DNA from: Gloeomargaritales cyanobacterium VI4D9
Lineage (GTDB): Bacteria > Cyanobacteriota > Cyanobacteriia > Gloeomargaritales > Gloeomargaritaceae
Assembly (NCBI GenBank): GCA_927797885.1
Contig: OV696605.1
Location: forward strand, 1,773,157 to 1,837,156
DNA length: 64,000 nucleotides
Direction: 5' to 3'
Part shown: positions 1 to 64,000 of the stretch, piece after piece
Numbering within the stretch: the first letter of the stretch is position 1
How the letters are laid out: every line of letters begins with the position of its first letter
The notes under the pieces: generated by a model
Database searches by the model: none
What the model was told of the DNA's origin: nothing
The model's input: the letters and a program-made list of their open reading frames with translations, nothing else
Translations under genes and position numbers: made by a program

Positions 1-200
1 ACTTCTGCCCGTTCCAAGCCCAAATCTTGTTCGCAGAGCCAGCGGGCGGCTTCCACATCTGAAGCCATCAGCGTGTAAATTTTGGGGGCACTCCGCAAAA
101 ACAGCCACAGAGCCGTTCCATATCCTACCAACAGGAGTACCATCACCCCTTGGGCAGACAGGAGGCTATCGGGCAACCATTCCCAGGCAAACACCATCAT
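1..200 (-). CDS. Membrane protein of unknown function, 3' end cut by window edge
   Basis: A reading frame starts at ATG 200-198 and runs open to base 1, giving 66 codons. Its start overlaps the stop of the upstream RodZ-like gene as ATGA, so the two are probably translationally coupled. After a short acidic stretch there is one hydrophobic segment (about residues 19-35), then a soluble part rich in Ala, Glu and Trp. I do not recognise the family; the C-terminus lies outside the window. Confidence 0.6.
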   Translation of the reverse strand, partial: MMVFAWEWLPDSLLSAQGVMVLLLVGYGTALWLFLRSAPKIYTLMASDVEAARWLCEQDLGLERAE

Positions 201-955
201 GGGGTCGGGGTGGGCAAGGTGGGATTGTCCGGGGTAAGGGTCACTTCCTTGACTTCCCCCGGTTTGCCCAGGGGTTGGGGGGAGCCGTCATTCACCCGGA
301 CTTGCACCGCTCCCGCATTCCCAGCGGCTAAGACCAGGGTTTGCTTGGCGGTCCAAGTCTCAGTTGCCCCTGGGTTCAAAATCCCCTCAAACACCACCTG
401 CCCATCCACCACCACCTGCAACCAGGATTGCCCCGTCAATTCCACTTGCGCCCGTAATTCTGCAGGCTTGGGCGTGACCTGGGGGGAGGGGGAAACCGCT
501 ACGGGGGGCGATGGGCTGGTCGGGGTAACGCTGGTGGGACTGGGTGCCGGTGGAACCGAATTGGACGGGCGTAACACATAGGAGAGCACCGCAATCGCGC
601 CCAAAATCAAGGCAAAGTAGGTGACATAGAGATGGAAGGGTCGCAGGGGTGTGCCCGCCTGTCCCCGCACCGTTGGGGTTTTGGTCAGGGGAGGCGCCAA
701 GTCCAACTCGCTTAAATCCAAGTCCCCCAACTCCAGGAGGGTGGCGTACTGCCGCAAAAATCCCTGCACATAAATGGGTTCCGGCAATTCCGCCACATCC
801 CCTGCCTCCAACGCCCTCAGTAATCGGGTTTGAATCCGGGTACGGGCAGACACCTCCTCCAAGGACATCTGCCGTTCCTCCCGTACCCGTTGTAGGTACT
901 GCCCAATTTCTCGTAAACGTTCCACCTGGGTGGCATTGTAGGCACTCACGGGCAT
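197..955 (-). CDS. RodZ-like protein: helix-turn-helix, one membrane span, periplasmic domain
   Basis: 252 aa. Residues about 15-75 form an Xre-type helix-turn-helix with the SLEEVSARTRIQ pattern and the YVQGFLRQYA stretch typical of RodZ cytoplasmic domains. A hydrophobic span lies near residues 108-127, then a Pro/Ser/Thr-rich linker, then a C-terminal domain (about 165-245) with the SWLQVVVDG pattern of the RodZ C-terminal family (DUF4115). RodZ anchors the MreB cytoskeleton and affects cell shape; whether this copy does so is inferred from architecture. The next gene downstream overlaps it by 4 bp, and an RNA pseudouridine synthase lies 67 bp upstream on the same strand. Confidence 0.85.
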   Translation of the reverse strand: MPVSAYNATQVERLREIGQYLQRVREERQMSLEEVSARTRIQTRLLRALEAGDVAELPEPIYVQGFLRQYATLLELGDLDLSELDLAPPLTKTPTVRGQAGTPLRPFHLYVTYFALILGAIAVLSYVLRPSNSVPPAPSPTSVTPTSPSPPVAVSPSPQVTPKPAELRAQVELTGQSWLQVVVDGQVVFEGILNPGATETWTAKQTLVLAAGNAGAVQVRVNDGSPQPLGKPGEVKEVTLTPDNPTLPTPTP

Positions 956-1022
956 ATCCTGATCACCGTCAATCCCAATGACTTTAACCGTTGCACAAAA
1001 GTTACTTTTAATAGTTTCCAGT

Positions 1023-1745
1023 CTAAAGGATATGGGAGCGCACTGCTTGACAAAACGCCTGTTCCTGGGATGTCAGGGGGCGCAGATGCCCTACGGGTAA
1101 CTTCCCCAATTGGATGTCCCCAATCGCCTGGCGATGCAACCGCAGTACCGGATAGCCCAATTGCGCCGCCACCCGTCGAATTTGCCGATTGCGTCCCTCC
1201 CGCAACTGGATTTCCAAAAGGGTCTGGTGCGCCGTTGTCTGTAAAATTCGCACCTGGGCAGGGAGGGTTTTCTGCCCATCTAAATTCACCCCTGCCCGCC
1301 ACTGCGCCAATACCCTGGGCGGCGGCTGTCCCTGCACCCAAACCTGGTAGGTCTTCCACACCGGATGGCGGGGGTGGGTCAACGCCAGGGTCAGTGCCCC
1401 GTCATTGGTCAACAGCAACGCCCCACTGCTGTCGTAATCCAGGCGACCCACGGGATAGAGCGGGGGCAGGTCAGGGGGCAAGAAATCCCGCACGGTGGGT
1501 CGTCCCTGGGGGTCGGCACAGGTACTCACCACCCCCACCGGTTTGTGGAGCAGGTAGTACCAATGCGCCGGAGCGGGGGGGAGGGGTTGCCCCCGGATGG
1601 TAATTTCATCCACCTGGGGGTCACATTTTTGCCCCAATTGCGCCGGTCGCCCATTCACCCACACCTGCCCGGCTCGGATCAATGCCTCCGCCTGCCGCCG
1701 CGCCGCCACCCCCCGGTGCGCCAGAATTTTCTGCAACCGCTCCAT
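1023..1745 (-). CDS. RsuA/RluB-type pseudouridine synthase
   Basis: 240 aa. An S4 RNA-binding domain (residues about 1-45, beginning MERLQKILAHRG) is followed by a pseudouridine synthase domain. The catalytic aspartate is Asp103 in GRLDYDSSG, and the late motif EGRNRQIRR is present. The family isomerises a specific uridine in 16S or 23S rRNA; the two subfamilies cannot be separated here. It starts 3 bp beyond the stop of the upstream peroxiredoxin gene, so the two probably form an operon. Confidence 0.93.
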   Translation of the reverse strand: MERLQKILAHRGVAARRQAEALIRAGQVWVNGRPAQLGQKCDPQVDEITIRGQPLPPAPAHWYYLLHKPVGVVSTCADPQGRPTVRDFLPPDLPPLYPVGRLDYDSSGALLLTNDGALTLALTHPRHPVWKTYQVWVQGQPPPRVLAQWRAGVNLDGQKTLPAQVRILQTTAHQTLLEIQLREGRNRQIRRVAAQLGYPVLRLHRQAIGDIQLGKLPVGHLRPLTSQEQAFCQAVRSHIL

Positions 1746-1748
1746 CCC

Positions 1749-2189
1749 CTAGTCCAAGCCCAAGTCCAGCAGGATGTCCTGGGCATGGGTCTCGGCTTTG
1801 ACATTGGTGTACACCCGCTCGATCTGCCCCTGGGGGCTAATCACATAGGTGACCCGTTTGCTGTAGCCCCCCCCATCCACGTCGTAGGCTTTGGTAATCG
1901 CCCCGTCCGTATCCACCAGCAGGGGAAAGGGCAGGTTGTACTTTTGGGTGAAGGCTTGATGGGTCGCCTGGTCATCCCGACTCACCCCCAAGACCACCAA
2001 ATCCTTTTCCTGGTAGGTTTCATAACGGTCCCGAAACCCACAGGCTTCCTTGGTACAGCCGGGGGTATCGTCCTTGGGATAAAAGTACAAAATCACCCGC
2101 TTACCCACAAAATCCGCCAGGGAAATGGGGCGGCCTTGGGTATCAACCGTCTGAAAGGCTGGGGCAACCGTACCGGGATTCAACGCCAT
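1749..2189 (-). CDS. bcp: Peroxiredoxin of the BCP/PrxQ type
   Basis: 146 aa from the ATG at 2189; another ATG lies 12 bp upstream, but the internal one gives the usual MALNPGTVAPAF N-terminus. The thioredoxin-fold peroxidase has peroxidatic Cys45 and resolving Cys50 in TPGCTKEAC, the atypical 2-Cys arrangement. It reduces hydrogen and alkyl peroxides using thioredoxin. It is the first gene of a minus-strand run with the pseudouridine synthase and the RodZ-like gene. No divergence from the family is visible. Confidence 0.93.
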   Translation of the reverse strand: MALNPGTVAPAFQTVDTQGRPISLADFVGKRVILYFYPKDDTPGCTKEACGFRDRYETYQEKDLVVLGVSRDDQATHQAFTQKYNLPFPLLVDTDGAITKAYDVDGGGYSKRVTYVISPQGQIERVYTNVKAETHAQDILLDLGLD

Positions 2190-2380
2190 CGCACACCTCA
2201 CGAAATCAGCCAGAGCTATTGTAGCCGTTCCGGGAAAGTCTCCCCCTTGATCCGGCGGTAATGGCGATGGGATTGGGGTTTACCGAAATGTGCCCCCCCT
2301 GGACAATGATTACAATTTTTAATATCCAGGGGAAAGTTAAAATAAATTTAAAGATGCTAATCATCGGCATATAGCACTGG

Positions 2381-2863
2381 ATGTACGACTTTTGTCCTAG
2401 CGATTTTCCCCTGCATGTGGTGCTGGTGGAGCCGCAAATCCCCCCCAATACGGGAAATATCGCCCGCACCTGCGCCGCTACCCGTACCCCCTTGCACCTG
2501 ATTGGCCCCCTGGGATTTGAGTTGAGTGACCGCTATTTGAAACGGGCGGGCTTGGATTACTGGCCCCATGTGATCTGGCGCACCTACCCCAACTGGCAGG
2601 AGTTTGTCCGCAGGAATACCCAGCACCCCAACCGCTGGTTGGCCTTCAGTCCCCGGGGGCAGGTCAGCCTCTGGGAGTTTCAATTTCAACCGGGGGATTG
2701 GCTATTTTTTGGGAGTGAAACAACGGGTCTGCCGGACTTTTGCCTGAATGCCTGTCATACACAACTGCGGATTCCCATGCGGGAAACGGGGGTGCGAAGT
2801 TTGAACCTATCCGTGAGTGTGGCGGTCGGTCTGTTTGAAGCCCAACGGCAGATAGCACAATAA
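2381..2863 (+). CDS. trmL: tRNA (cytidine/uridine-34 2'-O)-methyltransferase TrmL
   Basis: 160 aa, full length for this small SPOUT methylase. It has the N-terminal VEPQIPPNTGNIARTC motif and the C-terminal knot motifs FGSETTGLP and RSLNLSVSVAVG, which bind S-adenosylmethionine. It methylates the 2'-OH of the wobble nucleotide in leucine tRNAs. It stands alone, about 190 bp from the divergent peroxiredoxin gene. Confidence 0.93.
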   Translation: MYDFCPSDFPLHVVLVEPQIPPNTGNIARTCAATRTPLHLIGPLGFELSDRYLKRAGLDYWPHVIWRTYPNWQEFVRRNTQHPNRWLAFSPRGQVSLWEFQFQPGDWLFFGSETTGLPDFCLNACHTQLRIPMRETGVRSLNLSVSVAVGLFEAQRQIAQ

Positions 2864-3010
2864 GTGACTTTTCGTATGTTTTCCTAGATACATATAAGTT
2901 TTAGTTAATCATTTTTTTGGACTCATACGGTGACATCGCCCTTGGCAGTCATAACGATTTATCATCAGGGGTTTACGCTGGCCTGGGCGGACGGGCTAAA
3001 TACTGGACTA

Positions 3011-3109
3011 GAGCGTTGCTGGTTTGGTTCCAGTTCGCCATGAGTGGTTGAGGGGTGATTCGGGTGTTGGGTACCACCGGCACACGGGAAGCCCTGGCTA
3101 AGTTCGCTC
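3011..3109 (+). promoter_or_regulatory. Possible c-di-AMP (ydaO-type) riboswitch leader of the LysM/M23 gene
   Basis: A 99-nt leader bounded by complementary GAGCG (3011-3015) and CGCTC (3105-3109) ends 45 nt before the start codon. It contains GGTTGAGGGGTGATTC at about 3054-3061 onward and GGCTAAGTTCGC near its 3' end. These resemble the GGGGUGAAUC and CAGCUAACCUCG elements of ydaO-class RNAs. That class is known upstream of cell-wall hydrolase genes, including in cyanobacteria. The match is from memory and imperfect, and the element is shorter than typical, so this is a candidate only. Confidence 0.42.
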
Positions 3110-3154
3110 CTTGTGTTTTGTGTTTTCCTCACACCCGTTTATAGGAGGTGACTC

Positions 3155-4609
3155 TTGCAACAGCACGATTTTGCCAGCTTTGATTGGCGGCCCGTACAAG
3201 TGTCCCAGCAATTGTCCAATTTGGCCGTTGCTCAGGTTTCCCGTCCTAGCCCAGTTCGTCCGGTAATGACCGGGTTGGTTGCCGTCGGTGCCCTCGCTAC
3301 AGTGGGTCAGGGGGTAGCCGTGGCGAATCCCGCCGTAGCCCCGGGGATGCCTGCTTCCCACCAGGAAGGCGCGGTGGCGGCGGTGCCGGATGCTTTGGTG
3401 GTGGAACACCGGGTGCGGGCGGGGGAAACCCTGTGGCAGTTGTCCCATCTCTACCAGGTGACGGTGGAAGAAATTGCCCAGTTGAATGGGTTGCGCCCGG
3501 AGCAGGTCTTGGCGGTGGGGCAGGTGTTGAAAATTCCCCCCCGTTCCCCGGAGGCGGTTCCCAATCGGGTTGAGAATTTATTGGCACGGGTGCGGCAACA
3601 GGCATTGATCCGGGAAGGTCGTTTGCCTGCGGATGCGGCGGCGATGATGGCACCTCCCAGTTTGGTGGAGCATGGGGCGCAGGAGGTTTCCCCCAAACAG
3701 GCGGAGCAGTACCAAGTACAACCTGGGGATACCCTGACCGCTATTGCCCGACGGTTCCGGGTGCCCTTGGAGGAATTGGTGCGGCTGAACCGTTTGACCA
3801 ATCCAGATTTGTTGTACGTGGGGCAAACCCTACGGGTGCCGGGGATGACCAAGGAAAGCCCTGCCCGTGACCTGGCGCAACGCCCCGTTCCCCAGGTGTT
3901 GGCTCGCTTGACGGCTCCCCGGTTGCCAGCGATGAAACCCCCAACCCCCCAACCCCAATCCCTGCGGGCACCGGGAATTGACTTGCCGCCGGTGCCGGTA
4001 AATCCCCTCCTGGGAACGGATGCCCTGGGGGAATTGGGCACGGCTCCCCCGGTGAATACGGATCAATTGCGCCGCAATCCAGGGGTGCAAAACTTGGCGG
4101 CCATCCTGCCCAACGTTTTTCCCCCGACCTTGAATGAGGGCAGTGCCAGTAATGCTAATATTCAGGCTCTCAGCCTGCCGCCAATGGGGGATGCGGAGAC
4201 GTTTCTACCCAAAGACCCCACCTTCTTCAGGGGGTATATCTGGCCAGCCCGGGGGGTACTCACCTCTGGTTTCGGCCCGCGTTGGGGACGGATGCACCAG
4301 GGGATTGACATTGCTGGGCCGGTGGGGACACCCATAGTGGCGGCGGCGGCGGGGACGGTGATTTTTGCGGGCTGGAATTCCGGGGGCTACGGCAACCTGG
4401 TGAAAATCTGGCATGACAACGGCAGTGTCACCTATTACGCCCACAACAGTCGTATCCTGGTGCGGGAAAATCAGCAGGTGGAGCAGGGGCAGCTCATTGC
4501 GGAAATGGGCAGTACGGGCTTTAGCACAGGACCCCACGTCCATTTTGAAATCCGCAAACGGGATCGGGGGCCGGTGAATCCGATGGCGTTTCTCTCCGGG
4601 CAACGCTAG
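3155..4609 (+). CDS. Cell-wall hydrolase with two LysM domains and an M23 peptidase domain
   Basis: 484 aa from TTG at 3155, chosen because a perfect AGGAGGTG lies 4 nt upstream (3143-3150). After a hydrophobic stretch (about residues 38-60) come LysM domains at about 85-128 and 186-229, a Pro-rich linker, and a C-terminal M23 (lysostaphin-like) domain. Zinc ligands are visible as His381 and Asp385 (HQGID) and His463 (HVH), with His430 and His461 also conserved. All catalytic residues are present, so it is probably an active peptidoglycan endopeptidase rather than an inactive NlpD/EnvC activator. It is a single gene with its own terminator and a structured leader. Confidence 0.92.
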   Translation: MQQHDFASFDWRPVQVSQQLSNLAVAQVSRPSPVRPVMTGLVAVGALATVGQGVAVANPAVAPGMPASHQEGAVAAVPDALVVEHRVRAGETLWQLSHLYQVTVEEIAQLNGLRPEQVLAVGQVLKIPPRSPEAVPNRVENLLARVRQQALIREGRLPADAAAMMAPPSLVEHGAQEVSPKQAEQYQVQPGDTLTAIARRFRVPLEELVRLNRLTNPDLLYVGQTLRVPGMTKESPARDLAQRPVPQVLARLTAPRLPAMKPPTPQPQSLRAPGIDLPPVPVNPLLGTDALGELGTAPPVNTDQLRRNPGVQNLAAILPNVFPPTLNEGSASNANIQALSLPPMGDAETFLPKDPTFFRGYIWPARGVLTSGFGPRWGRMHQGIDIAGPVGTPIVAAAAGTVIFAGWNSGGYGNLVKIWHDNGSVTYYAHNSRILVRENQQVEQGQLIAEMGSTGFSTGPHVHFEIRKRDRGPVNPMAFLSGQR

Positions 4610-4640
4610 GGTTGCTCCCCCCAAGTTGTGAGGTGATGGG

Positions 4641-4672
4641 CGGTCATGGGTGGTTCCGTGACCGTTTTTTTT
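4641..4672 (+). terminator. Rho-independent terminator of the LysM/M23 gene
   Basis: CGGTCATGG (4641-4649) pairs with CCGTGACCG (4656-4664), with one G-U wobble, around the loop GTGGTT. Eight T residues follow directly (4665-4672). It lies 31 bp after the stop codon. Confidence 0.85.
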
Positions 4673-4789
4673 GACAGGTATCCCCACCGGACAGGATGCT
4701 TAAAAACCCATAAAATTGAAAAAATTTGTAACATAAGTTAGTTCTCGTTGATTTTTTTGTTGATCATGCGTTTGCTCCCAGGAGGTGCC

Positions 4790-6196
4790 ATGCAGACTAG
4801 GATTTCTCCCCCTTGGCGGGCTTGGGTGCAACGTCGGATATTCCTGGGTTGGGAGCCGACCCCGGAATTGTTGAGCATTTTGCTGGTGTATTTTGTCCAG
4901 GGGGTGATTGGGCTTGCCCGGCTGGCGGTGAGTTTTTTCCTCAAGGATGAATTGGGCTTGTCTCCGGCAACGGTGGCGGCTTTGACTGGGATTGCGGCTT
5001 TGCCCTGGATGGTGAAACCCCTGTTTGGATTTGTCGCTGATGGCCTGCCCCTATGGGGATACCGGCGGCGTTCCTATCTGATCCTGTCAGGAATTTTGGG
5101 GGCAGTGGCCTGGAGTTGGTTAGCCCTGTGGGTACACCGACCCTGGCAGGCGGTGGCGGCGATTACCCTGGCCTCCTTGGCAACGGCGATGGGGGATGTG
5201 ATTGCGGATTCGTTGGTGGTGGAGCGGGTGCGGGGGGCGACGCAAAGTCAGACGGGTTCCCTACAGTCCCTATGTTGGGGGACGAGTGCGGTGGGGGGCT
5301 TGGTGACGGCCTATTTTAGTGGGGCACTGTTGGAACATTTGGGCACCCGGGCGGTGTTTGGAATTACGGCGGTGTTCCCGATACTGGTGAGTGCGGGGGC
5401 GTTTTGGGTGCAGGAACTGCCAGTGACGGAACGGCGGGGGTTCACGGCGGGGATGGTGTCCCAGGTACAGCAGGTGTGGCAGGCGATGAACCAGCGGGCG
5501 ATTTTACTGCCGACGATGTTTTTGTTTCTCTGGCAGGCAACCCCGACTGCGGATACGGCATTTTTCTTTTTTATTACTAATGAATTGCAGTTTCCCCCGG
5601 AATTTTTGGGACGGGTGCGGCTGGTGACCAGTGTGGCGGCCTTGGTGGGGGTGTGGCTGTTCCAGCGGTATTTGCGGGAGGTGCCGATCCGCCGGATGTT
5701 GCTCTGGACAACGGTGCTTTCGAGTGGCTTGGGGTTAACCAGCTTGCTGTTGGTGACCCACACCAATCGCCTGTTGGGGATTCCCGACCGTTGGTTTAGC
5801 CTGGGGGACAGTGCGATTTTGACGGTGATGGGAGAATTGGCGTTTATGCCGGTGCTAGTGTTGGCGGCGCGCCTGTGCCCAGCGGGGATTGAGGCCACCT
5901 TGTTTGCCCTGCTGATGTCGGTGCTGAATCTGGCGGGGGGGGTGGCGCATGAGTTGGGGGCGTTGTTGACCCATCTGCTGGGGATTACGGAAATCCAGTT
6001 TGACCGGCTGTGGCTGTTGATTACTTTGACCAATCTGAGTACCTTGTTGCCGTTGCCGCTCCTGCATTGGCTCCCAGAACATACGGCCAGCAGTACCCCA
6101 GGGGGAAATTTGCCGCCAGCGGTGGTGCCGGATGCGGTGGTGTTGGGGGATTTGGCTCCCGGTTTACATTTCGAGGCGGTGGAAGTGGAGTCTTAA
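4790..6196 (+). CDS. Folate/biopterin (BT1) family transporter
   Basis: 468 aa from ATG 4790, which has AGGAGG 4 nt upstream (4780-4785); earlier in-frame starts lack a ribosome site. The protein is hydrophobic with about 12 predicted spans. It shows the BT1/MFS features GLARLAVSFFLKDELGLSP near the N-terminus and PWMVKPLFGF plus GYRRRSYLILSG in the first loops. Cyanobacterial BT1 members (for example Synechocystis Slr0642) transport folates; the substrate here is inferred from family. It is monocistronic, between a terminator and the AT-rich DUF6155 gene. Confidence 0.87.
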   Translation: MQTRISPPWRAWVQRRIFLGWEPTPELLSILLVYFVQGVIGLARLAVSFFLKDELGLSPATVAALTGIAALPWMVKPLFGFVADGLPLWGYRRRSYLILSGILGAVAWSWLALWVHRPWQAVAAITLASLATAMGDVIADSLVVERVRGATQSQTGSLQSLCWGTSAVGGLVTAYFSGALLEHLGTRAVFGITAVFPILVSAGAFWVQELPVTERRGFTAGMVSQVQQVWQAMNQRAILLPTMFLFLWQATPTADTAFFFFITNELQFPPEFLGRVRLVTSVAALVGVWLFQRYLREVPIRRMLLWTTVLSSGLGLTSLLLVTHTNRLLGIPDRWFSLGDSAILTVMGELAFMPVLVLAARLCPAGIEATLFALLMSVLNLAGGVAHELGALLTHLLGITEIQFDRLWLLITLTNLSTLLPLPLLHWLPEHTASSTPGGNLPPAVVPDAVVLGDLAPGLHFEAVEVES

Positions 6197-6286
6197 AAAA
6201 AGATATTTCCCTGCCCCATCCCTCATTAGAATTGAATGCAATTTGCCCAGGAACATTACCCTGAGAGGGTTCAGTTGGTCACAGCA

Positions 6287-6823
6287 CTACCGATGAATGA
6301 ATGCAGAACAATATATATCAGAAAGGGCATCATGAAAACCCCAACCCATATATGCCGTATCTCTTACAATTTTCTCACAACGTGCCTTAAAAATTTCCTG
6401 CATTCTATACTTGACAATCCATGTCACTGCTTTCTCATACATACCTTCCATACTGTCGTAAAAAGCCGCATTAATATCCCCATAGGTATCAGTAAATTTT
6501 ACGCCTTGCTCCACATAAAAAAGCATAATATCTGCTACACCAATGGGAGCTTCAGCAATTTTTTGATAGTCGGTGACTGCTTTTCTGGCAACTGAAAGTC
6601 GGGCTTTTCCAAAACCTCGGTCTGGAAAAAATTCGTGTTCAATAATCTTTTTATATTTCTCCCTCACTTGGTCAATCTCTTCCGGATAAATTTTGATTTG
6701 GTAGTAATCTTTAACCATATTAAATTTTTGAAAAAGTTCTAATATGTCGCTAATTAGTTCCTCTTTGGAGAGTTGGTTTAAGTATTGCTTCAAAGCCGTG
6801 AGTTTGGGTCTGGGCTGTGCCAT
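6287..6823 (-). CDS. DUF6155 family protein
   Basis: 178 aa, charged and predicted largely helical. It begins MAQPRPKLTALKQYLNQLSK and continues with the EELISDILELFQKF pattern of DUF6155, a family of unknown function. The gene is visibly more AT-rich than its neighbours and is flanked by long non-coding DNA, so it was probably acquired by transfer. No catalytic motif is recognisable. Confidence 0.72.
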   Translation of the reverse strand: MAQPRPKLTALKQYLNQLSKEELISDILELFQKFNMVKDYYQIKIYPEEIDQVREKYKKIIEHEFFPDRGFGKARLSVARKAVTDYQKIAEAPIGVADIMLFYVEQGVKFTDTYGDINAAFYDSMEGMYEKAVTWIVKYRMQEIFKARCEKIVRDTAYMGWGFHDALSDIYCSAFIHR

Positions 6824-7188
6824 CTTGGTTAAGCAAGTTATCTTAATATGATGAAATAACTAGGGTTCCAAAGGATATAGAAAGGATAGCAGATAGTTGG
6901 CATGACAAAGGGATTTAGTAAAAGATGTTTTAGAAAATTGACGTAGCAACTCAGCAATCCCTATTCAAAGTCAAACTGGGATTAGGGTGGTCGTTCCAAA
7001 AGCATTCCAGCATACCCCGATGATGGGCACTAGAGTTACAGTCTATTAAGAGGGCAAGGGATACGGTTATCAACCCACTTTGCTATAACCTCACTAAGGC
7101 TCAGCCTTGGAAGCATAATTTTCTGTATCCTTTAATTTCTGAACAGGCTGTAATTCTGAGAGCTTTACCCTCAAGGGGCGTTAAAAAC
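6824..7188. other. Gene-free AT-rich stretch with a divergent R3 repeat
   Basis: No credible coding frame is present on either strand. The distal third (7038-7140) carries a diverged copy of the R3 repeat. The rest may be remnants of the event that brought in the DUF6155 gene, but nothing is recognisable. Confidence 0.4.
7038..7140 (+). repeat. R3 dispersed repeat, divergent copy
   Basis: The two ends match the copies at 11257-11365 (same orientation) and 55915-56028 (inverted): an ACAGTCTATTAAG start, a GGATACGGTT block, and a TGTATCCTTTAATT end. The middle differs but keeps a hairpin, AAGGCTCAGCCTT. Function unknown. Confidence 0.45.
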
Positions 7189-7431
7189 CTAAAAAACCTG
7201 TTCTACCTCGGCAATTTCGGGGATAAATTCCCGTAACCGACGCTCGATCCCCATCCGCAGGGTCATGGTGGAACTGGGGCAGGAACCACAAGCTCCCTGC
7301 AACCGCAGGCGGACAATGGGGCCATCAATTTCTACCAATTCCACATTACCCCCGTCTGCCATCAGGTAGGGGCGCATTTCATCCAGAACTTTCTCTACAT
7401 TGTCAGTCGTCAAGGCTAGGGTTTCGACCAT
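7189..7431 (-). CDS. nfu: NifU-like (Nfu) iron-sulfur cluster scaffold protein
   Basis: 80 aa, the usual size of the cyanobacterial stand-alone NifU C-terminal domain. The cluster-binding CxxC lies in ACGSCPSS, and the family sequence [14 protein letters not shown] is near the N-terminus. Such proteins assemble Fe-S clusters and hand them to photosystem I and other apoproteins. GGAGA precedes ATG 7431. It is divergent from glyA, about 100 bp away. Confidence 0.93.
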
Positions 7432-7535
7432 GATGTTCTCCGCAGACTTACCAACAAATCAGGCTATCATGGGACAGGGAATGGGTGCCTGTACCTAGCT
7501 TCCAGTGTAACGTGAAATTCCGGTTGGGGGGCAAA

Positions 7536-8810
7536 GTGACGGATCAGTTGGCAATGGCGCAGTTGGCGGCAACGGATGGGGTGGTGGCGGACTTGTTGGC
7601 TCAGGAGTTGCAACGGCAACGGGAACATTTGGAATTGATTGCCAGTGAGAATTTTGCTTCGCCAGCGGTGATGGCGGCGCAGGGGTCGGTGTTGACGAAT
7701 AAATACGCTGAGGGGTTGCCGGGGAAACGGTATTACGGGGGCTGTGGGGTGATTGATGCCCTGGAGCAGTTGGCGATTGACCGGGCGAAAGAACTGTTTC
7801 AGGCGCAACACGCCAATGTGCAACCCCACTCCGGGGCGCAGGCGAATCAGGCGGTGTTTCTGGCTTTGCTCCAGCCGGGGGATACGATTCTGAGCATGGA
7901 TTTGAGTCATGGGGGGCATCTCACCCACGGGTCGCCAGTGAATTTGTCGGGGATGTGGTTCCGGGCGGTGCATTACGGGGTGCATCCTGAGACCCATCGG
8001 TTGGACTACGACCAGATTCGCAAGTTGGCACTGGAACACCGACCCAAGTTGATCATCTGTGGCTATTCGGCGTACCCCCGGCAGATTGATTTTGCTCGCT
8101 TCCGGGCGATTGCGGATGAGGTGGGGGCGTACCTGCTGGCGGATATAGCTCATATTGCCGGGTTGGTGTGTGCGGGTGCCCATCCCAGTCCGCTACCCCA
8201 TTGCCATGTGGTGACGACCACGACCCATAAAACCCTGCGGGGTCCCCGGGGCGGGTTGATTTTGACCAATGACCCGGAGTTGGGCAAAAAGCTGGATAAG
8301 GCGGTGTTTCCGGGGGTGCAGGGGGGACCTTTGGAACACGTGATTGCCGCCAAGGCGGTGGCGTTTGGGGAGGCGTTGCGCCCGGATTTTCGCACCTATA
8401 TTCAGCAGGTGGTACGCAATGCCCAGGCGTTGGCGGAGGGGTTGCAGGCACGGGGGTTCAACCTCATCAGCGGCGGCACGGACAACCATTTGGTGTTGGT
8501 GGATGTGCGTCCGGCGGGGTTGACGGGGAAGGCTGCCGATGCCCTGTTGGGGGAAATCAATGTCACGGTGAACAAAAATACGATTCCTTTTGACCCCCAA
8601 TCCCCGTTTGTAACCAGTGGGATTCGTTTGGGCACGCCAGCGATGACCACCCGGGGGTTCCGGGAAGCGGAATTTGCGGCAGTGGCAGAAATTATTGCTG
8701 ACCGGCTGTATCACCCGGAGGATGCGTCGGGGCGGGAACGGGTGGCGCAGTTGTGCGGGGCATTCCCCCTCTACAGCTATTTGCCGCAACGGGAACCCCT
8801 GCCGGTTTAG
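7536..8810 (+). CDS. glyA: Serine hydroxymethyltransferase
   Basis: 424 aa from GTG 7536, chosen because it follows a G-rich stretch at a suitable distance and gives the N-terminal length of other cyanobacterial GlyA proteins; an upstream GTG at 7485 and ATG 7554 are alternatives. The PLP lysine is in [14 protein letters not shown], and the [11 protein letters not shown] and [14 protein letters not shown] motifs are intact. It interconverts serine and glycine with tetrahydrofolate, as in photorespiration and one-carbon supply. The next gene starts 4 bp after its stop, indicating a glyA-wecA-bvdR operon. Confidence 0.96.
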
Positions 8811-8814
8811 ACGG

Positions 8815-9873
8815 ATGCCGTTTCACCTGTTGGCTTTTTTACTTGCCGCCGGGGTGGTGCTGTGGATGACCCCCCTAGTGAGGCATTGGGGCTTGCAGGG
8901 CGGGCAGGTGGATATGCCCAACGAGCGGAAAATTCACCAGCAACCGATTGTCCGCATTGGCGGGGTGTCCATTTTTGCGGGCTATTTGGTCGCCCTGTTG
9001 GTGGTGTGGTGGGCGGGGGGGTTTGTGGATGCAGCGGGCAACCCCCTGAAAGCGACGGCGGATGCCCAGATTTGGGCGACTACCTTGGGGGGGCTGGGCT
9101 TTTTTTTGATTGGGCTGGCGGATGATTTTTTCTCCCTCTCCCCGGGGGTGCGCTTGGTGATGCAGATGGTGGTGGCGGGGTTGGTCTGGGCGGCGGGGGT
9201 GCGGATTGACTTTATCACCATACCGGGGCTGGGGCTGGTGTCTCTGGGGGTTTTCAGCCTGCCCTTGACCCTGATTTGGCTGGTGGGGATGACCAATGCC
9301 ATCAACATGGTGGACGGGGTGGACGGTCTGGCGGCGGGGGTGTCGGGGATTGCTGCGGTGGTGTTGTTGATTGTCAGCCAGTTTATGGGGCAACCGGCGG
9401 CGGCGTTGGTGGCGGCGGCGTTGGCGGGGGCGTGTTTGGGGTTCTTGCGCTACAACTTCAACCCGGCGCAGATTTTCATGGGGGATGGGGGTGCCTATTT
9501 TATGGGCTTTACCCTGGCGGCGATTGGCACGATTGGCATGGTGAAGCGGGTGACGACGGCGGCGGTAATTTTGCCCTACATTATTTTGGCAGTACCCTTG
9601 CTGGACATGACCCTGGTGGTGATTGACCGGTTGCGCCGGGGGAAATCCCCATTTTTTCCGGATAAACGCCATCTCCACCATCGGTTGCTCCAAGCGGGGC
9701 TGTCCCAACGGGGGACGGTGGCGGTGATCTACACCCTGACTTTGTGGGCGGGGAGTGTGGCGTTGGTGCTGGCACGGTTTCCCGGTGCGCCGGTGTATGC
9801 GGCGATTGCCACGTTGCTGTTGGGGTTTGTGGGCTGGGGGGTGTGGCAACGGATTATGCGTCGGAGTTCCTGA
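8815..9873 (+). CDS. WecA/TagO-type undecaprenyl-phosphate sugar-1-phosphate transferase
   Basis: 352 aa with about 10-11 membrane spans. Family motifs include the Mg-binding LADDFFSL, NMVDGVDGLAAG, FMGDGGAYFMGF and the HLHHRLLQAGLSQR loop that separates WecA/TagO from MraY. It transfers a sugar-1-phosphate (usually GlcNAc-1-P) to undecaprenyl phosphate at the inner membrane, starting surface polysaccharide synthesis. The start at ATG 8815 is 4 bp after glyA; a longer frame into glyA is an artefact. bvdR follows after 2 bp. Confidence 0.93.
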   Translation: MPFHLLAFLLAAGVVLWMTPLVRHWGLQGGQVDMPNERKIHQQPIVRIGGVSIFAGYLVALLVVWWAGGFVDAAGNPLKATADAQIWATTLGGLGFFLIGLADDFFSLSPGVRLVMQMVVAGLVWAAGVRIDFITIPGLGLVSLGVFSLPLTLIWLVGMTNAINMVDGVDGLAAGVSGIAAVVLLIVSQFMGQPAAALVAAALAGACLGFLRYNFNPAQIFMGDGGAYFMGFTLAAIGTIGMVKRVTTAAVILPYIILAVPLLDMTLVVIDRLRRGKSPFFPDKRHLHHRLLQAGLSQRGTVAVIYTLTLWAGSVALVLARFPGAPVYAAIATLLLGFVGWGVWQRIMRRSS

Positions 9874-9875
9874 AA

Positions 9876-10865
9876 ATGTTGGGATTTGGTTTGATTGGCA
9901 CGGGGTACGCGGCGACCCGGCGGGCGGAATTCTTGGCACAGGACGAACGGGCACGGTTGGTGGCGGTGGCGGGACACACCTGGGAAAAGGTACAGCAATT
10001 GACCAGCAGTTATCCAGCAACAGCTTGTGGGGATTGGCGGGAGGTGATTGGGCATCCCGCCGTAGAAATTGTGATCATTGCTACGGTCAATGCCCTACAT
10101 GGGGAGATTGCCCGTTACGCGCTTGAACATGGCAAGGGGGTGTTGGTGGAATATCCCCTGGCTTTGGATTACGCTGAGGCTCAGGATATATTTAATTTCG
10201 CCCGCCAAAAGGGTTTATTTCTACACGTGGAACATATCGAATTGCTCAGCCCCATTCATCAGGTATTGCGGGATGTTTTACCTAAATTAGGTGCGATCCA
10301 ATCGGGGCGGTCGGTGAATTTGGTTGCCCAGCATCCAGCACCCCAAAAATGGACCTATCACCAGGATTTATTTGGGTTTCCCTTCATCGCTGGTCTGGCA
10401 CGGATTAACCGTTTGCTGGATTTACTCGGCACAGTAGAACGGGTGTTTTGCACCTATCACCTGGATGGGGTTCATAACGGTTATTACCGCAGTTGTTATG
10501 CCAGTGCCCAATTACAGTTCACCCAGGGAACAGTCGTGGAACTAATCTACGGCAAAGGGGAATATATCTGGGAAAATCAACGGTATTTTAGTTTGTATGG
10601 CACCCAAGGGGGGGTCATTTTTAACGGCGACCAGGGAGCCTGGGTGACCCCCCAACAAAACCAACCCTTGAGTTTACCCAGCCGCCAGGGTTTGTTCCAT
10701 CAAGATATGGATAATGTACTAAATTATTTAACCCAAGGCACACCGATTTACACGTCTGCGGAACAGAGTTTAACCGCTTTGTGGGTGGCTACGGCGTTAC
10801 AGGGGTCGGCTCAGACGGGGCAGCCGGTAGTTCTGGGGGAATGGGCGCCGCCTGGGGCGAGGTAA
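9876..10865 (+). CDS. bvdR: Biliverdin reductase (Gfo/Idh/MocA fold)
   Basis: 329 aa. The N-terminal Rossmann motif GLIGTGYAATRRAE is followed by the C-terminal oxidoreductase domain. It resembles Synechocystis BvdR (Slr1784) along its length, as I recall that sequence: LHVEHIELL, the APQKWTYH patch, FGFPFIAGLARINR, YGKGEYIWENQRYF and the RQGLFHQD stretch. BvdR reduces biliverdin to bilirubin with NADPH and supports phycobilisome formation. A general sugar dehydrogenase is less likely given those shared patches. It starts 2 bp after the WecA-like gene. Its last 77 bp overlap the convergent secG gene. Confidence 0.85.
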   Translation: MLGFGLIGTGYAATRRAEFLAQDERARLVAVAGHTWEKVQQLTSSYPATACGDWREVIGHPAVEIVIIATVNALHGEIARYALEHGKGVLVEYPLALDYAEAQDIFNFARQKGLFLHVEHIELLSPIHQVLRDVLPKLGAIQSGRSVNLVAQHPAPQKWTYHQDLFGFPFIAGLARINRLLDLLGTVERVFCTYHLDGVHNGYYRSCYASAQLQFTQGTVVELIYGKGEYIWENQRYFSLYGTQGGVIFNGDQGAWVTPQQNQPLSLPSRQGLFHQDMDNVLNYLTQGTPIYTSAEQSLTALWVATALQGSAQTGQPVVLGEWAPPGAR

Positions 10866-11127
10866 CGGGGGCAGGTGCCGGGGTATTGACTGTACTACCG
10901 GGGAGCCAACCCGCCGAGAGGACGACCGTAGTACTCATAAACACCACCGCTAGACTCCAAGTGACCCGGTTGAGGGTGGTTTCGGCACTGCGGGTACTGC
11001 TAAATAACTGCGCCTGACCGCCAATCGCCGCAATCCCATCCCCCTTGGGACTATGGAGCAAGATTAAAATTACTAACGCCACCGCACTAAATAACCAAAT
11101 TGCTTCCACCAGGGTGACAATACTCAT
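10789..11127 (-). CDS. secG: Protein translocase subunit SecG
   Basis: 112 aa from ATG 11127; a TTG at 11142 is a weaker alternative. Two membrane spans (about residues 3-24 and 51-72) enclose the conserved loop LLHSPKGDGIAAIGGQAQLF. The second span is followed by a long Pro/Ala-rich tail. SecG assists SecYEG in moving proteins across the membrane. The tail region (10789-10865) is coded antisense to the end of bvdR. This unusual convergent overlap suggests the tail has grown by read-through into the neighbour. Confidence 0.92.
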   Translation of the reverse strand: MSIVTLVEAIWLFSAVALVILILLHSPKGDGIAAIGGQAQLFSSTRSAETTLNRVTWSLAVVFMSTTVVLSAGWLPGSTVNTPAPAPVTSPQAAPIPPELPAAPSEPTPVTP

Positions 11128-11256
11128 AGGGTCAATGCACAATACAAGAGAATCTTCTGTATTTTAACCGAATGACAACCCCTTGGTGCTAGGAATGCGG
11201 TTGGGGGCGTTGCTGAATGGAGCTATGAATCGGAATCAATCAGAGACGCACAGGTA

Positions 11257-11365
11257 CAGTCTTTTAAGTATTTATGGAATACAGTTGAACCCCATTTGCC
11301 CTAGGATAATCATGGTAAGCCTAGGGGATAATCGAGACTTTTTGTATCCTTTAATTGATAGATAG
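11257..11365 (+). repeat. R3 dispersed repeat
   Basis: It matches the inverse of 55915-56028 over about 110 bp, from ACAGTCTTTTAAG to TATCCTTTAATTGATAG. An internal AAGCCT...AGACTT hairpin precedes five T residues, so it looks like an intrinsic terminator. Confidence 0.65.
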
Positions 11366-11375
11366 CCTTACTAAT

Positions 11376-11495
11376 GGGCATCTCTATAATTATTTGAGCC
11401 AACCATAAATCTCATCGTTAGCATACCCATATTACCCAGAACCAAGGGCGGGGGTGCCCCCTGCGACCGCTAACTTTGAACTTATAGAGGTGCCC
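11376..11495 (+). repeat. Family B miniature inverted-repeat element, complete
   Basis: 120 bp bounded by GGGCATCTCTATAA and TTATAGAGGTGCCC, which are inverted repeats matching at 13 of 14 positions. The interior has the shared core CCAGAACCAAGGGCGGGG followed by TGCCCCCTGCGACC. It codes for nothing, as expected of a non-autonomous element. Confidence 0.7.
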
Positions 11496-11593
11496 TGAAG
11501 TTTATCTCGCTGAAATACCCATATTAATGGCTACGCCACGCAGGCTATCGAAAACCAACGCCCCTGCGACCTATCTTTAGAAGTGCCCTCATC

Positions 11594-11956
11594 CTAATTG
11601 AAGCGTTGCTTCAAGCGAGTTGCTTTACCCACCCGTTGCCGCAGGTAGTACAGTTTCGCCCGTCGTACCACGGATCGGCGCAGAATTTGAATGTTGGCGA
11701 TGCGGGGGGAATGGAGTAAAAACACCCGCTCAACCCCCACCCCTTGAAAGGTTTTGCGTACCGTAATACTCAAATTTACCCCGGTACCCCGGCGGGCAAT
11801 CACCACCCCCTCGTAGGGTTGCACCCGTTCTTTGCCCCCCTCCTGGATCACCACCCCAACTTTGACAACATCGCCAACTTCCACCTGGGGTAGGTCGGTC
11901 TTAAGATATTCGGCTTCCAAAGACCGAATGATGGCTTGGGCGTTCATGGTTACCAC
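11594..11956 (-). CDS. rplS: Ribosomal protein bL19
   Basis: 120 aa, the normal length. It shows the conserved [20 protein letters not shown] region, the [14 protein letters not shown] patch and C-terminal [19 protein letters not shown]. bL19 sits at the 30S-50S interface. It is the last gene of a minus-strand run after sdhB and the SpoU methylase. Family-B repeat DNA begins 4 bp after its stop. Confidence 0.97.
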
Positions 11957-11984
11957 TCAATTTGTGACAATTTTCAATCTTAAT

Positions 11985-12770
11985 TCAAAGTCTTGAATTT
12001 GTCCAGTTTTGGCGTACCGCTTCGTACAGACATACCGCTGCCGCCACCGCCACATTCAGGGATTCCACCCCGACGGCTTGGGGGATTTGCACCACCCGAT
12101 CCGCCTGCGCCAACCATGACTCCGGCAACCCTTGTCCCTCATTTCCCAACAACAGCAGGCTGGGGTGTGTCCAATCCACCTGCCAATAGAGACAAGCTCC
12201 TTGGGCATGGGCGGCAATGATTTGCACTTGATTTTGTCGGTATTGTTTCATTACATACAGCGGGTCAGGGCAAACCCAGGGCTGGCAACGGAACCACTGA
12301 CCCGCCGCCGAGCGCAACAGTTTGGGATGGTAGGGGTCCACGCTGTCATCGGTCAAGAGCAGGTGTTTGACCCCCACTGCGGCTCCGGTGCGAATTAACG
12401 TACCCACATTGCCCGGGTCTTGCAGGCGATACCCCAAAAGATTCAACCGCCCCGGGTCTGGCACTGCACCGCCCTGAGGGATAGGAGCAACCCCCACCAC
12501 CCCATCGGGATGCACCGTGGTCGCCAAAACCGCCATCACCGGGTCACTCACGGGTTGGGCAACGGCAGGAGCAAATTGGCTGGCGAGATGGGGATAGCGT
12601 CCTGCCCAGGTTTCCGTATAGCAAATGTGTTGCAGTTTAACCCCCTGCTCCCAGGCGGCGTGGAGCAAATGCGTCCCTTCCAGGAGAAATTGCCCCGCTT
12701 CCCGGCGACCCTTGGGGGTGTGTAACTGCCGGATATGGCGAACCAGGGGATGGCGACGGCTGGTAATCAC
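11985..12770 (-). CDS. TrmH/SpoU-family rRNA or tRNA 2'-O-methyltransferase
   Basis: 261 aa from GTG 12770, just beyond the sdhB stop, preceded by GGTGG. A substrate-binding N-terminal domain (SRRHPLVRHIRQL, FLLEGTHLL) is joined to a SPOUT domain with the knot motifs DPGNVGTLIRTGAA, LLGNEGQGLPE and ESLNVAVAAAVCLYE. It methylates a ribose in rRNA or tRNA with S-adenosylmethionine; the exact target cannot be told. It lies 28 bp before rplS. Confidence 0.9.
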   Translation of the reverse strand: MITSRRHPLVRHIRQLHTPKGRREAGQFLLEGTHLLHAAWEQGVKLQHICYTETWAGRYPHLASQFAPAVAQPVSDPVMAVLATTVHPDGVVGVAPIPQGGAVPDPGRLNLLGYRLQDPGNVGTLIRTGAAVGVKHLLLTDDSVDPYHPKLLRSAAGQWFRCQPWVCPDPLYVMKQYRQNQVQIIAAHAQGACLYWQVDWTHPSLLLLGNEGQGLPESWLAQADRVVQIPQAVGVESLNVAVAAAVCLYEAVRQNWTNSRL

Positions 12771-12777
12771 CCAAAAA

Positions 12778-13509
12778 TTACCACCAGGACTGCCAATACT
12801 GGCGGCGCAACCGAGCAATCACCGTCAGGGGAATATTTTGGGGACAGATAGCGGCACATTCCCCGTGATTTGAGCAATGCCCCAAGCCCTCCGCATCCAT
12901 CTGCGCCGTCATGGCTCGTACCCGCTGTCCCGCTTCCGGCTGTCCCTGGGGCAGTAAACTCAAATGGGTAATCTTGGCACCCACAAACAGAGCCGCCGAG
13001 CCATTCGGACAGGCTGCCACACACGCCCCACAACCGATACAGGTTGCGGCATCAAACGCCTGGGTTGCCGTCTTGGGGGGAATGGGAATCGTGTTGGCCT
13101 CCGGCGCACTCCCCACATTGACGCTAATGTAACCCCCCTGCGCCATGATCCGGTCAAAGGCACTGCGATCCACCATCAAATCCCGCACCACGGGAAATCC
13201 AGGCAAAGGTTCCAGGGTTAGAGTTTGTCCGTTTTGAAACCGCCTCAGATACACCTGACAGGTCGTCACCCCCACCTGCCCATGCGGAATCCCATTCACC
13301 AATAAACCACAACTGCCACAAATCCCTTCCCGGCAATCGCTATCAAACACCACCGGCTCTTGCCCCGCTTGCATCAGCTTTTCATTCAATTCATCGAGCA
13401 TTTCTAGCAATGACCAGCCCGGAGATACGCCATGCATCGGATAGGTAATGAACTGCCCCGGTTGTTCCGATTGGGGTTGCCGCCAAATTTTTAATGTGAA
13501 ATTGAGCAT
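12778..13509 (-). CDS. sdhB: Succinate dehydrogenase/fumarate reductase iron-sulfur subunit
   Basis: 243 aa. An N-terminal plant-type ferredoxin domain carries the [2Fe-2S] ligands in CREGICGSC. A C-terminal bacterial ferredoxin domain has CIGCGACVAAC and CSNHGECAAICP for the [4Fe-4S] and [3Fe-4S] clusters. In cyanobacteria the subunit feeds electrons from succinate to thylakoid plastoquinone. The flavoprotein partner sdhA is not adjacent, which is usual in this phylum. It begins a minus-strand run with the SpoU methylase and rplS. Confidence 0.94.
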   Translation of the reverse strand: MLNFTLKIWRQPQSEQPGQFITYPMHGVSPGWSLLEMLDELNEKLMQAGQEPVVFDSDCREGICGSCGLLVNGIPHGQVGVTTCQVYLRRFQNGQTLTLEPLPGFPVVRDLMVDRSAFDRIMAQGGYISVNVGSAPEANTIPIPPKTATQAFDAATCIGCGACVAACPNGSAALFVGAKITHLSLLPQGQPEAGQRVRAMTAQMDAEGLGHCSNHGECAAICPQNIPLTVIARLRRQYWQSWW

Positions 13510-14143
13510 GATTCCCCGTCAAAATCCATTTACTGTACACAAAAACAAGCAAGCACTCTCAAACTATAGCAATTTTACCCGATGGTGCTGATGGGGAAGC
13601 CATTGGATAAATATGGGTTTGTCTGAGAATTTGAGATGATTGATGTGAAGGAGCTTAGAAATCCTCGCAGAAGTCATGGCAAGGTATGGTTAAATGAACC
13701 GCTCCATTGTAACGAGCGGGGTATCGGAACCAAAACAGATTAGATTGATGATTTTGATATATGGCAGTTCTAAATGATTTGATTAACGCACAGATTAACC
13801 AATAAAAATTTCCCAGAACCAATGACGGGGGCGGTGCCCCTGCGACCCATATTCTAAATTCATTCAGGATTGCTATAGCTACAACTTTATTTATAAATCT
13901 AATCTCGTCAATAATCTAATCTCATCAATGCGTGACAGGCTCTCACCTTGGGCGATTCTCAATATTTGTACATTAATAAAAAAAACTATCATTTCAAAAA
14001 GTTTCTGTTTTGTCAATAAGTATAAATTCTAGTTATTCTAATCTTGTTTCTTATTTAATGTTGTTTGTAATACAAATACTACCGGGAATAATTTGCTATC
14101 TTATATAGATAGATGAATATACCCATAAAAAGCAAACAAACTT
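13510..14143. other. Long gap upstream of the sensor kinase, with one family-A repeat
   Basis: No supported gene. A 35-codon frame from about 13637 (starting MIDVKELRNPRRSHGKVW) is too short and isolated to call. A family-A element occupies 13758-13877. The last 200 bp are very AT-rich and probably carry the kinase promoter; no clear sites were identified. Confidence 0.4.
13758..13877 (-). repeat. Family A miniature inverted-repeat element, inverted orientation
   Basis: About 120 bp. The right end is AGGATTGCTATA, and the left end is a diverged TATATGGCAGTTCTAAA. The core CCCAGAACCAATGACGGGGG plus CGGTGCCCCTGCGACCC matches the copies at 55676-55778 and 62972-63099 read on the opposite strand. 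Confidence 0.7.
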
Positions 14144-16489
14144 ATGTACGCAACCCAAGGGCAGGACATCGGTGAAATTGCTCATTCATTAACAGAATTT
14201 GATCACCCACTCATTGTGGCGGATAGGGAAGGGCGCTGGCTGTGGGTGAATGAGGCGACTGCCGGTTTGTTGGGGCGACCTGTGGCGGAGTTGGTGGGGC
14301 AATGGGGGGCAACGCTTTTACCGGGATGGTCGCAGGAATATCCCCCCCGCACCCTGTCTAAAATCACCTATCAGCATCCTGACGGTAGTACCCGCTCCTT
14401 GGCGGTGGAATCGGTGGGTATGTCCGTCGTGCCATCGTTGAATCTTTATATTCTCCATCCCTTGCCTTCCACAGGCTACCTCAAGGAGATGGGTAGCCGC
14501 ACCCTGTTTAACCTACTGCCAGTGGGGGTGGTGATCACTGATGTCAATGGGGTGGCAGTGGATGCCAATCCGGCGGCAATGGCACTGTTGGGGTTGAGCG
14601 ACCCTACGGACTACCAACTGGGGCGCAACCGATGGCGGGTATGGGATGCCCAGGGCAATCCCCTTTCCCAGGATGCTCTGCCTGCGGTGCGGGCATGGCG
14701 AGACCATCGGGTGCTGCGGAACCAAATCCAAAAAATCCAAACCCCGAATGGCATCGTACATTGGGTATCCGTGAGTGCCGCACCCTTGCCCAGTGGGGGG
14801 GTCGTGGTCACCTATGGGGATGTAACGCCACAAAAACGGCTTGAGAAACGTCTGCAATACAAAATCCAGCAAGAGTACATTCTCTCTAAAGTCGTGCAGG
14901 CAATGGGTAGCTCCCTGGCATTGGCGGAAATTTTTCAGGTGGCGGCAAAAACCATCAGCGCAACCCTGAAGCTGGAGACGTTTATCCATCAATATCTGCC
15001 CGAAGGCAAAGGCTGGCAAATTAAGGTTCATGCCCTACCCGATGGACGATTGATTTCCCCAGACCATTACATCCCGGACGAAGGTAATCCCCTTGCGGAA
15101 CGACTCAAGCAAAAGCAAATTATCCGACTAGAAGATGCCAAAACCCTCGATGACCCGATTAACCGACGTTATGCCGAGCAGTACCCGGGGGCGTGGTTGA
15201 TAGTTCCCATTGTCCATGAACAAAAGGTATGGGGGGGTTTGGGTTTCAAACGTCCCCCGTCCCCTTGGCATGAGGAAGAAGTTACTTTAGCGCAACGGCT
15301 GAGCGAACACCTGGGGATTGCCATTCACCGGGCGGAAATCCATGAGCAGTTGCAGGCTTCCCAACGACAATTAAGTTTTATATTGGATAACTCTCCAGCC
15401 AGTATCATTCATTGGCAGTTATTACCGGGCGAACATTTCATTTGGGAGTACCTTTGCCCCCACACGGAGACTATGTTGGGTTATCCCATCCAGACGTTGT
15501 GTGAACAGCCCAATCTTTGGCAACAGCAGATTTTCCCGGAGGATTGGCAGGGTGAAGTCCTACCCGCCTGGCGCAAACTGCTGGACGGAGAACCGCAGGT
15601 GGGGATTTACTATCGCTACAACTATCCCACAGGTGAGGTACGGTGGTTGCATGAGGCGATCACGGTGCAATGTCGTTTTAGCGCCACCCATCTGTCGCTG
15701 ATTTCGGTGATTGTGGATGTGACCGACCAGAAATTTGCCGAACTGCAAATCGGGGAATTGGCACGCCTCAACCGGCTCAAGGATGATTTTGTCAGTACGG
15801 TGTCCCACGAACTACGCACCCCGTTGACGAATATCCAAATGGCGACCAAGATGCTAGAATTGGCACTGAAGCGGCAGAATTTGCTCCCAGAAGACCCCTC
15901 AGCGCCTTTGGTGAAATACTTGACCATTCTCAAGCAGGAAACCCAACGGGAAATTGACCTAGTGAATGACCTGCTGGATTTGGCACGGCTGGAGTCCAAT
16001 TTTGCCTGTCCGGTGGGGGAGCCGGTGGATTTGCGGGTATCCCTGCCCTCCTTGGTCACGCCGTTTCAGGAACGAGCCAGTCAACAGCAACAAACCCTGC
16101 ATTTGGAATTTGGGGAACCCCTGCCGCCGGTTTTACTGGAAAATACCATCTGGACACGGCTCATCAATGAATTGCTCACCAATGCCTGTAAGTACACCCC
16201 GCCGGGGGAACAGATTTTTGTGCGGGCGTTTGCCGCCGAGGATGCCGTGCAGGTGCAGGTGGTCAACACCGGGGTGGAAATTCCCCCTAGCGAACACCAG
16301 CGCATTTTTGAAAAGTTCTACCGCATTCCCCAGCACGACCGCTGGCAGTACGGGGGCACAGGCTTGGGCTTGGCTTTAGTGAAAAGTCTGGTGGAACGAC
16401 TGGGCGGGCAGATCACCGTCACCAGCGAGGCGGGACAAACCTGCTTTACCCTCAGCCTGCGTCCGGCTGACCAACTCCAGACGGTTTAG
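14144..16489 (+). CDS. Multi-sensor histidine kinase (PAS-PAS-GAF-PAS-HisKA-HATPase)
   Basis: 781 aa with no obvious membrane span, so probably cytoplasmic. Two PAS domains (about residues 15-110 and 120-235) are followed by a GAF domain (about 250-410) and a third PAS domain (about 420-535). The HisKA box has His555 in STVSHELRTPLTN. The ATPase domain shows NELLTNACKYTPPGEQ (N box), FEKFYRIPQ (F box) and GTGLGLALVKSL (G2). It should autophosphorylate and pass phosphate to a response regulator not found in this window. The GAF domain lacks an obvious bilin-binding Cys-His pair. Its stop overlaps that of the convergent methyltransferase. Confidence 0.92.
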   Translation: MYATQGQDIGEIAHSLTEFDHPLIVADREGRWLWVNEATAGLLGRPVAELVGQWGATLLPGWSQEYPPRTLSKITYQHPDGSTRSLAVESVGMSVVPSLNLYILHPLPSTGYLKEMGSRTLFNLLPVGVVITDVNGVAVDANPAAMALLGLSDPTDYQLGRNRWRVWDAQGNPLSQDALPAVRAWRDHRVLRNQIQKIQTPNGIVHWVSVSAAPLPSGGVVVTYGDVTPQKRLEKRLQYKIQQEYILSKVVQAMGSSLALAEIFQVAAKTISATLKLETFIHQYLPEGKGWQIKVHALPDGRLISPDHYIPDEGNPLAERLKQKQIIRLEDAKTLDDPINRRYAEQYPGAWLIVPIVHEQKVWGGLGFKRPPSPWHEEEVTLAQRLSEHLGIAIHRAEIHEQLQASQRQLSFILDNSPASIIHWQLLPGEHFIWEYLCPHTETMLGYPIQTLCEQPNLWQQQIFPEDWQGEVLPAWRKLLDGEPQVGIYYRYNYPTGEVRWLHEAITVQCRFSATHLSLISVIVDVTDQKFAELQIGELARLNRLKDDFVSTVSHELRTPLTNIQMATKMLELALKRQNLLPEDPSAPLVKYLTILKQETQREIDLVNDLLDLARLESNFACPVGEPVDLRVSLPSLVTPFQERASQQQQTLHLEFGEPLPPVLLENTIWTRLINELLTNACKYTPPGEQIFVRAFAAEDAVQVQVVNTGVEIPPSEHQRIFEKFYRIPQHDRWQYGGTGLGLALVKSLVERLGGQITVTSEAGQTCFTLSLRPADQLQTV

Positions 16490-17403
16490 GTCGGGTGAGA
16501 ATTCCATATCTCAAGCTCGATCTGATGATCTGTGTGTGCGGCTAACCGCTCTTGAGCAAGTTTTATGTACTTCGGGTCAATTTCGTAACCCACATATTTT
16601 CTGCCTGATTTCCAAGCCGCGATGGCAGTAGAACCACTACCCATAAAAGGGTCTAAAACGATGTCTTCCGTGAAGGTATATAACTGAATCAGCCTGTAGG
16701 GTAGCGCAACAGGAAATGGCGCAGGGTGACCAACTTTTTTAGCCGATTCTGGATTCATGATCCATACAGATTTTGTCCATTCCATAAATTGATCACGAGT
16801 GATTGTATCCATCTTCCCCTCAGACTTCTTACGGGAAAATGAACCCTTTGAAAAAACAAGAATATACTCATGGGTATCCCGAAGGACAGGATTAGTCCCA
16901 GAGCACCAACTTCCCCAAGCCATAGAAACACCAGCCCCTGCGCCTTTATACCAAATGATTTCCCCGCGCATTTGGAAACCGATCTCAAGCATCATCTGCG
17001 AAATATAGTCCGATAGAGGAATGTAAGGCTTGCGTCCTAAATTGGCTACATTGACACAAGCCCTACCACCATGCACCAGCACACGATAGGTTTCAGTAAA
17101 GACCTTTCTCAGTAACTGGAGGTATTCTTTTAGGGTCAGGTTTTCATCATACTCTTTAGTTACGTTGTACGGGGGTGAAGTAATCATGAGATGGACAGAG
17201 TTATCCGGGAGTTCTTGCATATTCTCAGAAGTTCCTAATAGGATCGTGTTTTCATACTCTGATGGGAAAACCTGATCAGGAACGGGGGGATCACCATTAT
17301 CTTCTGATAACTCCGCATAGAGTCTGGAATTGTAATACTGAGAGGAATCATGACTTATGCGAGCCGTAGTACCAAATTTGCTGGTTTTTGAACTTTTACT
17401 CAT
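16486..17403 (-). CDS. DNA methyltransferase, beta class (N4-cytosine or N6-adenine)
   Basis: 305 aa. Motif IV (TSPPYN, about residue 80) comes before motif I (DPFMGSGSTAIAAWKSG, about residue 260), the circular order of beta-class enzymes. The TSPPY form favours N4-cytosine but does not exclude N6-adenine. The gene is more AT-rich than its neighbours and is preceded by two small unknown genes, so it may belong to a restriction-modification locus whose nuclease is diverged or lost. No recognisable nuclease (PD-D/ExK or HNH) is adjacent. The recognition site cannot be predicted. Confidence 0.88.
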   Translation of the reverse strand: MSKSSKTSKFGTTARISHDSSQYYNSRLYAELSEDNGDPPVPDQVFPSEYENTILLGTSENMQELPDNSVHLMITSPPYNVTKEYDENLTLKEYLQLLRKVFTETYRVLVHGGRACVNVANLGRKPYIPLSDYISQMMLEIGFQMRGEIIWYKGAGAGVSMAWGSWCSGTNPVLRDTHEYILVFSKGSFSRKKSEGKMDTITRDQFMEWTKSVWIMNPESAKKVGHPAPFPVALPYRLIQLYTFTEDIVLDPFMGSGSTAIAAWKSGRKYVGYEIDPKYIKLAQERLAAHTDHQIELEIWNSHPT

Positions 17404-17407
17404 ATAT

Positions 17408-17761
17408 TCAATCCTTTTGCCACAGCGCTAACCATCGTTCGTAGGGATTATAGTCAATCGTTTCCCGTAGCCAATTTATTGGAATTTTCAGACTGCTTGG
17501 ATGGTTGGCAAGGCGACGAAGAGCTTCTTCCGCAATTTCCACTCCGCGTGGATTAGTTCCTGGTTTAGGAAGTTTAATATAAGTTTGTGATCCAACTTGA
17601 TTGAAAATTTCAACTTGAATAGATTTCGGGAATAAGTAAAACCAGCTCAAATTATTCCAGTTTACTTGTACGAGGAGTATATCAGAGCTTGGGGAATAGC
17701 GTTGTCTGAATTCCGAAGCCTTTTTTTCATCAACTGTCCAAATAAGTTTGACCCCATTCAA
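17408..17761 (-). CDS. Unknown protein upstream of the DNA methyltransferase
   Basis: 117 aa from TTG 17761, chosen because GGGAG lies 5 nt upstream and the start overlaps the previous stop as TTGA; a GTG at 17782 is possible. The protein is soluble, with Trp/Tyr-rich patches (VNWNNLSWFYLFP) and a C-terminal helical part ending YNPYERWLALWQ. I recognise no family and see no nuclease motif. Its position 4 bp before the methyltransferase makes a restriction-enzyme fragment or accessory subunit a reasonable guess, no more. Confidence 0.6.
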   Translation of the reverse strand: MNGVKLIWTVDEKKASEFRQRYSPSSDILLVQVNWNNLSWFYLFPKSIQVEIFNQVGSQTYIKLPKPGTNPRGVEIAEEALRRLANHPSSLKIPINWLRETIDYNPYERWLALWQKD

Positions 17762-18090
17762 ACGTTCTCCCGTAGATTCCACGCTTTTCTTCTGCCTCCC
17801 AACAGTAGCTTACAGTGAGAGAGGATTGATTGGAGAACGTCATCCGGGCAATTCGGGTCATCGACAAAGAACCAATAATCGCCAAACTGATCATTCACGG
17901 AGAAGCGATAGCCGCAATAGGAGAAATCTATCCAAGCCTCGGTAATATCATCGGTGACAAAATCGGTTACAGCCGCGCCATCTAAGCCTCCGATGTGGTC
18001 TCGCAACTTATACCAGAGCAAAGACTGAGGCAACTCACCAAACTGCCGAGAGCCATCATTCATAATCAGGTTCAGTAATTCTTCAGCCAT
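17758..18090 (-). CDS. Small unknown protein, first gene of the methyltransferase run
   Basis: 110 aa from ATG 18090. Acidic and rich in aromatic residues; it includes AWIDFSYCGYRFSVNDQFG and DYWFFVDDPNCPDDV. The pattern resembles small cyanobacterial proteins of unknown role, but I cannot name the family. It overlaps the next gene by 4 bp and so is probably co-translated with it and the methyltransferase. The zinc-ribbon gene stop is 13 bp upstream on the same strand. Confidence 0.6.
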   Translation of the reverse strand: MAEELLNLIMNDGSRQFGELPQSLLWYKLRDHIGGLDGAAVTDFVTDDITEAWIDFSYCGYRFSVNDQFGDYWFFVDDPNCPDDVLQSILSHCKLLLGGRRKAWNLRENV

Positions 18091-18103
18091 GCTCGAAAGC
18101 AAT

Positions 18104-19246
18104 CTAACTTTGTTCCTGGCGGGGCGGTTCCGGTGGTGGTTCTTTTTCTGATTCCAGAATCCCCCACAACCCAATCCCGGCGACAATTAACCCCAAAATC
18201 ACCGCCAAAACCACCTTCCAAACACTCAGCGGGTAATCCCCCAACATTCTGCCCGTCACGCCACAGGTAATCACTTGATAGGATTTGCCCCGATAGCGGT
18301 AACTGAACAACCACACCGGCAGGAGAATATGCTTAAAAGTAACCGCACTGTACTCGGTTTCAATACTGTCAATTCGTTGTTCATCCCCGCCAATATCCTG
18401 CTGCACATCCTCCCGGATCACCGCATCCATTTTTCGTTTGGCTTGGGCAAAGGCTTCCCGCAAAGGCACCTGATAACGTTCCACCCGATAGCCGCTCACA
18501 AAACTGTCGGCATAATTTTTTAAGTGCGAGGGCGAATAACCCCACTCCACCAACTGTTCCAGGCGGCGGGTCGGCAACGAACGGGTCGCAGGCACCAACA
18601 CATCATCAAAAAACCGCTCCACCCAGCCTTCCACATCATACCATTCCGTATGACGCACCTCACGGGTTTGCAAATTCCCGTCGTCATCCCGATAGGTTTC
18701 CACCTCGTAGTAGTATTCCCCCCGCTCCCCCTCGTAAAAACTGCGGGTATAGCTGTCAAACGTCCAAAAGGGCAAATAGATGCCCTGCAAATTTTCCGGT
18801 TGCGCTAACTGTTTCAGGTCGTTGGGGGCAAACCAATGCTGACCTAACCAATGGGACAGTTGACCGAACGCCTGCTGTTGGGTTGCCGCAAAGGGTCGCA
18901 CGGCTTGGGGGGCAATGAGCGGGTTGCTCGTCCGGGGCTGGACATTCAAATGCGTACCACAAAACGCACACAGGTCAGCCACATTTCTGGGGTCAAAGGT
19001 GGTCACCGCCCCACAAGCCGGACATTGAATTTCCTGCGCCGTCAGGGTCACCTGCTGGTTGTCCGCCTTCCGCAAAAACGCCTCGTAGGATTGCTCCTCA
19101 ACCTCCCCTTTCGTGCTGGGCACCTCCGTTTGCCAACCGCAGTAGGTACATTGCAACTTCTGCAATTGGGGAGCAAATTCCAACCCCTTCGCCCCGCATT
19201 GGGGACAAGTATGGTAGGCGGGAGTCTCCGACCGGGGCGCAGTCAT
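18104..19246 (-). CDS. Zinc-ribbon membrane protein, YdjH/PriA-zinc-ribbon-like partner of the SPFH protein
   Basis: 380 aa. Two N-terminal zinc ribbons are visible: CPQCG with CTYCGW (about residues 15-38), and CPACG with CAFCGT (about 75-97). A long soluble region with repeated aromatic and acidic patches (FWTFDSYTRSFYEGERGEYYYEV region) follows, then one membrane span near the C-terminus (about 343-364) and a short charged tail. Proteins of this plan are encoded beside SPFH proteins, as in the B. subtilis ydjFGHI operon, where they help recruit the PspA-type stress protein to membranes. The SPFH gene lies 22 bp upstream. Function here is inferred from that pairing. Confidence 0.75.
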   Translation of the reverse strand: MTAPRSETPAYHTCPQCGAKGLEFAPQLQKLQCTYCGWQTEVPSTKGEVEEQSYEAFLRKADNQQVTLTAQEIQCPACGAVTTFDPRNVADLCAFCGTHLNVQPRTSNPLIAPQAVRPFAATQQQAFGQLSHWLGQHWFAPNDLKQLAQPENLQGIYLPFWTFDSYTRSFYEGERGEYYYEVETYRDDDGNLQTREVRHTEWYDVEGWVERFFDDVLVPATRSLPTRRLEQLVEWGYSPSHLKNYADSFVSGYRVERYQVPLREAFAQAKRKMDAVIREDVQQDIGGDEQRIDSIETEYSAVTFKHILLPVWLFSYRYRGKSYQVITCGVTGRMLGDYPLSVWKVVLAVILGLIVAGIGLWGILESEKEPPPEPPRQEQS

Positions 19247-19268
19247 GGATTTTGCTGGAGCGAAACGG

Positions 19269-20384
19269 TTACGCTGGCGGCGGCGGCGGGGGCATCATGC
19301 TCAGACGACTGGCTAATTCCGGCACCTCTCCCATTCTCATCCAGGCAGGCATCCCCGCTTTCCACACATAGGTATCAGCCGTCAACCCCTGCTGGAGCAA
19401 TTGTTCCACAGGGAAAGGACCAAAGGTTTGCCCATTCCGGGAGAAATGCCACAACTCCGCACCGGGGGGCGGGGGCGGAGTCATCATTGGGGTTACGAAA
19501 CCGACCTGCTGTGGCTGTTGGGGCGGTTGTACTGGTCCCAAACTGTTCGCCAACCGTTGCCCCATCGCAATCCCCACACTCCAATCCACCGCTGGATGGT
19601 TTGCCCTGGGATTGGTCATCACCGTTTCGATGGCATTCGCCGTCTGGTATTGGGCGTACTGGTTCATGTCCCCCAGAATTCCCATCTTAATCCGCTTATC
19701 CAACACCTCTTCCAGTTCTGGGGGCAGGGAGACATTTTCGATCAAAAGCTGGGTCAATTCCAGACCAAACCGGTCAATGTCCGGTTGAATTTCCGTGCGA
19801 ATTTTTGTCCCCAAATCCCGGAACTGTGATGCCAAATCAATCAAAGGTAGTTTGGTCTTGCCCACCCAAGCCGTGAAACTAGAAACTATTTCCGCACGGA
19901 TTTGGTTGCTGATTTCGTTGACTTTGAACAACCCATCCGTACTCACCAACTGTTGCAACATATTCTGGGGGTCTTTGACTTTCATGGAGTAGGACCCAAA
20001 CGCTCGCACCCGCACCGAACCAAATTCCGCATCCCGCAGAATAATGGGACTTTGGGTTCCCCATTTCAAGTTGGTAAAATTCCGGGTGCTGAAGAAATAC
20101 ACTTCCGCCTTGAATGGGGAATTAAATCCATATGCCCAGGCTTTCAGGTTGCTTAAAATCGGCAGGTTACGGGTGTAGAGTTCATAGGTTCCTTCCTGGA
20201 AGACATCCGCCACCTGACCCTCATTCACAAATACCGCCATCTGCCCCGGACGGACGATTAATTTTGCCCCCTGCTTGATTTCATTATTGTACCGCTCAAA
20301 ACGATACACCATCGTATCGCTGGTGTTGTCCAACCACTCAATGAGGTCAAGCAGTTGACTACGAAAGACGTTCCCAAATCCCAT
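19269..20384 (-). CDS. SPFH-domain protein (YdjI type) with C-terminal GYF_2 domain
   Basis: 371 aa. Residues about 1-260 match the SPFH/YdjI-type family (old name: virion core protein-like), with GAKLIVRPGQMAVFVNEGQ and the GTYELYTRNLPIL stretch. A Pro/Gln-rich linker (about 292-315) leads to a GYF_2 domain (about 318-360; WHFSRNGQTFGPFPVEQL, WKAGMPAWMRM) that usually binds Pro-rich sequences. The C-terminus is a proline run. There is no membrane span, so it should be recruited by the co-transcribed zinc-ribbon membrane protein. The pair probably works in membrane stress; no PspA/Vipp1 gene is in the window. Confidence 0.82.
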   Translation of the reverse strand: MGFGNVFRSQLLDLIEWLDNTSDTMVYRFERYNNEIKQGAKLIVRPGQMAVFVNEGQVADVFQEGTYELYTRNLPILSNLKAWAYGFNSPFKAEVYFFSTRNFTNLKWGTQSPIILRDAEFGSVRVRAFGSYSMKVKDPQNMLQQLVSTDGLFKVNEISNQIRAEIVSSFTAWVGKTKLPLIDLASQFRDLGTKIRTEIQPDIDRFGLELTQLLIENVSLPPELEEVLDKRIKMGILGDMNQYAQYQTANAIETVMTNPRANHPAVDWSVGIAMGQRLANSLGPVQPPQQPQQVGFVTPMMTPPPPPGAELWHFSRNGQTFGPFPVEQLLQQGLTADTYVWKAGMPAWMRMGEVPELASRLSMMPPPPPPA

Positions 20385-20492
20385 AAACTTGCCCCCTTGC
20401 CCCTACAACTTGGTTGATAACCCTACTGCCACCCTTTTCCGATACCCTAAGTATAGCGATGCCATTTTGATCCCGCAAGCGCAGGCGGTGCC

Positions 20493-21086
20493 ATGTCCCA
20501 TCAAATCAATGTCTTTACGCCCCAACAATGGCGAGCCATGACGGTTCCGGGGGTTTATCGCACCGGTCAACCCCCCGTCGCTTGGGATGGGGAACAGTTG
20601 CGCCAATGGAAACAAAAAATCATCGCCTACCAACAGGGGCAAACCCAAATCCTCTGCCACCAAACGGATTTATTTGCTTCTTCCAGCCCATCCCCGTTAT
20701 GCAACCCTTTTGCACTAACTCCCCAGGGCGGGCAATTTTTTCGGGTGCCAGGGGAATTTTCCCAAAATGAACCCTGTATTTATTTTGTGATTGACCAAGC
20801 GGCGCCGTTGATTTTATACATCGGCGAAACGGTGAATTTGTGCCAGCGGTGGCAGGGACAGCACGATTGCAAAACCTATCTCAGTTACTATTTAGACGAC
20901 CATCGCCGCTATCAATTGGACACCCAAATCCAGTGGGTTTTTGATTGGCAGGTGCCCCGGGCGACCCGTCCCCGGCAACGGTTGGAACAAAAATTGATTC
21001 AGCATTGGTTGCCCCCATTTAACAAAGAAAGTTGGAGCCAGTGGGGTGCCCCTTGGCGGATTCATTACCGGGTGGCAGAGCTTTGA
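20493..21086 (+). CDS. GIY-YIG nuclease family protein
   Basis: 197 aa. The C-terminal half has the GIY-YIG signature as CIYFV...LYIGETVNLCQRW (about residues 94-117), with a later helix containing Glu in RLEQKLIQHWLPPFN. The N-terminal 80 residues are not recognisable. Stand-alone proteins like this are common in cyanobacteria with unknown substrates. It is convergent with the DUF3370 gene, 19 bp apart. Confidence 0.75.
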   Translation: MSHQINVFTPQQWRAMTVPGVYRTGQPPVAWDGEQLRQWKQKIIAYQQGQTQILCHQTDLFASSSPSPLCNPFALTPQGGQFFRVPGEFSQNEPCIYFVIDQAAPLILYIGETVNLCQRWQGQHDCKTYLSYYLDDHRRYQLDTQIQWVFDWQVPRATRPRQRLEQKLIQHWLPPFNKESWSQWGAPWRIHYRVAEL

Positions 21087-21105
21087 GCGGTGACGTGATC
21101 CCACA

Positions 21106-22695
21106 TCAACGGGATTTGCTCACCGGCACCTGGGTCAAGGGTGGGGATTCCAGACCGCTGGGTTTGGGGGGCGTTTGGGTTACGCTGGGGCTGAGGGTCT
21201 GCACCGTCAACACCTGGGGCGGCGTGGCATCGGGGGGATACAGGTAATCCACCTCCACCAGCCGTTGCTCTTTGGGGGCTAAATTTAACGTCACCAAGGG
21301 TTCCCCCTGTTGTCCCCGATACTTGACCACATGGACATAACGCACCTGGGGGGAGCCATCGTCCGCCGGATAGCGCAGGCGGATCGTGCCCCGGAAAAAC
21401 ACCCGGCGTTCCGGGGGTTCCAGAAATTGCAGACCGCCCCGATTGGCATCATCCTTGAGGGGGCACTGGAGGGAAATCGCCACTGTCTGCGGGAAATTGC
21501 TGGGGTTGTACAGCGGCATTTGCAGGTCGTAATGCACCCCATAATTCCCATGCGCCAGATAGGCGGTGTCGGGATAACGTACCAACAGGGGGGCACTCTG
21601 GATTTGCCCCGTGCCAAAGGTGCCCCGGTTCAGGGTACTCAAGCCGTAGGAAAACGCCTGCCCTTGGGGGGGAATGGTCAACAGCTGGGGTTGCTCTGAA
21701 GCAATCCCCGCCGCCTCATCCGTCAACCGAGCCGACCACTGGGAACCCCGCGCCACCCCCGCCACCCGACCATAGAAAAATCGCACCGCATGACTGGCAT
21801 GTAGGGGTGTGGGGGGAATATCCCGGGGTCCCGCCAGGGTGCCCTGTTCCAACACCTGCACCCAGTCCTGGAGGGTGGGCATTTGTTCCCGACCATCCCA
21901 GGTACGGCTGGCATAGCGAGCCAGACTCGCCACATACACGGGGCCATCGCTGGTCAAACGGGCAAACGTGGAGCGACCATTGGAAGAGGGATAAAGGTTC
22001 GGTTCCGGGAGGACTTCCATCTCCCCTGGCGCCAGGGTGGGATTTTGCAGCGCCAGCACCATCCCCTGCGCCAGATTGATTTCCGGCGGTACGGGCAAAC
22101 GGGAGGTCACGGTGCGGGGTAAGCGGGGAGCGGGGATGGGTAAATTTGCCAACAACCGGTACTCCCCCGGAGCCAACACGATATTTGGCGGCCAATTTCT
22201 CTGCCGTCCCCCCCGCAAGACCACATTCATCGCCCGACTCCCCGGCCCGGAAAACACATAGCCCCGGGAATTGTCCAAATAGGAAGGCAAATTCACAAAC
22301 GGAGCCTCTGGCGTACTCAAAAAACTCGCCGCCTGGGTGACATTCAGCCGCACATACTCCTGGGTGGGGTTGTGCAAAATGAACCCTAGGAACAACGTCG
22401 GCGTATTCTCCGGGTCGTTGGTGCGGAAAATATGGTGGGCAAACAGGGTAAACTGCCCCTTCAACGGCAAGTTTAGGTGGGCTTGGGGAGTACGTTTGCC
22501 CTGGGGGGGAAAGGTGGACAGTAAAATCCCTTCCTGTTGCACCACCTCCGGGCTGTTGCTGTTGAACATCAGCACATCATCCAATACCCCCGGCAAAGGC
22601 CGTACCGGTTGGGGGCTGAAAATCGTCCGCCGGGCCGCTGGGGTCGGGGGCGGCGCTGGGGCGGCCTGGGCAAGGATTGGCAACATAAACAGCAT
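21106..22695 (-). CDS. DUF3370 family exported protein
   Basis: 529 aa with a short hydrophobic N-terminus (MLFMLPILAQA) that probably acts as a signal peptide; an in-frame stop 7 codons upstream fixes the start. The rest is soluble, beta-rich and Pro-rich, with the family patches QPVRPLPGVLDDVLMFNSNSP, IFRTNDPENTPTLFLGFILHN and the NYGVHYDLQMPLYNPS region. DUF3370 is almost confined to cyanobacteria and its role is unknown. It is probably in the periplasm or cell surface. Confidence 0.82.
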   Translation of the reverse strand: MLFMLPILAQAAPAPPPTPAARRTIFSPQPVRPLPGVLDDVLMFNSNSPEVVQQEGILLSTFPPQGKRTPQAHLNLPLKGQFTLFAHHIFRTNDPENTPTLFLGFILHNPTQEYVRLNVTQAASFLSTPEAPFVNLPSYLDNSRGYVFSGPGSRAMNVVLRGGRQRNWPPNIVLAPGEYRLLANLPIPAPRLPRTVTSRLPVPPEINLAQGMVLALQNPTLAPGEMEVLPEPNLYPSSNGRSTFARLTSDGPVYVASLARYASRTWDGREQMPTLQDWVQVLEQGTLAGPRDIPPTPLHASHAVRFFYGRVAGVARGSQWSARLTDEAAGIASEQPQLLTIPPQGQAFSYGLSTLNRGTFGTGQIQSAPLLVRYPDTAYLAHGNYGVHYDLQMPLYNPSNFPQTVAISLQCPLKDDANRGGLQFLEPPERRVFFRGTIRLRYPADDGSPQVRYVHVVKYRGQQGEPLVTLNLAPKEQRLVEVDYLYPPDATPPQVLTVQTLSPSVTQTPPKPSGLESPPLTQVPVSKSR

Positions 22696-22819
22696 GGGAT
22701 AGGGTAGTGAAGGTTAGGAGCGAGCCATGATTATAATAAAGCTATAGCCCGTTTATTCCCAGTATTTCAAGTCAAAATTACCCCCAAAATTCCCGGCACC
22801 TCCGAAGGATTCGCAAATT

Positions 22820-23035
22820 GTGGTTGCTATTATTGTCTCTATTTTGTTGGCTTTGGGACTGTTATTTACTGCTCTATTTTCTGTACAAAATGCTACTTTG
22901 GTCAACCTGCGCTGGTTGTTTTGGCAATCCATTCCCCTCCCCTTCGGCTGGGTGTTGACCCTGGGGTTTGCCCTGGGACTGGTGACCGGGGCGGTGCTGT
23001 GGGTGGGGCAACGGCGATGGCGGTTCCCCAGGTGA
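22820..23035 (+). CDS. LapA (DUF1049) domain small membrane protein
   Basis: 71 aa from GTG 22820, with GAAGGA about 10 nt upstream. Two membrane spans flank the typical [21 protein letters not shown] segment, and a basic C-terminus follows (RRWRFPR). LapA proteins take part in outer-membrane lipid or envelope assembly in proteobacteria; the cyanobacterial role is not established. It lies 52 bp before petC and may be co-transcribed with it. Confidence 0.82.
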
Positions 23036-23087
23036 TAGACTAAGATGCGTGTGTCCAAATATAACGTACCTTCTCAGGATTCCTGCC

Positions 23088-23633
23088 ATGGCTTCCGTCT
23101 CTAGCAGTGCCGATGTACCCGATATGGGTCGCCGCCAATTCATGAATTTGTTAATGACCGGGGGATTGACGGCCACCGCCCTGGCCGCCCTTTATCCCTT
23201 TGTCAGCTTTTTTATCCCGGCGGATGCTGGGGGGGGTGCTGGGGGCGGGGTGATCGCCAAGGATGCCCAGGGGAACGACATCAAGGTGGATGAATACCTG
23301 AAAACCCATCCCCCCGGCGACCGTTCCCTCGCCCAAGGCCCCAAGGGTGACCCGACGTACATTGTGGTGACGGAGGATGCCCAAATTGCTGAATACGGCT
23401 TGAATGCGGTCTGTACCCACCTGGGTTGCGTAGTGCCCTGGAATGCCAGCGAAAACAAATTCATTTGCCCCTGTCATGGTTCCCAGTACGACAAAACCGG
23501 TAAAGTGGTGCGTGGCCCTGCCCCCTTGTCCCTGGCGTTGGTGAAAGCCCAGGTCACGGAGGACGACAAGGTACTCTTTACCACCTGGACGGAGACGGAT
23601 TTTCGCACGGGGCAAAAGCCCTGGTGGACTTAA
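23088..23633 (+). CDS. petC: Rieske iron-sulfur protein of cytochrome b6f
   Basis: 181 aa from ATG 23088, the usual length and start ([18 protein letters not shown]). One N-terminal membrane span is preceded by the twin-Arg-like GRRQFMN. The [2Fe-2S] ligands are in CTHLGC and CPCHGS. PetC takes electrons from plastoquinol and passes them to cytochrome f. It forms the classic petC-petA operon, 25 bp before petA, ending at a strong terminator. Confidence 0.97.
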
Positions 23634-23658
23634 CCCTTTTTTAGGTCATCATCACACT

Positions 23659-24600
23659 ATGAAACCCAATTTTTCTCTAAATCGGCTGGCGGCAATGGTT
23701 TTGGGGATATGGCTCCTGTGGGCTTTGACCCCCGCCCCCGCCCATGCCTATCCTTTTTGGGCGCAACAGGCTTATGAAAATCCCCGGGAAGCCACCGGGC
23801 GGATCGTCTGCGCCAACTGCCATCTGGCTCAGAAACCGGTGCGGTTGGAACTGCCCCAGGCGGTTTTACCCAACCAGGTCTTTGAGGCGAAGGTGAAGAT
23901 TCCCTACGATACCAGCGTGCAACAGGTGTACGCAGATGGCAGTACTGGACCGTTGAATGTGGGGGCGGTGGTGATTTTGCCGGAGGGGTTTACCCTGGCA
24001 CCAGAGAACCGCATCCCGCCGGAACTGCAGGAAAAAATTGAAGGGATTTATTACCAACCCTACAGCGAAGATAAGGACAATATCCTGCTGGTGGGACCTT
24101 TGCCGGGGGATCAGTACCAGGAAATTGTGTTTCCCATCCTCTCTCCCGACCCGGCGACCAACAAGAATGTGCATTTCTTCAAGTATCCGGTGTACCTGGG
24201 CGGCAATCGGGGACGGGGGCAGGTTTACCCGACCGGCGAGAAGAGCAATAACACGGTTTACACCACACCGATTGCAGGACAGATTACCGCCATTACTCCC
24301 CAGGAAGGGGGCGGTTATCGGGTGACGATTCAGCCGGAAACGGGTGCGCCTGTGGAGGAAACCATCCCGCCGGGACCGAGCCTGATTGTGGCGGTCGGGG
24401 ATACGGTGAGTGCCGATGCGCCCTTGACGAACAATCCCAACGTGGGCGGATTTGGGCAAGCGGAAGGGGAAATTGTCCTGCAAAGCCCCACCCGGTTGAA
24501 GTGGTTAATGGCATTCCTGGCGACGGTGGCTTTTGCCCAGGTGATGCTGGTGTTGAAAAAACGCCAATGGGAAAAGGTACAGGCGCAGATGGAATTTTAG
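23659..24600 (+). CDS. petA: Cytochrome f
   Basis: 313 aa. The signal peptide ends at AHA; the mature protein begins Tyr31, whose amino group is the expected axial haem ligand. CANCH (Cys51, Cys54, His55) binds haem c. A large lumenal domain is followed by one C-terminal membrane span and the [14 protein letters not shown] tail. It carries electrons from the Rieske protein to plastocyanin, encoded by petE in this same window. Confidence 0.98.
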
Positions 24601-24623
24601 GGAGTCACCCAAGCGTATCGGTG

Positions 24624-24647
24624 GGGGGAGTCATCCCCCTTTTTTTG
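24624..24647 (+). terminator. Rho-independent terminator of petC-petA
   Basis: GGGGGA (24624-24629), loop GTCA, TCCCCC (24634-24639), then eight T residues (24640-24647). It begins 23 bp after the petA stop. Confidence 0.85.
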
Positions 24648-24718
24648 TACTCAAAGATTTTTCTGTTATGCTCGATCAGGGTTGAATTAATTTTCGCAAG
24701 ATCAATAACTGACCCCCC

Positions 24719-25195
24719 ATGACCATTACCTTCAGCACCGACCGGCACAAAGTCGATGTCCTCCAGGTGCAACATTTACTCGCCATTGGGGCGTTTTGGG
24801 CGAGCCAACGTACCCTCAGCGACCTGGAAACCGCCATTCAGCACAGTGAGCCGGTGGTGACCGCCTGGGACGGGGAACGGTTGATTGGCTTTGCCCGTGC
24901 CACCTCCGACTGGGTCTATCGGGCGGTGCTTTGGGACGTGGTGATTCACCCGGAGTACCGGGGGCAGGGGTTGGGGCGCACCTTGGTCACTACCCTCCTC
25001 GCCCATCCCAGCATTAACCAAGTGGAGCGGGTGTATTTGATGACCAGCAGTCAACAGGGGTTTTACGAACGGTTGGGATTTACGGAAAATCTCACCACCA
25101 CGATGGTTTTATTTAACCGGCAACCCGCCTTGCCCTTGCCTGAATTGGAACGGTTAATGGAAGCCCCCGATGCTCCCGTCCTGCCTGCGTCCTAA
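24719..25195 (+). CDS. GNAT-family N-acetyltransferase
   Basis: 158 aa. The acetyl-CoA-binding motif A is VVIHPEYRGQGLGRTLVTTLL, shown here in parts: VIHPEYRGQGLGR. The C-terminal part FYERLGFTEN is also typical. Substrate is unknown. The stop codon overlaps the next start as TAATG, so it heads a three-gene run with the esterase and dipeptidase genes. Confidence 0.88.
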   Translation: MTITFSTDRHKVDVLQVQHLLAIGAFWASQRTLSDLETAIQHSEPVVTAWDGERLIGFARATSDWVYRAVLWDVVIHPEYRGQGLGRTLVTTLLAHPSINQVERVYLMTSSQQGFYERLGFTENLTTTMVLFNRQPALPLPELERLMEAPDAPVLPAS

Positions 25196-25839
25196 TGGCT
25201 GAATTTGCGGTCATCTACATTCATGGATTTGCCTCCAGCCCCAATTCGGGGAAAGCCCGGTTTTTTCAGCAAAAATTTACGGATTTAGGTATTCCGATTC
25301 AGGTTCCCGATTTGAACCAGGGGGATTTTACCCACCTCACCCTCACCCGGCAAATTCAACAGATTGAAAGCATTTTAACCTCTACCCGGACGGTTTTAAT
25401 TGGCTCTAGTTTTGGGGGATTAACCGCCGCTTTACTGGCAGAAAAACATCCTCAAATTAGCCATATTATTCTCCTAGCTCCCGCCTTTGGGATGCTCAAG
25501 TATTGGCAGGAAAAAATGACCCCTGAGCAACTGCAACAATGGCATGACCAGGGCACCCTGCTGGTTTATCACTACGGCGCAGGCAAGGAATTACCCTTAC
25601 ACTACGATTTTTTAGTAGATTTACGCTCCTATGATGACCAGAAATTAACTCGTCCAGTACCTACCTTAATCATTCATGGGAAATTGGATGATGTGGTGCC
25701 CATTACCGTGAGTGAAACCTACGCCCAAACCCGCCCCTGGGTGCGCCTTGTCCCCGTAGAGGATGACCATAGTTTGAAACGGGATTTACCCCTGATTTGG
25801 CAGGAACTCTGCACTTTTTTAGAACTCAATCCCGCCTAA
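25195..25839 (+). CDS. YqiA/UPF0227-type alpha/beta-hydrolase
   Basis: 214 aa. The N-terminal YIHGFASSPNSGKA is characteristic of YqiA-like esterases. The catalytic triad can be read as Ser in GSSFGG, Asp in HGKLDDVVP and His in VEDDHSLKRDL. Its natural substrate is not known. It is coupled to the upstream acetyltransferase by a 1-nt overlap, and the next gene starts 4 bp after its stop. Confidence 0.85.
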   Translation: MAEFAVIYIHGFASSPNSGKARFFQQKFTDLGIPIQVPDLNQGDFTHLTLTRQIQQIESILTSTRTVLIGSSFGGLTAALLAEKHPQISHIILLAPAFGMLKYWQEKMTPEQLQQWHDQGTLLVYHYGAGKELPLHYDFLVDLRSYDDQKLTRPVPTLIIHGKLDDVVPITVSETYAQTRPWVRLVPVEDDHSLKRDLPLIWQELCTFLELNPA

Positions 25840-25843
25840 ATTC

Positions 25844-26545
25844 ATGCCGACCGCTGGACTCAAACCCTACCGTTATCTCCCGATTCAGGAATGCGGTGAA
25901 CCTTTAGTGCTGATTCCCGATGACCAAGTTGCCTTAACCCTGCCCCACCCCTACGCCCAACTCGGTGCGCCCTACGGTTCTCATTCCCCTTTCTCCCTCC
26001 GGCAAAGCGTGTTAACAAAATTATTACAAGCCCAGGATCATTTACAGCAGATTAACCCCGGTTGGCGGCTGTGTATTTTTGATGGTTATCGTCCTAATTT
26101 TGTGCAAACATTTATGGTGCAACATACCTATCAAGAACTGCTGAAAACCCGACCGGAACTTTCACCAGAGGCACGCTGGGCGCAGGTGTATCAAATTTGG
26201 GCAGTACCCAGCGATGACCCGGCTACCCCACCCCCCCACAGCACCGGTGCCGCCGTGGATTTAACCCTGTGGGATGAATGTGGGCAGGAAGTGGCTATGG
26301 GTGCCCCGATTGATGAATGTTCGCCCCGCTCCCTGCCGGATTATTACCCCCCAGACAGTCAGTACAGCGTGCATCGCAATTTACTCCATGAAGTGATGAG
26401 CCACGCCGGTTTTGTCCGTCATCCCGAAGAATGGTGGCATTTTTCCTGGGGGGATCAACTGTGGGCATGGGTAACCGGGGCACCAATGGCTCACTACGGA
26501 CGGGTCGAGGAGCGGGGAACCCCCGGAGATTCCCCACGCCTTTGA
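25844..26545 (+). CDS. D-alanyl-D-alanine dipeptidase (VanX/DdpX type, M15D)
   Basis: 233 aa. Zinc peptidase motifs are intact: DGYRPNFVQ, STGAAVDLTLWD (His and Asp ligands in HSTGAAVD) and EWWHFSW (catalytic Glu and third His ligand). There is no signal peptide, so it should act in the cytoplasm on D-Ala-D-Ala from wall recycling. Nothing nearby (VanH, VanA) suggests vancomycin resistance. It is the last gene of the acetyltransferase-esterase-dipeptidase run and converges with the deoxyhypusine-synthase-like gene. Confidence 0.88.
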   Translation: MPTAGLKPYRYLPIQECGEPLVLIPDDQVALTLPHPYAQLGAPYGSHSPFSLRQSVLTKLLQAQDHLQQINPGWRLCIFDGYRPNFVQTFMVQHTYQELLKTRPELSPEARWAQVYQIWAVPSDDPATPPPHSTGAAVDLTLWDECGQEVAMGAPIDECSPRSLPDYYPPDSQYSVHRNLLHEVMSHAGFVRHPEEWWHFSWGDQLWAWVTGAPMAHYGRVEERGTPGDSPRL

Positions 26546-26556
26546 CTAGATCACCA

Positions 26557-27591
26557 TTAAACCGCCGCCAACTGCCGCTGGAACAACTGGGCGAGCTTGC
26601 GGGGCTGACGGGTGCGCCAATTCCCCTTGCCATACACATACCCCGCCAACAGGGGCAGGGCGAGGGTGGCTTCCGCAAACACCATCTGTTCCGTCGCCAT
26701 ATTCACCTTGCCCCAGGAGTGGGCTTCCCGCAGGGTGGAACCGGAAAGTGCCCCATCGCGCTCATCCGCCACCGTGATCTGAATGGCGTAGCGGTGCATC
26801 GTCGCCTCAAAGCCCAACAATTCCGCCGCCACCACCGTATCCTGGGCAAAGTTCTTGGGTACGCCGCCGCCGACCATCACCAGCCCCGTGTAGGGACTCG
26901 CCAGCTTGCACTGGGTCAACTCCCGGAAATCCCGCACCGAATCAATCGTCACATGGCGATCCGGCGCATACCACTGGTGATAGACCAACCCAAACCCCGC
27001 CGAGCAGTCGCTAAACGCCGGGACAAAAATCGGCACCTGATGCCGGTACGCCGCCAACACCACGGACTGGTCATCCTTGCCGTACCGCTCCAGATACGCC
27101 CCCATGTGCTGGATAAACTCCCGGGACGAATAGGGGCGGGGTGCCAACGTATCGGCAATTTGGGCGATCACATGGTCACACACCCGCAGTTCATTTTCAT
27201 CAATATAGGTGTCGTAAATCCGGTCAATTTGGTGCTGACGCAGAACCTCATCATCCGCCAGGGGGTCGCCCACGTAATGACGAAATCCCAGGGCTTCAAA
27301 GAAATCCTGGTCCACAATGTTGGCACCCGTGGACACGATCACATCCACCATATTGTGGGTGACCAAATCCAACACCACTTTTTTCAAACCCGCACTGAAC
27401 AGAGAACCCGCCAAACACAGGATGATGTTACATTCCCGGTCCTGGATCATCTGGTCATAAATTTGGGCGGCTCGCCCCAGATTGCGGGCTTGAAAGGCAG
27501 TTTGCGCCATGGATTCCACCAAACCCACCACATCAAACTGCTTGATGTCAATCGCTTCTACGGTCGTCTGCAACAATTCTTGACGCTCCAT
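26557..27591 (-). CDS. Deoxyhypusine synthase-like protein
   Basis: 344 aa from ATG 27591 with AGGAGGT upstream. It has the NAD-binding patches VIVSTGANIVDQD and GLVMVGGGVPKNF, and ends with SWGKV, whose Lys295 corresponds to the active-site lysine of deoxyhypusine and homospermidine synthases. Cyanobacteria lack eIF5A, so it should not make deoxyhypusine. Related bacterial proteins act on spermidine or other polyamines; the exact reaction is inferred only. The polyamine gene aguB is also in this window, 33 kb away. It has an unusually long leader. Confidence 0.82.
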   Translation of the reverse strand: MERQELLQTTVEAIDIKQFDVVGLVESMAQTAFQARNLGRAAQIYDQMIQDRECNIILCLAGSLFSAGLKKVVLDLVTHNMVDVIVSTGANIVDQDFFEALGFRHYVGDPLADDEVLRQHQIDRIYDTYIDENELRVCDHVIAQIADTLAPRPYSSREFIQHMGAYLERYGKDDQSVVLAAYRHQVPIFVPAFSDCSAGFGLVYHQWYAPDRHVTIDSVRDFRELTQCKLASPYTGLVMVGGGVPKNFAQDTVVAAELLGFEATMHRYAIQITVADERDGALSGSTLREAHSWGKVNMATEQMVFAEATLALPLLAGYVYGKGNWRTRQPRKLAQLFQRQLAAV

Positions 27592-27978
27592 CTCTATACC
27601 TCCTAGTCCAAAAGGAAGAGCAATTTTTTACTGCTTTTTACTGCCAACCACCCTCCACGGGAAGGGTTAGCAGGGACTAGGTCCCTCACAACGGTCATGC
27701 CAAAAGAGACCGGGGTCGGATTCCCGCCGTTTTTCCAGCTTGGTTTCCAGGTGCCAGAGGCTGGCTAGTCGCCACGGATCAGGCATGGGATGTCAGGAAG
27801 GCACGAGTAACGCACAATTAAAACTATAGCAGACTTTCCCCTGGGGGCAATGGGGGGCACTCCCTCCCAAATCCATCGTTCCCAGCCAGGAAATCCCTGA
27901 TCCCCGTAGGTAAATTTGGTGTTGTGAGCCGTTCCCCCTTCTGTTAAGATCAACCCAACAGTAATTTTCACTACAATC
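27592..27978. other. Long divergent intergenic region between the DHS-like gene and prk
   Basis: 387 bp with no credible gene. On the minus strand the DHS-like mRNA could have a leader of over 150 nt with a perfect hairpin AGGGAC-CTA-GTCCCT (near 27670) and GCCAG-CCT-CTGGC (near 27760). The plus side holds the prk promoter. I recognise no riboswitch class. Confidence 0.4.
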
Positions 27979-28986
27979 ATGTCCACTCATTCAGAACCGG
28001 TTGTGGTCATTGGCGTGGCGGGGGACTCCGGGTGTGGGAAGTCCACGTTTTTGCGCCGTCTCACGGATTTGTTTGGAGCCGAGTGGCTCACCGTAATTTG
28101 TCTGGACGATTACCACTGCCTCGACCGGAAACAGCGCAAGGCGGCGGGGGTCACGGCGCTCAACCCCAAGGCGAACAATTTCGACTTAATGTATGAACAA
28201 ATCAAAGCACTAAAAGCGGGTAAAGCCATTGAAAAACCCATTTATAACCACGAAACCGGTGAAATTGACCCGCCGGAAACCATCGTGCCCAGTCGGATCG
28301 TGGTGATTGAGGGATTGCATCCGTTTTACGATGAACGGGTGCGGGAATTGGTGGATTTTGGGGTGTATTTAGACCTGGATGATGCGGTCAAAATTGCCTG
28401 GAAAATCCAACGGGATATGGCGGAACGGGGGCATACCTACGAGGATGTGATCCGTTCGATTGAAGCCCGCCGCCCGGATTTCATGGCGTACATTGACCCG
28501 CAAAAACAGTATGCGGATGTGGTCATTCAGATTTTACCCACCCAATTGATCCCCAACGATACGGAACGGAAGGTTCTGCGGGTGCGGTTGATCCAAAAAG
28601 AGGGTCGCCCGGGTTTTCGCCCTGCCTATTTATTCGATGAAGGCTCCACCATTACCTGGATTCCCTGCGGCCGCAAACTCACCTGCTCCTACCCGGGGAT
28701 TCGCCTGTTCTATGGCCCAGATCAATACTACGGCCATGAAGTTTCTGTGCTGGAGGTGGACGGACAATTTGACCGGCTGGAAGAATTGATCTACATCGAG
28801 CAACACCTGAGCAATACCTCCACCCATCACTACGGGGAAATGACCGAATTGCTCCGCAAGCATCCCGAATATCCGGGTTCCAACAATGGCACCGGGCTGT
28901 TTCAGGTGTTGGTGGGGCTGAAAATGCGGGAGACCTACCACTATCTCACCGCCAAGGAAGCCGCCCCGGTCGCCGCCGCCGTCTAG
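27979..28986 (+). CDS. prk: Phosphoribulokinase
   Basis: 335 aa. The P-loop is GDSGCGKS (residues 15-22). The two regulatory cysteines, Cys19 in the P-loop and Cys41 (VICLDDYH), are present, so redox control by thioredoxin and assembly with GAPDH/CP12 should be possible. It phosphorylates ribulose 5-phosphate to ribulose 1,5-bisphosphate in the Calvin cycle. Its TAG stop lies in a CTAG palindrome shared with the stop of convergent pcrA. Confidence 0.97.
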   Translation: MSTHSEPVVVIGVAGDSGCGKSTFLRRLTDLFGAEWLTVICLDDYHCLDRKQRKAAGVTALNPKANNFDLMYEQIKALKAGKAIEKPIYNHETGEIDPPETIVPSRIVVIEGLHPFYDERVRELVDFGVYLDLDDAVKIAWKIQRDMAERGHTYEDVIRSIEARRPDFMAYIDPQKQYADVVIQILPTQLIPNDTERKVLRVRLIQKEGRPGFRPAYLFDEGSTITWIPCGRKLTCSYPGIRLFYGPDQYYGHEVSVLEVDGQFDRLEELIYIEQHLSNTSTHHYGEMTELLRKHPEYPGSNNGTGLFQVLVGLKMRETYHYLTAKEAAPVAAAV

Positions 28987-31322
28987 TCCTCCAGGGGGGT
29001 CAACTCCACCAGGCGGGGGTCAATCATTTTGGGGGTGGGATGGTTTTCAAACCGAATCCCCAGGTGAATCCGGGGAGCCTGCCCAAAGATGTGGGTGATT
29101 TGCCCCACCCCAAATTTGCGATGCAGACAGCGATCCCCAACACTCCACGTCCGCTGGGGGGGGGTATGAGCGGGTTGCCTTTTGCTTGAGGAGGAAGGTT
29201 GGGCAGGAATGCCCCAGGAGCGTGCCCGGTCGGGCTGGACGACCTCCGGGGGCAATTCTTCCAAAAACATGGATGCCATCGCCGGTTCCCGTTGGTTGCC
29301 GTAGAGGCGGCGGGAGGTGGCATGGGTGAGAAACAGCCGTTCCTTGGCTCGGGTAATCCCCACATAACAGAGGCGGCGTTCTTCCTCAAGCGCCACCGGG
29401 TCATTCAGGGAGCGAAAATTGGGGAACAGCCCCTGCTCCAAGCCCACCATAAACACCACCGGAAATTCCAGCCCCTTGGAGGCGTGGAGGGTCATCAGGG
29501 TCACCTTGTCCGGCCCCTGCTCCAACTGGTCTAAATCCGAAGCGAGGGAGGCATTGGACAAAAAACCAATCAGCGAGGTGTCTTCATTCTCCTCCCCGTA
29601 TTGAATGGCGGCATTCACCAATTCCTGCAAATTTTGCAACCGTTCGTTGGCCTCATCCGTGCCTTCCAATTCCAGTTCCCGCCGGTAGCCCGACTGGGTG
29701 AGAATCCCCTGGATAATTTCGGGGGCAGTTTTGCTGTCCAATTGTTGTTGCCAATGTTCGATTAAATAAACAAATTCCTGGATGGATTTAGCGGTTTTCC
29801 CCTTGAATTGGGTGAGGGCATCCGTCCCGGCAATCACTTGCCACAGGGATTGATTGCGTTCTTCCGCCCATTGCCCAATCTGGTCGAGCGTGGTTTTACC
29901 AATCCCCCGTTTGGGTGTATTAATCACCCGCATTAAACTGATATTATCCGTAGGGTTCACCAACAGCCGCAAATAGGCCAGGGCATCCTTAATTTCTTTC
30001 CGGTCGTAAAACCGCAAGCCCCCCACCACCTGATAGGGAATATCCCCCCGCACCAGCACTTCTTCCAGGGCGCGGGACTGGGCATTGGTACGGTATAAAA
30101 TGGCAAAACTCTGCCAGGAATAGTGGGGATTTTTTTGGCGTAAATGCCGCAATTTTTGCAGGATATAATCCGCTTCATCCCGCTCATCCGTCGCTTCAAA
30201 GGTGAGGATTTTTTCCCCAGCACCGTGGGTTGGACGTAATATTTTATCAATCCGTTCCTGGTTGTGTTGAATCAGATGGTTCGCCGCTGTTAGGATATTG
30301 GCAACCGAGCGATAATTTTGTTCTAATTTCACCATCGTGCGGGTGTCATCATCCGGCAAGCGGTCCCCAAAATCGTTTTGAAAATTCATTAAAATCGTAA
30401 AATCTGCGCCCCGGAAACGATAGATGGATTGATCCGCATCCCCAACTACAAAAATGGAACGGTTTTCCCAGGAAATATCCCGTACTGCCTGCCCGTTGGT
30501 GGTCAATAAACGGATTAATTCATACTGGGTATGGTTGGTGTCCTGATATTCATCCACCGCAATGTGGCGAAACTGTTGATGCCAGTAGGCTAAAATCTGT
30601 TCATTTTGTTGAAACAAACGCACGGGCACCAGCAGTAAATCGTCAAAATCCAGGCTATTATTCTTGGCGAGTTCCTGTTGATAGCGGCTATACACTTCAG
30701 CAATCACCCGCCCCCGATAATTCGGTTCTTCCCGTTCGTATTGGCTGGGGGATTTCCCCTGGTTTTTGATGCGACTGATGGTATAACGCACCTGCCGGGG
30801 ATCAAAACGTTTCTCATCTAAATTCATATCTTTTTGGGTGATTTGCTTGATCAAGGTTTGCGCCTCACCCTCATCCAAAATCGTAAAATTTTTCGTCCAT
30901 TTTCGCCCCTGTTCATCCTGATATTTTTCAATGTCGTAACGCAGGAGACGACCACATAAACTATGAAACGTCCCCATCCAGAGATGGCGGGTCACCTGGC
31001 GATAAATCTGGGAGCGCAATTGATTTTGTTCCACCCCCGATAGCTGGGCAAATTCCTGACCGGACTGTTTGGCTAAACGCTGGGCAAGTAAATCCTCAAT
31101 CCGGGTTTTTATCTCCTTGGCCGCCTTATTCGTAAACGTAACGGCTAAAATGTGTTGCGGGTCAACCCGGTAATGTTCCAACAGATAGGCAATTCGGTAG
31201 GTTAACGCCCGGGTTTTGCCCGAACCTGCCCCCGCCACCACCAGCAGAGGGCCGCAAAAATGTTGCACCGCTTGACGTTGTGCCGGATTCAGCCCGGATA
31301 ACAGCAGGCTTTGGGTATCCAT
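28983..31322 (-). CDS. pcrA: UvrD/PcrA-type DNA helicase
   Basis: 779 aa, superfamily 1A. Walker A is AGAGSGKTRALTYR, motif II is VDEYQDTN, and motif VI is VGITRAKERL; the Gln motif (LNPAQRQAV) starts the protein. A C-terminal extension ends with the CLHRKFGVGQITHIFG Tudor-like segment found in PcrA. It unwinds DNA 3' to 5' in repair and in removing recombinase filaments. It appears monocistronic and shares stop-codon bases with prk. Confidence 0.95.
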   Translation of the reverse strand: MDTQSLLLSGLNPAQRQAVQHFCGPLLVVAGAGSGKTRALTYRIAYLLEHYRVDPQHILAVTFTNKAAKEIKTRIEDLLAQRLAKQSGQEFAQLSGVEQNQLRSQIYRQVTRHLWMGTFHSLCGRLLRYDIEKYQDEQGRKWTKNFTILDEGEAQTLIKQITQKDMNLDEKRFDPRQVRYTISRIKNQGKSPSQYEREEPNYRGRVIAEVYSRYQQELAKNNSLDFDDLLLVPVRLFQQNEQILAYWHQQFRHIAVDEYQDTNHTQYELIRLLTTNGQAVRDISWENRSIFVVGDADQSIYRFRGADFTILMNFQNDFGDRLPDDDTRTMVKLEQNYRSVANILTAANHLIQHNQERIDKILRPTHGAGEKILTFEATDERDEADYILQKLRHLRQKNPHYSWQSFAILYRTNAQSRALEEVLVRGDIPYQVVGGLRFYDRKEIKDALAYLRLLVNPTDNISLMRVINTPKRGIGKTTLDQIGQWAEERNQSLWQVIAGTDALTQFKGKTAKSIQEFVYLIEHWQQQLDSKTAPEIIQGILTQSGYRRELELEGTDEANERLQNLQELVNAAIQYGEENEDTSLIGFLSNASLASDLDQLEQGPDKVTLMTLHASKGLEFPVVFMVGLEQGLFPNFRSLNDPVALEEERRLCYVGITRAKERLFLTHATSRRLYGNQREPAMASMFLEELPPEVVQPDRARSWGIPAQPSSSSKRQPAHTPPQRTWSVGDRCLHRKFGVGQITHIFGQAPRIHLGIRFENHPTPKMIDPRLVELTPLED

Positions 31323-31803
31323 AGGGGGTCAGTGAGGAACAGTCGGATGGTATTTTAACATCATGACCGAGGCAAACGGTTTTTGGGAAACATCTATTCA
31401 TCAGGACACATCTACCTACAGGTACCTCGATTTTATTGATGCAACAGATAAGAAAAAAGAGAGTTTTAAGTAAGTAATGTTAGCATCGAATCTCTGATTG
31501 AATCAATGGTTCCATTAACCCTCAACTTGGCAAACCGGGCCATGGTTCATACAACCATTTCCTTACCCTTGGAGACCACCTTGGATTTACGACGAAATCC
31601 GACAAATCAATGACAATGATTTTAATAGCGAAGCGTGTCCGCTGGACATAGAGCAATCCTACTTGATTAACGTTAGCTTGCGTGCCGTAGGCATACAGAA
31701 ATTCCCTAGAACCAAGTAGAGGGGTGGTGTTCCTGTGAACCCTGTTCCATTTTCCTTTGGGATTGTCATAGCACTGCCATCGAACGGAAGTGGCCTGTGC
31801 TTT
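31323..31803. other. Gap with a family-A repeat, otherwise empty
   Basis: Nothing coding is supported on either strand. The family-A copy lies at 31648-31770. The AT-rich 31440-31640 portion looks like decayed DNA with no recognisable source. Confidence 0.45.
31648..31770 (-). repeat. Family A miniature element, long variant
   Basis: It is read on the minus strand. The window-left end is ATAGAGCAATCCTACTTGAT and the right end is GGGATTGTCATA. Like the copy at 62972-63099 it has an extra segment TTAACGTTAGCTT...GTAGGCATA between the core and one end. The GC core is degraded (AGGGGTGGTGTTCCTGTGAA). Confidence 0.6.
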
Positions 31804-32688
31804 TCACTGCTTGTCACTACCAGTAGCCATCACCCGCCGCTGTGCCCGTTCCCGTTCCCGCCGGATTTGCCGCACCAACGCTGGGGGTAATTGGGCTTCC
31901 ATTGCTAGGGATTGGTCAAACCATTTCACCCCTTCGATGTAGTTTTGTTGCCCTACTAAAATTTGCGCCTTGAGGTAATGCAATTCCGGGTGGTTGGGGG
32001 CGGCTTCCAGGGCTTTGTCCACCGCCGCTAGGGCTTCGGGAAACTGTTTCAAATCTCGGTAGGCCAGTGCCAAACCCCGATGCACCAGGTAGGGCGGGGC
32101 ACCGGAATTTTGCAGACGATTCACCGCATCCCCCACATTGCTAAAGGGAATGTTGACCGCCAGCAGTAAATCCGCAAATCCCCGAATTAGATTCAATTCC
32201 GGGTCGTTGGAATTGACCAAAGCCGCCTTATCAAAAGCCTCCAACGCCACCCGCACCTTGTCCAACAGTTGGGGCACCACGGGCAATAAATTTTTGCGGT
32301 TTTCCGTAGCAATCACCCCCCCCTCCAAAAAATGCGCCACCCCCACATACAAATGCCCGCGCAGGGGGTCGGTAGCCTGCAGGGCTTCGGCAGTTTTCAT
32401 GGTCTGGGCGGCAAACTGCCCCATCGTGGTCAAATCCCCGTCCAAGTACGCCATCGAGGCGGCTAGGGCGTACACCAGGGGTTCTTTGGGGTTTTTGGTT
32501 AATAATTCCGTCAGAATATTGCGGGCTTGGGGGTAGTTGCCGTAGATAAACACCTGCTCAAACACCTGCTCGGTCTGGCTGTCAATCGGTCGGGGTGGTT
32601 TCCGCCGAAACGGGTCGCCCGCCTGGGCAGGCACCGTTGTCAACCACAGGGTCAACGCCGCTAGGATGGCTAACCCGGTTTTTTTCAT
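31804..32688 (-). CDS. Exported TPR protein (Sll0314-like)
   Basis: 294 aa. The signal peptide MKKTGLAILAALTLWLTTV ends around AQA. Helical repeats of TPR type follow; the last is clearest (LVHRGLALAYRDLKQFPEALAAV region, then HPELHYLKAQ). The plan and length resemble the cyanobacterial Sll0314/Alr1548 family of unknown role. TPR proteins bind other proteins, so a periplasmic or thylakoid-lumen scaffold is plausible. It ends a minus-strand series after rsmG and a 119-aa exported protein. Confidence 0.78.
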   Translation of the reverse strand: MKKTGLAILAALTLWLTTVPAQAGDPFRRKPPRPIDSQTEQVFEQVFIYGNYPQARNILTELLTKNPKEPLVYALAASMAYLDGDLTTMGQFAAQTMKTAEALQATDPLRGHLYVGVAHFLEGGVIATENRKNLLPVVPQLLDKVRVALEAFDKAALVNSNDPELNLIRGFADLLLAVNIPFSNVGDAVNRLQNSGAPPYLVHRGLALAYRDLKQFPEALAAVDKALEAAPNHPELHYLKAQILVGQQNYIEGVKWFDQSLAMEAQLPPALVRQIRRERERAQRRVMATGSDKQ

Positions 32689-32716
32689 GCCTACCCCCTT
32701 GTCCTGTTAATTGGTA

Positions 32717-33076
32717 CTAAATCCGTTCGTTGCTGAGAATGGTGGTCTTGAAGGTGCCTTTGTCCACCCGCACCACTGTCCGAATGGAATAACGACCGGC
32801 GGCGGTTTCCTCGGGCGAGCCACCCCGGAAGGTGAAAATCCAGGCATCCCCCACATCTTCATAGCGGGCTTCCCCTACAGTGCCGACGGTTTGGTGCATA
32901 GCCGGTTCCGTGCGATAGACGTTGATGCCCCCGTTGGCTCGTTCTCCGGCAAAACGGGCTTGGTTTTGGGCCCGCTTCAGGTTGGCAATGCTTTCAAAGC
33001 GGTTCGCCTGGGCAAGGGTCGGCAGGGTCGGGACAGTAGCAACCACCAGGAAAACAGCTAGGGCAAACGCGCGCAT
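32717..33076 (-). CDS. Small exported protein of unknown function
   Basis: 119 aa from ATG 33076, which has GGAGGTG 3 nt upstream; an earlier in-frame start is less likely. The signal peptide MRAFALAVFLVVATVPTLP is probably cut after TLA. The mature part includes GDAWIFTFRGGSPEETAAGRY, shown in part as DAWIFTFRGG. I do not recognise the family. It lies between rsmG and the TPR gene on the same strand, and may be co-transcribed with both. Confidence 0.7.
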   Translation of the reverse strand: MRAFALAVFLVVATVPTLPTLAQANRFESIANLKRAQNQARFAGERANGGINVYRTEPAMHQTVGTVGEARYEDVGDAWIFTFRGGSPEETAAGRYSIRTVVRVDKGTFKTTILSNERI

Positions 33077-33102
33077 ATTCACCTCCGGCAAGATTACTCC
33101 CA

Positions 33103-33786
33103 TTATGAATCAGCCGTCGCCGGGAAGTTCCCCAGGAAGTGGAGATAATGGCGCACGCTTTGGGTCAAAGGGGTGATTTGGGCATCCATTCGGGTTAATT
33201 TGAGCCGGTATTTTTGGGGGTTCAATGCCTCGGTTTGCGCCGGTGTCCAATGCCCTTGGTACAGCACCAAATGCCCGCCGGGTTTGAGAAAGGGAGTGCC
33301 ATAACTCAACGCTTCGGGGGCAGGCGCCACCGCCCGCAGGAGTACCAAATCGTAGGCTTGGTGATGGGGTGAAATCGCTCCCAATACCTCCGCCCGCCCA
33401 GTTAAAGTTGTCACATTATCTAAGCGTAAATCGGCAATCACCTGGGCTAAAAAACGGGTTTTTTTCTGACGAGAATCTAATAAAGTTACTTGCCAATGGG
33501 GGTGTAAAATCCCCACCACCAAACCCGGAAACCCCGCCCCCGTGCCCACATCAATCACCCGCCAGGGTTGATTATTCCCTAAATAGGGGCGAATCCCCTG
33601 GGCACTGTCCCAGAGATGTTTTTCCCAAAAGTCCGCCGGGGTGGTGATGCGGGTGAGGTTCATCTGCTCGTTGCCCCGTAAAATGGCGGTGTAAAGGTCG
33701 TGCCAGCGGGGGTCTGGGTGGGATTCCGTCCCGGGCCAAGGGTCAAGCGGACTGGGTAGGGGTTTTATTTCAAGCGGTCTGGGCAT
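33103..33786 (-). CDS. rsmG: 16S rRNA (guanine-527 N7)-methyltransferase RsmG
   Basis: 227 aa. The SAM-binding motif is VIDVGTGAGFPGLVVGILHP, with the N-terminal MNLTRIT and LWDSAQGI of GidB proteins. It methylates G527 (E. coli numbering) in 16S rRNA. The start overlaps the end of the ABC ATPase gene by 17 bp, so the two are coupled. Confidence 0.95.
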   Translation of the reverse strand: MPRPLEIKPLPSPLDPWPGTESHPDPRWHDLYTAILRGNEQMNLTRITTPADFWEKHLWDSAQGIRPYLGNNQPWRVIDVGTGAGFPGLVVGILHPHWQVTLLDSRQKKTRFLAQVIADLRLDNVTTLTGRAEVLGAISPHHQAYDLVLLRAVAPAPEALSYGTPFLKPGGHLVLYQGHWTPAQTEALNPQKYRLKLTRMDAQITPLTQSVRHYLHFLGNFPATADS

Positions 33787-34453
33787 CCAGATGGTGCTGG
33801 TGAATGTACTGTTGCAGTTGCGCCCCCGTGCCCTGCTGGGTAATGCGTCCTTCGGCTAAAAGTACCGCTTGGTCACAATAGACCAATTCCTCCAGACGAT
33901 GGGTGACCCACAGGGCGGTAATCCCCGTTGAGCGCACCAAATGTTGTACCTGTTGCGCCAGTTCTAGCTGTTGTTCCGGGTCTAAAAAGGCAGTAGGTTC
34001 ATCCAACAGCAAAATCGGTACCCGCCGTGCCAAGCACCCCGCAATCGCCAACCGTTGCTTTTGACCGCCACTGAGGGCATAGACCGGTCGCTGGTGCAAT
34101 TCCCACAACCCCACCAACCGCAGGGCTTGCTCCACCCGTTCCGGCCAGAGGTGTGGGGGTACGTCCGCCAACCCAAACGCCACATCCGCCCCCACACTGG
34201 GCATGATCACCTGATGGTCGGGATTTTGCATAACCAATCCCACCGCCCCCGCCAAGCTAATCCGCCCCTGGGTAGGCGTGATCAAACCCGCCAACAGTTT
34301 CAACAGGGTGGATTTACCACTGCCATTGGCACCCAAGAGCATCCAAAACTCCCCCTGGGGCACCCGCAGATTACAGGACACCAACGCCGGTCGTGCCTCC
34401 GACCAACAGAACCCCACATTCTCCAAAAGAATGGCAGGGACAGCCACCCTCAA
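33770..34453 (-). CDS. ABC transporter ATP-binding protein, CbiO/EcfA type
   Basis: 227 aa. Walker A is GANGSGKST, signature LSGGQKQRLAIAG, Walker B ILLLDEPTAFLD, and the H-loop WVTHR. The GLVMQNPDHQ Q-loop is typical of cobalt/energy-coupling-factor ATPases. No membrane partner gene is adjacent, so the imported vitamin or metal cannot be named. It overlaps rsmG by 17 bp and ndhN by 4 bp. Confidence 0.88.
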   Translation of the reverse strand: MRVAVPAILLENVGFCWSEARPALVSCNLRVPQGEFWMLLGANGSGKSTLLKLLAGLITPTQGRISLAGAVGLVMQNPDHQVIMPSVGADVAFGLADVPPHLWPERVEQALRLVGLWELHQRPVYALSGGQKQRLAIAGCLARRVPILLLDEPTAFLDPEQQLELAQQVQHLVRSTGITALWVTHRLEELVYCDQAVLLAEGRITQQGTGAQLQQYIHQHHLDAQTA

Positions 34454-34917
34454 GCGAGATATTGGGAGAGGGGCTGCCAGCGAAATTCCCGGTCACTCGC
34501 CACCTCGACCACCACCTTACAGCGGGGGTTTAGGGTCGGCACCAAACTCAGATAGCGCAATTCCTGCCGGGATAACACCTTACCTTCGATTAACCAGAGG
34601 ACTAAACCCTTCGCCTGGGGGGGCAAAGCGGCCAGGGCATTATCCAATAAAGGCGGGAAATAGTACACATCCCCCACTGCCGCCGTTTGCGCCAGGGCTT
34701 TTCCCAAATGCGCCGGACGCACCCCGTGAAACCGGGTCAAAAAGGCTTCCAAATCCCCCATCCCCCGAGCCGTCATGTGGAGGGTGCGATAGCCTGCCCC
34801 CTTGAGCCGCCGCTGGTACCGTCCCTCATGCCCCCCTTCCGGCGGCACCCAAACCGCCAACGCCCCCTGGGCGGCTAAATCCTGTTCAAACGCATTACCG
34901 ATTACTAAAAGTCCCAT
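34450..34917 (-). CDS. ndhN: NAD(P)H-quinone oxidoreductase subunit N
   Basis: 155 aa, the usual NdhN length. Family sequences include EGGHEGRYQRRLKGAGYRTL, VRPAHLGK, YYFPPLLDNALAALP and EGKVLSRQELRYLSL. NdhN is a stromal subunit of the cyanobacterial NDH-1 complexes for respiration, cyclic electron flow and CO2 uptake. It is the first gene of the ndhN-ABC-rsmG run and overlaps the ABC gene by 4 bp. Confidence 0.92.
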   Translation of the reverse strand: MGLLVIGNAFEQDLAAQGALAVWVPPEGGHEGRYQRRLKGAGYRTLHMTARGMGDLEAFLTRFHGVRPAHLGKALAQTAAVGDVYYFPPLLDNALAALPPQAKGLVLWLIEGKVLSRQELRYLSLVPTLNPRCKVVVEVASDREFRWQPLSQYLA

Positions 34918-35006
34918 AATTTTACCTAGACGGGCAACTGCTTAAAACTGTAACAGAGTTTTTCCCCTATCAGGGTAAAGTAACGTTAGGAAGGGGACAT
35001 GAGGCG

Positions 35007-35390
35007 ATGAACGTGACCAATTTTCGGGAAGCCTGCCAAACCTGGGCAACGGGAACCCGCCCCATTTTGGAACTCGGCAGTTTGATCCACACTGGCGAGG
35101 ATGCCCGAGCGTTGATGCGGGTGATCAGTGCCCTGTGGTATCAGGGGTTAGAGATGGATGATTCCACCGTGACCCGGATGGCCTTTATCTACGACCTGCT
35201 CAGCCATTGGGAATCCTGGAGCAAGCATCAAGCGCAGGAATGTGAACAGGTAGTGCGGGGTCTGCATTTGCAACTGGGACAAATGCGGATGGAGAGCAAC
35301 GCCCACCTCCCCTGCTCCCAAGAAACCCTGGATTTACTCATTCAGGTGCTGGGCAGTGGCATCAGTGCCCACATTGACGACATGGATTGA
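35007..35390 (+). CDS. Unknown soluble protein
   Basis: 127 aa, predicted mostly helical and acidic. It includes EDARALMRVISALWYQGLEMD, given in part as DARALMRVISALW. It is divergent from ndhN, about 90 bp away. I do not recognise a family. A repeat broken by an IS element begins 14 bp after its stop. Confidence 0.65.
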   Translation: MNVTNFREACQTWATGTRPILELGSLIHTGEDARALMRVISALWYQGLEMDDSTVTRMAFIYDLLSHWESWSKHQAQECEQVVRGLHLQLGQMRMESNAHLPCSQETLDLLIQVLGSGISAHIDDMD

Positions 35391-35403
35391 GGGGAAAACC
35401 GAA

Positions 35404-35469
35404 TATATAGCAATCCTAAATGAGAATGGAATATGGGTCGCAGGGGCACTCCCCGCCCTTGTTTCTCGA
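35404..35469 (+). repeat. Left part of a miniature element interrupted by the IS4 element
   Basis: It starts TATAGCAATCCTAAATGAGA, the family-A end, and runs into the GGTCGCAGGGGCACTCCCCG core. It then stops at GTTTCTCGA, the IS target site. The continuation is at 36587-36643, which has a family-B end (AATAGAGGTGCCC), so the interrupted copy was chimeric or two elements had merged. Confidence 0.65.
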
Positions 35470-36577
35470 CACAAGTGTTGAATCCTGCAATAAAACTTTA
35501 CATATTTAGGCGTGGGACGACCCGATTGAGCCAATGGACAAAATTCCACTCCTGCCGTATTAAGATTTGTATATATCGGAACTTATCTGCCAATTTACTT
35601 CCGTACATCCGTGGAACTTTTAACAGTTGCAATATCAAGTAAACTATTAAAATTACATAAATTTGAATGGTAATTCCATTCAAATTTTTACTCATCATTT
35701 TATCGAGCTTTAAGTTCATCTTTAGAAATTTCCATAGTACCTCTATCGCCCAGCGTTGTCTATAGGCTTCCCCTATCTCTTCATTACTCATTACATCCTC
35801 AGGAATATTGGTAGCTAAATAATAGTCTACTTTCTGTTGAACATTGCCAAAACAAACTACTCTCGCCTTACCTCGTTCTGTGGTGATATGATAGTTTTCA
35901 TCCCATTTCCAATTCGACTTAATACGGATAATAAAAAGGGCATCATTTTCGATAAATTGTTCAAATACTTTGTGACTGCAAAACCCTCTATCCCCGACTG
36001 CGACTCCATTTTCCGGTAGCATTTTCACAATATCTTCACCAAAATTAATCTCATGTGCCTGTCCAGGACTAACAATTAAATGACCAGTAGATTTCGTATC
36101 TTGATTCAAAGTGGTTATTAACTTTACTTGGCGATAGCCTTGGAGCCAAAATAACTTACTCATCAGCGGTATTACGGTAGCATCAAAAGGACATAAAACC
36201 AACCTCTTTTCAGGATGAGCTTCCTCAATATAATGCAATAATTTATGATAAAGATGCATAAAAATTTGTGGGTCTCTTGTCTTGTTCGCCTTAGAAAACG
36301 TGGATAAGTCAACCTTAATGCCCGCATGATTTAATTGGTAAAATAAGTCCCGTAAACTGTTGATTCCTTTGTCTAAAATGCCAGCAAACCAGATTGAACA
36401 AAATAAGCGAGAATTTAGAACTGGATAATCATTAGTTGGCAGGTCTTTGAGTAAAAATTTGACAATCCCGGGAAAAGAATTGAATTTCATAGTTGTTTCA
36501 TGTTTTGGTTTATATGAATTAGAATACCATATTTTGACCCCTCTTTTTCTGCCTTTACCTACCTTTCAACACTTCTG
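35470..36577. mobile_element. Complete IS4-family insertion sequence
   Basis: 1108 bp. Terminal inverted repeats are CACAAGTGTTGAA (35470-35482) and TTCAACACTTCTG (36565-36577), matching at 12 of 13 positions. Both sides carry the direct repeat GTTTCTCGA (35461-35469 and 36578-36586), a perfect 9-bp target duplication. It holds one intact transposase gene. An exact target duplication indicates recent insertion. Confidence 0.9.
35498..36490 (-). CDS. IS4-family DDE transposase
   Basis: 330 aa, apparently intact. Catalytic residues can be read as Asp in CPFDATVIPL, Asp in AVGDRGFCS, and Glu in the IS4 signature Y-x2-R-x3-E-x6-K, which fits YRQRWAIEVLWKFLK exactly. It cuts and joins the ends of the surrounding element. 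The gene is much more AT-rich than the host genes. It fills the element except 28 bp at the left and 87 bp at the right end. Confidence 0.93.
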   Translation of the reverse strand: MKFNSFPGIVKFLLKDLPTNDYPVLNSRLFCSIWFAGILDKGINSLRDLFYQLNHAGIKVDLSTFSKANKTRDPQIFMHLYHKLLHYIEEAHPEKRLVLCPFDATVIPLMSKLFWLQGYRQVKLITTLNQDTKSTGHLIVSPGQAHEINFGEDIVKMLPENGVAVGDRGFCSHKVFEQFIENDALFIIRIKSNWKWDENYHITTERGKARVVCFGNVQQKVDYYLATNIPEDVMSNEEIGEAYRQRWAIEVLWKFLKMNLKLDKMMSKNLNGITIQIYVILIVYLILQLLKVPRMYGSKLADKFRYIQILIRQEWNFVHWLNRVVPRLNM

Positions 36578-36586
36578 GTTTCTCGA

Positions 36587-36643
36587 TAATATGAGCACTT
36601 TAGCGAAATAATCTTCCAGTGGTGGCAGTAAATAGAGGTGCCC
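36587..36643 (+). repeat. Right part of the interrupted miniature element
   Basis: It follows the second target duplication directly. It resembles the right half of the family-B element at 47626-47736 (GGGCATGCCAGCTAAATAAA there, GAGCACTTTAGCGAAATAAT here) and ends AATAGAGGTGCCC. Confidence 0.6.
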
Positions 36644-36777
36644 TCATTTCTGGTCATTACAAATAGAAGTAGTGCTATTTCATTGCCCCTATAACCGATT
36701 TTTACAAACATCCACCCGTCAAACCCACTGGCGATATGACACAATAGGTTCAGCCATTTTGAATCACCTAAGCTCCT

Positions 36778-37422
36778 ATGACTGTCGCCCTCAGTGCCCG
36801 TGACCGCTTCCAGCAAGCCTACGAAAACCGCTATACCTGGGATGAGCAATTTCCCGGCTATACCGCCCGGGTCTCCTGGCGCACCGGGGAACAGCAGGTC
36901 ACCGCGCAGGTGCGGATTGAACGGGATTTATCCGTAGTGATTGAGGGGTTGTCGCCAGAACAGCCGCAGTACAAAGAATTGCTGGGGTTGATGCGGGATG
37001 TGGTCACCCACCGGCAACGGCGGGATTTTACCACAGCGCATGGACAGAATGAATTTACCTCTGGGGAACCTCTGCCCGATGGAAGCGTGCCGATTCGGGT
37101 CACCGGGGATGCGATGGGTTCCCATTACCAGGTGCGGGGGTCGGTGATTACCCAGGTGAGTCGGGTGATGGGCGGCAGTGCCTTTACCATTGATACCCTG
37201 TCGGTGGAACAGACGGCGCAGGGCTATTTTCCGCTCCACTACCGGGTGCAATTTACGGATGCGGCGACCGGGGAACCCCAACAGGTGGTGGATATTCGGG
37301 AACGGTATGCCTTGGTGGATGGCTACTATCTGCTCCAGGAACGGCGGCAAACGGCGACCAAAAATGGGGTAACGACGGAAACGGTGATTGAATTCACGGA
37401 TTTGCAGTTGTTGACGGCATAA
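36778..37422 (+). CDS. DUF3386 family protein
   Basis: 214 aa, soluble. The family pattern is visible in SARDRFQQAYENRYTWDEQFPG, shown in part as RFQQAYENRYTWDEQFPG, and FTDAATGEPQQVVDIRERY, part FPLHYRVQFTD. DUF3386 occurs in cyanobacteria and plants and has no known role. It ends 3 bp before queA, so the two are probably co-transcribed with lptF downstream. Confidence 0.82.
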   Translation: MTVALSARDRFQQAYENRYTWDEQFPGYTARVSWRTGEQQVTAQVRIERDLSVVIEGLSPEQPQYKELLGLMRDVVTHRQRRDFTTAHGQNEFTSGEPLPDGSVPIRVTGDAMGSHYQVRGSVITQVSRVMGGSAFTIDTLSVEQTAQGYFPLHYRVQFTDAATGEPQQVVDIRERYALVDGYYLLQERRQTATKNGVTTETVIEFTDLQLLTA

Positions 37423-37425
37423 CCG

Positions 37426-38526
37426 ATGCCCTTTGCAGCGTATCCCCCTAGCCCTGGCGATTGGGAATTAGCGAACTACAATTACGCTCTGCCCCCGGAA
37501 CTGATTGCCCAGTGTGGGATCGAACCCCGGGATCATGCCCGGCTGTTGGCGGTTTACCCAGACCACCACGAACACCGGCGGTTTGATGAATTGCCAGAAC
37601 TGCTCCGACCAGGGGATTTGTTAGTATTAAATAATACCAAAGTATTGCCTGCCCGGTTGCTGGGGAGTCGTCCAGGCGGTGGGTTGACCGAGTTTTTGCT
37701 TTTAGAACCGGGGGAAGCCAACTGCTGGCGGGTGTTGGTACGTCCGGGGCGGCGGGTGGGGGTGGGGACGGTGGTGCGGTTTCCGGCGAGAGAAGAAACT
37801 AAATTGCTAGGGGTCGTCCAGGAACGGGATGAAAGCACCGGCGGGCGGTGGGTACAATTCCAGACCCCGGATGGGCAGGTCATGGATCAGACAAAATTAT
37901 TACATTTACTGCACGACCTGGGGGAATTGCCCTTACCTCCTTACATCCAGAGGTTTCAGGGCGATCCCAACCAATACCAAACCGTGTACGCCCAGGTATT
38001 AGGTTCAGTCGCGGCACCCACGGCGGGATTACATTTTACAGAAGCATTACTGCAAAAATTAACGGCGCAGGGGATTGCCCAGGTGATGGTGACGCTCCAT
38101 GTGGGCATCGGCACGTTTCGCCCGGTGAGTACAGCGGATGTACGACAGCATGAATTGCACAGCGAATGGGTGGAGGTGTCCCCAGCAACGGTGGCGCAGA
38201 TTCGGAAAACCCAAGCCCAGGGCGGGCGGGTGATAGCGGTGGGCACGACGGTGGTACGGGCGTTGGAAGGGGCGGCGCAGGGGGGGGAATTGCAGGCAAT
38301 GACCGGTAAAATTAACTTATACATCTACCCTGGCTACACCTGGCGGGTGATTGACGGGTTGATTACCAATTTCCATTTGCCCCAGTCCAGTTTGCTGTTG
38401 TTGGTGAGTGCGCTGATTGGGCGGGAGCGGTTATTGCATCTCTATCAGGAGGCGATTCGGGAACGTTATCGGTTTTATTCCCTGGGGGATGCGATGGTGA
38501 TCCTACCGGCGGGGGATGTTCGCTAA
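37426..38526 (+). CDS. queA: S-adenosylmethionine:tRNA ribosyltransferase-isomerase QueA
   Basis: 366 aa. Family patches include NYNYALPPELIAQ, LVLNNTKVLPARLLG, GSVAAPTAGLHFT and TNFHLPQSSLLLLVSALIG (part). It adds the cyclopentene ring of epoxyqueuosine to preQ1 in tRNA. It follows the DUF3386 gene by 3 bp and precedes lptF by 37 bp. Confidence 0.96.
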   Translation: MPFAAYPPSPGDWELANYNYALPPELIAQCGIEPRDHARLLAVYPDHHEHRRFDELPELLRPGDLLVLNNTKVLPARLLGSRPGGGLTEFLLLEPGEANCWRVLVRPGRRVGVGTVVRFPAREETKLLGVVQERDESTGGRWVQFQTPDGQVMDQTKLLHLLHDLGELPLPPYIQRFQGDPNQYQTVYAQVLGSVAAPTAGLHFTEALLQKLTAQGIAQVMVTLHVGIGTFRPVSTADVRQHELHSEWVEVSPATVAQIRKTQAQGGRVIAVGTTVVRALEGAAQGGELQAMTGKINLYIYPGYTWRVIDGLITNFHLPQSSLLLLVSALIGRERLLHLYQEAIRERYRFYSLGDAMVILPAGDVR

Positions 38527-38563
38527 ATATGGCAAACTAGGGTAAACGCTCCCTAAAACAGTC

Positions 38564-39730
38564 ATGGCAACGGTTGTTTTTTCGCCTACAGGGGTTTGGA
38601 AATCCTTCCGCTTTTTGGTGCAACGGATTCCGGTTTTGGATCGGTATTTGTGGCAGTTATTTTTCGTACCGTTTTTGTTCGGCATGGGGGCATTTAGTTC
38701 TATTGGTTTATCCGTGGGGGCGTTGTTTGAAACCGTGCGGCGGGTGGTGGAATCCGGCTTGCCCCTGACGATTGCTTTTCAAGTGTTAGCCCTCAAAAGT
38801 CCCTACTTTATTGGGTTGGCATTTCCGATGGCAACTTTGTTAACCATGCTCTTAACCTTTGGGCGGTTGGGAACCAATAGTGAGTTGATCGCCTTGCGTG
38901 CCTGTGGGGTACAAGCCCGACGTTGGGTGATCCCAGCCATCCTATTTAGCCTGGTCACGACGGGGTTGACTTTTGTGGTGAATGAAGCCATCGTGCCAGT
39001 GACCAATCATCAGGCAACAGTGATTGTGCGGCAGGCATTGGATAAAGACCGTCCCCGGGTGGAGCGGCGGAATATTACCTATCAGGAATTTGACCACGAA
39101 ACGGGCAAAAATTTGCAACGGTTATTCTATGCCAGCCGTTTTGATGGGCGGTATATGCGGGGGTTAACGGTGCTGGATTTTTCCCAGGAAGGGCTGCAAC
39201 AAATTTTGAGTGCGGAAACCGGTTTTTGGAACCCGGAACGCAAAACCTGGGAGTTTCAAAATGGCACCATTTATCTGGTTGCCGCTGATGGCAGTTACCG
39301 CAATATTATTCAATTCAACAAACAGGAAATTACCCTGCCCCGTGCCCCTTTAGATTTAGCCACCCAGCGACGTACCCCAGAGGAAATGAGTATTGTAGAA
39401 GCGCAGGATTATTTACAAATTTTAGAGCGCAGTGGCAATCTCACCAAAATTCGGGAGTGGCAGGTGCGGATTCAACAGAAAATTGCCATTCCTTTTATTT
39501 GTTTGGTCTTGGGTCTGGTGGGAACGGCTTTGGGTAGTCTGCCACACCGCAGTTCCGGGGGTTGGGCATTTGGGTTGAGTGTGGTGATTATTTTTGTCTA
39601 TTACCTGTTGATGTTTGTGGGGGATGCCCTCAGTCAAGCGGGGATATTGGCACCGGTGGTGGGGGCTTGGTTCCCGAATGTTTTGGGGCTTGCTACCGGC
39701 ATTTATCTCCTGCGCCAAGCGGATCGTTAA
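38564..39730 (+). CDS. LptF/LptG-family permease
   Basis: 388 aa with three N-terminal and three C-terminal membrane spans around a periplasmic beta domain. The pattern RYLWQLFFVPFLFGMGAFSS and ELIALRACGVQ of YjgP/YjgQ proteins is present. With LptB it should pull lipopolysaccharide toward the outer membrane; cyanobacteria usually have one such gene. Its TAA stop lies in a TTAA palindrome shared with ycf54. Confidence 0.9.
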   Translation: MATVVFSPTGVWKSFRFLVQRIPVLDRYLWQLFFVPFLFGMGAFSSIGLSVGALFETVRRVVESGLPLTIAFQVLALKSPYFIGLAFPMATLLTMLLTFGRLGTNSELIALRACGVQARRWVIPAILFSLVTTGLTFVVNEAIVPVTNHQATVIVRQALDKDRPRVERRNITYQEFDHETGKNLQRLFYASRFDGRYMRGLTVLDFSQEGLQQILSAETGFWNPERKTWEFQNGTIYLVAADGSYRNIIQFNKQEITLPRAPLDLATQRRTPEEMSIVEAQDYLQILERSGNLTKIREWQVRIQQKIAIPFICLVLGLVGTALGSLPHRSSGGWAFGLSVVIIFVYYLLMFVGDALSQAGILAPVVGAWFPNVLGLATGIYLLRQADR

Positions 39731-40041
39731 ATACTGGCTAAAGGGTCAGGAATGGTGGGGGAAGGGGCGGTAAAACTCCCGGTTAACACAAATTCCAAAC
39801 GCAGTTTCAAAAACGTGGCAAAGTCCGGGTCAGTAGTAATTACCGCCGCCGCCGGTTGGGGGCATTTGGCTTTAATTTCCGCCAATTCTGGGGCTTCTAA
39901 AAATGCCGGTCGTTTCACCAGAAAAAAATCAATTTCCCGCCCCTGTTCCTGATAGTGACGGGTGCGTTCCCGGAGGACTTCCTCTAGGGGTTCCATCTCG
40001 GTGAGAAATTTTTCGCTAGCGAGAACGTAATAGTAGTTCAT
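39727..40041 (-). CDS. ycf54: Ycf54, accessory factor of the Mg-protoporphyrin ester cyclase
   Basis: 104 aa from ATG 40041. It matches Ycf54/DUF2488: MNYYYVLASEKFLT, RERTRHYQEQGREIDFFLV (part), KCPQPAAAVITTD, LKLRLEFVLTG. Ycf54 is needed for the aerobic cyclase that forms ring E of chlorophyll. It is convergent with lptF with a 4-bp overlap of stop codons. Confidence 0.92.
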   Translation of the reverse strand: MNYYYVLASEKFLTEMEPLEEVLRERTRHYQEQGREIDFFLVKRPAFLEAPELAEIKAKCPQPAAAVITTDPDFATFLKLRLEFVLTGSFTAPSPTIPDPLASI

Positions 40042-40166
40042 GGGGATCACTCAAGTAATCATCAAAATGGTAACGGATCGGGTAGAAAATTAAACCAGAT
40101 GGTATGCACCTGTAACAACTCGAAAACTTCCTGGCGCAGGGTTTTGTATGCTCCCAAAGCGATTAG

Positions 40167-40889
40167 TCAAAGCTCCCCTCGCATGGCTCGTTTCATATCC
40201 CGCACTGCTTGGGTCAATCCCACCAACACCGCCCGACTGATGATACTATGCCCGATGTTCAATTCCTCCATACCAGGAATGCAGGCGACCGGGTAAACAT
40301 TCTGATAGGTCAACCCATGCCCCGCATTCACCCGCAGACCTAATTCCTGGGCGAGTTTTGCTCCTTTTGTTAAACGCTCTAATTCCTGATGGCGCTCATG
40401 TTCTTGCTTCGCTAAGGCATAGGTGCCCGTGTGCAATTCAATCCACTGGGCTGTGGTTTGTTGGCTGGCACGAATTTGCTCCGGCTCCGGGTCAATAAAT
40501 AAACTCACGGGGATGCCGTGATTTTGCAATTCCTGTACTGTTTTGGTTAATTCTTTTTCAGATGCCACCACATCCAACCCGCCTTCGGTGGTAATTTCCT
40601 GCCGTCTTTCCGGGACTAAAGTAACATAATCCGGGCGAATTTCCAGGGCAATTGCCACCATCTCTGGGGTAGCCGCCATTTCCAAATTCAGGTGGGTTTG
40701 GACGGTTTGCCGCAGACAACGTACATCCCGCTCCTGGATATGACGGCGATCCTCCCGCAAATGCACCGTGATCCCGTCCGCTCCCCCCAACTCCGCCAAA
40801 ACTGCGGCGGCAACCGGGTCGGGTTCCGTCGTGCGCCGTGCCTGCCGGACTGTGGCAACATGGTCTATGTTCACGCCCAGGGTTAGCAC
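40167..40889 (-). CDS. pdxJ: Pyridoxine 5'-phosphate synthase
   Basis: 240 aa from GTG 40889, chosen because GGGAGG lies about 7 nt upstream and [18 protein letters not shown] follows as in the family. Other motifs are [17 protein letters not shown] and [12 protein letters not shown]. PdxJ condenses 3-amino-2-oxopropyl phosphate with deoxyxylulose 5-phosphate in vitamin B6 synthesis. Its start is head-to-head with the permease start, 1 bp apart. Confidence 0.95.
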
Positions 40890-40890
40890 C

Positions 40891-41745
40891 GTGTCCGCCT
40901 CCCAACTGTTCTCTGCTATTGTACCGTTCTGGCGCAGGCAATCCCCCACCCAACGGGTATTTTTACTCATCGGTGTGAGCTTGGTGCTGGTGTATGCCTT
41001 GGCGGCGATGGGGGCGGATTGGTTCGTAGCTTGGGGTTTACCAAAGCCCCAGGAATTTTTAGCCCATGTACCCCAGCAACCCCCCAGTCCCCAACATTGG
41101 TGCGGCACCGACCGCCAGGGGTATGATGTCCTCAGCCGGGTAATTTTTGGGGCACGAGCGGCTTGGCAGGTGGTTCTCCTCGCTACCGGGTTGAGCTTGG
41201 GGGTGGGGTTTCCCCTGGGTGCCCTCAGCGGTTATTGGGGGGGTAAAGCAGATAAATTGTTATTATTTATTATGGACACAATTTATACATTACCAGGATT
41301 ACTGCTATCTTTAACGGTGGCGTTTGTGGTGGGACGGGGGGTGGTGAATGCGGCGATTGCCCTCAGTATTGCTTATATTCCCCAGTATTATCGGGTGATT
41401 CGCAACCATACGTTGACGTTAAAAAATGAGGTGTTTGTCGAAGCGGCACGGGCGTTGGGGGCGGGGAGCATGGGGATTCTCATCCGCCATTTGAGTGGAC
41501 ATTTGAGTCGGAATTTGCCGGTTTTATTCAGTGTCAATAGTGCGGATGCGGTACTGACATTAGCAGGACTGGGATTTTTAGGCTTGGGCTTGCCCCCTGA
41601 GGTGCCGGAGTGGGGACATGAACTGGCGCAGGCGTTGGACAGTCTGCCTACGGGCATTTGGTGGACGACCCTATTTCCCGGCTTGGCGATGACGGGGTTG
41701 GTGGTGGGCTTAGCCCTGGTCAGTGAGGGGTTGGGGGAATCCTGA
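40891..41745 (+). CDS. DppC/OppC-type ABC transporter permease
   Basis: 284 aa from GTG 40891; ATG 40867 would overlap pdxJ and GTG near 40975 would cut the first span. Six spans are predicted. The binding-protein-dependent permease loop is [18 protein letters not shown], and the [18 protein letters not shown] segment is typical of the DppC family. It should import peptides or nickel; no binding protein or ATPase is adjacent. A GUN4-domain gene follows after 60 bp. Confidence 0.88.
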
Positions 41746-41805
41746 CGGGACGGAAAGGAAACATTACCATAGAAAAAAAGAAACGAAAAGAAAAGGTTAA
41801 GATGC

Positions 41806-42354
41806 ATGGGGCAGGATGATTTGCAGACCGAATTGAGTTTACTGCGGCGTGCCAATGAGTTGTTGCGCCAGGAAAATCAGGATTTGCGGTTGGGGCGGGA
41901 GGTACTGCTGGGGCGGTTGCGGGATTTGGAGGGCATAACCCATCCCTGTCAAAATTGTTTGGCAATGGGGGAGCAATGGCTACTCCAGGCATCGGGGGTG
42001 AATTATACGGCGTTGAAGGAATATTTAGCCCAACAGGACTGGGATAATGCCGACCGGGAAACCCAAAGGTTGCTATTAAAAATTGCGGGTAAGAAAGCGG
42101 AAGAACAGGGGTTTTTAGATGCAACCCATATTGATCATTTGCCCTGTATTGATTTGAAGGTGATTAATAAACTATGGAGCGTTTATTCTAATGGTAAATA
42201 TGGTTACATTATTCAACAAAAAATCTGGTCACAAAGTCGCAGTACCGCTAATCTTTGGGGGCATCCTGATTTTGATGGTTATTATCCCATGCGGGAGGGG
42301 ATTGGTTATTCTTTAGCTCAGCGTTTATTGCGGTGTGCTTTGGAGAGTTTTTAG
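41806..42354 (+). CDS. GUN4-domain protein with N-terminal coiled coil
   Basis: 182 aa. Residues about 5-40 are a leucine-rich coiled coil (LLRRANELLRQENQDLRL). Residues about 62-150 fit GUN4: YTALKEYLAQQDWDNADRET, LPCIDLKVINKLWSVYS and KYGYIIQQKIW. A CQNC pair (about residues 48-51) sits between. True Gun4 binds Mg-porphyrins and activates Mg-chelatase; many cyanobacteria carry extra GUN4 fusions of unknown role, and this seems one of those. It ends 3 bp before the DUF4350 gene. Confidence 0.82.
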   Translation: MGQDDLQTELSLLRRANELLRQENQDLRLGREVLLGRLRDLEGITHPCQNCLAMGEQWLLQASGVNYTALKEYLAQQDWDNADRETQRLLLKIAGKKAEEQGFLDATHIDHLPCIDLKVINKLWSVYSNGKYGYIIQQKIWSQSRSTANLWGHPDFDGYYPMREGIGYSLAQRLLRCALESF

Positions 42355-42357
42355 CGG

Positions 42358-43485
42358 ATGCAAAAAACCAATCGCTGGTGGATCATTGGCTTAATTATTC
42401 TACTGGTTGCCAGTGTTTTAACTTTTTTATTTGCCCCGGCGGGGGATGACCTCAAACGGGGTTCTACCTATAGCCGTAGCCCGGATGGATATGGGGCTTG
42501 GTATCAATTTATGAAAGATCAAGGTTATCCCATTGAACGCTGGCAAAAACCGGGGGATCAGTTACCTAATTTAGGGAAAAAAATTACCCTCCTACGGGTG
42601 GGGCATGAACTGTCTGCCTACAGTCATGGATATACTAACCCCGATTGGTTGGCTGAGGGAAATGTGCTGATTGACCTGGGGATTGAAACCCCGGTGACCG
42701 GTGCGCCCTTTACCACCCAGCATCCAACCAAAGTAGGGGCAGTAAAAATCCAAACTCGGCGGCGTTTTGCGGATGAAAAATCCCAACCTGGTTCAGAGGT
42801 GGATCACATCTCGCCAATTTTACAGGATCAATATGGGGTGATTATTCGGGAAAAACGAATTAAAGAAGGAAAACATCTGGAAGTGATTACCCCCCATCTT
42901 GCCGCCAATGCCTATCAATCAGAACCGGGCAATTTTGAGTACCTAAAATCCCTCGTCACTCAACCGGGATTACCTATTTACGTGGATGAATTTATTCATG
43001 GCTATAAAGATGAAGAAACCCTGCAACAAGAACGCAATCGTAGCTGGCTAGATTACCTCTCCCAAACCCCTTGGCGGGCAGTATTCATCCAGGGCATTTT
43101 TATCCTAATCATGTTCCTTTGGGGATTGAATTGGCGATTAGGTTCACCCGCATCCCTACCTGCCCCTGAACTGGATAATAGTCGGGTTTATATGGATGCC
43201 CTATCAGCGGTTTTAATGCGGGCGGGATGTACGGAATTGGTGATTGAACTGCTTAAACAGGAAGAACAGCGTTATCTGCAAAGACAATTGGGACTCGGAG
43301 ATGAACTATTAGCCCTAGAACAATTCGCTTCAATTTGGGAACAACGAACGGGACAAAATGCCTTAGAGTTAATCACGATTTTAGGTTTAACCCCCCAACG
43401 TTTAAGCGATAGACAATTAACGGATTGGCTAGAAAAACTTCAGCAATTGCGGAATAAAGTGCAGTTGGCAATCACGGCAATCTGA
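42358..43485 (+). CDS. DUF4350 membrane protein
   Basis: 375 aa. One N-terminal span (WWIIGLIILLVASVLTFLF) is followed by the DUF4350 domain, with SRSPDGYGAWYQFMKDQGYP. A second span lies near residue 240 (AVFIQGIFILIMFLWGLNW), and a helical cytoplasmic tail follows. The family is often near MoxR and DUF58 genes in other bacteria, but none is here. It is coupled to the GUN4-domain gene. Confidence 0.82.
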   Translation: MQKTNRWWIIGLIILLVASVLTFLFAPAGDDLKRGSTYSRSPDGYGAWYQFMKDQGYPIERWQKPGDQLPNLGKKITLLRVGHELSAYSHGYTNPDWLAEGNVLIDLGIETPVTGAPFTTQHPTKVGAVKIQTRRRFADEKSQPGSEVDHISPILQDQYGVIIREKRIKEGKHLEVITPHLAANAYQSEPGNFEYLKSLVTQPGLPIYVDEFIHGYKDEETLQQERNRSWLDYLSQTPWRAVFIQGIFILIMFLWGLNWRLGSPASLPAPELDNSRVYMDALSAVLMRAGCTELVIELLKQEEQRYLQRQLGLGDELLALEQFASIWEQRTGQNALELITILGLTPQRLSDRQLTDWLEKLQQLRNKVQLAITAI

Positions 43486-43530
43486 AGTCAATTGCGCTTC
43501 ATGCGAGTAGGGGCACCGTGACCCTGCGAC

Positions 43531-44382
43531 CTATTTTTCGGAGTCTCTTTGGGACGAACGGCGCAGTTTCTGTACCCGGCGTTGTAAATGCTGAAAATAC
43601 TCAGTTTCGGTGATTTCTTGCACCTGCTGATCCCGTTTTTGCTGGTCAATGGTTTGATGAAGTTCCTCAATTTGCCGTTGTAAATTCTCCTCCTGTTTTT
43701 TGCGTTCGGTGATGTCCCAGAGGGCACTGAGTACCGTATTTTGCCCCTGGAAAATAAAGGGTTGCCAATTCAATAAAGCCCATAGGGTCGAACCATCCGC
43801 CCGTTGTACAAGCAATTCATAATTGGTAACACTTCCCTGAGCGGCATAAAGTTGTTTTAAGCGGTTCACATCTTCTGGATCATGGCAAAAGTCCCGCCCC
43901 CGCAACGTCCGTGTCAGCGTATTTGAAGTGATCCCCAGCAGGGCAATCGCCGCCGGATTGCGGTAGAGAATTTGCCCCGTTTCCAGATGGAGGATCAGCA
44001 GTGCCACCGGGTTCGCCTCAACCAGGGTGCGAAATTGCACTTCACTTTGCCGGAGGGCAGCCAGCGCTTCCGCCTGTAACTGGGCTTCAACCGTATCCGC
44101 ATGGGCGGTCATAGTTTCTAAAATTAACTCCAGGTCAGCTTTTTCCTGCTCAATAGTTGTTAGTAAATGTTGCAGTCGGGACTCGGACATTTGTAAATCC
44201 CGTTCAGCCCGTTCATGTTCCAGAATTTTTGCCGCCAGTTGCTTATTCAAATCATCCAGTTGTTGGGTAATTGCATCCGCATGGGCGGTCGTATTTTCCA
44301 GCAGAATTTCCAGGTCTTTTTTTTCCTGTTCTAACTGGCGAATCCGGGCTTCTAGTTCCACAATTTTCGCTTCAGAATTCAT
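43531..44382 (-). CDS. PAS-domain protein with long coiled coil, no output domain
   Basis: 283 aa from ATG 44382. Residues about 1-105 are a heptad-rich coil containing a repeated unit (LLENTTAHADAITQQL, then LETMTAHADTVEAQL). A PAS domain (about 110-225) follows, then a second coil with EITETEYFQHLQRRVQKLR. It has no kinase or cyclase domain, so it probably relays a signal by protein contact. It overlaps the slr1659-like gene by 11 bp. A fragment of the shared GC core of the A/B repeats (43511-43531) abuts its stop. Confidence 0.8.
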   Translation of the reverse strand: MNSEAKIVELEARIRQLEQEKKDLEILLENTTAHADAITQQLDDLNKQLAAKILEHERAERDLQMSESRLQHLLTTIEQEKADLELILETMTAHADTVEAQLQAEALAALRQSEVQFRTLVEANPVALLILHLETGQILYRNPAAIALLGITSNTLTRTLRGRDFCHDPEDVNRLKQLYAAQGSVTNYELLVQRADGSTLWALLNWQPFIFQGQNTVLSALWDITERKKQEENLQRQIEELHQTIDQQKRDQQVQEITETEYFQHLQRRVQKLRRSSQRDSEK

Positions 44383-44740
44383 GGCAAAAATCCAAATCAA
44401 GGGTGGGGAGTAACCGTTGTAAATTGACCAACGATTTATGTTGCCAAGGAATCCCGTCGTTACAGCGGACGGTGAGATGGATATTGCCTTTTTGCCGGAC
44501 TTGAATCACAAAACGGGACAGGACATTGATGCCAGAACTATTGAGAAATTTCAGTGACCGGACATCCAAAATCATCTGGGGAGGTGCCGCCGCCACGATC
44601 TGCCCCAACCAATCCGTCAGGGGTTGGTATTCCGCCATGCCATTCAAGCGCAAAGACCCCTCGAACACCAAACGGGGCGGTTCCGGTTCCCCATAAATCC
44701 GGTAGCCCACACCGCTCAATTCCTGCTCCCACCAATTCAT
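44372..44740 (-). CDS. slr1659-type regulator (STAS-like anti-sigma antagonist fold)
   Basis: 122 aa. The STAS-like motif LDVRSLKFLNSSGINVLSRF (given whole, 20 residues) places Ser68/Ser69 where SpoIIAA-type proteins carry the phosphorylated serine. It belongs to the cyanobacterial slr1659-type family. It overlaps both neighbours: 4 bp with the ATPase-like gene upstream and 11 bp with the PAS gene downstream. The three look like one partner-switching unit. Confidence 0.82.
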   Translation of the reverse strand: MNWWEQELSGVGYRIYGEPEPPRLVFEGSLRLNGMAEYQPLTDWLGQIVAAAPPQMILDVRSLKFLNSSGINVLSRFVIQVRQKGNIHLTVRCNDGIPWQHKSLVNLQRLLPTLDLDFCHEF

Positions 44741-45321
44741 CGTTCACCTCGGGGATGGGACAATTGCACCAAAGTGGTCACCCGCCAGTCCGGGATGCCC
44801 GGTAAAATTTTCCAACCCAGATGGGCTTGATAGTCATTCAGGATGGTTAAATATCCTAAGCCGGAACCCGGATCGTCCTCAACCGCATTGGCTTCCAACT
44901 TTTGTAAATATAACTCCTGGGGGGAATGGGATAACAATTGACCAATCACTTTTTGTAACCGTTCGGCACTGTCTGGACTAATGGCATTTTCCACCCGAAA
45001 GATCAATTGTTCCGGGTAGATTTCTAGGCTGATCGTTACCGGCGAAGTCGAATCGGGGGTGCAAAATTTCATCGCATTTTCTAACAGTTCATTGACAATA
45101 TAATTCACTGCCCCATGCAGGTCAGCCAAGCCATAACTGAGCAGTAACGGCCATTGCCCACCCGGAAATAAATGGGTCACATAGTCCGCCATAAAGTTGG
45201 CTGAGATACTATTCGTGCGCCAACGCTCAGACAAGGGTACCGTCAATGGCGAAAACACCAAAGTTAGATACTCCCAACAATCACCAAGAGGTTCCACAAA
45301 GGCGCCGTAAACCCTGGTCAT
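44737..45321 (-). CDS. slr1658-type regulator (GHKL ATPase-like switch kinase)
   Basis: 194 aa. A degenerate ATP-binding fold is seen in VNYIVNELLENAMKFC (N box) and DPGSGLGYLTI (G box). It belongs to the slr1658-type family, which accompanies slr1659-type proteins. By analogy with SpoIIAB it may phosphorylate the neighbouring STAS-like protein. It is the first gene of the module, divergent from petE. Confidence 0.82.
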   Translation of the reverse strand: MTRVYGAFVEPLGDCWEYLTLVFSPLTVPLSERWRTNSISANFMADYVTHLFPGGQWPLLLSYGLADLHGAVNYIVNELLENAMKFCTPDSTSPVTISLEIYPEQLIFRVENAISPDSAERLQKVIGQLLSHSPQELYLQKLEANAVEDDPGSGLGYLTILNDYQAHLGWKILPGIPDWRVTTLVQLSHPRGER

Positions 45322-45470
45322 GAATTATCCCATTTTGTTTTAGGCTACCACAGGAGTCAATTCCCCAGGCACTTTGCTATAGTATTAAATAAATGTAAAC
45401 TTTTCTGAAAGCCATATTCTCATGTGATTTTGGCTCAGGTTGTTGCCGATAGTTTCAGGAGGTCATGGTC

Positions 45471-45866
45471 ATGTTGGCTGGACTGGTGCGGTGGCTGGTG
45501 GTTGGGTTGACCCTGGTTTTGACCTGGCTGGGGACGGGTCAAGCGGCGTTTGCCCAAACCTATCAGATTAAAATGGGTGCGGATAACGGGATGTTGGCGT
45601 TTCAACCCGCGCAATTGACGATCAAATCCGGGGATACGGTGGAATGGCTGAATAACAAATTGCCCCCCCACAATGTGATTTTCAGTACGGTTCCCAACGG
45701 TGATAAGGCGTTAGCGGAGCAGTTATCCCAACGGGGTTTGGTGTACAAAGTGGGGGATAGTTTCAGCATCACTTTTGGGGGTGATTTACCTACGGGAACG
45801 TACACCTATTACTGTACTCCCCATCGGGGCGCAGGGATGCAAGGTAAAATCATCGTGGAAGGTTAA
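45471..45866 (+). CDS. petE: Plastocyanin
   Basis: 131 aa from ATG 45471, which sits 8 nt after AGGAGG (45457-45462); ATG 45465 is only 2 nt away. The signal peptide ends AFA, and the mature protein begins about residue 29. Copper ligands are His67 (PPHNV), Cys115, His118 and Met123 (YCTPHRGAGM). It carries electrons from cytochrome f to photosystem I in the lumen. A small membrane-protein frame follows 15 bp downstream. Confidence 0.97.
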   Translation: MLAGLVRWLVVGLTLVLTWLGTGQAAFAQTYQIKMGADNGMLAFQPAQLTIKSGDTVEWLNNKLPPHNVIFSTVPNGDKALAEQLSQRGLVYKVGDSFSITFGGDLPTGTYTYYCTPHRGAGMQGKIIVEG

Positions 45867-45881
45867 TGCGGAGTTCCTACG

Positions 45882-46049
45882 GTGTTCACCAACCCAGACC
45901 TATCCCTGGTGGGTCTATTTTGGGTAGCCCTGGTTCTATTGGGCGGGGTCACTTTGGGGGTAGGGTATTTGACTTGGGCGGAATGGCGGGATCGGCGGCG
46001 ACAACAGGAACAGCGTCGTTCCCGCACTCCCTCTTCAAGGCGACGTTAG
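45882..46049 (+). CDS. Small single-span membrane protein downstream of petE
   Basis: 55 aa from GTG 45882, with GGAG 8 nt upstream. It starts VFTNPDLSLVGLFWVALVLL, one membrane span runs to about residue 28, then YLTWAEWRDRRRQQEQRR forms a very basic tail. The shape resembles small photosystem or NDH-1 subunits, but I do not recognise which. Its position after petE with no terminator between suggests co-transcription. Confidence 0.6.
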   Translation: MFTNPDLSLVGLFWVALVLLGGVTLGVGYLTWAEWRDRRRQQEQRRSRTPSSRRR

Positions 46050-46078
46050 CGTTTTTCAGCAAATGAGAAATATTAAAA

Positions 46079-46191
46079 GGTGTTACTGAATCTGGGTATG
46101 ATTTTCAAAAAGCAACATTGGCAAAACTCCATCCACGCCAAAGGTTGAATTAATAGCGTGCGTAGATTTCATACCTTCAATCAGCAACGCC
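46079..46191 (+). repeat. Family D miniature inverted-repeat element
   Basis: 113 bp with ends GGTGTTACTGAATCTGGGTA and TACCTTCAATCAGCAACGCC, imperfect inverted repeats of about 23 bp with 17 matching. A lone related end lies near 11206. The end sequence resembles terminal repeats of common cyanobacterial insertion sequences. Confidence 0.6.
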
Positions 46192-46285
46192 TCGAAATCA
46201 AAGAGTAGTTGAGTCTGACACCTTGCCACCAGCCACAGGGGGGGTCATTGCCAGCCTGCAATCAATTTTTTGAGGCACCTGGATG

Positions 46286-46744
46286 TTACTGTTGCAGGAA
46301 TTTCTCCAGGATCGTTACCTGCGCTAGTAGTACAATCAAGCAGTCCACTAGACGTAATTGCCCATCGGGAAATTCGATCACCAGAGGTTCAAACACCAGG
46401 GCACGGGGGCGTTGCAGAGCCGCTAAGGCCGCATCCACAATCCGGGTGGAACTAGGCAGTTGCAATTTTTCCGCCTTCAGCACTTCCACCAAAATCTGAA
46501 TCGGGCGTTTGGGATAAATTTCCGAACTGTAAACCTGTTGCATATGGGACTCGAACCGCTGGCGGCCAATGGTGCCAATCACCGTATCCCCATCCACAAT
46601 CATCATGCCGGGCACATCCGGGTTATTTTTTATGTACTCCATCACCTCCCGGGTCAAGGTGGCGGCGGGAACCTTGTAATCATGGGCAGGCAGAACGTCC
46701 AGGGTGGCGGCAGGCGTGAGATGGCTAAAATCAGGGTAGGACAT
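46286..46744 (-). CDS. CBS-like stand-alone regulatory protein
   Basis: 152 aa from ATG 46744 (MSYPDFSHLTPA). It includes NPDVPGMMIVDGDTVIGTIG, the QRFESHMQQVYSSEIYPKRP patch and RALVFEPLVIEFPDGQLRLV. The opening half looks like one CBS repeat and the second half its partner; in other cyanobacteria I recall the same stretch at the N-terminus of PP2C phosphatases and sensor kinases. As a separate protein it may bind a nucleotide and regulate a partner. It stands alone, 78 bp downstream of the SpoU methylase gene. Confidence 0.65.
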   Translation of the reverse strand: MSYPDFSHLTPAATLDVLPAHDYKVPAATLTREVMEYIKNNPDVPGMMIVDGDTVIGTIGRQRFESHMQQVYSSEIYPKRPIQILVEVLKAEKLQLPSSTRIVDAALAALQRPRALVFEPLVIEFPDGQLRLVDCLIVLLAQVTILEKFLQQ

Positions 46745-46822
46745 ACAAGAACCTCGGCAATGTGATGGGAAGGCCAATCTTTAACATAGCCAGTTCCCTG
46801 TCCCCCAGTGGTTAAGTGCAAG

Positions 46823-47536
46823 TTAAGGTTCCCGTCCTAGTGCCCAGCGGATTTGCCGGATCATGCCCCGCAACAAAGCTAGTTCTGTTGCTGAGGGAGC
46901 CGCCCGGTGCAGGATTTGGCGGATTTTGGCTATGCGGCGTTGGCGGGTGTGGGGGTGCAGGTAGCCCACGTTGAGTAACAAATCTTCTAAATCCCGCAGG
47001 TAATCTTCTAGCAGTTCCAGGGGTACGGAATGAGCCACTGGTGCTGGTTTCGTCGGGAGACATTCTTGCTGGTACTGATAAATTTCGTAGAGACAAATCC
47101 CCACTGCCTGCGCCAAGTTGAGGGAATGATAATCGGGGCTGGTGGGCAGGGTCACTCGCCGTTGGGTCAACTGCAATTCCGCCCAAGTGAGTCCCCGCTC
47201 CTCCGAGCCAAATACCAACGCCACTGGCTCCGTGCCCGCCAACAACCAGGGTAAAACCTGTTTCAGAGGTTCTCCAGGGGGGGTGCGTCCGAGGGTTGCC
47301 ACCGCTCGATGACAACCTGATAATGCCGTAGTTAGGTCAGGCACCACCCGCGCCTGGGTGAGAATCTCCGGGGCATGAACCGCCATGCGTTGTGCCATTT
47401 CCCCCAACCAATTACATCGGGGTTGCACCAAAATGAGTTCCTGGCAACCAAAATTTTTCATCACTCGGGCAACGGCACCTACATTCAATTCCCCCGCTGG
47501 TTCGACAAGAATAATTCGCACTGATGGCCTATCCAT
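46823..47536 (-). CDS. TrmJ-like SpoU RNA methyltransferase
   Basis: 237 aa. The SPOUT motifs are EPAGELNVGAVARVMKNFG, FGSEERGLTWAEL and YHSLNLAQAVGICLYEIYQ. A C-terminal helical extension (about 160-237) is TrmJ-like. TrmJ methylates the ribose at position 32 of some tRNAs. It is a separate gene from the TrmL and TrmH-type enzymes in this window, making three SPOUT methylases in 64 kb. Confidence 0.88.
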   Translation of the reverse strand: MDRPSVRIILVEPAGELNVGAVARVMKNFGCQELILVQPRCNWLGEMAQRMAVHAPEILTQARVVPDLTTALSGCHRAVATLGRTPPGEPLKQVLPWLLAGTEPVALVFGSEERGLTWAELQLTQRRVTLPTSPDYHSLNLAQAVGICLYEIYQYQQECLPTKPAPVAHSVPLELLEDYLRDLEDLLLNVGYLHPHTRQRRIAKIRQILHRAAPSATELALLRGMIRQIRWALGREP

Positions 47537-47625
47537 TGGGTTGTGAGGGAAGCTAATGTTCCTTTAGGTTGGTTCTAGGGTCAATGGTTGCGTCTGGGTA
47601 ATCAAATTTTATCCGATTCACTTTT

Positions 47626-47736
47626 GGGCACTTCTGAACATCGGTCGCAGGGGCGTAGCCCCCATCCCTGGTTCTCAATAGTATGGGCATGCCAGCTAAA
47701 TAAACGTTCCATTGGTGCAAATAAATAGAGGTGCCC
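47626..47736 (+). repeat. Family B miniature element
   Basis: 111 bp. Ends are GGGCACTTCTGAA and AATAGAGGTGCCC. The interior has GGTCGCAGGGGCGTAGCCCC and then the stretch shared with 36587-36643. Confidence 0.65.
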
Positions 47737-47760
47737 TTTTATCTCAAGCTATAGGCATCC

Positions 47761-47860
47761 TATAGCAATCCTAAATGAGAATGGAACAGAGGGTCGCAGG
47801 GGCACCGCCCCCGTAAAAGAAGCACCTGCGGTGTATGGTTCTGAAAAATTTTTGTTATAG
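47761..47860 (+). repeat. Family A miniature element
   Basis: Starts TATAGCAATCCTAAATGAGA and carries GGTCGCAGGGGCACCGCCCC. After TGGTTCTGAAAAATTTTTGT it ends TTATAG, so the right end is truncated. A 15-bp insertion interrupts the core. Confidence 0.65.
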
Positions 47861-48034
47861 CTGGTCTATGGACATAAGGTTACTCAGAATCAAGGCAGGA
47901 CTATAATCCCTAACCCCAGACCCTGTGAATATCAAATTTTTCTCACAATTCAAGTGTAACCCTATGTAATCAACGAACCGAAATTCCCCAAAACCAGGCA
48001 GGGGGACTTTACCCCTGTAACTGCCTTCTACTCC

Positions 48035-48469
48035 CTAGAACATTTGGGTTTCTTCGGTGTTGACCGTATCCGATTTGATACTGCGAAATGCAATCGTTTC
48101 CGTGTGTTTTTTGAACTCTGCTTCGGTCATGATCGTAATCGAGTATCGGGCTTCCACATCCCCAAAGCTGATGATATCCCCATGTTTGAGTTCGCCAGTG
48201 GACCATTCCTTGCCGTTGACCCGGGTGCCATTGGCACTGCGATTGCCCTTGCTGTCCCCATCCATCAACCGGTAGCGATAGCCCTTGGTTTCCGGGTTGG
48301 GCAGACGGAGTAAAATCGCATGGCGGCGGGAGACGGTTTTAGAATTCAGCACAATGGCATTACTAGGGTCTCGCCCCAAGGAGTAGGTAGCCGCTTCGAG
48401 GGCAATAGCACGGGAACCCTCATCATCCTGGATGACCAACAGGTGCCGTTCTTGGGGAGTATCGCTCAT
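48035..48469 (-). CDS. FHA-domain protein
   Basis: 144 aa. The FHA domain (about residues 10-110) has the phosphothreonine-binding pattern YSLGRDPSNAIVL, SRRHAILLR and NGTRVNGK. It is followed by a Thr-rich tail (TEAEFKKHTETIAF) that might itself be phosphorylated. No kinase or phosphatase is adjacent. It follows gatB by 73 bp on the same strand. Confidence 0.9.
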   Translation of the reverse strand: MSDTPQERHLLVIQDDEGSRAIALEAATYSLGRDPSNAIVLNSKTVSRRHAILLRLPNPETKGYRYRLMDGDSKGNRSANGTRVNGKEWSTGELKHGDIISFGDVEARYSITIMTEAEFKKHTETIAFRSIKSDTVNTEETQMF

Positions 48470-48542
48470 GGAAATACCTGTGGCAGAGTGGAAACGGATG
48501 TGAACATTATTATTGATGATACGCTACTCAGGGACAGTTGGA

Positions 48543-50021
48543 TCAGGGAGCCAATTTTTGTTTCAATAACTCATTGGTGCGCTGGGGGTCGGCTCGCCCG
48601 CCAGTCTTTTGCATCACTTTGCCCACAAAAAAGCCAAACAGCTTGGTTTTGCCGCTCCGGTACTGGCTGAGTTCCTGGGGGTGGGCGGCGAACACTTCGT
48701 CAATCCATTGCCCAATTAATTCCGGGTCAGACACTTGGGTTAAGCCCCTGGCTTCGACCAGCGCCCGGGGAGAACCGCCGTTTGCTAGTAATTCGGGCAG
48801 GAGTTCTTTGGCAATTTTGCCGCTGATGGTGCCCGCTTGGATCAAGCCAATCAATTCAGCCAGGTCGCTCGGACGGCAGGCTAGGCTACGGATGTCCTGT
48901 TTTTGGGTTTTTAACCAGGCGGTGATGTCCCCCGTAATCCAATTGCTCGCCAGTTTGGGGTCGGCACCGCAGGCAACCGTCCCTTCAAAATACTCAGCCA
49001 TTGCCCGTTCATCGGTCAGCACCCGGCTATCGTAGGGGGATAAGCCCAATTCCTCCTGGTAACGGTGGCGTTTCGTAGCGGGCAATTCCGGTAGGTGCGA
49101 CCGCCAATGCTCAATTTGATCCGGCGTGAGTTGAATCGGGGGCAAATCCGGTTCCGGGAAATAGCGGTAATCGCTCGCCCCTTCCTTCGTCCGCATACTC
49201 ACCGTGCGCTGGCTGGCTTCATCCCACAGGCGGGTTTCCTGCACCAACCGTTCCCCGTTTTCCAGGGCGGTAATTTGCCGTTTGGCTTCGTAGTCAATCG
49301 CCCGTTGGATGGCATTAAACGAATTCATGTTTTTAATTTCTACCTTCGTCCCAAAGCGGGTTTCCCCCACCGGACGCACGGAGATGTTGACATCACACCG
49401 TAGGGAACCTTCCTGCATATTGCCATCACAAACCCCCAGGTAGCGGACAATCCGGCGCAATTCCTGGGCATATTCGGCGGCTTCCGCACCGGAGCGCAAA
49501 TCGGGACCGCTGACAATTTCACATAGGGGTACCCCCGCCCGGTTGAAGTCCACGAGGGAATAGTCCGACCCGGACAGCCGTTCCGCCCCGGCGTGTACCA
49601 ATTTGCCCGCATCTTCTTCCATGTGCAGGCGTTGGATGGTGACCCGCTTGCGATAGAATTTCCCCTGTTCATCGGGCGATTCAATCTCTAGCCAACCGTT
49701 GGCGGCAATGGGCAAATCGTACTGGGAAATTTGGTAATTTTTGGGTAAATCGGGGTAAAAATACTGTTTCCGGTCAAATTTACTATAGGGGGCAATGGTG
49801 CAATTCAATGCCAAGCCCGTTTGTACCGCAAAGGCTAACACCTGCTCATTTAACACCGGCAGAACCCCCGGATGCCCCAGACAGATGGGACACACCTGGG
49901 TATTGGGGGGGGCACCAAAAGCCGTACTACAGCCACAGAAAATTTTGGTGGCGGTGCCCAACTGGCAATGAATTTCCAAGCCAATGATGGTTTCGTAGCG
50001 GGTGGTGATGCTGGCGGTCAT
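48543..50021 (-). CDS. gatB: Aspartyl/glutamyl-tRNA amidotransferase subunit B
   Basis: 492 aa, full length. The N-terminal IGLEIHCQLGTATKIFCGCS and zinc cysteines (CGCS, CPICLGHPG) are present, as are FNRAGVPLCEIVS and the C-terminal YqeY tail (FFVGKVMQKTGGRADP). With GatA and GatC it turns Glu-tRNA-Gln into Gln-tRNA-Gln. The other subunits are not in the window. It is divergent from the transglutaminase-like pseudogene. Confidence 0.96.
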   Translation of the reverse strand: MTASITTRYETIIGLEIHCQLGTATKIFCGCSTAFGAPPNTQVCPICLGHPGVLPVLNEQVLAFAVQTGLALNCTIAPYSKFDRKQYFYPDLPKNYQISQYDLPIAANGWLEIESPDEQGKFYRKRVTIQRLHMEEDAGKLVHAGAERLSGSDYSLVDFNRAGVPLCEIVSGPDLRSGAEAAEYAQELRRIVRYLGVCDGNMQEGSLRCDVNISVRPVGETRFGTKVEIKNMNSFNAIQRAIDYEAKRQITALENGERLVQETRLWDEASQRTVSMRTKEGASDYRYFPEPDLPPIQLTPDQIEHWRSHLPELPATKRHRYQEELGLSPYDSRVLTDERAMAEYFEGTVACGADPKLASNWITGDITAWLKTQKQDIRSLACRPSDLAELIGLIQAGTISGKIAKELLPELLANGGSPRALVEARGLTQVSDPELIGQWIDEVFAAHPQELSQYRSGKTKLFGFFVGKVMQKTGGRADPQRTNELLKQKLAP

Positions 50022-50088
50022 CCGGTTTCCAGGTGCAGACCGCTTCTATTCTATAATTCTGGGGGGAAAGCTGGCAGGGTGATTGTCT

Positions 50089-50843
50089 ATGTCTGTCATT
50101 TACGACCTGGAACACACGACCACCTATCGCTACCGGCAACCAGTGAGGTTTGGGCAACATCAGGGGATTTTTTTTACCCAGTGTGGGTGCCTACGGGCGA
50201 CGGAATTGCGGGTGACGTTTCACCTGCGGGGGGAGCATTTGGGGATTCCGGCGATTGCGGATTTTCCTTTGCTGGCTCGGGCGGAGGAAGTGCCGGTGCA
50301 ATATACCCCGGATGAGTGGATTGATTTAGCGGTCTTCATGCGTCCCCATACGGAGGATGAGGATGGCACCCTGGATGTGTTGCAACGGATGATGGGTAAG
50401 ATTGGGGAGTTTACTTACCAAGCGAGGGAAACGGAGGGCACTCAAGCCCCGGCAGAAACTCTGCGGTTGCGCTCCGGCACCTGTCGGGACTACGCCTGGT
50501 TGATGATTGAGGCACTGCGCCGGTTGGGGTTTGCCTGTCGGTTTGTTAGAGGCTATCTCTACGACCCGGCACTAGATCAGGGGGGGGCGGGAATGGTGGG
50601 CAGTGGGGCGACCCATGCCTGGTTGCAGGTCTATTTGCCGGGGGCGGGGTGGCGCGCGCCTACGACCCCACCAACCGGATTACGGCGGGGACGGATTTGA
50701 TCCGGGTGGGCATCGGTCGCCATCCGGGGCAGGTGTTGCCCTTGTCCGGTTCCTGGTTTGGGGAGCGGGATGATTATCTGGGGATGGAGGTGCAGGTGCG
50801 TCTGAAAAAGGTGGGGGACATTCCTGAACCGGACACGCTGTAG
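50089..50843 (+). pseudogene. Transglutaminase-like protein gene, frameshifted and shortened
   Basis: The first frame (50089-about 50655) gives YDLEHTTTYRYRQPVRFGQH, the catalytic-Cys region LRLRSGTCRDYAWLMIEALR and GSGATHAWLQVYLPGAGWR. It then shifts. The expected continuation AYDPTNRITAGTDLIRVGIG is in another frame and runs to 50843. The junction is a CG-repeat (GGCGCGCGCC near 50650) with two extra bases. The protein also seems to lack about 30 residues after GIFFTQCG and more before EFTYQARE relative to the family, as I recall it. It was probably a cysteine protease-like protein. Confidence 0.75.
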
Positions 50844-51140
50844 CCTATTTTGGGCTTTGCCAAATGATCGCTTGGTTGTCCAACCCCTCGGAAGATGAAC
50901 GTTGGGGGCAAGGGCTTTGACCGCCTCCTAGTGGTTTTTGAGGACTTGCAGAGCCATGCCCTGGGCGGGGTTCCAGACGATGGTTCCCCTGGGTTTTTGG
51001 CACAAGTTGAGGACGAAAAATAGGGATTTCGTACTGAATGTGCTTCTCAATGAGAACCTTAGCTGAACGGTTCGAGTAAATAAGTAACATAAACTTACTA
51101 CCCCAAATTGAGGAGCACTGAGAAAAAGAACTAATTTGGA
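50844..51140. other. Gap without a recognisable gene
   Basis: Several short frames exist on both strands, none with family resemblance or a good start. It may contain decayed DNA beyond the pseudogene. No repeat family was recognised. Confidence 0.35.
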
Positions 51141-51599
51141 CTAATTTAAGACCAAAATCTTTTGAGCCGTGAGCCGTTGCACCGTGTAGAAGACGAGAAG
51201 TTCTAAAGTGACTTTTCGCTCGTCAATCATAAAGGATTCAAGGGTACTCGGGGGTGCGCCATAACTGCTATAGGCAAAGGTTTTTAAGCCCTTCAAATCC
51301 CCTTGGGTAAAGGTGATGATAAATTCGTGTTTTCCTTCTGCCCAGGCACCCCGCACCTGATTGAGTTCCGGCACCCACACCAAACTCACATTGGTAATGT
51401 TGACATTGGCCAGGGCTTGCCGCAGAGCCGGGAAAAAATGCTCCTCGATAAACACGGGTAGGGGTTTGGCTTCAATCGGGGGAGCCTTGGCTGGGGGGGC
51501 TTTTTTCTCTGGGGTAGGTTTAGGTGTGGGTGCTTCCTCTGCCACAGGTTCGGGTGTGGCTTCCTGCTCTGGTGGTGTGGACGGGTTAGGGTCGGCCAT
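51141..51599 (-). CDS. DUF2996 family protein
   Basis: 152 aa. The first 45 residues are a Pro/Glu/Lys-rich disordered region. A DUF2996 domain follows (LPVFIEEHFFPALRQALANV, VRGAWAEGKHEF, and KTFAYSSYGAPPSTLESF). The family is cyanobacterial and of unknown role. It starts 2 bp after the MoaD-like gene, so the two form a small operon. Confidence 0.82.
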   Translation of the reverse strand: MADPNPSTPPEQEATPEPVAEEAPTPKPTPEKKAPPAKAPPIEAKPLPVFIEEHFFPALRQALANVNITNVSLVWVPELNQVRGAWAEGKHEFIITFTQGDLKGLKTFAYSSYGAPPSTLESFMIDERKVTLELLVFYTVQRLTAQKILVLN

Positions 51600-51601
51600 G
51601 G

Positions 51602-51877
51602 TTAACCTCCGGCAATGGCTGGGACAATGCTCACTTCGTCGCCGTCTTGCAAGGGGGTATCCCGCCCCTGGAGAAAGCGAATATCTTCACTATTGACAAA
51701 AACATTCACAAACCGGCGAATGTGCCCCGATTCGTCACATAGGCGATTTTTCATGCCTGGCCACTGTTGCTCTAGGGCTTCGACTAATTGGGCAACGGAT
51801 TGGGCTTCACATTCCACGATGTCCCGCTCCTGGGTCAATTTCTGTAAGGGGGTGGGAATCAATACCCGCACTGCCAT
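51602..51877 (-). CDS. MoaD/ThiS-type ubiquitin-fold sulfur carrier
   Basis: 91 aa from ATG 51877 with AGGAG 8 nt upstream. The beta-grasp fold ends with the required Gly-Gly (IVPAIAGG). [18 protein letters not shown] and [12 protein letters not shown] are typical. Such proteins carry a C-terminal thiocarboxylate; cyanobacterial members are often linked to methionine or threonine synthesis genes, but here the neighbour is DUF2996. Confidence 0.85.
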
Positions 51878-51996
51878 TACTGTAACTCCTAAGTTATTTG
51901 CCATCATTTTACAGACCCTGAGGGCACTATATCATAGGATGACGTAAATTTAACTTAATTCGTCCATCTGTCCCAATCTGTTCCACCTACTGAGCG

Positions 51997-52491
51997 ATGA
52001 AACTGTATTTGATCCGTCACGGATTGGCGCATGACCCCCAGCCGGAGCAACCGGATAGTCAACGGCTCTTGACCAAGGAGGGGTACAAAAAAACCCGTCT
52101 GGTGGCGCAGAGGTTGGCGGCGTTGGGGGTGCAGGTGCAGGCCGTGTTGACCAGTCCCTATCTGCGGGCGAGTCAAACGGCGGTGATTTGCCATGAACAG
52201 GGGTTGGGGCCAATGCCGGTGATCCATGAGTCCCTCCAACCGGGGGGGGATTGGCAGGGTTGGCTGACCTGGTGGCAGGAATGGCAAACCCAAGGGGGGG
52301 GAGCGGTGGCATTGGTCGGGCACCAACCGGATTTGAGCCACTGGGCGGAACGGCTGGTCTGGGGGGAGGTGCGGGAGAAATTGGTGCTGAAAAAAGCCGG
52401 GGTCATCTTGTTAGAACTGCCGGATCAGGGCGACCCGGTGGGGGCAGGGCAGTTGCTGTGGTTACTCCCGCCCAGGGTGTTGGTGGATTAG
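51997..52491 (+). CDS. sixA: Phosphohistidine phosphatase SixA
   Basis: 164 aa. The histidine-phosphatase motif is LIRHGLAHD (His8), with SPYLRASQTA and VGHQPDLS. SixA removes phosphate from phosphohistidine proteins. It ends 2 bp before cobB, and the two are probably co-transcribed. Confidence 0.88.
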   Translation: MKLYLIRHGLAHDPQPEQPDSQRLLTKEGYKKTRLVAQRLAALGVQVQAVLTSPYLRASQTAVICHEQGLGPMPVIHESLQPGGDWQGWLTWWQEWQTQGGGAVALVGHQPDLSHWAERLVWGEVREKLVLKKAGVILLELPDQGDPVGAGQLLWLLPPRVLVD

Positions 52492-52493
52492 GC

Positions 52494-53795
52494 ATGGGGC
52501 TGATTCTGGCGGGGGAACGGAGCGGGGTCGGCAAAACGACTATTACATTAGCCTTACTGGCGGCATTGGTTGCCTGGGGGGAACGGGTGCAATCCTTTAA
52601 GGTGGGGCCGGATTACCTTGACCCGCAGTGGCATCGCTGGGTGACGGGGCGGCCTTGTCCCAATTTGGATACGGTACTCACGTCGTGCGAATATGTGCAG
52701 AACTGCTATGCCTACTACACGCATGAAATGACCTACGCCCTGGTGGAAGGGGTGATGGGGTTGTTGGACGGCCCCAATAGTACGGCAGACGTGGCGAAGC
52801 TGTTGGGTTTGCCGGTGGTGTTGGTGGTGGATTGCGGGCGGTTGGCGGGTTCGGTGGCGGCCTTGGTGCAGGGCTATGCCCGGTTTGACCCCCAGGTGCG
52901 GGTGGTGGGGGTGATTTTGAATCGGGTGGCCAGTGACCGGCACAGCGAACTCCTGCGGGCGGCGCTGGCTCCCTTGGGCATCCCAGTGGTGGGGGAATGT
53001 CGGCGGCAGGCGGAATTGCACTACCCGGAACGGCATCTGGGCTTAATCCCACCAGCGGAACGGGGGGATTTGCGTGAGTGGCGGGAGCGATTGACGACCC
53101 TGGGGTGTAACGGTTTTGCCTGGGATGTCCTGCGGCCGTTATTACAGGTGCAGTCCGGGGGTCAGCCGGTTCCCCCCTGGTCGCCCCTGCGGATTCTCCA
53201 ACCTGTCACTATTGCCGTCGCCTGGGATGAGGCGTTTTGTTTTTATTACGATGACCAGCTAGCGCTGTTGCGGTGCGCCGGGGTGGAATTGTCCTTCTGG
53301 AGTCCCCTGCGGGATGGGTCTTTGCCACCGGAAGTTGGGGGGTTGATCCTGGGGGGGGGCTACCCGGAACTGTGGGCGGCGGCTTTGAGTGAACGGCAAG
53401 AAATGTTACAGAATCTACGCCAGCGTATTGCCAAGGGGTTGCCGGTCTATGCGGAATGTGGCGGGTTGATGTTTTTGGGTGAAACCTTGATTACCGCCGA
53501 TGGCAAACCCTGGCCGCTGGTGGGGGCACTGCCAGTAATAACCCGGATGACCCAACGGTTGACCCTGGGTTATCGGCAAGTCGTGGCAACGCAGGATACC
53601 TGTTTTGTCCAGCGAGGGCAGGCGTTCACCGGACACGAATTTCATTATTCTCAAGTGGTTCATGGGGAACCCCAGCCCATCTATGCCCAGGCGCAGGTGC
53701 ATGGCTCCTATATTCACTGCCATTGGGGGAGCCACCCGACCCAGGTGCAACGGTTTTTAGCCAGCGTCCAACAGGCGGCGGCGCAGGTGGTCTAG
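52494..53795 (+). CDS. cobB: Cobyrinic acid a,c-diamide synthase
   Basis: 433 aa from ATG 52494; a longer in-frame reading into sixA is not the gene. The P-loop is GERSGVGKTT, then FKVGPDYLDPQWH; the C-terminal type-1 glutamine amidotransferase half has YAECGGLMFLG with the catalytic Cys. It uses ATP and glutamine to amidate cobyrinate in (pseudo)cobalamin synthesis. Its last 39 bp overlap the convergent cinA gene. Confidence 0.94.
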   Translation: MGLILAGERSGVGKTTITLALLAALVAWGERVQSFKVGPDYLDPQWHRWVTGRPCPNLDTVLTSCEYVQNCYAYYTHEMTYALVEGVMGLLDGPNSTADVAKLLGLPVVLVVDCGRLAGSVAALVQGYARFDPQVRVVGVILNRVASDRHSELLRAALAPLGIPVVGECRRQAELHYPERHLGLIPPAERGDLREWRERLTTLGCNGFAWDVLRPLLQVQSGGQPVPPWSPLRILQPVTIAVAWDEAFCFYYDDQLALLRCAGVELSFWSPLRDGSLPPEVGGLILGGGYPELWAAALSERQEMLQNLRQRIAKGLPVYAECGGLMFLGETLITADGKPWPLVGALPVITRMTQRLTLGYRQVVATQDTCFVQRGQAFTGHEFHYSQVVHGEPQPIYAQAQVHGSYIHCHWGSHPTQVQRFLASVQQAAAQVV

Positions 53796-55010
53796 GGCTT
53801 GACAGGCACTCAGATGGCGAATCCATTCCCGGCCCCGCTCCGGGCTAAACCGATGTTCCCAAGCCGTCACCGTGTCATCCGCCCCCGCCAGCCCCACGTA
53901 CACTAGCCCCACGGGTTTGGCCTCGCTCCCGCCCCCTGGCCCGGCGATCCCCGTAATGCTCACGCCCCAGGTACTCCCCAGCCGTTCCCGCACCCCCACC
54001 GCCATCGCCTGAGCCACCGCCGCACTCACCGCCCCCTGGGTGGCTAACAATTCCCCTGGCACACCCAATAACTTTTCCTTAACCGCATTGGCATAGCTCA
54101 CCACCCCGCCCTGGAAATAGGCGGAACTGCCCGGCACTTCGGTAATCATTGCCCCCAGCAACCCACCAGTACAGGATTCGGCCACCGCCAAGGTTTCCCC
54201 CCGCCGTTGCAGCCATTGCCCCACCACCCCGGCCAGGGAATCCTCATCCACCCCGTAGCAATCCGCCCCCGTCCTGGCTCGCAATTGCGCTTCCACCGGG
54301 GCAATCAACGCCCAAGCCGTCGCCTCATCCGCCGCCCGGGCCGTGACCCGCAACCGGGTTTCCCCCTTACCCGCATAGGGAGCGACCGTAGGATTAGCAA
54401 GGGCGAAAAAATCCTGTACTTTTTCCGCCAAAGCCGCCTCGGAAATTCCCCAAAACCGGAGATTCCGGCTGACAATCACCCCCGTCACCCACCCCTGCGC
54501 CCGCAGGTAGGGCACCGCCGTTTCCCGCCACATGGCCTGCAATTCGCTTGGCACCCCCGGAAAAGTCATGAAGGTCAAATTCCGGCGGGGCGACCAAATC
54601 ATCCCCGGTGCCGTGCCTTTAGGGTTAGGGAGAACGACAGCGCCTTGGGGCAAAAACGCCTGTTTGCGGTTATTTTCCGGCGTGGGCAACCCCCGGCGGG
54701 CGTATTTCGCTTGAATATCGGCAAAAATCTCCGGGTGTTCCACCAAGGGCGTTTGGAAATAGCGGGCAATCGCCTCAGTCGTCAGGTCATCCGGGGTCGG
54801 CCCTAGCCCGCCTGTGCACAGAATCAGTTGGGAACGCCGGGTCGCCTGCGCCAACACCTGATGGATGCGTTCCATATTGTCCCCCACCACCGTCTGAAAA
54901 TGGTGGCTGATGCCCAAAACGGCCAACTCCTGCGCCAAAAACTGGGCATTAGTATTGGTAATTTCTCCCAATAGCAATTCCGTGCCAATCGCAATAATTT
55001 CGGCAGTCAT
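53757..55010 (-). CDS. cinA: CinA-family protein / NMN amidohydrolase
   Basis: 417 aa, the full two-domain form. The N-terminal MoaB-like domain has IGTELLLGEITNTNAQFL and TGGLGPTPDDLTTEAIA. The C-terminal nicotinamide-nucleotide amidase domain has AESCTGGLLGAMITEVPGSS and GIAGPGGGS. It deamidates NMN to recycle NAD. Its 3' end overlaps cobB on the other strand. Confidence 0.94.
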   Translation of the reverse strand: MTAEIIAIGTELLLGEITNTNAQFLAQELAVLGISHHFQTVVGDNMERIHQVLAQATRRSQLILCTGGLGPTPDDLTTEAIARYFQTPLVEHPEIFADIQAKYARRGLPTPENNRKQAFLPQGAVVLPNPKGTAPGMIWSPRRNLTFMTFPGVPSELQAMWRETAVPYLRAQGWVTGVIVSRNLRFWGISEAALAEKVQDFFALANPTVAPYAGKGETRLRVTARAADEATAWALIAPVEAQLRARTGADCYGVDEDSLAGVVGQWLQRRGETLAVAESCTGGLLGAMITEVPGSSAYFQGGVVSYANAVKEKLLGVPGELLATQGAVSAAVAQAMAVGVRERLGSTWGVSITGIAGPGGGSEAKPVGLVYVGLAGADDTVTAWEHRFSPERGREWIRHLSACQALDHLRRRLLDAG

Positions 55011-55060
55011 CGGCGACTTCCAGACAGCAGTGCTAATGTACCATAAGCCAGGGGATTGAC

Positions 55061-55405
55061 TTAACTTTTCGCCTTACATTCCAGGGGAGTCATGCGTCCG
55101 ATAGTCACCGTCAGGTGTTCCCCTTTACCACTAATCGTTGTACTTTTATTACGATTGCTGTACCGAAATCCCGAAGCCGCCGGTTCCTGTTGGAGTGCGA
55201 TGGTCTCCCCATTGCGGCTCAGAATTGCCTTCTCTTGGTTGGGCAAAAAACGTACTGATAGGGACTCGCCGCCCGTACAGGTAAAAGCTACCTCCTTTCC
55301 AGAAGCATTATTGTTGGTCAAGGTAGTGGTGCATCCAACGCTCCCAATCGCCACCCCCGTCACCAGCCAGAAAACTTTCAAAGCCTTCCCCCTCCAAACA
55401 ATCAT
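55061..55405 (-). CDS. MliC-like lysozyme-inhibitor lipoprotein
   Basis: 114 aa. A hydrophobic N-terminus leads to GSVGC, a probable lipoprotein cysteine at residue 25, with an unusual Ser at -3. The mature part fits the MliC fold: FTCTGGESLSVRFLP, SGFRYSNRNKSTTISGKGEH (part), and a last Cys (PLECKAKS) that should pair with the first. MliC proteins bind and inhibit C-type lysozymes of animals. One in a cyanobacterium suggests protection from grazers or muramidases, by inference. Confidence 0.7.
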   Translation of the reverse strand: MIVWRGKALKVFWLVTGVAIGSVGCTTTLTNNNASGKEVAFTCTGGESLSVRFLPNQEKAILSRNGETIALQQEPAASGFRYSNRNKSTTISGKGEHLTVTIGRMTPLECKAKS

Positions 55406-55425
55406 TTCTCAGCTTAACAAATCAA

Positions 55426-55546
55426 GGGCACCTCTATTAATTCATGACTATTGAGAATGACCCCTAGGTTATTGATAATTGCCAACGAGAGAATCGGGCT
55501 TCCGAGTCTGTCATGTAAGTACAAAAATCAATAGATAGAGGTTTCC
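55426..55546 (+). repeat. Tandem element, first unit
   Basis: 121 bp, from GGGCACCTCTATTAA to ATAGAGGTTTCC. Inverted ends are of family-B type, but the interior (GTTATTGATAATTGCCAACG, then CTTCCGAGTCTG) is different from the GC-core elements. The second unit lies 4 bp downstream. Confidence 0.7.
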
Positions 55547-55550
55547 TCAA

Positions 55551-55671
55551 GGGTGTCTCTATTAATTCATGGCTCTTGGGAATAACCCCGACGTTATTGA
55601 TAATTGCCAACAAGAGAATGGGGCTTCCGAGCCTGCCGTGTAAGTACAAAAATCAGTAATATAGAGCGCCC
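55551..55671 (+). repeat. Tandem element, second unit
   Basis: 121 bp, from GGGTGTCTCTATTAA to ATATAGAGCGCCC. The interior matches the first unit at nearly all positions (GTTATTGATAATTGCCAACA, CTTCCGAGCCTG, GTAAGTACAAAAATCA). A 121-bp repeat with its own inverted ends implies tandem insertion or duplication. Confidence 0.7.
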
Positions 55672-55675
55672 TAAA

Positions 55676-55778
55676 TATAGCAATCCTAAATGAAAATGGA
55701 ATAAGGGTTGCAGGGGCACCGCCCCCGTCCTTGGTTCTGGGAAATTTTTGTTGGTTAATCAAATAGGATTGCTATATT
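55676..55778 (+). repeat. Family A miniature element, best-preserved copy
   Basis: 103 bp. Perfect 13-bp inverted ends TATAGCAATCCTA (55676-55688) and TAGGATTGCTATA (55766-55778). The interior has GTTGCAGGGGCACCGCCCCC and TCCTTGGTTCTGGGAAATTT. It is non-coding and sits 4 bp after the tandem family-B-ended units. Confidence 0.85.
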
Positions 55779-55914
55779 CCTATCAAACTGATTGAAATGA
55801 TGTGGTCAGCCTTAAGGAATTTTCTTCGACAGTTTCATGATTCACCAGTACAAAATATACATTCAATCATCGAAGTATCTTTGTTGTTAATCCTTCCTCT
55901 TTTGCAAGTTACCG

Positions 55915-56028
55915 TCTATTTATCAATTAAAGGATGCAAAAAGCCTCGATTATCCTAAAGGCTTACCGTGATTGACCTACGGCAAGCGGGGTTCAACTGT
56001 ATCCCATAACCACTCAAAAGACTGTAGT
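55915..56028 (-). repeat. R3 dispersed repeat, inverted copy
   Basis: Read on the minus strand it runs from ACAGTCTTTTGAGTGG to TTAATTGATAAATAGACGG, matching 11257-11365. The internal hairpin is better here: AAGCCT-(12 nt)-AGGCTT followed by T residues, like a transcription terminator. Confidence 0.65.
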
Positions 56029-56218
56029 TTGCTAAAGGTTGTTATTGTACCCTGTAATAAAAGAAAAGACTGTAATATCCATCCATTGATAGGACATAAG
56101 TTAGGATATGGGCATTCCAGCGAGATAATTTTCTGGCAGTGTCAATAAACAGCGGCGTTCTAATAGGTTCTAACAAGTCCTAGAATTGTTGATACTCAAA
56201 CCATAGCAAGGGGTAAAA

Positions 56219-57244
56219 ATGTCTGAACGGCAACGTTGGTATCGGCACTTAAGTCAGATATTCACCCCTCGACCGACCAGCCCGCAGAACCTCGAGGATT
56301 TAGAGCAATTACGGCAAATCCAGATGAACTTATATGCGGAATCCCAGTTGGATACGCCCTACCTGGTCATGGTGGTGGGTTCCTGCATCATTGCCACCTT
56401 GGGTTTGCTCGCCAACAGTGCCGCTGTGATTATTGGGGCGATGATCGTGGCTCCTTTGATGATGCCGATTCGGGGGTTGGCCTTTGGGGCACTCATCGGC
56501 GATCTGACCCTATTCCGGCGGGCTTTCCTGTCGGTGGGGGTGGGGGCGGGGGTGGCGATCCTGCTGTCCTGTGGGTTGGGACTGATGGCGGGATTATCTA
56601 CATTTGGGAGTGAAATTTTGGCTCGCTCGACCCCCAATTTACTGGATTTAGGGATTGCGATTGCGGCGGGAGCCATTTGCGGGTATGCGTTGGTGGAACC
56701 CAAGGTGTCGGCGACGTTGCCGGGGACGGCGATTGCGGTGGCGTTGATGCCGCCCGTGTGTGTGGTGGGGTTGGGGTTGTCCCAGGGGAATTGGGTTCTC
56801 AGTTGGGGCGCATTTTTGCTGTTTTTGACCAATTTTCTGGGAATTGCCCTAGCCTGTATGGTGGCTTTTATTTTGGCGGGCTATGCCCATTGGAAAAAAG
56901 CTAGGGGCGTTTTGGCCGTGGGGACACTGTTGACGAGTACATTGGTGATCCCCCTCGGTATTAGTTTTGTGGAACTTACTCGCCAAAATCGCTTGGAAGC
57001 CAATCTCCGCCAAGCCCTTCTGAGCGGCACCATTACTTTTCAACGGGTGGAATTAATCCGCACCCATACCAATTGGCAGATGCATCCCCCGGAGACGCGC
57101 CTGACGGTGCGGGCACAGGAACCCATTACCCCCCGCCAAGTGAGGCTACTCGAAAAGTTTTTAGAACGCCGCATGGGACAAAAATTCACCCTGGTTTTTG
57201 ATGTCAATCCCATTCAAGAAGTGCGTGCCAATGATACACCCTAG
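56219..57244 (+). CDS. DUF389 (TIGR00341-type) membrane protein
   Basis: 341 aa. After a 40-residue N-terminus come six spans with the family motifs NSAAVIIGAMIVAPLMMPI and LPGTAIAVALMPPVCVVG. A cytoplasmic C-terminal domain of about 90 residues follows. The family has no settled function. It is flanked by repeat DNA on both sides; no operon partner is seen. Confidence 0.86.
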   Translation: MSERQRWYRHLSQIFTPRPTSPQNLEDLEQLRQIQMNLYAESQLDTPYLVMVVGSCIIATLGLLANSAAVIIGAMIVAPLMMPIRGLAFGALIGDLTLFRRAFLSVGVGAGVAILLSCGLGLMAGLSTFGSEILARSTPNLLDLGIAIAAGAICGYALVEPKVSATLPGTAIAVALMPPVCVVGLGLSQGNWVLSWGAFLLFLTNFLGIALACMVAFILAGYAHWKKARGVLAVGTLLTSTLVIPLGISFVELTRQNRLEANLRQALLSGTITFQRVELIRTHTNWQMHPPETRLTVRAQEPITPRQVRLLEKFLERRMGQKFTLVFDVNPIQEVRANDTP

Positions 57245-57676
57245 ATGCTGGGTACCCTGGAACCAATGCCCCTGAATTAACCAGGATTGCCGGTAAAATA
57301 TAGTGGGACACCCTGATGACACTCACCTATCCTACTTGATTAAGGTGAGCTTCCATGTCCTAGGCATACAGGAATTTCCCAGAACCAAGGACAGGGGCGG
57401 TGCCCCTGCAACCCCTATGCCATTCTCATTTGTTACACTGCAACCCCGCTTGGTAACCCAGTAGCACCCTGGAACTCCTTTTCACAATTCGCCCAGGATT
57501 GTTATATTAAGATGTTAGGATGACCACTTACCAATCCTGTGGGATTGCCATGGGTTGAATCCAGTAGGTTAGCAAATCTAATGAGTTATAAAAGAAAATC
57601 CTATGGAAAATGGGTTGATATTTACCGGGATTCTGTTTAATTTTAGGATAGGTACACCCCTATGAGGTACACTGCA
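57245..57676. other. Intergenic region with a family-A repeat, upstream of the CP12-like gene
   Basis: 432 bp without a gene. A family-A copy lies at 57330-57437. The AT-rich end (57560-57660) should hold the promoter of the CP12-like gene; I identified no specific CO2-regulator site. Confidence 0.4.
57330..57437 (-). repeat. Family A miniature element, degraded ends
   Basis: Read on the minus strand. It keeps TCCTACTTGATTAAGGTGAG, CTAGGCATACAGGAATTTCC and the core CAGGGGCGGTGCCCCTGCAA, then CCATTCTCATTTGT. Neither terminal TATAGCAATCC is preserved in full. It is the long variant of the family. Confidence 0.6.
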
Positions 57677-57958
57677 ATGTCGCAAATTTTAACCGCTCTA
57701 AATGTTGATTCCTATCCCAGCCAAGCGGATACCCACAGTGTCAGTCCCTTGCAAAATCGCCTTCGGGCTGCCCTGGAACACGCCCGGCGGGTGACCAGCA
57801 TGTATGGGCAGGATCGGATTGAAATTGCCCTCGCCTGGGAAATGGTGGAGGAGTTGGGAAAAGCCCAAAGATATGACCGTGCGCCCCGGCTAAGTAATTT
57901 TGAGTTGTACTGTCTGATGAATCCTGATGCTCCCGAATGTCGCATTTATGATCTGTAG
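57677..57958 (+). CDS. CP12-like protein lacking the N-terminal cysteine pair
   Basis: 93 aa from ATG 57677, which has GAGGT 8 nt upstream; ATG 57662 is possible. The core AWEMVEEL matches CP12 AWDxVEEL, and the end YCLMNPDAPECRIYD has the C-terminal disulfide cysteines. At the usual N-terminal pair, Thr and Ile replace Cys (RRVTSMYGQDRIEIALAWE). Canonical CP12 uses the N-terminal half to bind PRK and the C-terminal loop to bind GAPDH. This protein may keep only the latter, or be a regulator of another target. It lies 262 bp upstream of sbtA on the same strand. Confidence 0.8.
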   Translation: MSQILTALNVDSYPSQADTHSVSPLQNRLRAALEHARRVTSMYGQDRIEIALAWEMVEELGKAQRYDRAPRLSNFELYCLMNPDAPECRIYDL

Positions 57959-57963
57959 GAATC

Positions 57964-58155
57964 TTAATTCTCCATCTGATGTGGCGGGAAACCAATTTTA
58001 TCCATGAGTCTCAAGTTGGCCTGTGCTCTCCGGCTTACTAGCTCATAACTTTGTGGCAATGTGTAATTTTTTGTTGTTGGCATAATCAAAATGGGTTGTT
58101 GAAATGTGACCTTAGTCAAGGGGGTATTTCCCAGTTTTTGACTTTGCAAAGTCAT
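57964..58155 (-). CDS. Possible small protein between the CP12-like gene and sbtA
   Basis: 63 aa from ATG 58155, with AGGTGA 7 nt upstream. Sequence elements include KVTFQQPILIMPTTKNYTLP and RAQANLRLMDKIGFPPH. It is soluble and basic, with no recognised family. It ends 5 bp from the CP12-like stop and would be transcribed away from sbtA. It may be spurious; the good ribosome site is the main support. Confidence 0.4.
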   Translation of the reverse strand: MTLQSQKLGNTPLTKVTFQQPILIMPTTKNYTLPQSYELVSRRAQANLRLMDKIGFPPHQMEN

Positions 58156-58220
58156 AGTGTCATCACCTATTTGAGGTTTGTTAACTGCTGGATTTCCCAT
58201 TCAAGGAAAAGGAGGTAGTC

Positions 58221-59327
58221 GTGGGTTTTTGGTCTTCGTTTTTAGCCGATTTCGTGAAACAGTTACAGTCCCCAACCCTCAGTTTTTTGATTGGCGGGAT
58301 GGTTATTGCCGCCCTTGGTAGCCAGTTGGTTATTCCCGAGGCGATTTGTCAGATCATTGTCTTTATGTTGCTGATCAAAATCGGTCTGACTGGTGGTATG
58401 GCAATCCGCAATTCCAACCTGACAGAGATGGTCTTGCCGATGGCGTTTTCCATATTATTGGGTATTCTGATTGTCTTGATTGCCCGCTTTACGTTGGCGA
58501 GGTTGCCAAGGGTCAAGGTTGTGGATGCGCTGGCAACTGGGGGGTTGTTTGGGGCGGTGAGTGGCTCCACGATGGCGGCGGCCTTGGCGACTCTGGAAGA
58601 ACAAAAAATTCCCTACGAAGCGTGGGCTGGTGCTCTCTATCCGTTCATGGATATACCCGCTTTGGTTACGGCGATTGTGGTTGCTAATATTTACCTCAAT
58701 CAAAGGAAACGGCAGGCGGCATCGGAGGAGTATTTTAGTAAGGAGCCGGTTGCCGCAGGGGATTATCCCAGCACCCGGCGGGAGTATCTCAGTAAACAGC
58801 GGGGGATAGTGGATCATCGGGTGGAGATTTGGCCGATTATCAAGGAGAGCCTTCAGGGTCCTGCCCTATCGGCCATGTTGCTCGGCATTGCTCTTGGCCT
58901 GTTTGCCCAGCCGGAAAGCGTTTACAAAAATTTCTACGATCCCCTGTTCCGGGGTCTGCTTTCCATCCTGATGCTGGTGATGGGGATGGAGGCATGGTCA
59001 CGGGTTGGGGAGTTGCGGAAGGTAGCCCAATGGTATGTGGTGTATAGCCTAGTGGCACCGTTTGTGCACGGTTTGATTGCTTTTGGTCTGGGGATGGTTG
59101 CCCACTACCTGACGGGGTTCAGCCTGGGTGGGGTGGTGGTTTTGGCCGTCATTGCCGCTTCCAGTTCGGACATCTCTGGCCCCCCTACCTTGCGGGCAGG
59201 GATTCCATCGGCCAATCCCTCGGCGTACATCGGGGCTTCTACCGCCATTGGCACACCTGTTGCCATTAGCTTGTGTATCCCGTTCTTTCTGGGGCTGGCG
59301 CAGTCGCTTGGTGCAGGATCAAGCTAA
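58221..59327 (+). CDS. sbtA: Sodium-dependent bicarbonate transporter SbtA
   Basis: 368 aa from GTG 58221 with GGAGG 5 nt upstream. Ten spans in two inverted halves are predicted; the family motifs GGLFGAVSGSTMAAALATLEE (part GAVSGSTMAAALATLE) and VLAVIAASSSDISGPPTLRA (20 residues) mark the substrate site. It takes up HCO3- with Na+ at high affinity as part of the CO2-concentrating mechanism. The PII-like regulator sbtB follows 52 bp downstream. Confidence 0.97.
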   Translation: MGFWSSFLADFVKQLQSPTLSFLIGGMVIAALGSQLVIPEAICQIIVFMLLIKIGLTGGMAIRNSNLTEMVLPMAFSILLGILIVLIARFTLARLPRVKVVDALATGGLFGAVSGSTMAAALATLEEQKIPYEAWAGALYPFMDIPALVTAIVVANIYLNQRKRQAASEEYFSKEPVAAGDYPSTRREYLSKQRGIVDHRVEIWPIIKESLQGPALSAMLLGIALGLFAQPESVYKNFYDPLFRGLLSILMLVMGMEAWSRVGELRKVAQWYVVYSLVAPFVHGLIAFGLGMVAHYLTGFSLGGVVVLAVIAASSSDISGPPTLRAGIPSANPSAYIGASTAIGTPVAISLCIPFFLGLAQSLGAGSS

Positions 59328-59355
59328 GGTTAGAAAAGCCGCACATATCCTGTAA

Positions 59356-59712
<357 letters not shown>

Positions 59713-59736
59713 ATCAACGCAACACGAACGATGCAG

Positions 59737-59761
59737 GCCGGGTTCATAACCCCGGCTTTTT
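59737..59761 (+). terminator. Rho-independent terminator of sbtA-sbtB
   Basis: GCCGGGTT (59737-59744) pairs with AACCCCGGC (59748-59756) with one bulged C; loop CAT. Five T residues follow. It begins 25 bp after the sbtB stop. Confidence 0.8.
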
Positions 59762-59819
59762 GGTCTTTGCCACATGGTGTCCTGAATAACTTCCGAGTAC
59801 CTGTATTTATTCAAAATAT

Positions 59820-59945
59820 GGCCATCACACCTGAACTTATTAGAACCAACGAAAAATCTCATCCTCGGAATGCCCATCTTTCCCAGAACCAAGGGCGGGG
59901 GGTGCCCCCCTACGACCGCTAATTTCTCATTTATAGAGGTTCCCC
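59820..59945 (+). repeat. Family B miniature element, diverged left end
   Basis: 126 bp aligned with 11376-11495: AACCAACGAAAAATCTCATC, then CCCAGAACCAAGGGCGGGG, TGCCCCCCTACGACCGCTAA and the end TTATAGAGGTTCCCC. The left end is mutated (GGCCATCACACC). Confidence 0.6.
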
Positions 59946-59963
59946 TAAGTAAAAATTTTATAC

Positions 59964-60042
59964 TTTATAGTCATTCTGTTTTAGAATGCGACACTTTTTA
60001 GGTGAAGGCGAATGTTGCAAACTTGTTTGAAATGACTATAAA
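59964..60042 (+). repeat. Family C miniature inverted-repeat element
   Basis: 79 bp with perfect 12-bp inverted ends TTTATAGTCATT and AATGACTATAAA. The interior TTTTAGAATGCGAC and GTTGCAAACTTGTTTG continues the partial symmetry. It is followed by a fragment of the A/B core (GGGTCGCAGGGCGTAGCCCC at about 60056-60075). Confidence 0.65.
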
Positions 60043-60155
60043 AAATAAAAATCAAGGGTCGCAGGGCGTAGCCCCGTTTTGGTTTTGATTAGTTTTGTTA
60101 TTCACGGGAATCTTCTGGGATTACTATAGTAGCTAAGCAGTTGTGATGAAACTTT

Positions 60156-61040
60156 ATGGGACAGGTCACGGTGGGTTTGGTGCAAATGGTGTGCGACCCC
60201 GACCCCCAGGTAAATGACCAACGGGCAGTGGCGGGTATTCGGCAGGCGGTCAGCCAGGGGGCACAGATCGTCTGTTTGCCGGAATTATTTCGCACCCGCT
60301 ATTTTTGTCAGACGGAAGATTATTCTGCTTTTGATCTAGCAGAACCCATCCCTGGTCACAGTACGGAATTATTACAAAAGCTGGCGACGGAATTGGATAT
60401 TGTGATGATTGCCAGTTTGTTTGAAAAGCGGGCGGAGGGCATTTATCACAATACGGCGGTGGTGTTGGATGGGCGCAAGGGTTATCTGGGCAAATACCGC
60501 AAGATGCACATTCCCGATGACCCTTTGTACTATGAAAAATTTTATTTTACCCCCGGTGATCTCCATTATCAGGTGTTCGACAGTAGCTATGCACGGGTGG
60601 GAACCTTGGTGTGTTGGGATCAGTGGTACCCGGAGGCAGCGCGGTTGACGGCCATGCGGGGGGCGCAGATTTTGTTTTATCCGACGGCGATTGGTTGGCA
60701 TCCCTGGGAGAAGCGGGAGCGGGGGCAAGCCCAATGGGAGGCGTGGGAAATCATCCAACGGAGCCATGCCATTGCCAATGGGTGTTTTGTGGTGGCGGTG
60801 AATCGGGCGGGTTGGGAGCCTACCCCTGGGGCGGCGGGGGGGATTGAGTTTTGGGGGCAGAGTTTTGTATCGGGGCCGGATGGGCAGGTGTTGGTGCGGG
60901 GGCCGGTGGACGAGGCGGCGGTACTGACGGCGACGTTAGATTTAGCAGCAATTGAACCCCAACGCCAGGGGTGGCCCTTTTGGCGGGACCGGCGCATTGA
61001 CAGTTATCAGGATTTGACCCAGCGGTTTATTGACCCCTGA
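60156..61040 (+). CDS. aguB: N-carbamoylputrescine amidase
   Basis: 294 aa nitrilase-fold enzyme. The catalytic triad is Glu43 (LPELFRTRYF), Lys116 (GKYRKMHIPDDP) and Cys153 (LVCWDQWYPEAA). AIGWHP with WEKRERGQ and NRAGWEP are typical of AguB. It cuts N-carbamoylputrescine to putrescine, CO2 and ammonia in the arginine-agmatine route to polyamines. agmatine deiminase (aguA) is not in the window. Confidence 0.93.
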   Translation: MGQVTVGLVQMVCDPDPQVNDQRAVAGIRQAVSQGAQIVCLPELFRTRYFCQTEDYSAFDLAEPIPGHSTELLQKLATELDIVMIASLFEKRAEGIYHNTAVVLDGRKGYLGKYRKMHIPDDPLYYEKFYFTPGDLHYQVFDSSYARVGTLVCWDQWYPEAARLTAMRGAQILFYPTAIGWHPWEKRERGQAQWEAWEIIQRSHAIANGCFVVAVNRAGWEPTPGAAGGIEFWGQSFVSGPDGQVLVRGPVDEAAVLTATLDLAAIEPQRQGWPFWRDRRIDSYQDLTQRFIDP

Positions 61041-61151
61041 TCGCCCCACCAATCCCGAAATTCTTGGGGAGAAATCCCGCATCAGGGTAATTCCCCGTTT
61101 ACAATCACAGATCGTATCTATCTATTGTGTGCCAGTGGCGCAGGGTTGGGC

Positions 61152-62939
61152 ATGATGGGAACTCCCTTTCGGCGAACCAAAATTGTGGCGACGGTGGGGC
61201 CAGCCTGTAATACCCCGGAAATTCTGCGGGCGATGATTGTGGCGGGGGTGAATACGTTTCGGTTGAATTTTTCCCACGGCAGTCACAGTGACCACCAGCG
61301 CCATGTGCGGATGATTCGCCAGTTGGCGTTTGAATTGAACCGCCCGGTGGGGATTTTGCAGGATTTGCAAGGGCCGAAAATTCGGCTGGGGAAATTTCCG
61401 GCGGGCAGTGTGGTGGTGCAGACGGGCGACCCCTACATCCTCACCAGTGAACCGATTGCCTGTACCCAGGAGCGGGGGTTTGTCAGCTATGACCGGTTGG
61501 CGCAGGAGGTGCCGGTGGGGGCAACCATTCTCCTGGACGATGGCCGGGTGGAAATGCGGGTGGAGCGGGTGGATGAGGGTTCTGGGGAACTGCATTGTCG
61601 GGTGACGGTGGGCGGCGTGTTGTCCAATAACAAGGGGGTCAATTTCCCTGGGGTATCCCTGTCGGTCAAAGCCCTGACGGACAAAGACCGGGAGGATTTG
61701 CTGTTTGGCTTGGAACAGGGGATGGACTGGGTGGCCTTGAGTTTTGTGCGGAATCCCGAAGATGTGCTGGAATTGAAGGAATTGATGGCGCAACATGGCT
61801 ACCGGGTGCCGGTGGTGGCCAAAATTGAAAAACATGAGGCGATTGCCCAGATGGAAGCGGTGCTGTCCGTGTGTGATGGGGTGATGGTGGCTCGGGGGGA
61901 TTTGGGGGTGGAAATGCCCGCTCAAGAAGTGCCGCTATTGCAAAAGCGGTTGATTGCCACGGCGAATCGCTTAGGGATTCCGGTGATTACGGCGACCCAG
62001 ATGTTGGACAGCATGGCGACCTCCCCCCGACCGACCCGAGCGGAGGTTTCTGATGTGGCGAATGCGATTTTGGATGGCACGGATGCGGTGATGCTCTCCA
62101 ATGAAACGGCGACGGGGAAATATCCGGTTTTGGCGGTGGAAACCCTGGATAAAATTGCCCGCCACATGGAGCAGGAATGTCTGCAACCGGGGATGCAGGG
62201 GGTGTATTCCCGGCCGTTCCAACCTGGGGGACAGGCGATTGCCAATGCCATCAGCAAGGCGGTGAGTGATGTGGCGAGTGAATTGTCCGCCGGGGCGATT
62301 TTGACCCTGACCAAGACCGGGGCAACGGCGCGCAATGTGTCCAAGTTCCGGCCTCGCACGGCGATTGTGGCGGTCACGCCCCATGTGGAGGTGGCACGGC
62401 AGTTGCAGTTGGTGTGGGGGGTGCGGCCCCTGTTGGTGCTGGAATTACCGACGGCGGGGCAAACCTTTCAGGTGGCAATAGCGATGGCACAGGAGCGGGG
62501 TTGGCTGAAGGAGGGGGATTTGGTGGTGATGACGGCGGGAACCTTGCCGGGGGTGCCGGGTTCCACCGACTTGATCAAGGTGGGGATGGTGAGTGCCCTG
62601 CTGGCCCAGGGGGTGGGGGTCGGTCAAGGGCTGGTGAGCGGGCGGGCCCGGGTATTGCGCCCAGGGGAACGGCTGGTGGACTTCGCCGGGGGGGAAATTT
62701 TGGTGGCGCACCAAACCGATGTGCAGTTGGTGGAACCGATGCGGCGGGCGGCGGGCATCATTACCGAAGATGAGAGTTTGACCAGCCATGCGGCGGTAAT
62801 TGGCCTGCGGTTGGGGGTGCCGGTGATCGTGGGGATCAAAAATGCCACCCAGTTGATCCGGGATGGAGCAATTGTCACCCTGGATGTGCCCAGAGGATTG
62901 GTCTATGCGGGGGCGATGCGGGTAGGGGAAATGGGCTGA
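61152..62939 (+). CDS. pyk: Pyruvate kinase with C-terminal PEP-utiliser mobile domain
   Basis: 595 aa from ATG 61152 (ATG 61155 also fits). Core motifs are TKIVATVGPA, FRLNFSHGSHSDH, ARGDLGVEMPAQEVP and ATQMLDSM. After the allosteric domain (to about 470) there is an extra domain with ITEDESLTSHAAVIGLRLGV (20 residues), the phosphohistidine domain of PEP synthase and related enzymes. It makes pyruvate and ATP from PEP. This extension is known in Bacilli and many cyanobacteria; the His in TSHAA is kept. Confidence 0.95.
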   Translation: MMGTPFRRTKIVATVGPACNTPEILRAMIVAGVNTFRLNFSHGSHSDHQRHVRMIRQLAFELNRPVGILQDLQGPKIRLGKFPAGSVVVQTGDPYILTSEPIACTQERGFVSYDRLAQEVPVGATILLDDGRVEMRVERVDEGSGELHCRVTVGGVLSNNKGVNFPGVSLSVKALTDKDREDLLFGLEQGMDWVALSFVRNPEDVLELKELMAQHGYRVPVVAKIEKHEAIAQMEAVLSVCDGVMVARGDLGVEMPAQEVPLLQKRLIATANRLGIPVITATQMLDSMATSPRPTRAEVSDVANAILDGTDAVMLSNETATGKYPVLAVETLDKIARHMEQECLQPGMQGVYSRPFQPGGQAIANAISKAVSDVASELSAGAILTLTKTGATARNVSKFRPRTAIVAVTPHVEVARQLQLVWGVRPLLVLELPTAGQTFQVAIAMAQERGWLKEGDLVVMTAGTLPGVPGSTDLIKVGMVSALLAQGVGVGQGLVSGRARVLRPGERLVDFAGGEILVAHQTDVQLVEPMRRAAGIITEDESLTSHAAVIGLRLGVPVIVGIKNATQLIRDGAIVTLDVPRGLVYAGAMRVGEMG

Positions 62940-62971
62940 GGGACTTCAGAGTATGGCTATTTCATCATATA

Positions 62972-63099
62972 TATAGCAATCCTAAATGAGAATGGAACAG
63001 GGGTGGCAGGGGTACTGTTCCCGTCCTTAGTTCTGGGAAATTGAAATTTCTCTATGCCTACGGCACGTAAGCTAACGTTAATCAAGTAGGATTCCTATG
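62972..63099 (+). repeat. Family A miniature element, long variant
   Basis: 128 bp from TATAGCAATCCTAAATGAGA to AAGTAGGATTCCTATGA. Inner parts are GGTGGCAGGGGTACTGTTCC (mutated core), TAGTTCTGGGAAATTGAAAT and the variant segment TATGCCTACGGCACGTAAGC. It matches 31648-31770 on the opposite strand. Confidence 0.7.
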
Positions 63100-63112
63100 A
63101 ATTACAGCTCAG

Positions 63113-63340
63113 TTAGGGCTTGCCGTCAATTTTGATGTACTTGACATCTGTTGTACCTGTTTTCAAAGTGAGCGGATTCGTCCACTTCCCCGCAGGCAGT
63201 TCAAAAGAATCATCTGGTTGTGAGGATAAGTCACTGTAAACGGCTTTGAGTTGGCTGGGAACGCCAGCAGGAAGATTGTCAATTCAGCCGTACACGGTAG
63301 TTGCGGTAGCCTGCGGGTCAAAAGCACTTGCAAAGTTTAA
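63113..63340 (-). pseudogene. Remnant of an unknown gene with an in-frame stop
   Basis: The minus strand reads about 75 codons between stops at 63341 and 63113, broken only by TGA at 63284-63286. The pieces FASAFDPQATATTVYG and IDNLPAGVPSQLKAVYSDLS ... LPAGKWTNPLTLKTGTTDVK look like real protein. There is no start codon context upstream. It is probably the tail of a gene that was lost; the family is not recognised. Alternatively the second part could be a 56-aa peptide with a rare start. Confidence 0.45.
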
Positions 63341-63346
63341 TCAAAA

Positions 63347-63378
63347 GACCAAAACGGCCAGCCCGTGAGAGCCAGCCG
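63347..63378 (-). terminator. Rho-independent terminator of the porin gene
   Basis: On the minus strand CGGCTGGC (63378-63371) pairs with GCTGGCCG (63362-63355), including two G-U pairs; the loop is TCTCACGG. TTTTGGTC follows. It lies 49 bp after the porin stop. Confidence 0.7.
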
Positions 63379-63426
63379 CTTTGAATGTTATTCCCCTATC
63401 CCAAAAACAGGGTAGGGAATGAGGGC

Positions 63427-64000
63427 TTAGAACGCAAACGTCGTCCGAATCGTGTAAACGATAATCGGATCATTGGTATCCTGACCGTTGGGGTTGAACA
63501 CCACAAACGCACCGGGGGTAACGGAAAGGAATTTGTTCACCTGGAAGCGGTAGAACGCCTCCAAATGCACCGGCACCGAAGTATCCCGCAGATTTAACTT
63601 ACGGGGTCCTTGCTGATTTGGCCCAGCAACCCCCGCTGGAATATTGTTACCACTTGCCAAAGTACCCCCATTCCACTCACTCGCCGTCACATAGGGCGGA
63701 ATCCCGACAATCACCCCTCCCAAATCCCCCCGCCGACCAAACACATCCGGGAAGGCAAATTGTAGAGCCGCCGTTAACAGGTTTGCCCTGCGGGTGCCTT
63801 GAGCGGGTAATGCGGGCGTATCACTCTCACCCCGTACCCAACCATACCCAAACCAACCTGCCAAGGTAAATATCGGCAAAGCCCGCCACTGGAACATCAG
63901 GTTCACCGTCTGCATATTCACCGCAGTACGAGTAATGGGAGCCAACCCAGGGGTGCCTGCCGGGCTGAAGGGATTGACGGCAAAGTCCGTCCCCGTCCCA
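63427..64000 (-). CDS. OprB-type cyanobacterial porin, 5' part cut by window edge
   Basis: The frame is open from base 64000 to the stop at 63427 (191 codons). It shows beta-barrel alternation, AVNMQTVNLMFQWRALPIFT, LAGWFGYGW, and an aromatic end (IIVYTIRTTFAF) typical of outer-membrane proteins. Cyanobacterial OprB-like porins usually have an SLH domain at the N-terminus, which would lie outside the window. They pass ions and small solutes. Confidence 0.82.
   Translation of the reverse strand, partial: GTGTDFAVNPFSPAGTPGLAPITRTAVNMQTVNLMFQWRALPIFTLAGWFGYGWVRGESDTPALPAQGTRRANLLTAALQFAFPDVFGRRGDLGGVIVGIPPYVTASEWNGGTLASGNNIPAGVAGPNQQGPRKLNLRDTSVPVHLEAFYRFQVNKFLSVTPGAFVVFNPNGQDTNDPIIVYTIRTTFAF

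Follow-up and report, generated by a model that had tools for sequence, protein, structure and literature searches.

The 101-bp repeat at positions 55676-55776 of the window, by which we mean the whole 64,000-nucleotide stretch of DNA analyzed here, is in all probability (roughly 94%, in our estimate) a type I MITE, in which both ends of an IS630-family (IS630/Tc1/mariner) element enclose approximately 55 bp of unrelated, hairpin-forming DNA. We adopt this reading because the arms of the repeat match the ends of such an element, TA duplications fit the empty sites, copies number in the hundreds, and full-size relatives occur in congeners. The family is new, and the kind of element is already known and ordinary. 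Elements of the IS630 family are about 1.1-1.3 kb long, are bounded by TA, and encode a transposase with HTH and DDE_3 domains. Such a transposase would bind the ends of approximately 13-27 bp in trans and would then excise the MITE and insert it at a TA. Mobilization by an IS630-type transposase had been proposed in the preliminary description of this DNA; the ends and the TA duplications agree with that proposal, and from them we infer the movement itself.

The intact element and the other copies in the window

The intact copy is of the short form and lies on the forward strand, as delimited from its sequence, blastn, and end matches. As originally claimed, it carries perfect 13-bp inverted ends: TATAGCAATCCTA at 55676-55688 (forward strand), in an arm that copies the 3' end of the IS630 element, and its exact inverse at 55764-55776 (reverse strand), in an arm that copies the 5' end. 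The extent first given, 55676-55778, was slightly too long, as its last two bases (55777-55778) are flank. Judging from the empty sites identified for other copies, we place the two TA target copies at 55676-55677 and 55775-55776. A GC-rich hairpin core, CAGGGGCACCGCCCC, is located at 55711-55725 on the forward strand. The element is non-coding, which together with its length and perfect terminal inverted repeats is characteristic of MITEs; 18 of 20 arm bases are paired, and the strand folds better than its shuffled versions (z -2.99, with 0 of 200 shuffles as good). No Rfam family was found in the window at the gathering threshold.

All seven copies originally listed for the window were recovered at their places by blastn with the short and long consensus sequences, and a reversed decoy gave no match. 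However, only the copy at 55676 is intact, and the other six are broken or degenerate. With up to two mismatches allowed, the window contains 13 occurrences of the 13-mer, where 0.67 would be expected. A partial copy at 13793-13877 (reverse strand; end scan and blastn) retains one end with one mismatch and has lost the other, and a truncated copy at 35406-35466 (forward strand) breaks off after an exact end and the core. The long variant, described earlier as having an added segment, was confirmed at four places: 31649-31765 (reverse strand), with the segment TATGCCTACGGCACGC, one end with one mismatch and the other decayed; 47761-47855 (forward strand), truncated; 57329-57431 (reverse strand; blastn), degenerate with both ends decayed; and 62972-63098 (forward strand), with one exact end and two mismatches in the other. 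Three additional matches (11431-11471, 47636-47675, and 59879-59933) comprise core or inner parts only and lie in or beside another repeat family.

A parent IS630 element and the evidence for transposition

The preliminary description had predicted an IS630-type element with the same ends, and one was found in the same genome. The DDE_3 profile (PF13358) has 23 matches in the genome, 20 of which were fetched as loci, and among these only L048 is bounded at full size by these ends. This element (L048:795-2044, that is, C1:959166-960415) lies between exact 13-bp ends and has HTH_23 and DDE_3 Pfam matches above the cut-offs (PF13358, 57.6 bits against 28.6). Of 27 bases compared between the left arm of the MITE and the 3' end of this element, 26 are identical, and the right arm agrees with the 5' end at 20 of 21, with a single gap. 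These pairings score 25 and 18, against 13 and 14 when the arms are swapped, and the MITE therefore keeps both distinct ends of the element around an unrelated middle. The arms match the corresponding element of G001 less well (scores of 20 and 14). Several other IS630 loci were considered as parents and set aside: the ends at L036 face outward, L049 sits between two MITE copies, the clade L032-L038 has ACAGTCTTTTATG-like ends, and the remaining loci have no such end pair or only MITE copies nearby. An IS630 transposase had been reported as missing from the window. This is correct for the parent, which lies outside it, but not for the family as a whole, since the remains of another IS630 element occupy 55791-56074 beside the intact MITE. 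This relic is 84% identical to the gene of L034 and is split by a member of a third repeat family (ACAGTCTATTTAT...) at about 55907-56026; L034 likewise contains a copy of that family, 93% identical.

L048, the only near-complete copy of this genome, is probably dead, because a MITE copy interrupts its transposase gene and the reading frame is altered at a run of A; the latter could reflect decay or programmed frameshifting. Elsewhere in the genome, the C-terminal half of its protein is represented only by pieces at three places (five matches in all), and the relic L052 carries a long-variant MITE. In consequence, the spread of the MITE in this genome has probably stopped or relies on an unseen source. 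Full-size elements with exact ends also occur in the congeners G002 (1132 bp) and G001 (1151 bp), and in both, two reading frames meet at a run of A. Close to the 3' end of the G002 element, 17 bases are deleted, and the G001 transposase has N at the first presumed catalytic residue, where the other two copies have a D that we take to be catalytic. Positions 1-278 of the 299 of the NCBIfam IS630 model NF033545 are matched by the G001 copy in two halves, with 94.4 and 64.7 bits, each under the whole-protein cut-off of 100. Activity of any of the three full-size copies, in G000 (L048), G001, and G002, is therefore at most putative. Among eight genomes of the order, the MITE matches G000, G001, G002, and G006 and is without a match in G003, G004, G005, and G007; the transposase matches G000, G001, and G002, with one short piece in G004. 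G006 has MITEs and no transposase match, in an assembly that is 83% complete.

Comparison with G002 provided orthologous empty sites at C1:1591147 (AAGC-TA-TCAG) and C1:1716406 (TTAC-TA-GAAG). These are the two clean cases among 10 elements examined; two more of the 10 belong to the array at C1:1591147, and the remaining ones are rearranged, one-flanked, or ambiguous against G002. A third orthologous site is the gap after C1:2236502, the only one empty in G002 among five conserved gaps with the repeat, the other four being occupied in both genomes. Three gaps in which G002 alone carries a piece yielded no clean TA case. Two paralogous empty sites were obtained by comparing the IS copies L048 and L052. 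All five MITE empty sites, three orthologous and two paralogous, fit a duplicated TA, within the small number of sites that could be tested, and the suggested TA target duplication was thereby borne out. The contrary outcomes named in advance, no transposase element with matching ends and no empty sites in relatives, were both looked for and did not occur, given L048 and the three orthologous sites in G002.

The exact 13-mer end occurs 437 times (220 + 217) in the 3.16-Mb, one-contig genome, and its reversed pattern is absent. The genome-wide search recommended earlier was run with the 101-base copy and gave at least 52 matches, at least 46 of which span at least 97 of the 101 bases; these are lower bounds, as 40 of 458 candidates were scored. 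Elements with paired ends number 38 in 457 kb, against 0 in each of three shuffles. In 857 kb, blastn with the short and long consensus sequences identified 130 pieces totaling 11.4 kb, 75 of which are at least 90 bp long, suggesting about 480 pieces in the whole genome if their density is even. Such dispersed high copy number is likewise characteristic of MITEs. The copies had been described as always lying between genes, which nearly holds: 125 of the 130 pieces overlap ORFs of at least 100 aa by less than 20%, as against 12% of random 100-mers falling outside ORFs in the 457-kb part, but three pieces lie inside an ORF.

The folding of the strand and the intergenic placement of the copies would also be expected of a structural or regulatory repeat under selection, such as a bidirectional terminator, an mRNA stabilizer, or a protein-binding palindrome, whose IS-like ends would be retained by descent only. 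We consider this very unlikely. It is opposed by the TA duplications at empty sites, the MITE insertions within transposase genes, and the decayed state of many copies; furthermore, neither convergent nor divergent gaps were clearly preferred, and the sole terminator-like site in 55400-56250 lies outside the element. By folding, position, and pattern scan, the MITE gave no sign of a cellular role. Still less probable is a spread in which recombination or segmental duplication, and not transposition, played the main part. Copies at gene-order breaks and the tandem array described next would favor it, but the exact element borders, the duplicated TA at empty sites, and the mostly unrelated flanks of 30 compared copies (a few being shared) argue against it. 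In that array (C1:1591147-1591497; L011, L012, and L028), three MITE copies are joined by two identical 23-base spacers; at this place G002 lacks the MITE and has a single similar spacer.

Spread of the ends and comparison with known elements

For the type I MITE described here, the ends reach well beyond this genome. The exact 13-mer was found in 98 of 386 genomes of the phylum, a number that includes single hits at the level of the reversed-pattern control (0 or 1 per strand), among them one hit in each of five genomes of other classes. This genome has by far the most (437), followed by G002 (177), G260 (94), and G001 (91). A paired-end scan of named genomes gave at least 99 stretches, at least 80 of them with a name. 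Among the matches listed are Nostoc, Tychonema, Trichodesmium, Okeania, Prochloron, Pseudanabaena, and others, as well as some Chloroflexota MAGs and one Competibacteraceae MAG, where contamination is possible. MAGs labeled Oscillochloris, Chloroflexales, and Chloroflexaceae (L112, L117, L127, L129, L146, and others) carry the MITE ends around cores of their own, through either transfer between phototrophs or mis-binning. Calling the repeat cyanobacterial was thus slightly too narrow. No match was found among plasmid records. When 101 elements from the paired-end scan were compared by eye, a longer end of about TATAGCAATCCTAAATSATTYGTGA was common to them, and the cores differed and were often palindromic; in the same loci, 39 of the 101 have cores with additional matches in DNA that is not enclosed by such ends.

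The transposase was matched (E 0.001) in 17 of 27 end-rich genomes, against 1 of 15 without the ends. The 27 were chosen for at least 17 ends, with some qualifying genomes omitted, and the weak matches among the 17 (down to E 1e-5) may be any IS630. Ten of the 27 have no transposase match, and matching ends were verified in six. Beyond the genus, TATAGCARYCC ends spanning 1122-1331 bp enclose 12 of 30 transposase loci, which represent 11 distinct elements in seven genomes, and the IS630 transposases with such ends there are 45-56% identical. The seven genomes are six of the 27 together with G009, whose related IS630 elements (L203 and L219) have ends altered to TATAGCAGYCC and which lacks the exact 13-mer; these elements perhaps represent a variant of the shell without these MITEs. 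At other fetched transposase loci, the ends are of another sequence (for example TATAGCGATCG in L221) or were not found. Peptide patterns retrieved no close transposase homologues from the contig collection. In having an HTH and DDE_3 partner of the expected size bounded by TA, the system resembles the IS630 family generally, and the frame change at a run of A is shared by G000, G001, and G002; by contrast, the eight near-identical IS630 copies in G260 have a single frame of 365 or 374 codons.

Type I MITEs are described, in the excerpts of PMC3542288 consulted, as non-autonomous derivatives that have their ends in common with a resident IS. The present family agrees with the bacterial type I MITEs described there in being short, non-coding, and mostly intergenic, with IS-shared ends and target duplication, and it differs in that its hairpin core is not IS-derived and recurs in a repeat family with other ends, and in that its end sequence is common to much of a class. 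According to the same excerpts, Anabaena sp. 90 has 147 complete or partial MITEs, 132 of them intergenic, which were called type II because no IS ends matched, and an IS630 element is listed with every copy disrupted (PMC3542288). As described there, these MITEs are, as here, cyanobacterial and mostly intergenic, and the Nezha MITE (Zhou et al. 2008) is likened to ours by its description as a further cyanobacterial MITE. The repeat was also compared with REP/REPIN sequences, described in the part of PMC3733652 seen as short palindromes tagged GTAG or CGTC and associated with a RAYT transposase; it has IS630 ends and TA duplication instead. In the open-licence literature, judged from titles and abstract openings, we found neither the end sequence in work on cyanobacterial repeats nor a title describing this family.

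A shared core, gene order, and implications

The core is not confined to this family. The pattern GGTCGCAGGGGC-NNN-GCCCC at up to two mismatches occurs 110 times in 857 kb: 80 lie by the ends of the MITE family, 21 by those of a second repeat family (AGGGCACTTCTA / TAGAGGTGCCCT, matched as loose patterns), and nine by neither, some of the nine being decayed MITEs by eye. Aligned by eye, the cores of the two families are identical at 28 of 33 bases and may, to go by this likeness, reflect core exchange or a common origin. In the window, the second family, with the same GC hairpin core, occupies 47626-47736, and single ends of it occur near 11376-11495, 36643, 55426, and 59944.

Gene order was compared with G002 through 251 pairs of neighboring single-copy ORFs present in the G002 sample, after 62 multi-copy ORFs were dropped; median ORF identity was 94% among hits above the 78% filter. 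Of these pairs, 223 are adjacent in G002 too, a comparison that treats raw ORFs as genes and samples 56% of the main contig of G002, such that breaks are undercounted. Among gaps of at least 100 bp, 15 of 20 with the MITE family are broken versus 12 of 85 without it (Fisher 2.4e-7); the corresponding figures are 20 of 25 versus 7 of 80 for any repeat of at least 60 bp and 5 of 6 versus 7 of 79 for other repeats only. In G002, the MITE family is present at 18 of 56 break sides versus 7 of 82 conserved gaps (p 0.0006). The G002 sides that match breaks with the MITE family showed no enrichment (9 of 30 versus 169 of 645 of all gaps of at least 100 bp). Recombination between MITE copies was accordingly set aside as an unproven cause of the breaks, as its two-sided signature was not found and other repeats associate alike. 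Repeats mark gene-order breaks, which they may cause; alternatively, they may accumulate at places that tolerate insertion. Within the window, several repeat families cluster with the IS630 relic at 55424-56074, between two gene blocks whose orthologues are far apart in G002.

A broader picture can be offered tentatively, with the odds somewhat against it: a strongly conserved shell of 13-27 bp, read by one IS630 clade, may be reused across Cyanobacteriia and some Chloroflexota, with lineage-specific hairpin cores moving between shells and the resulting cassettes marking, and perhaps causing, rapid changes in the gene order of congeners.

These findings provide a high-copy cyanobacterial MITE family with a parent element and with empty sites that fit TA duplication. 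MITEs of this kind can be recognized across the class by the shared ends, and for the MITEs of Anabaena sp. 90, left without a parent IS in the excerpted account of PMC3542288, a direct check for these ends is now possible. The occurrence of one core in two shells, and of copies at gene-order breaks, offers leads on how small repeats may shape compact genomes.
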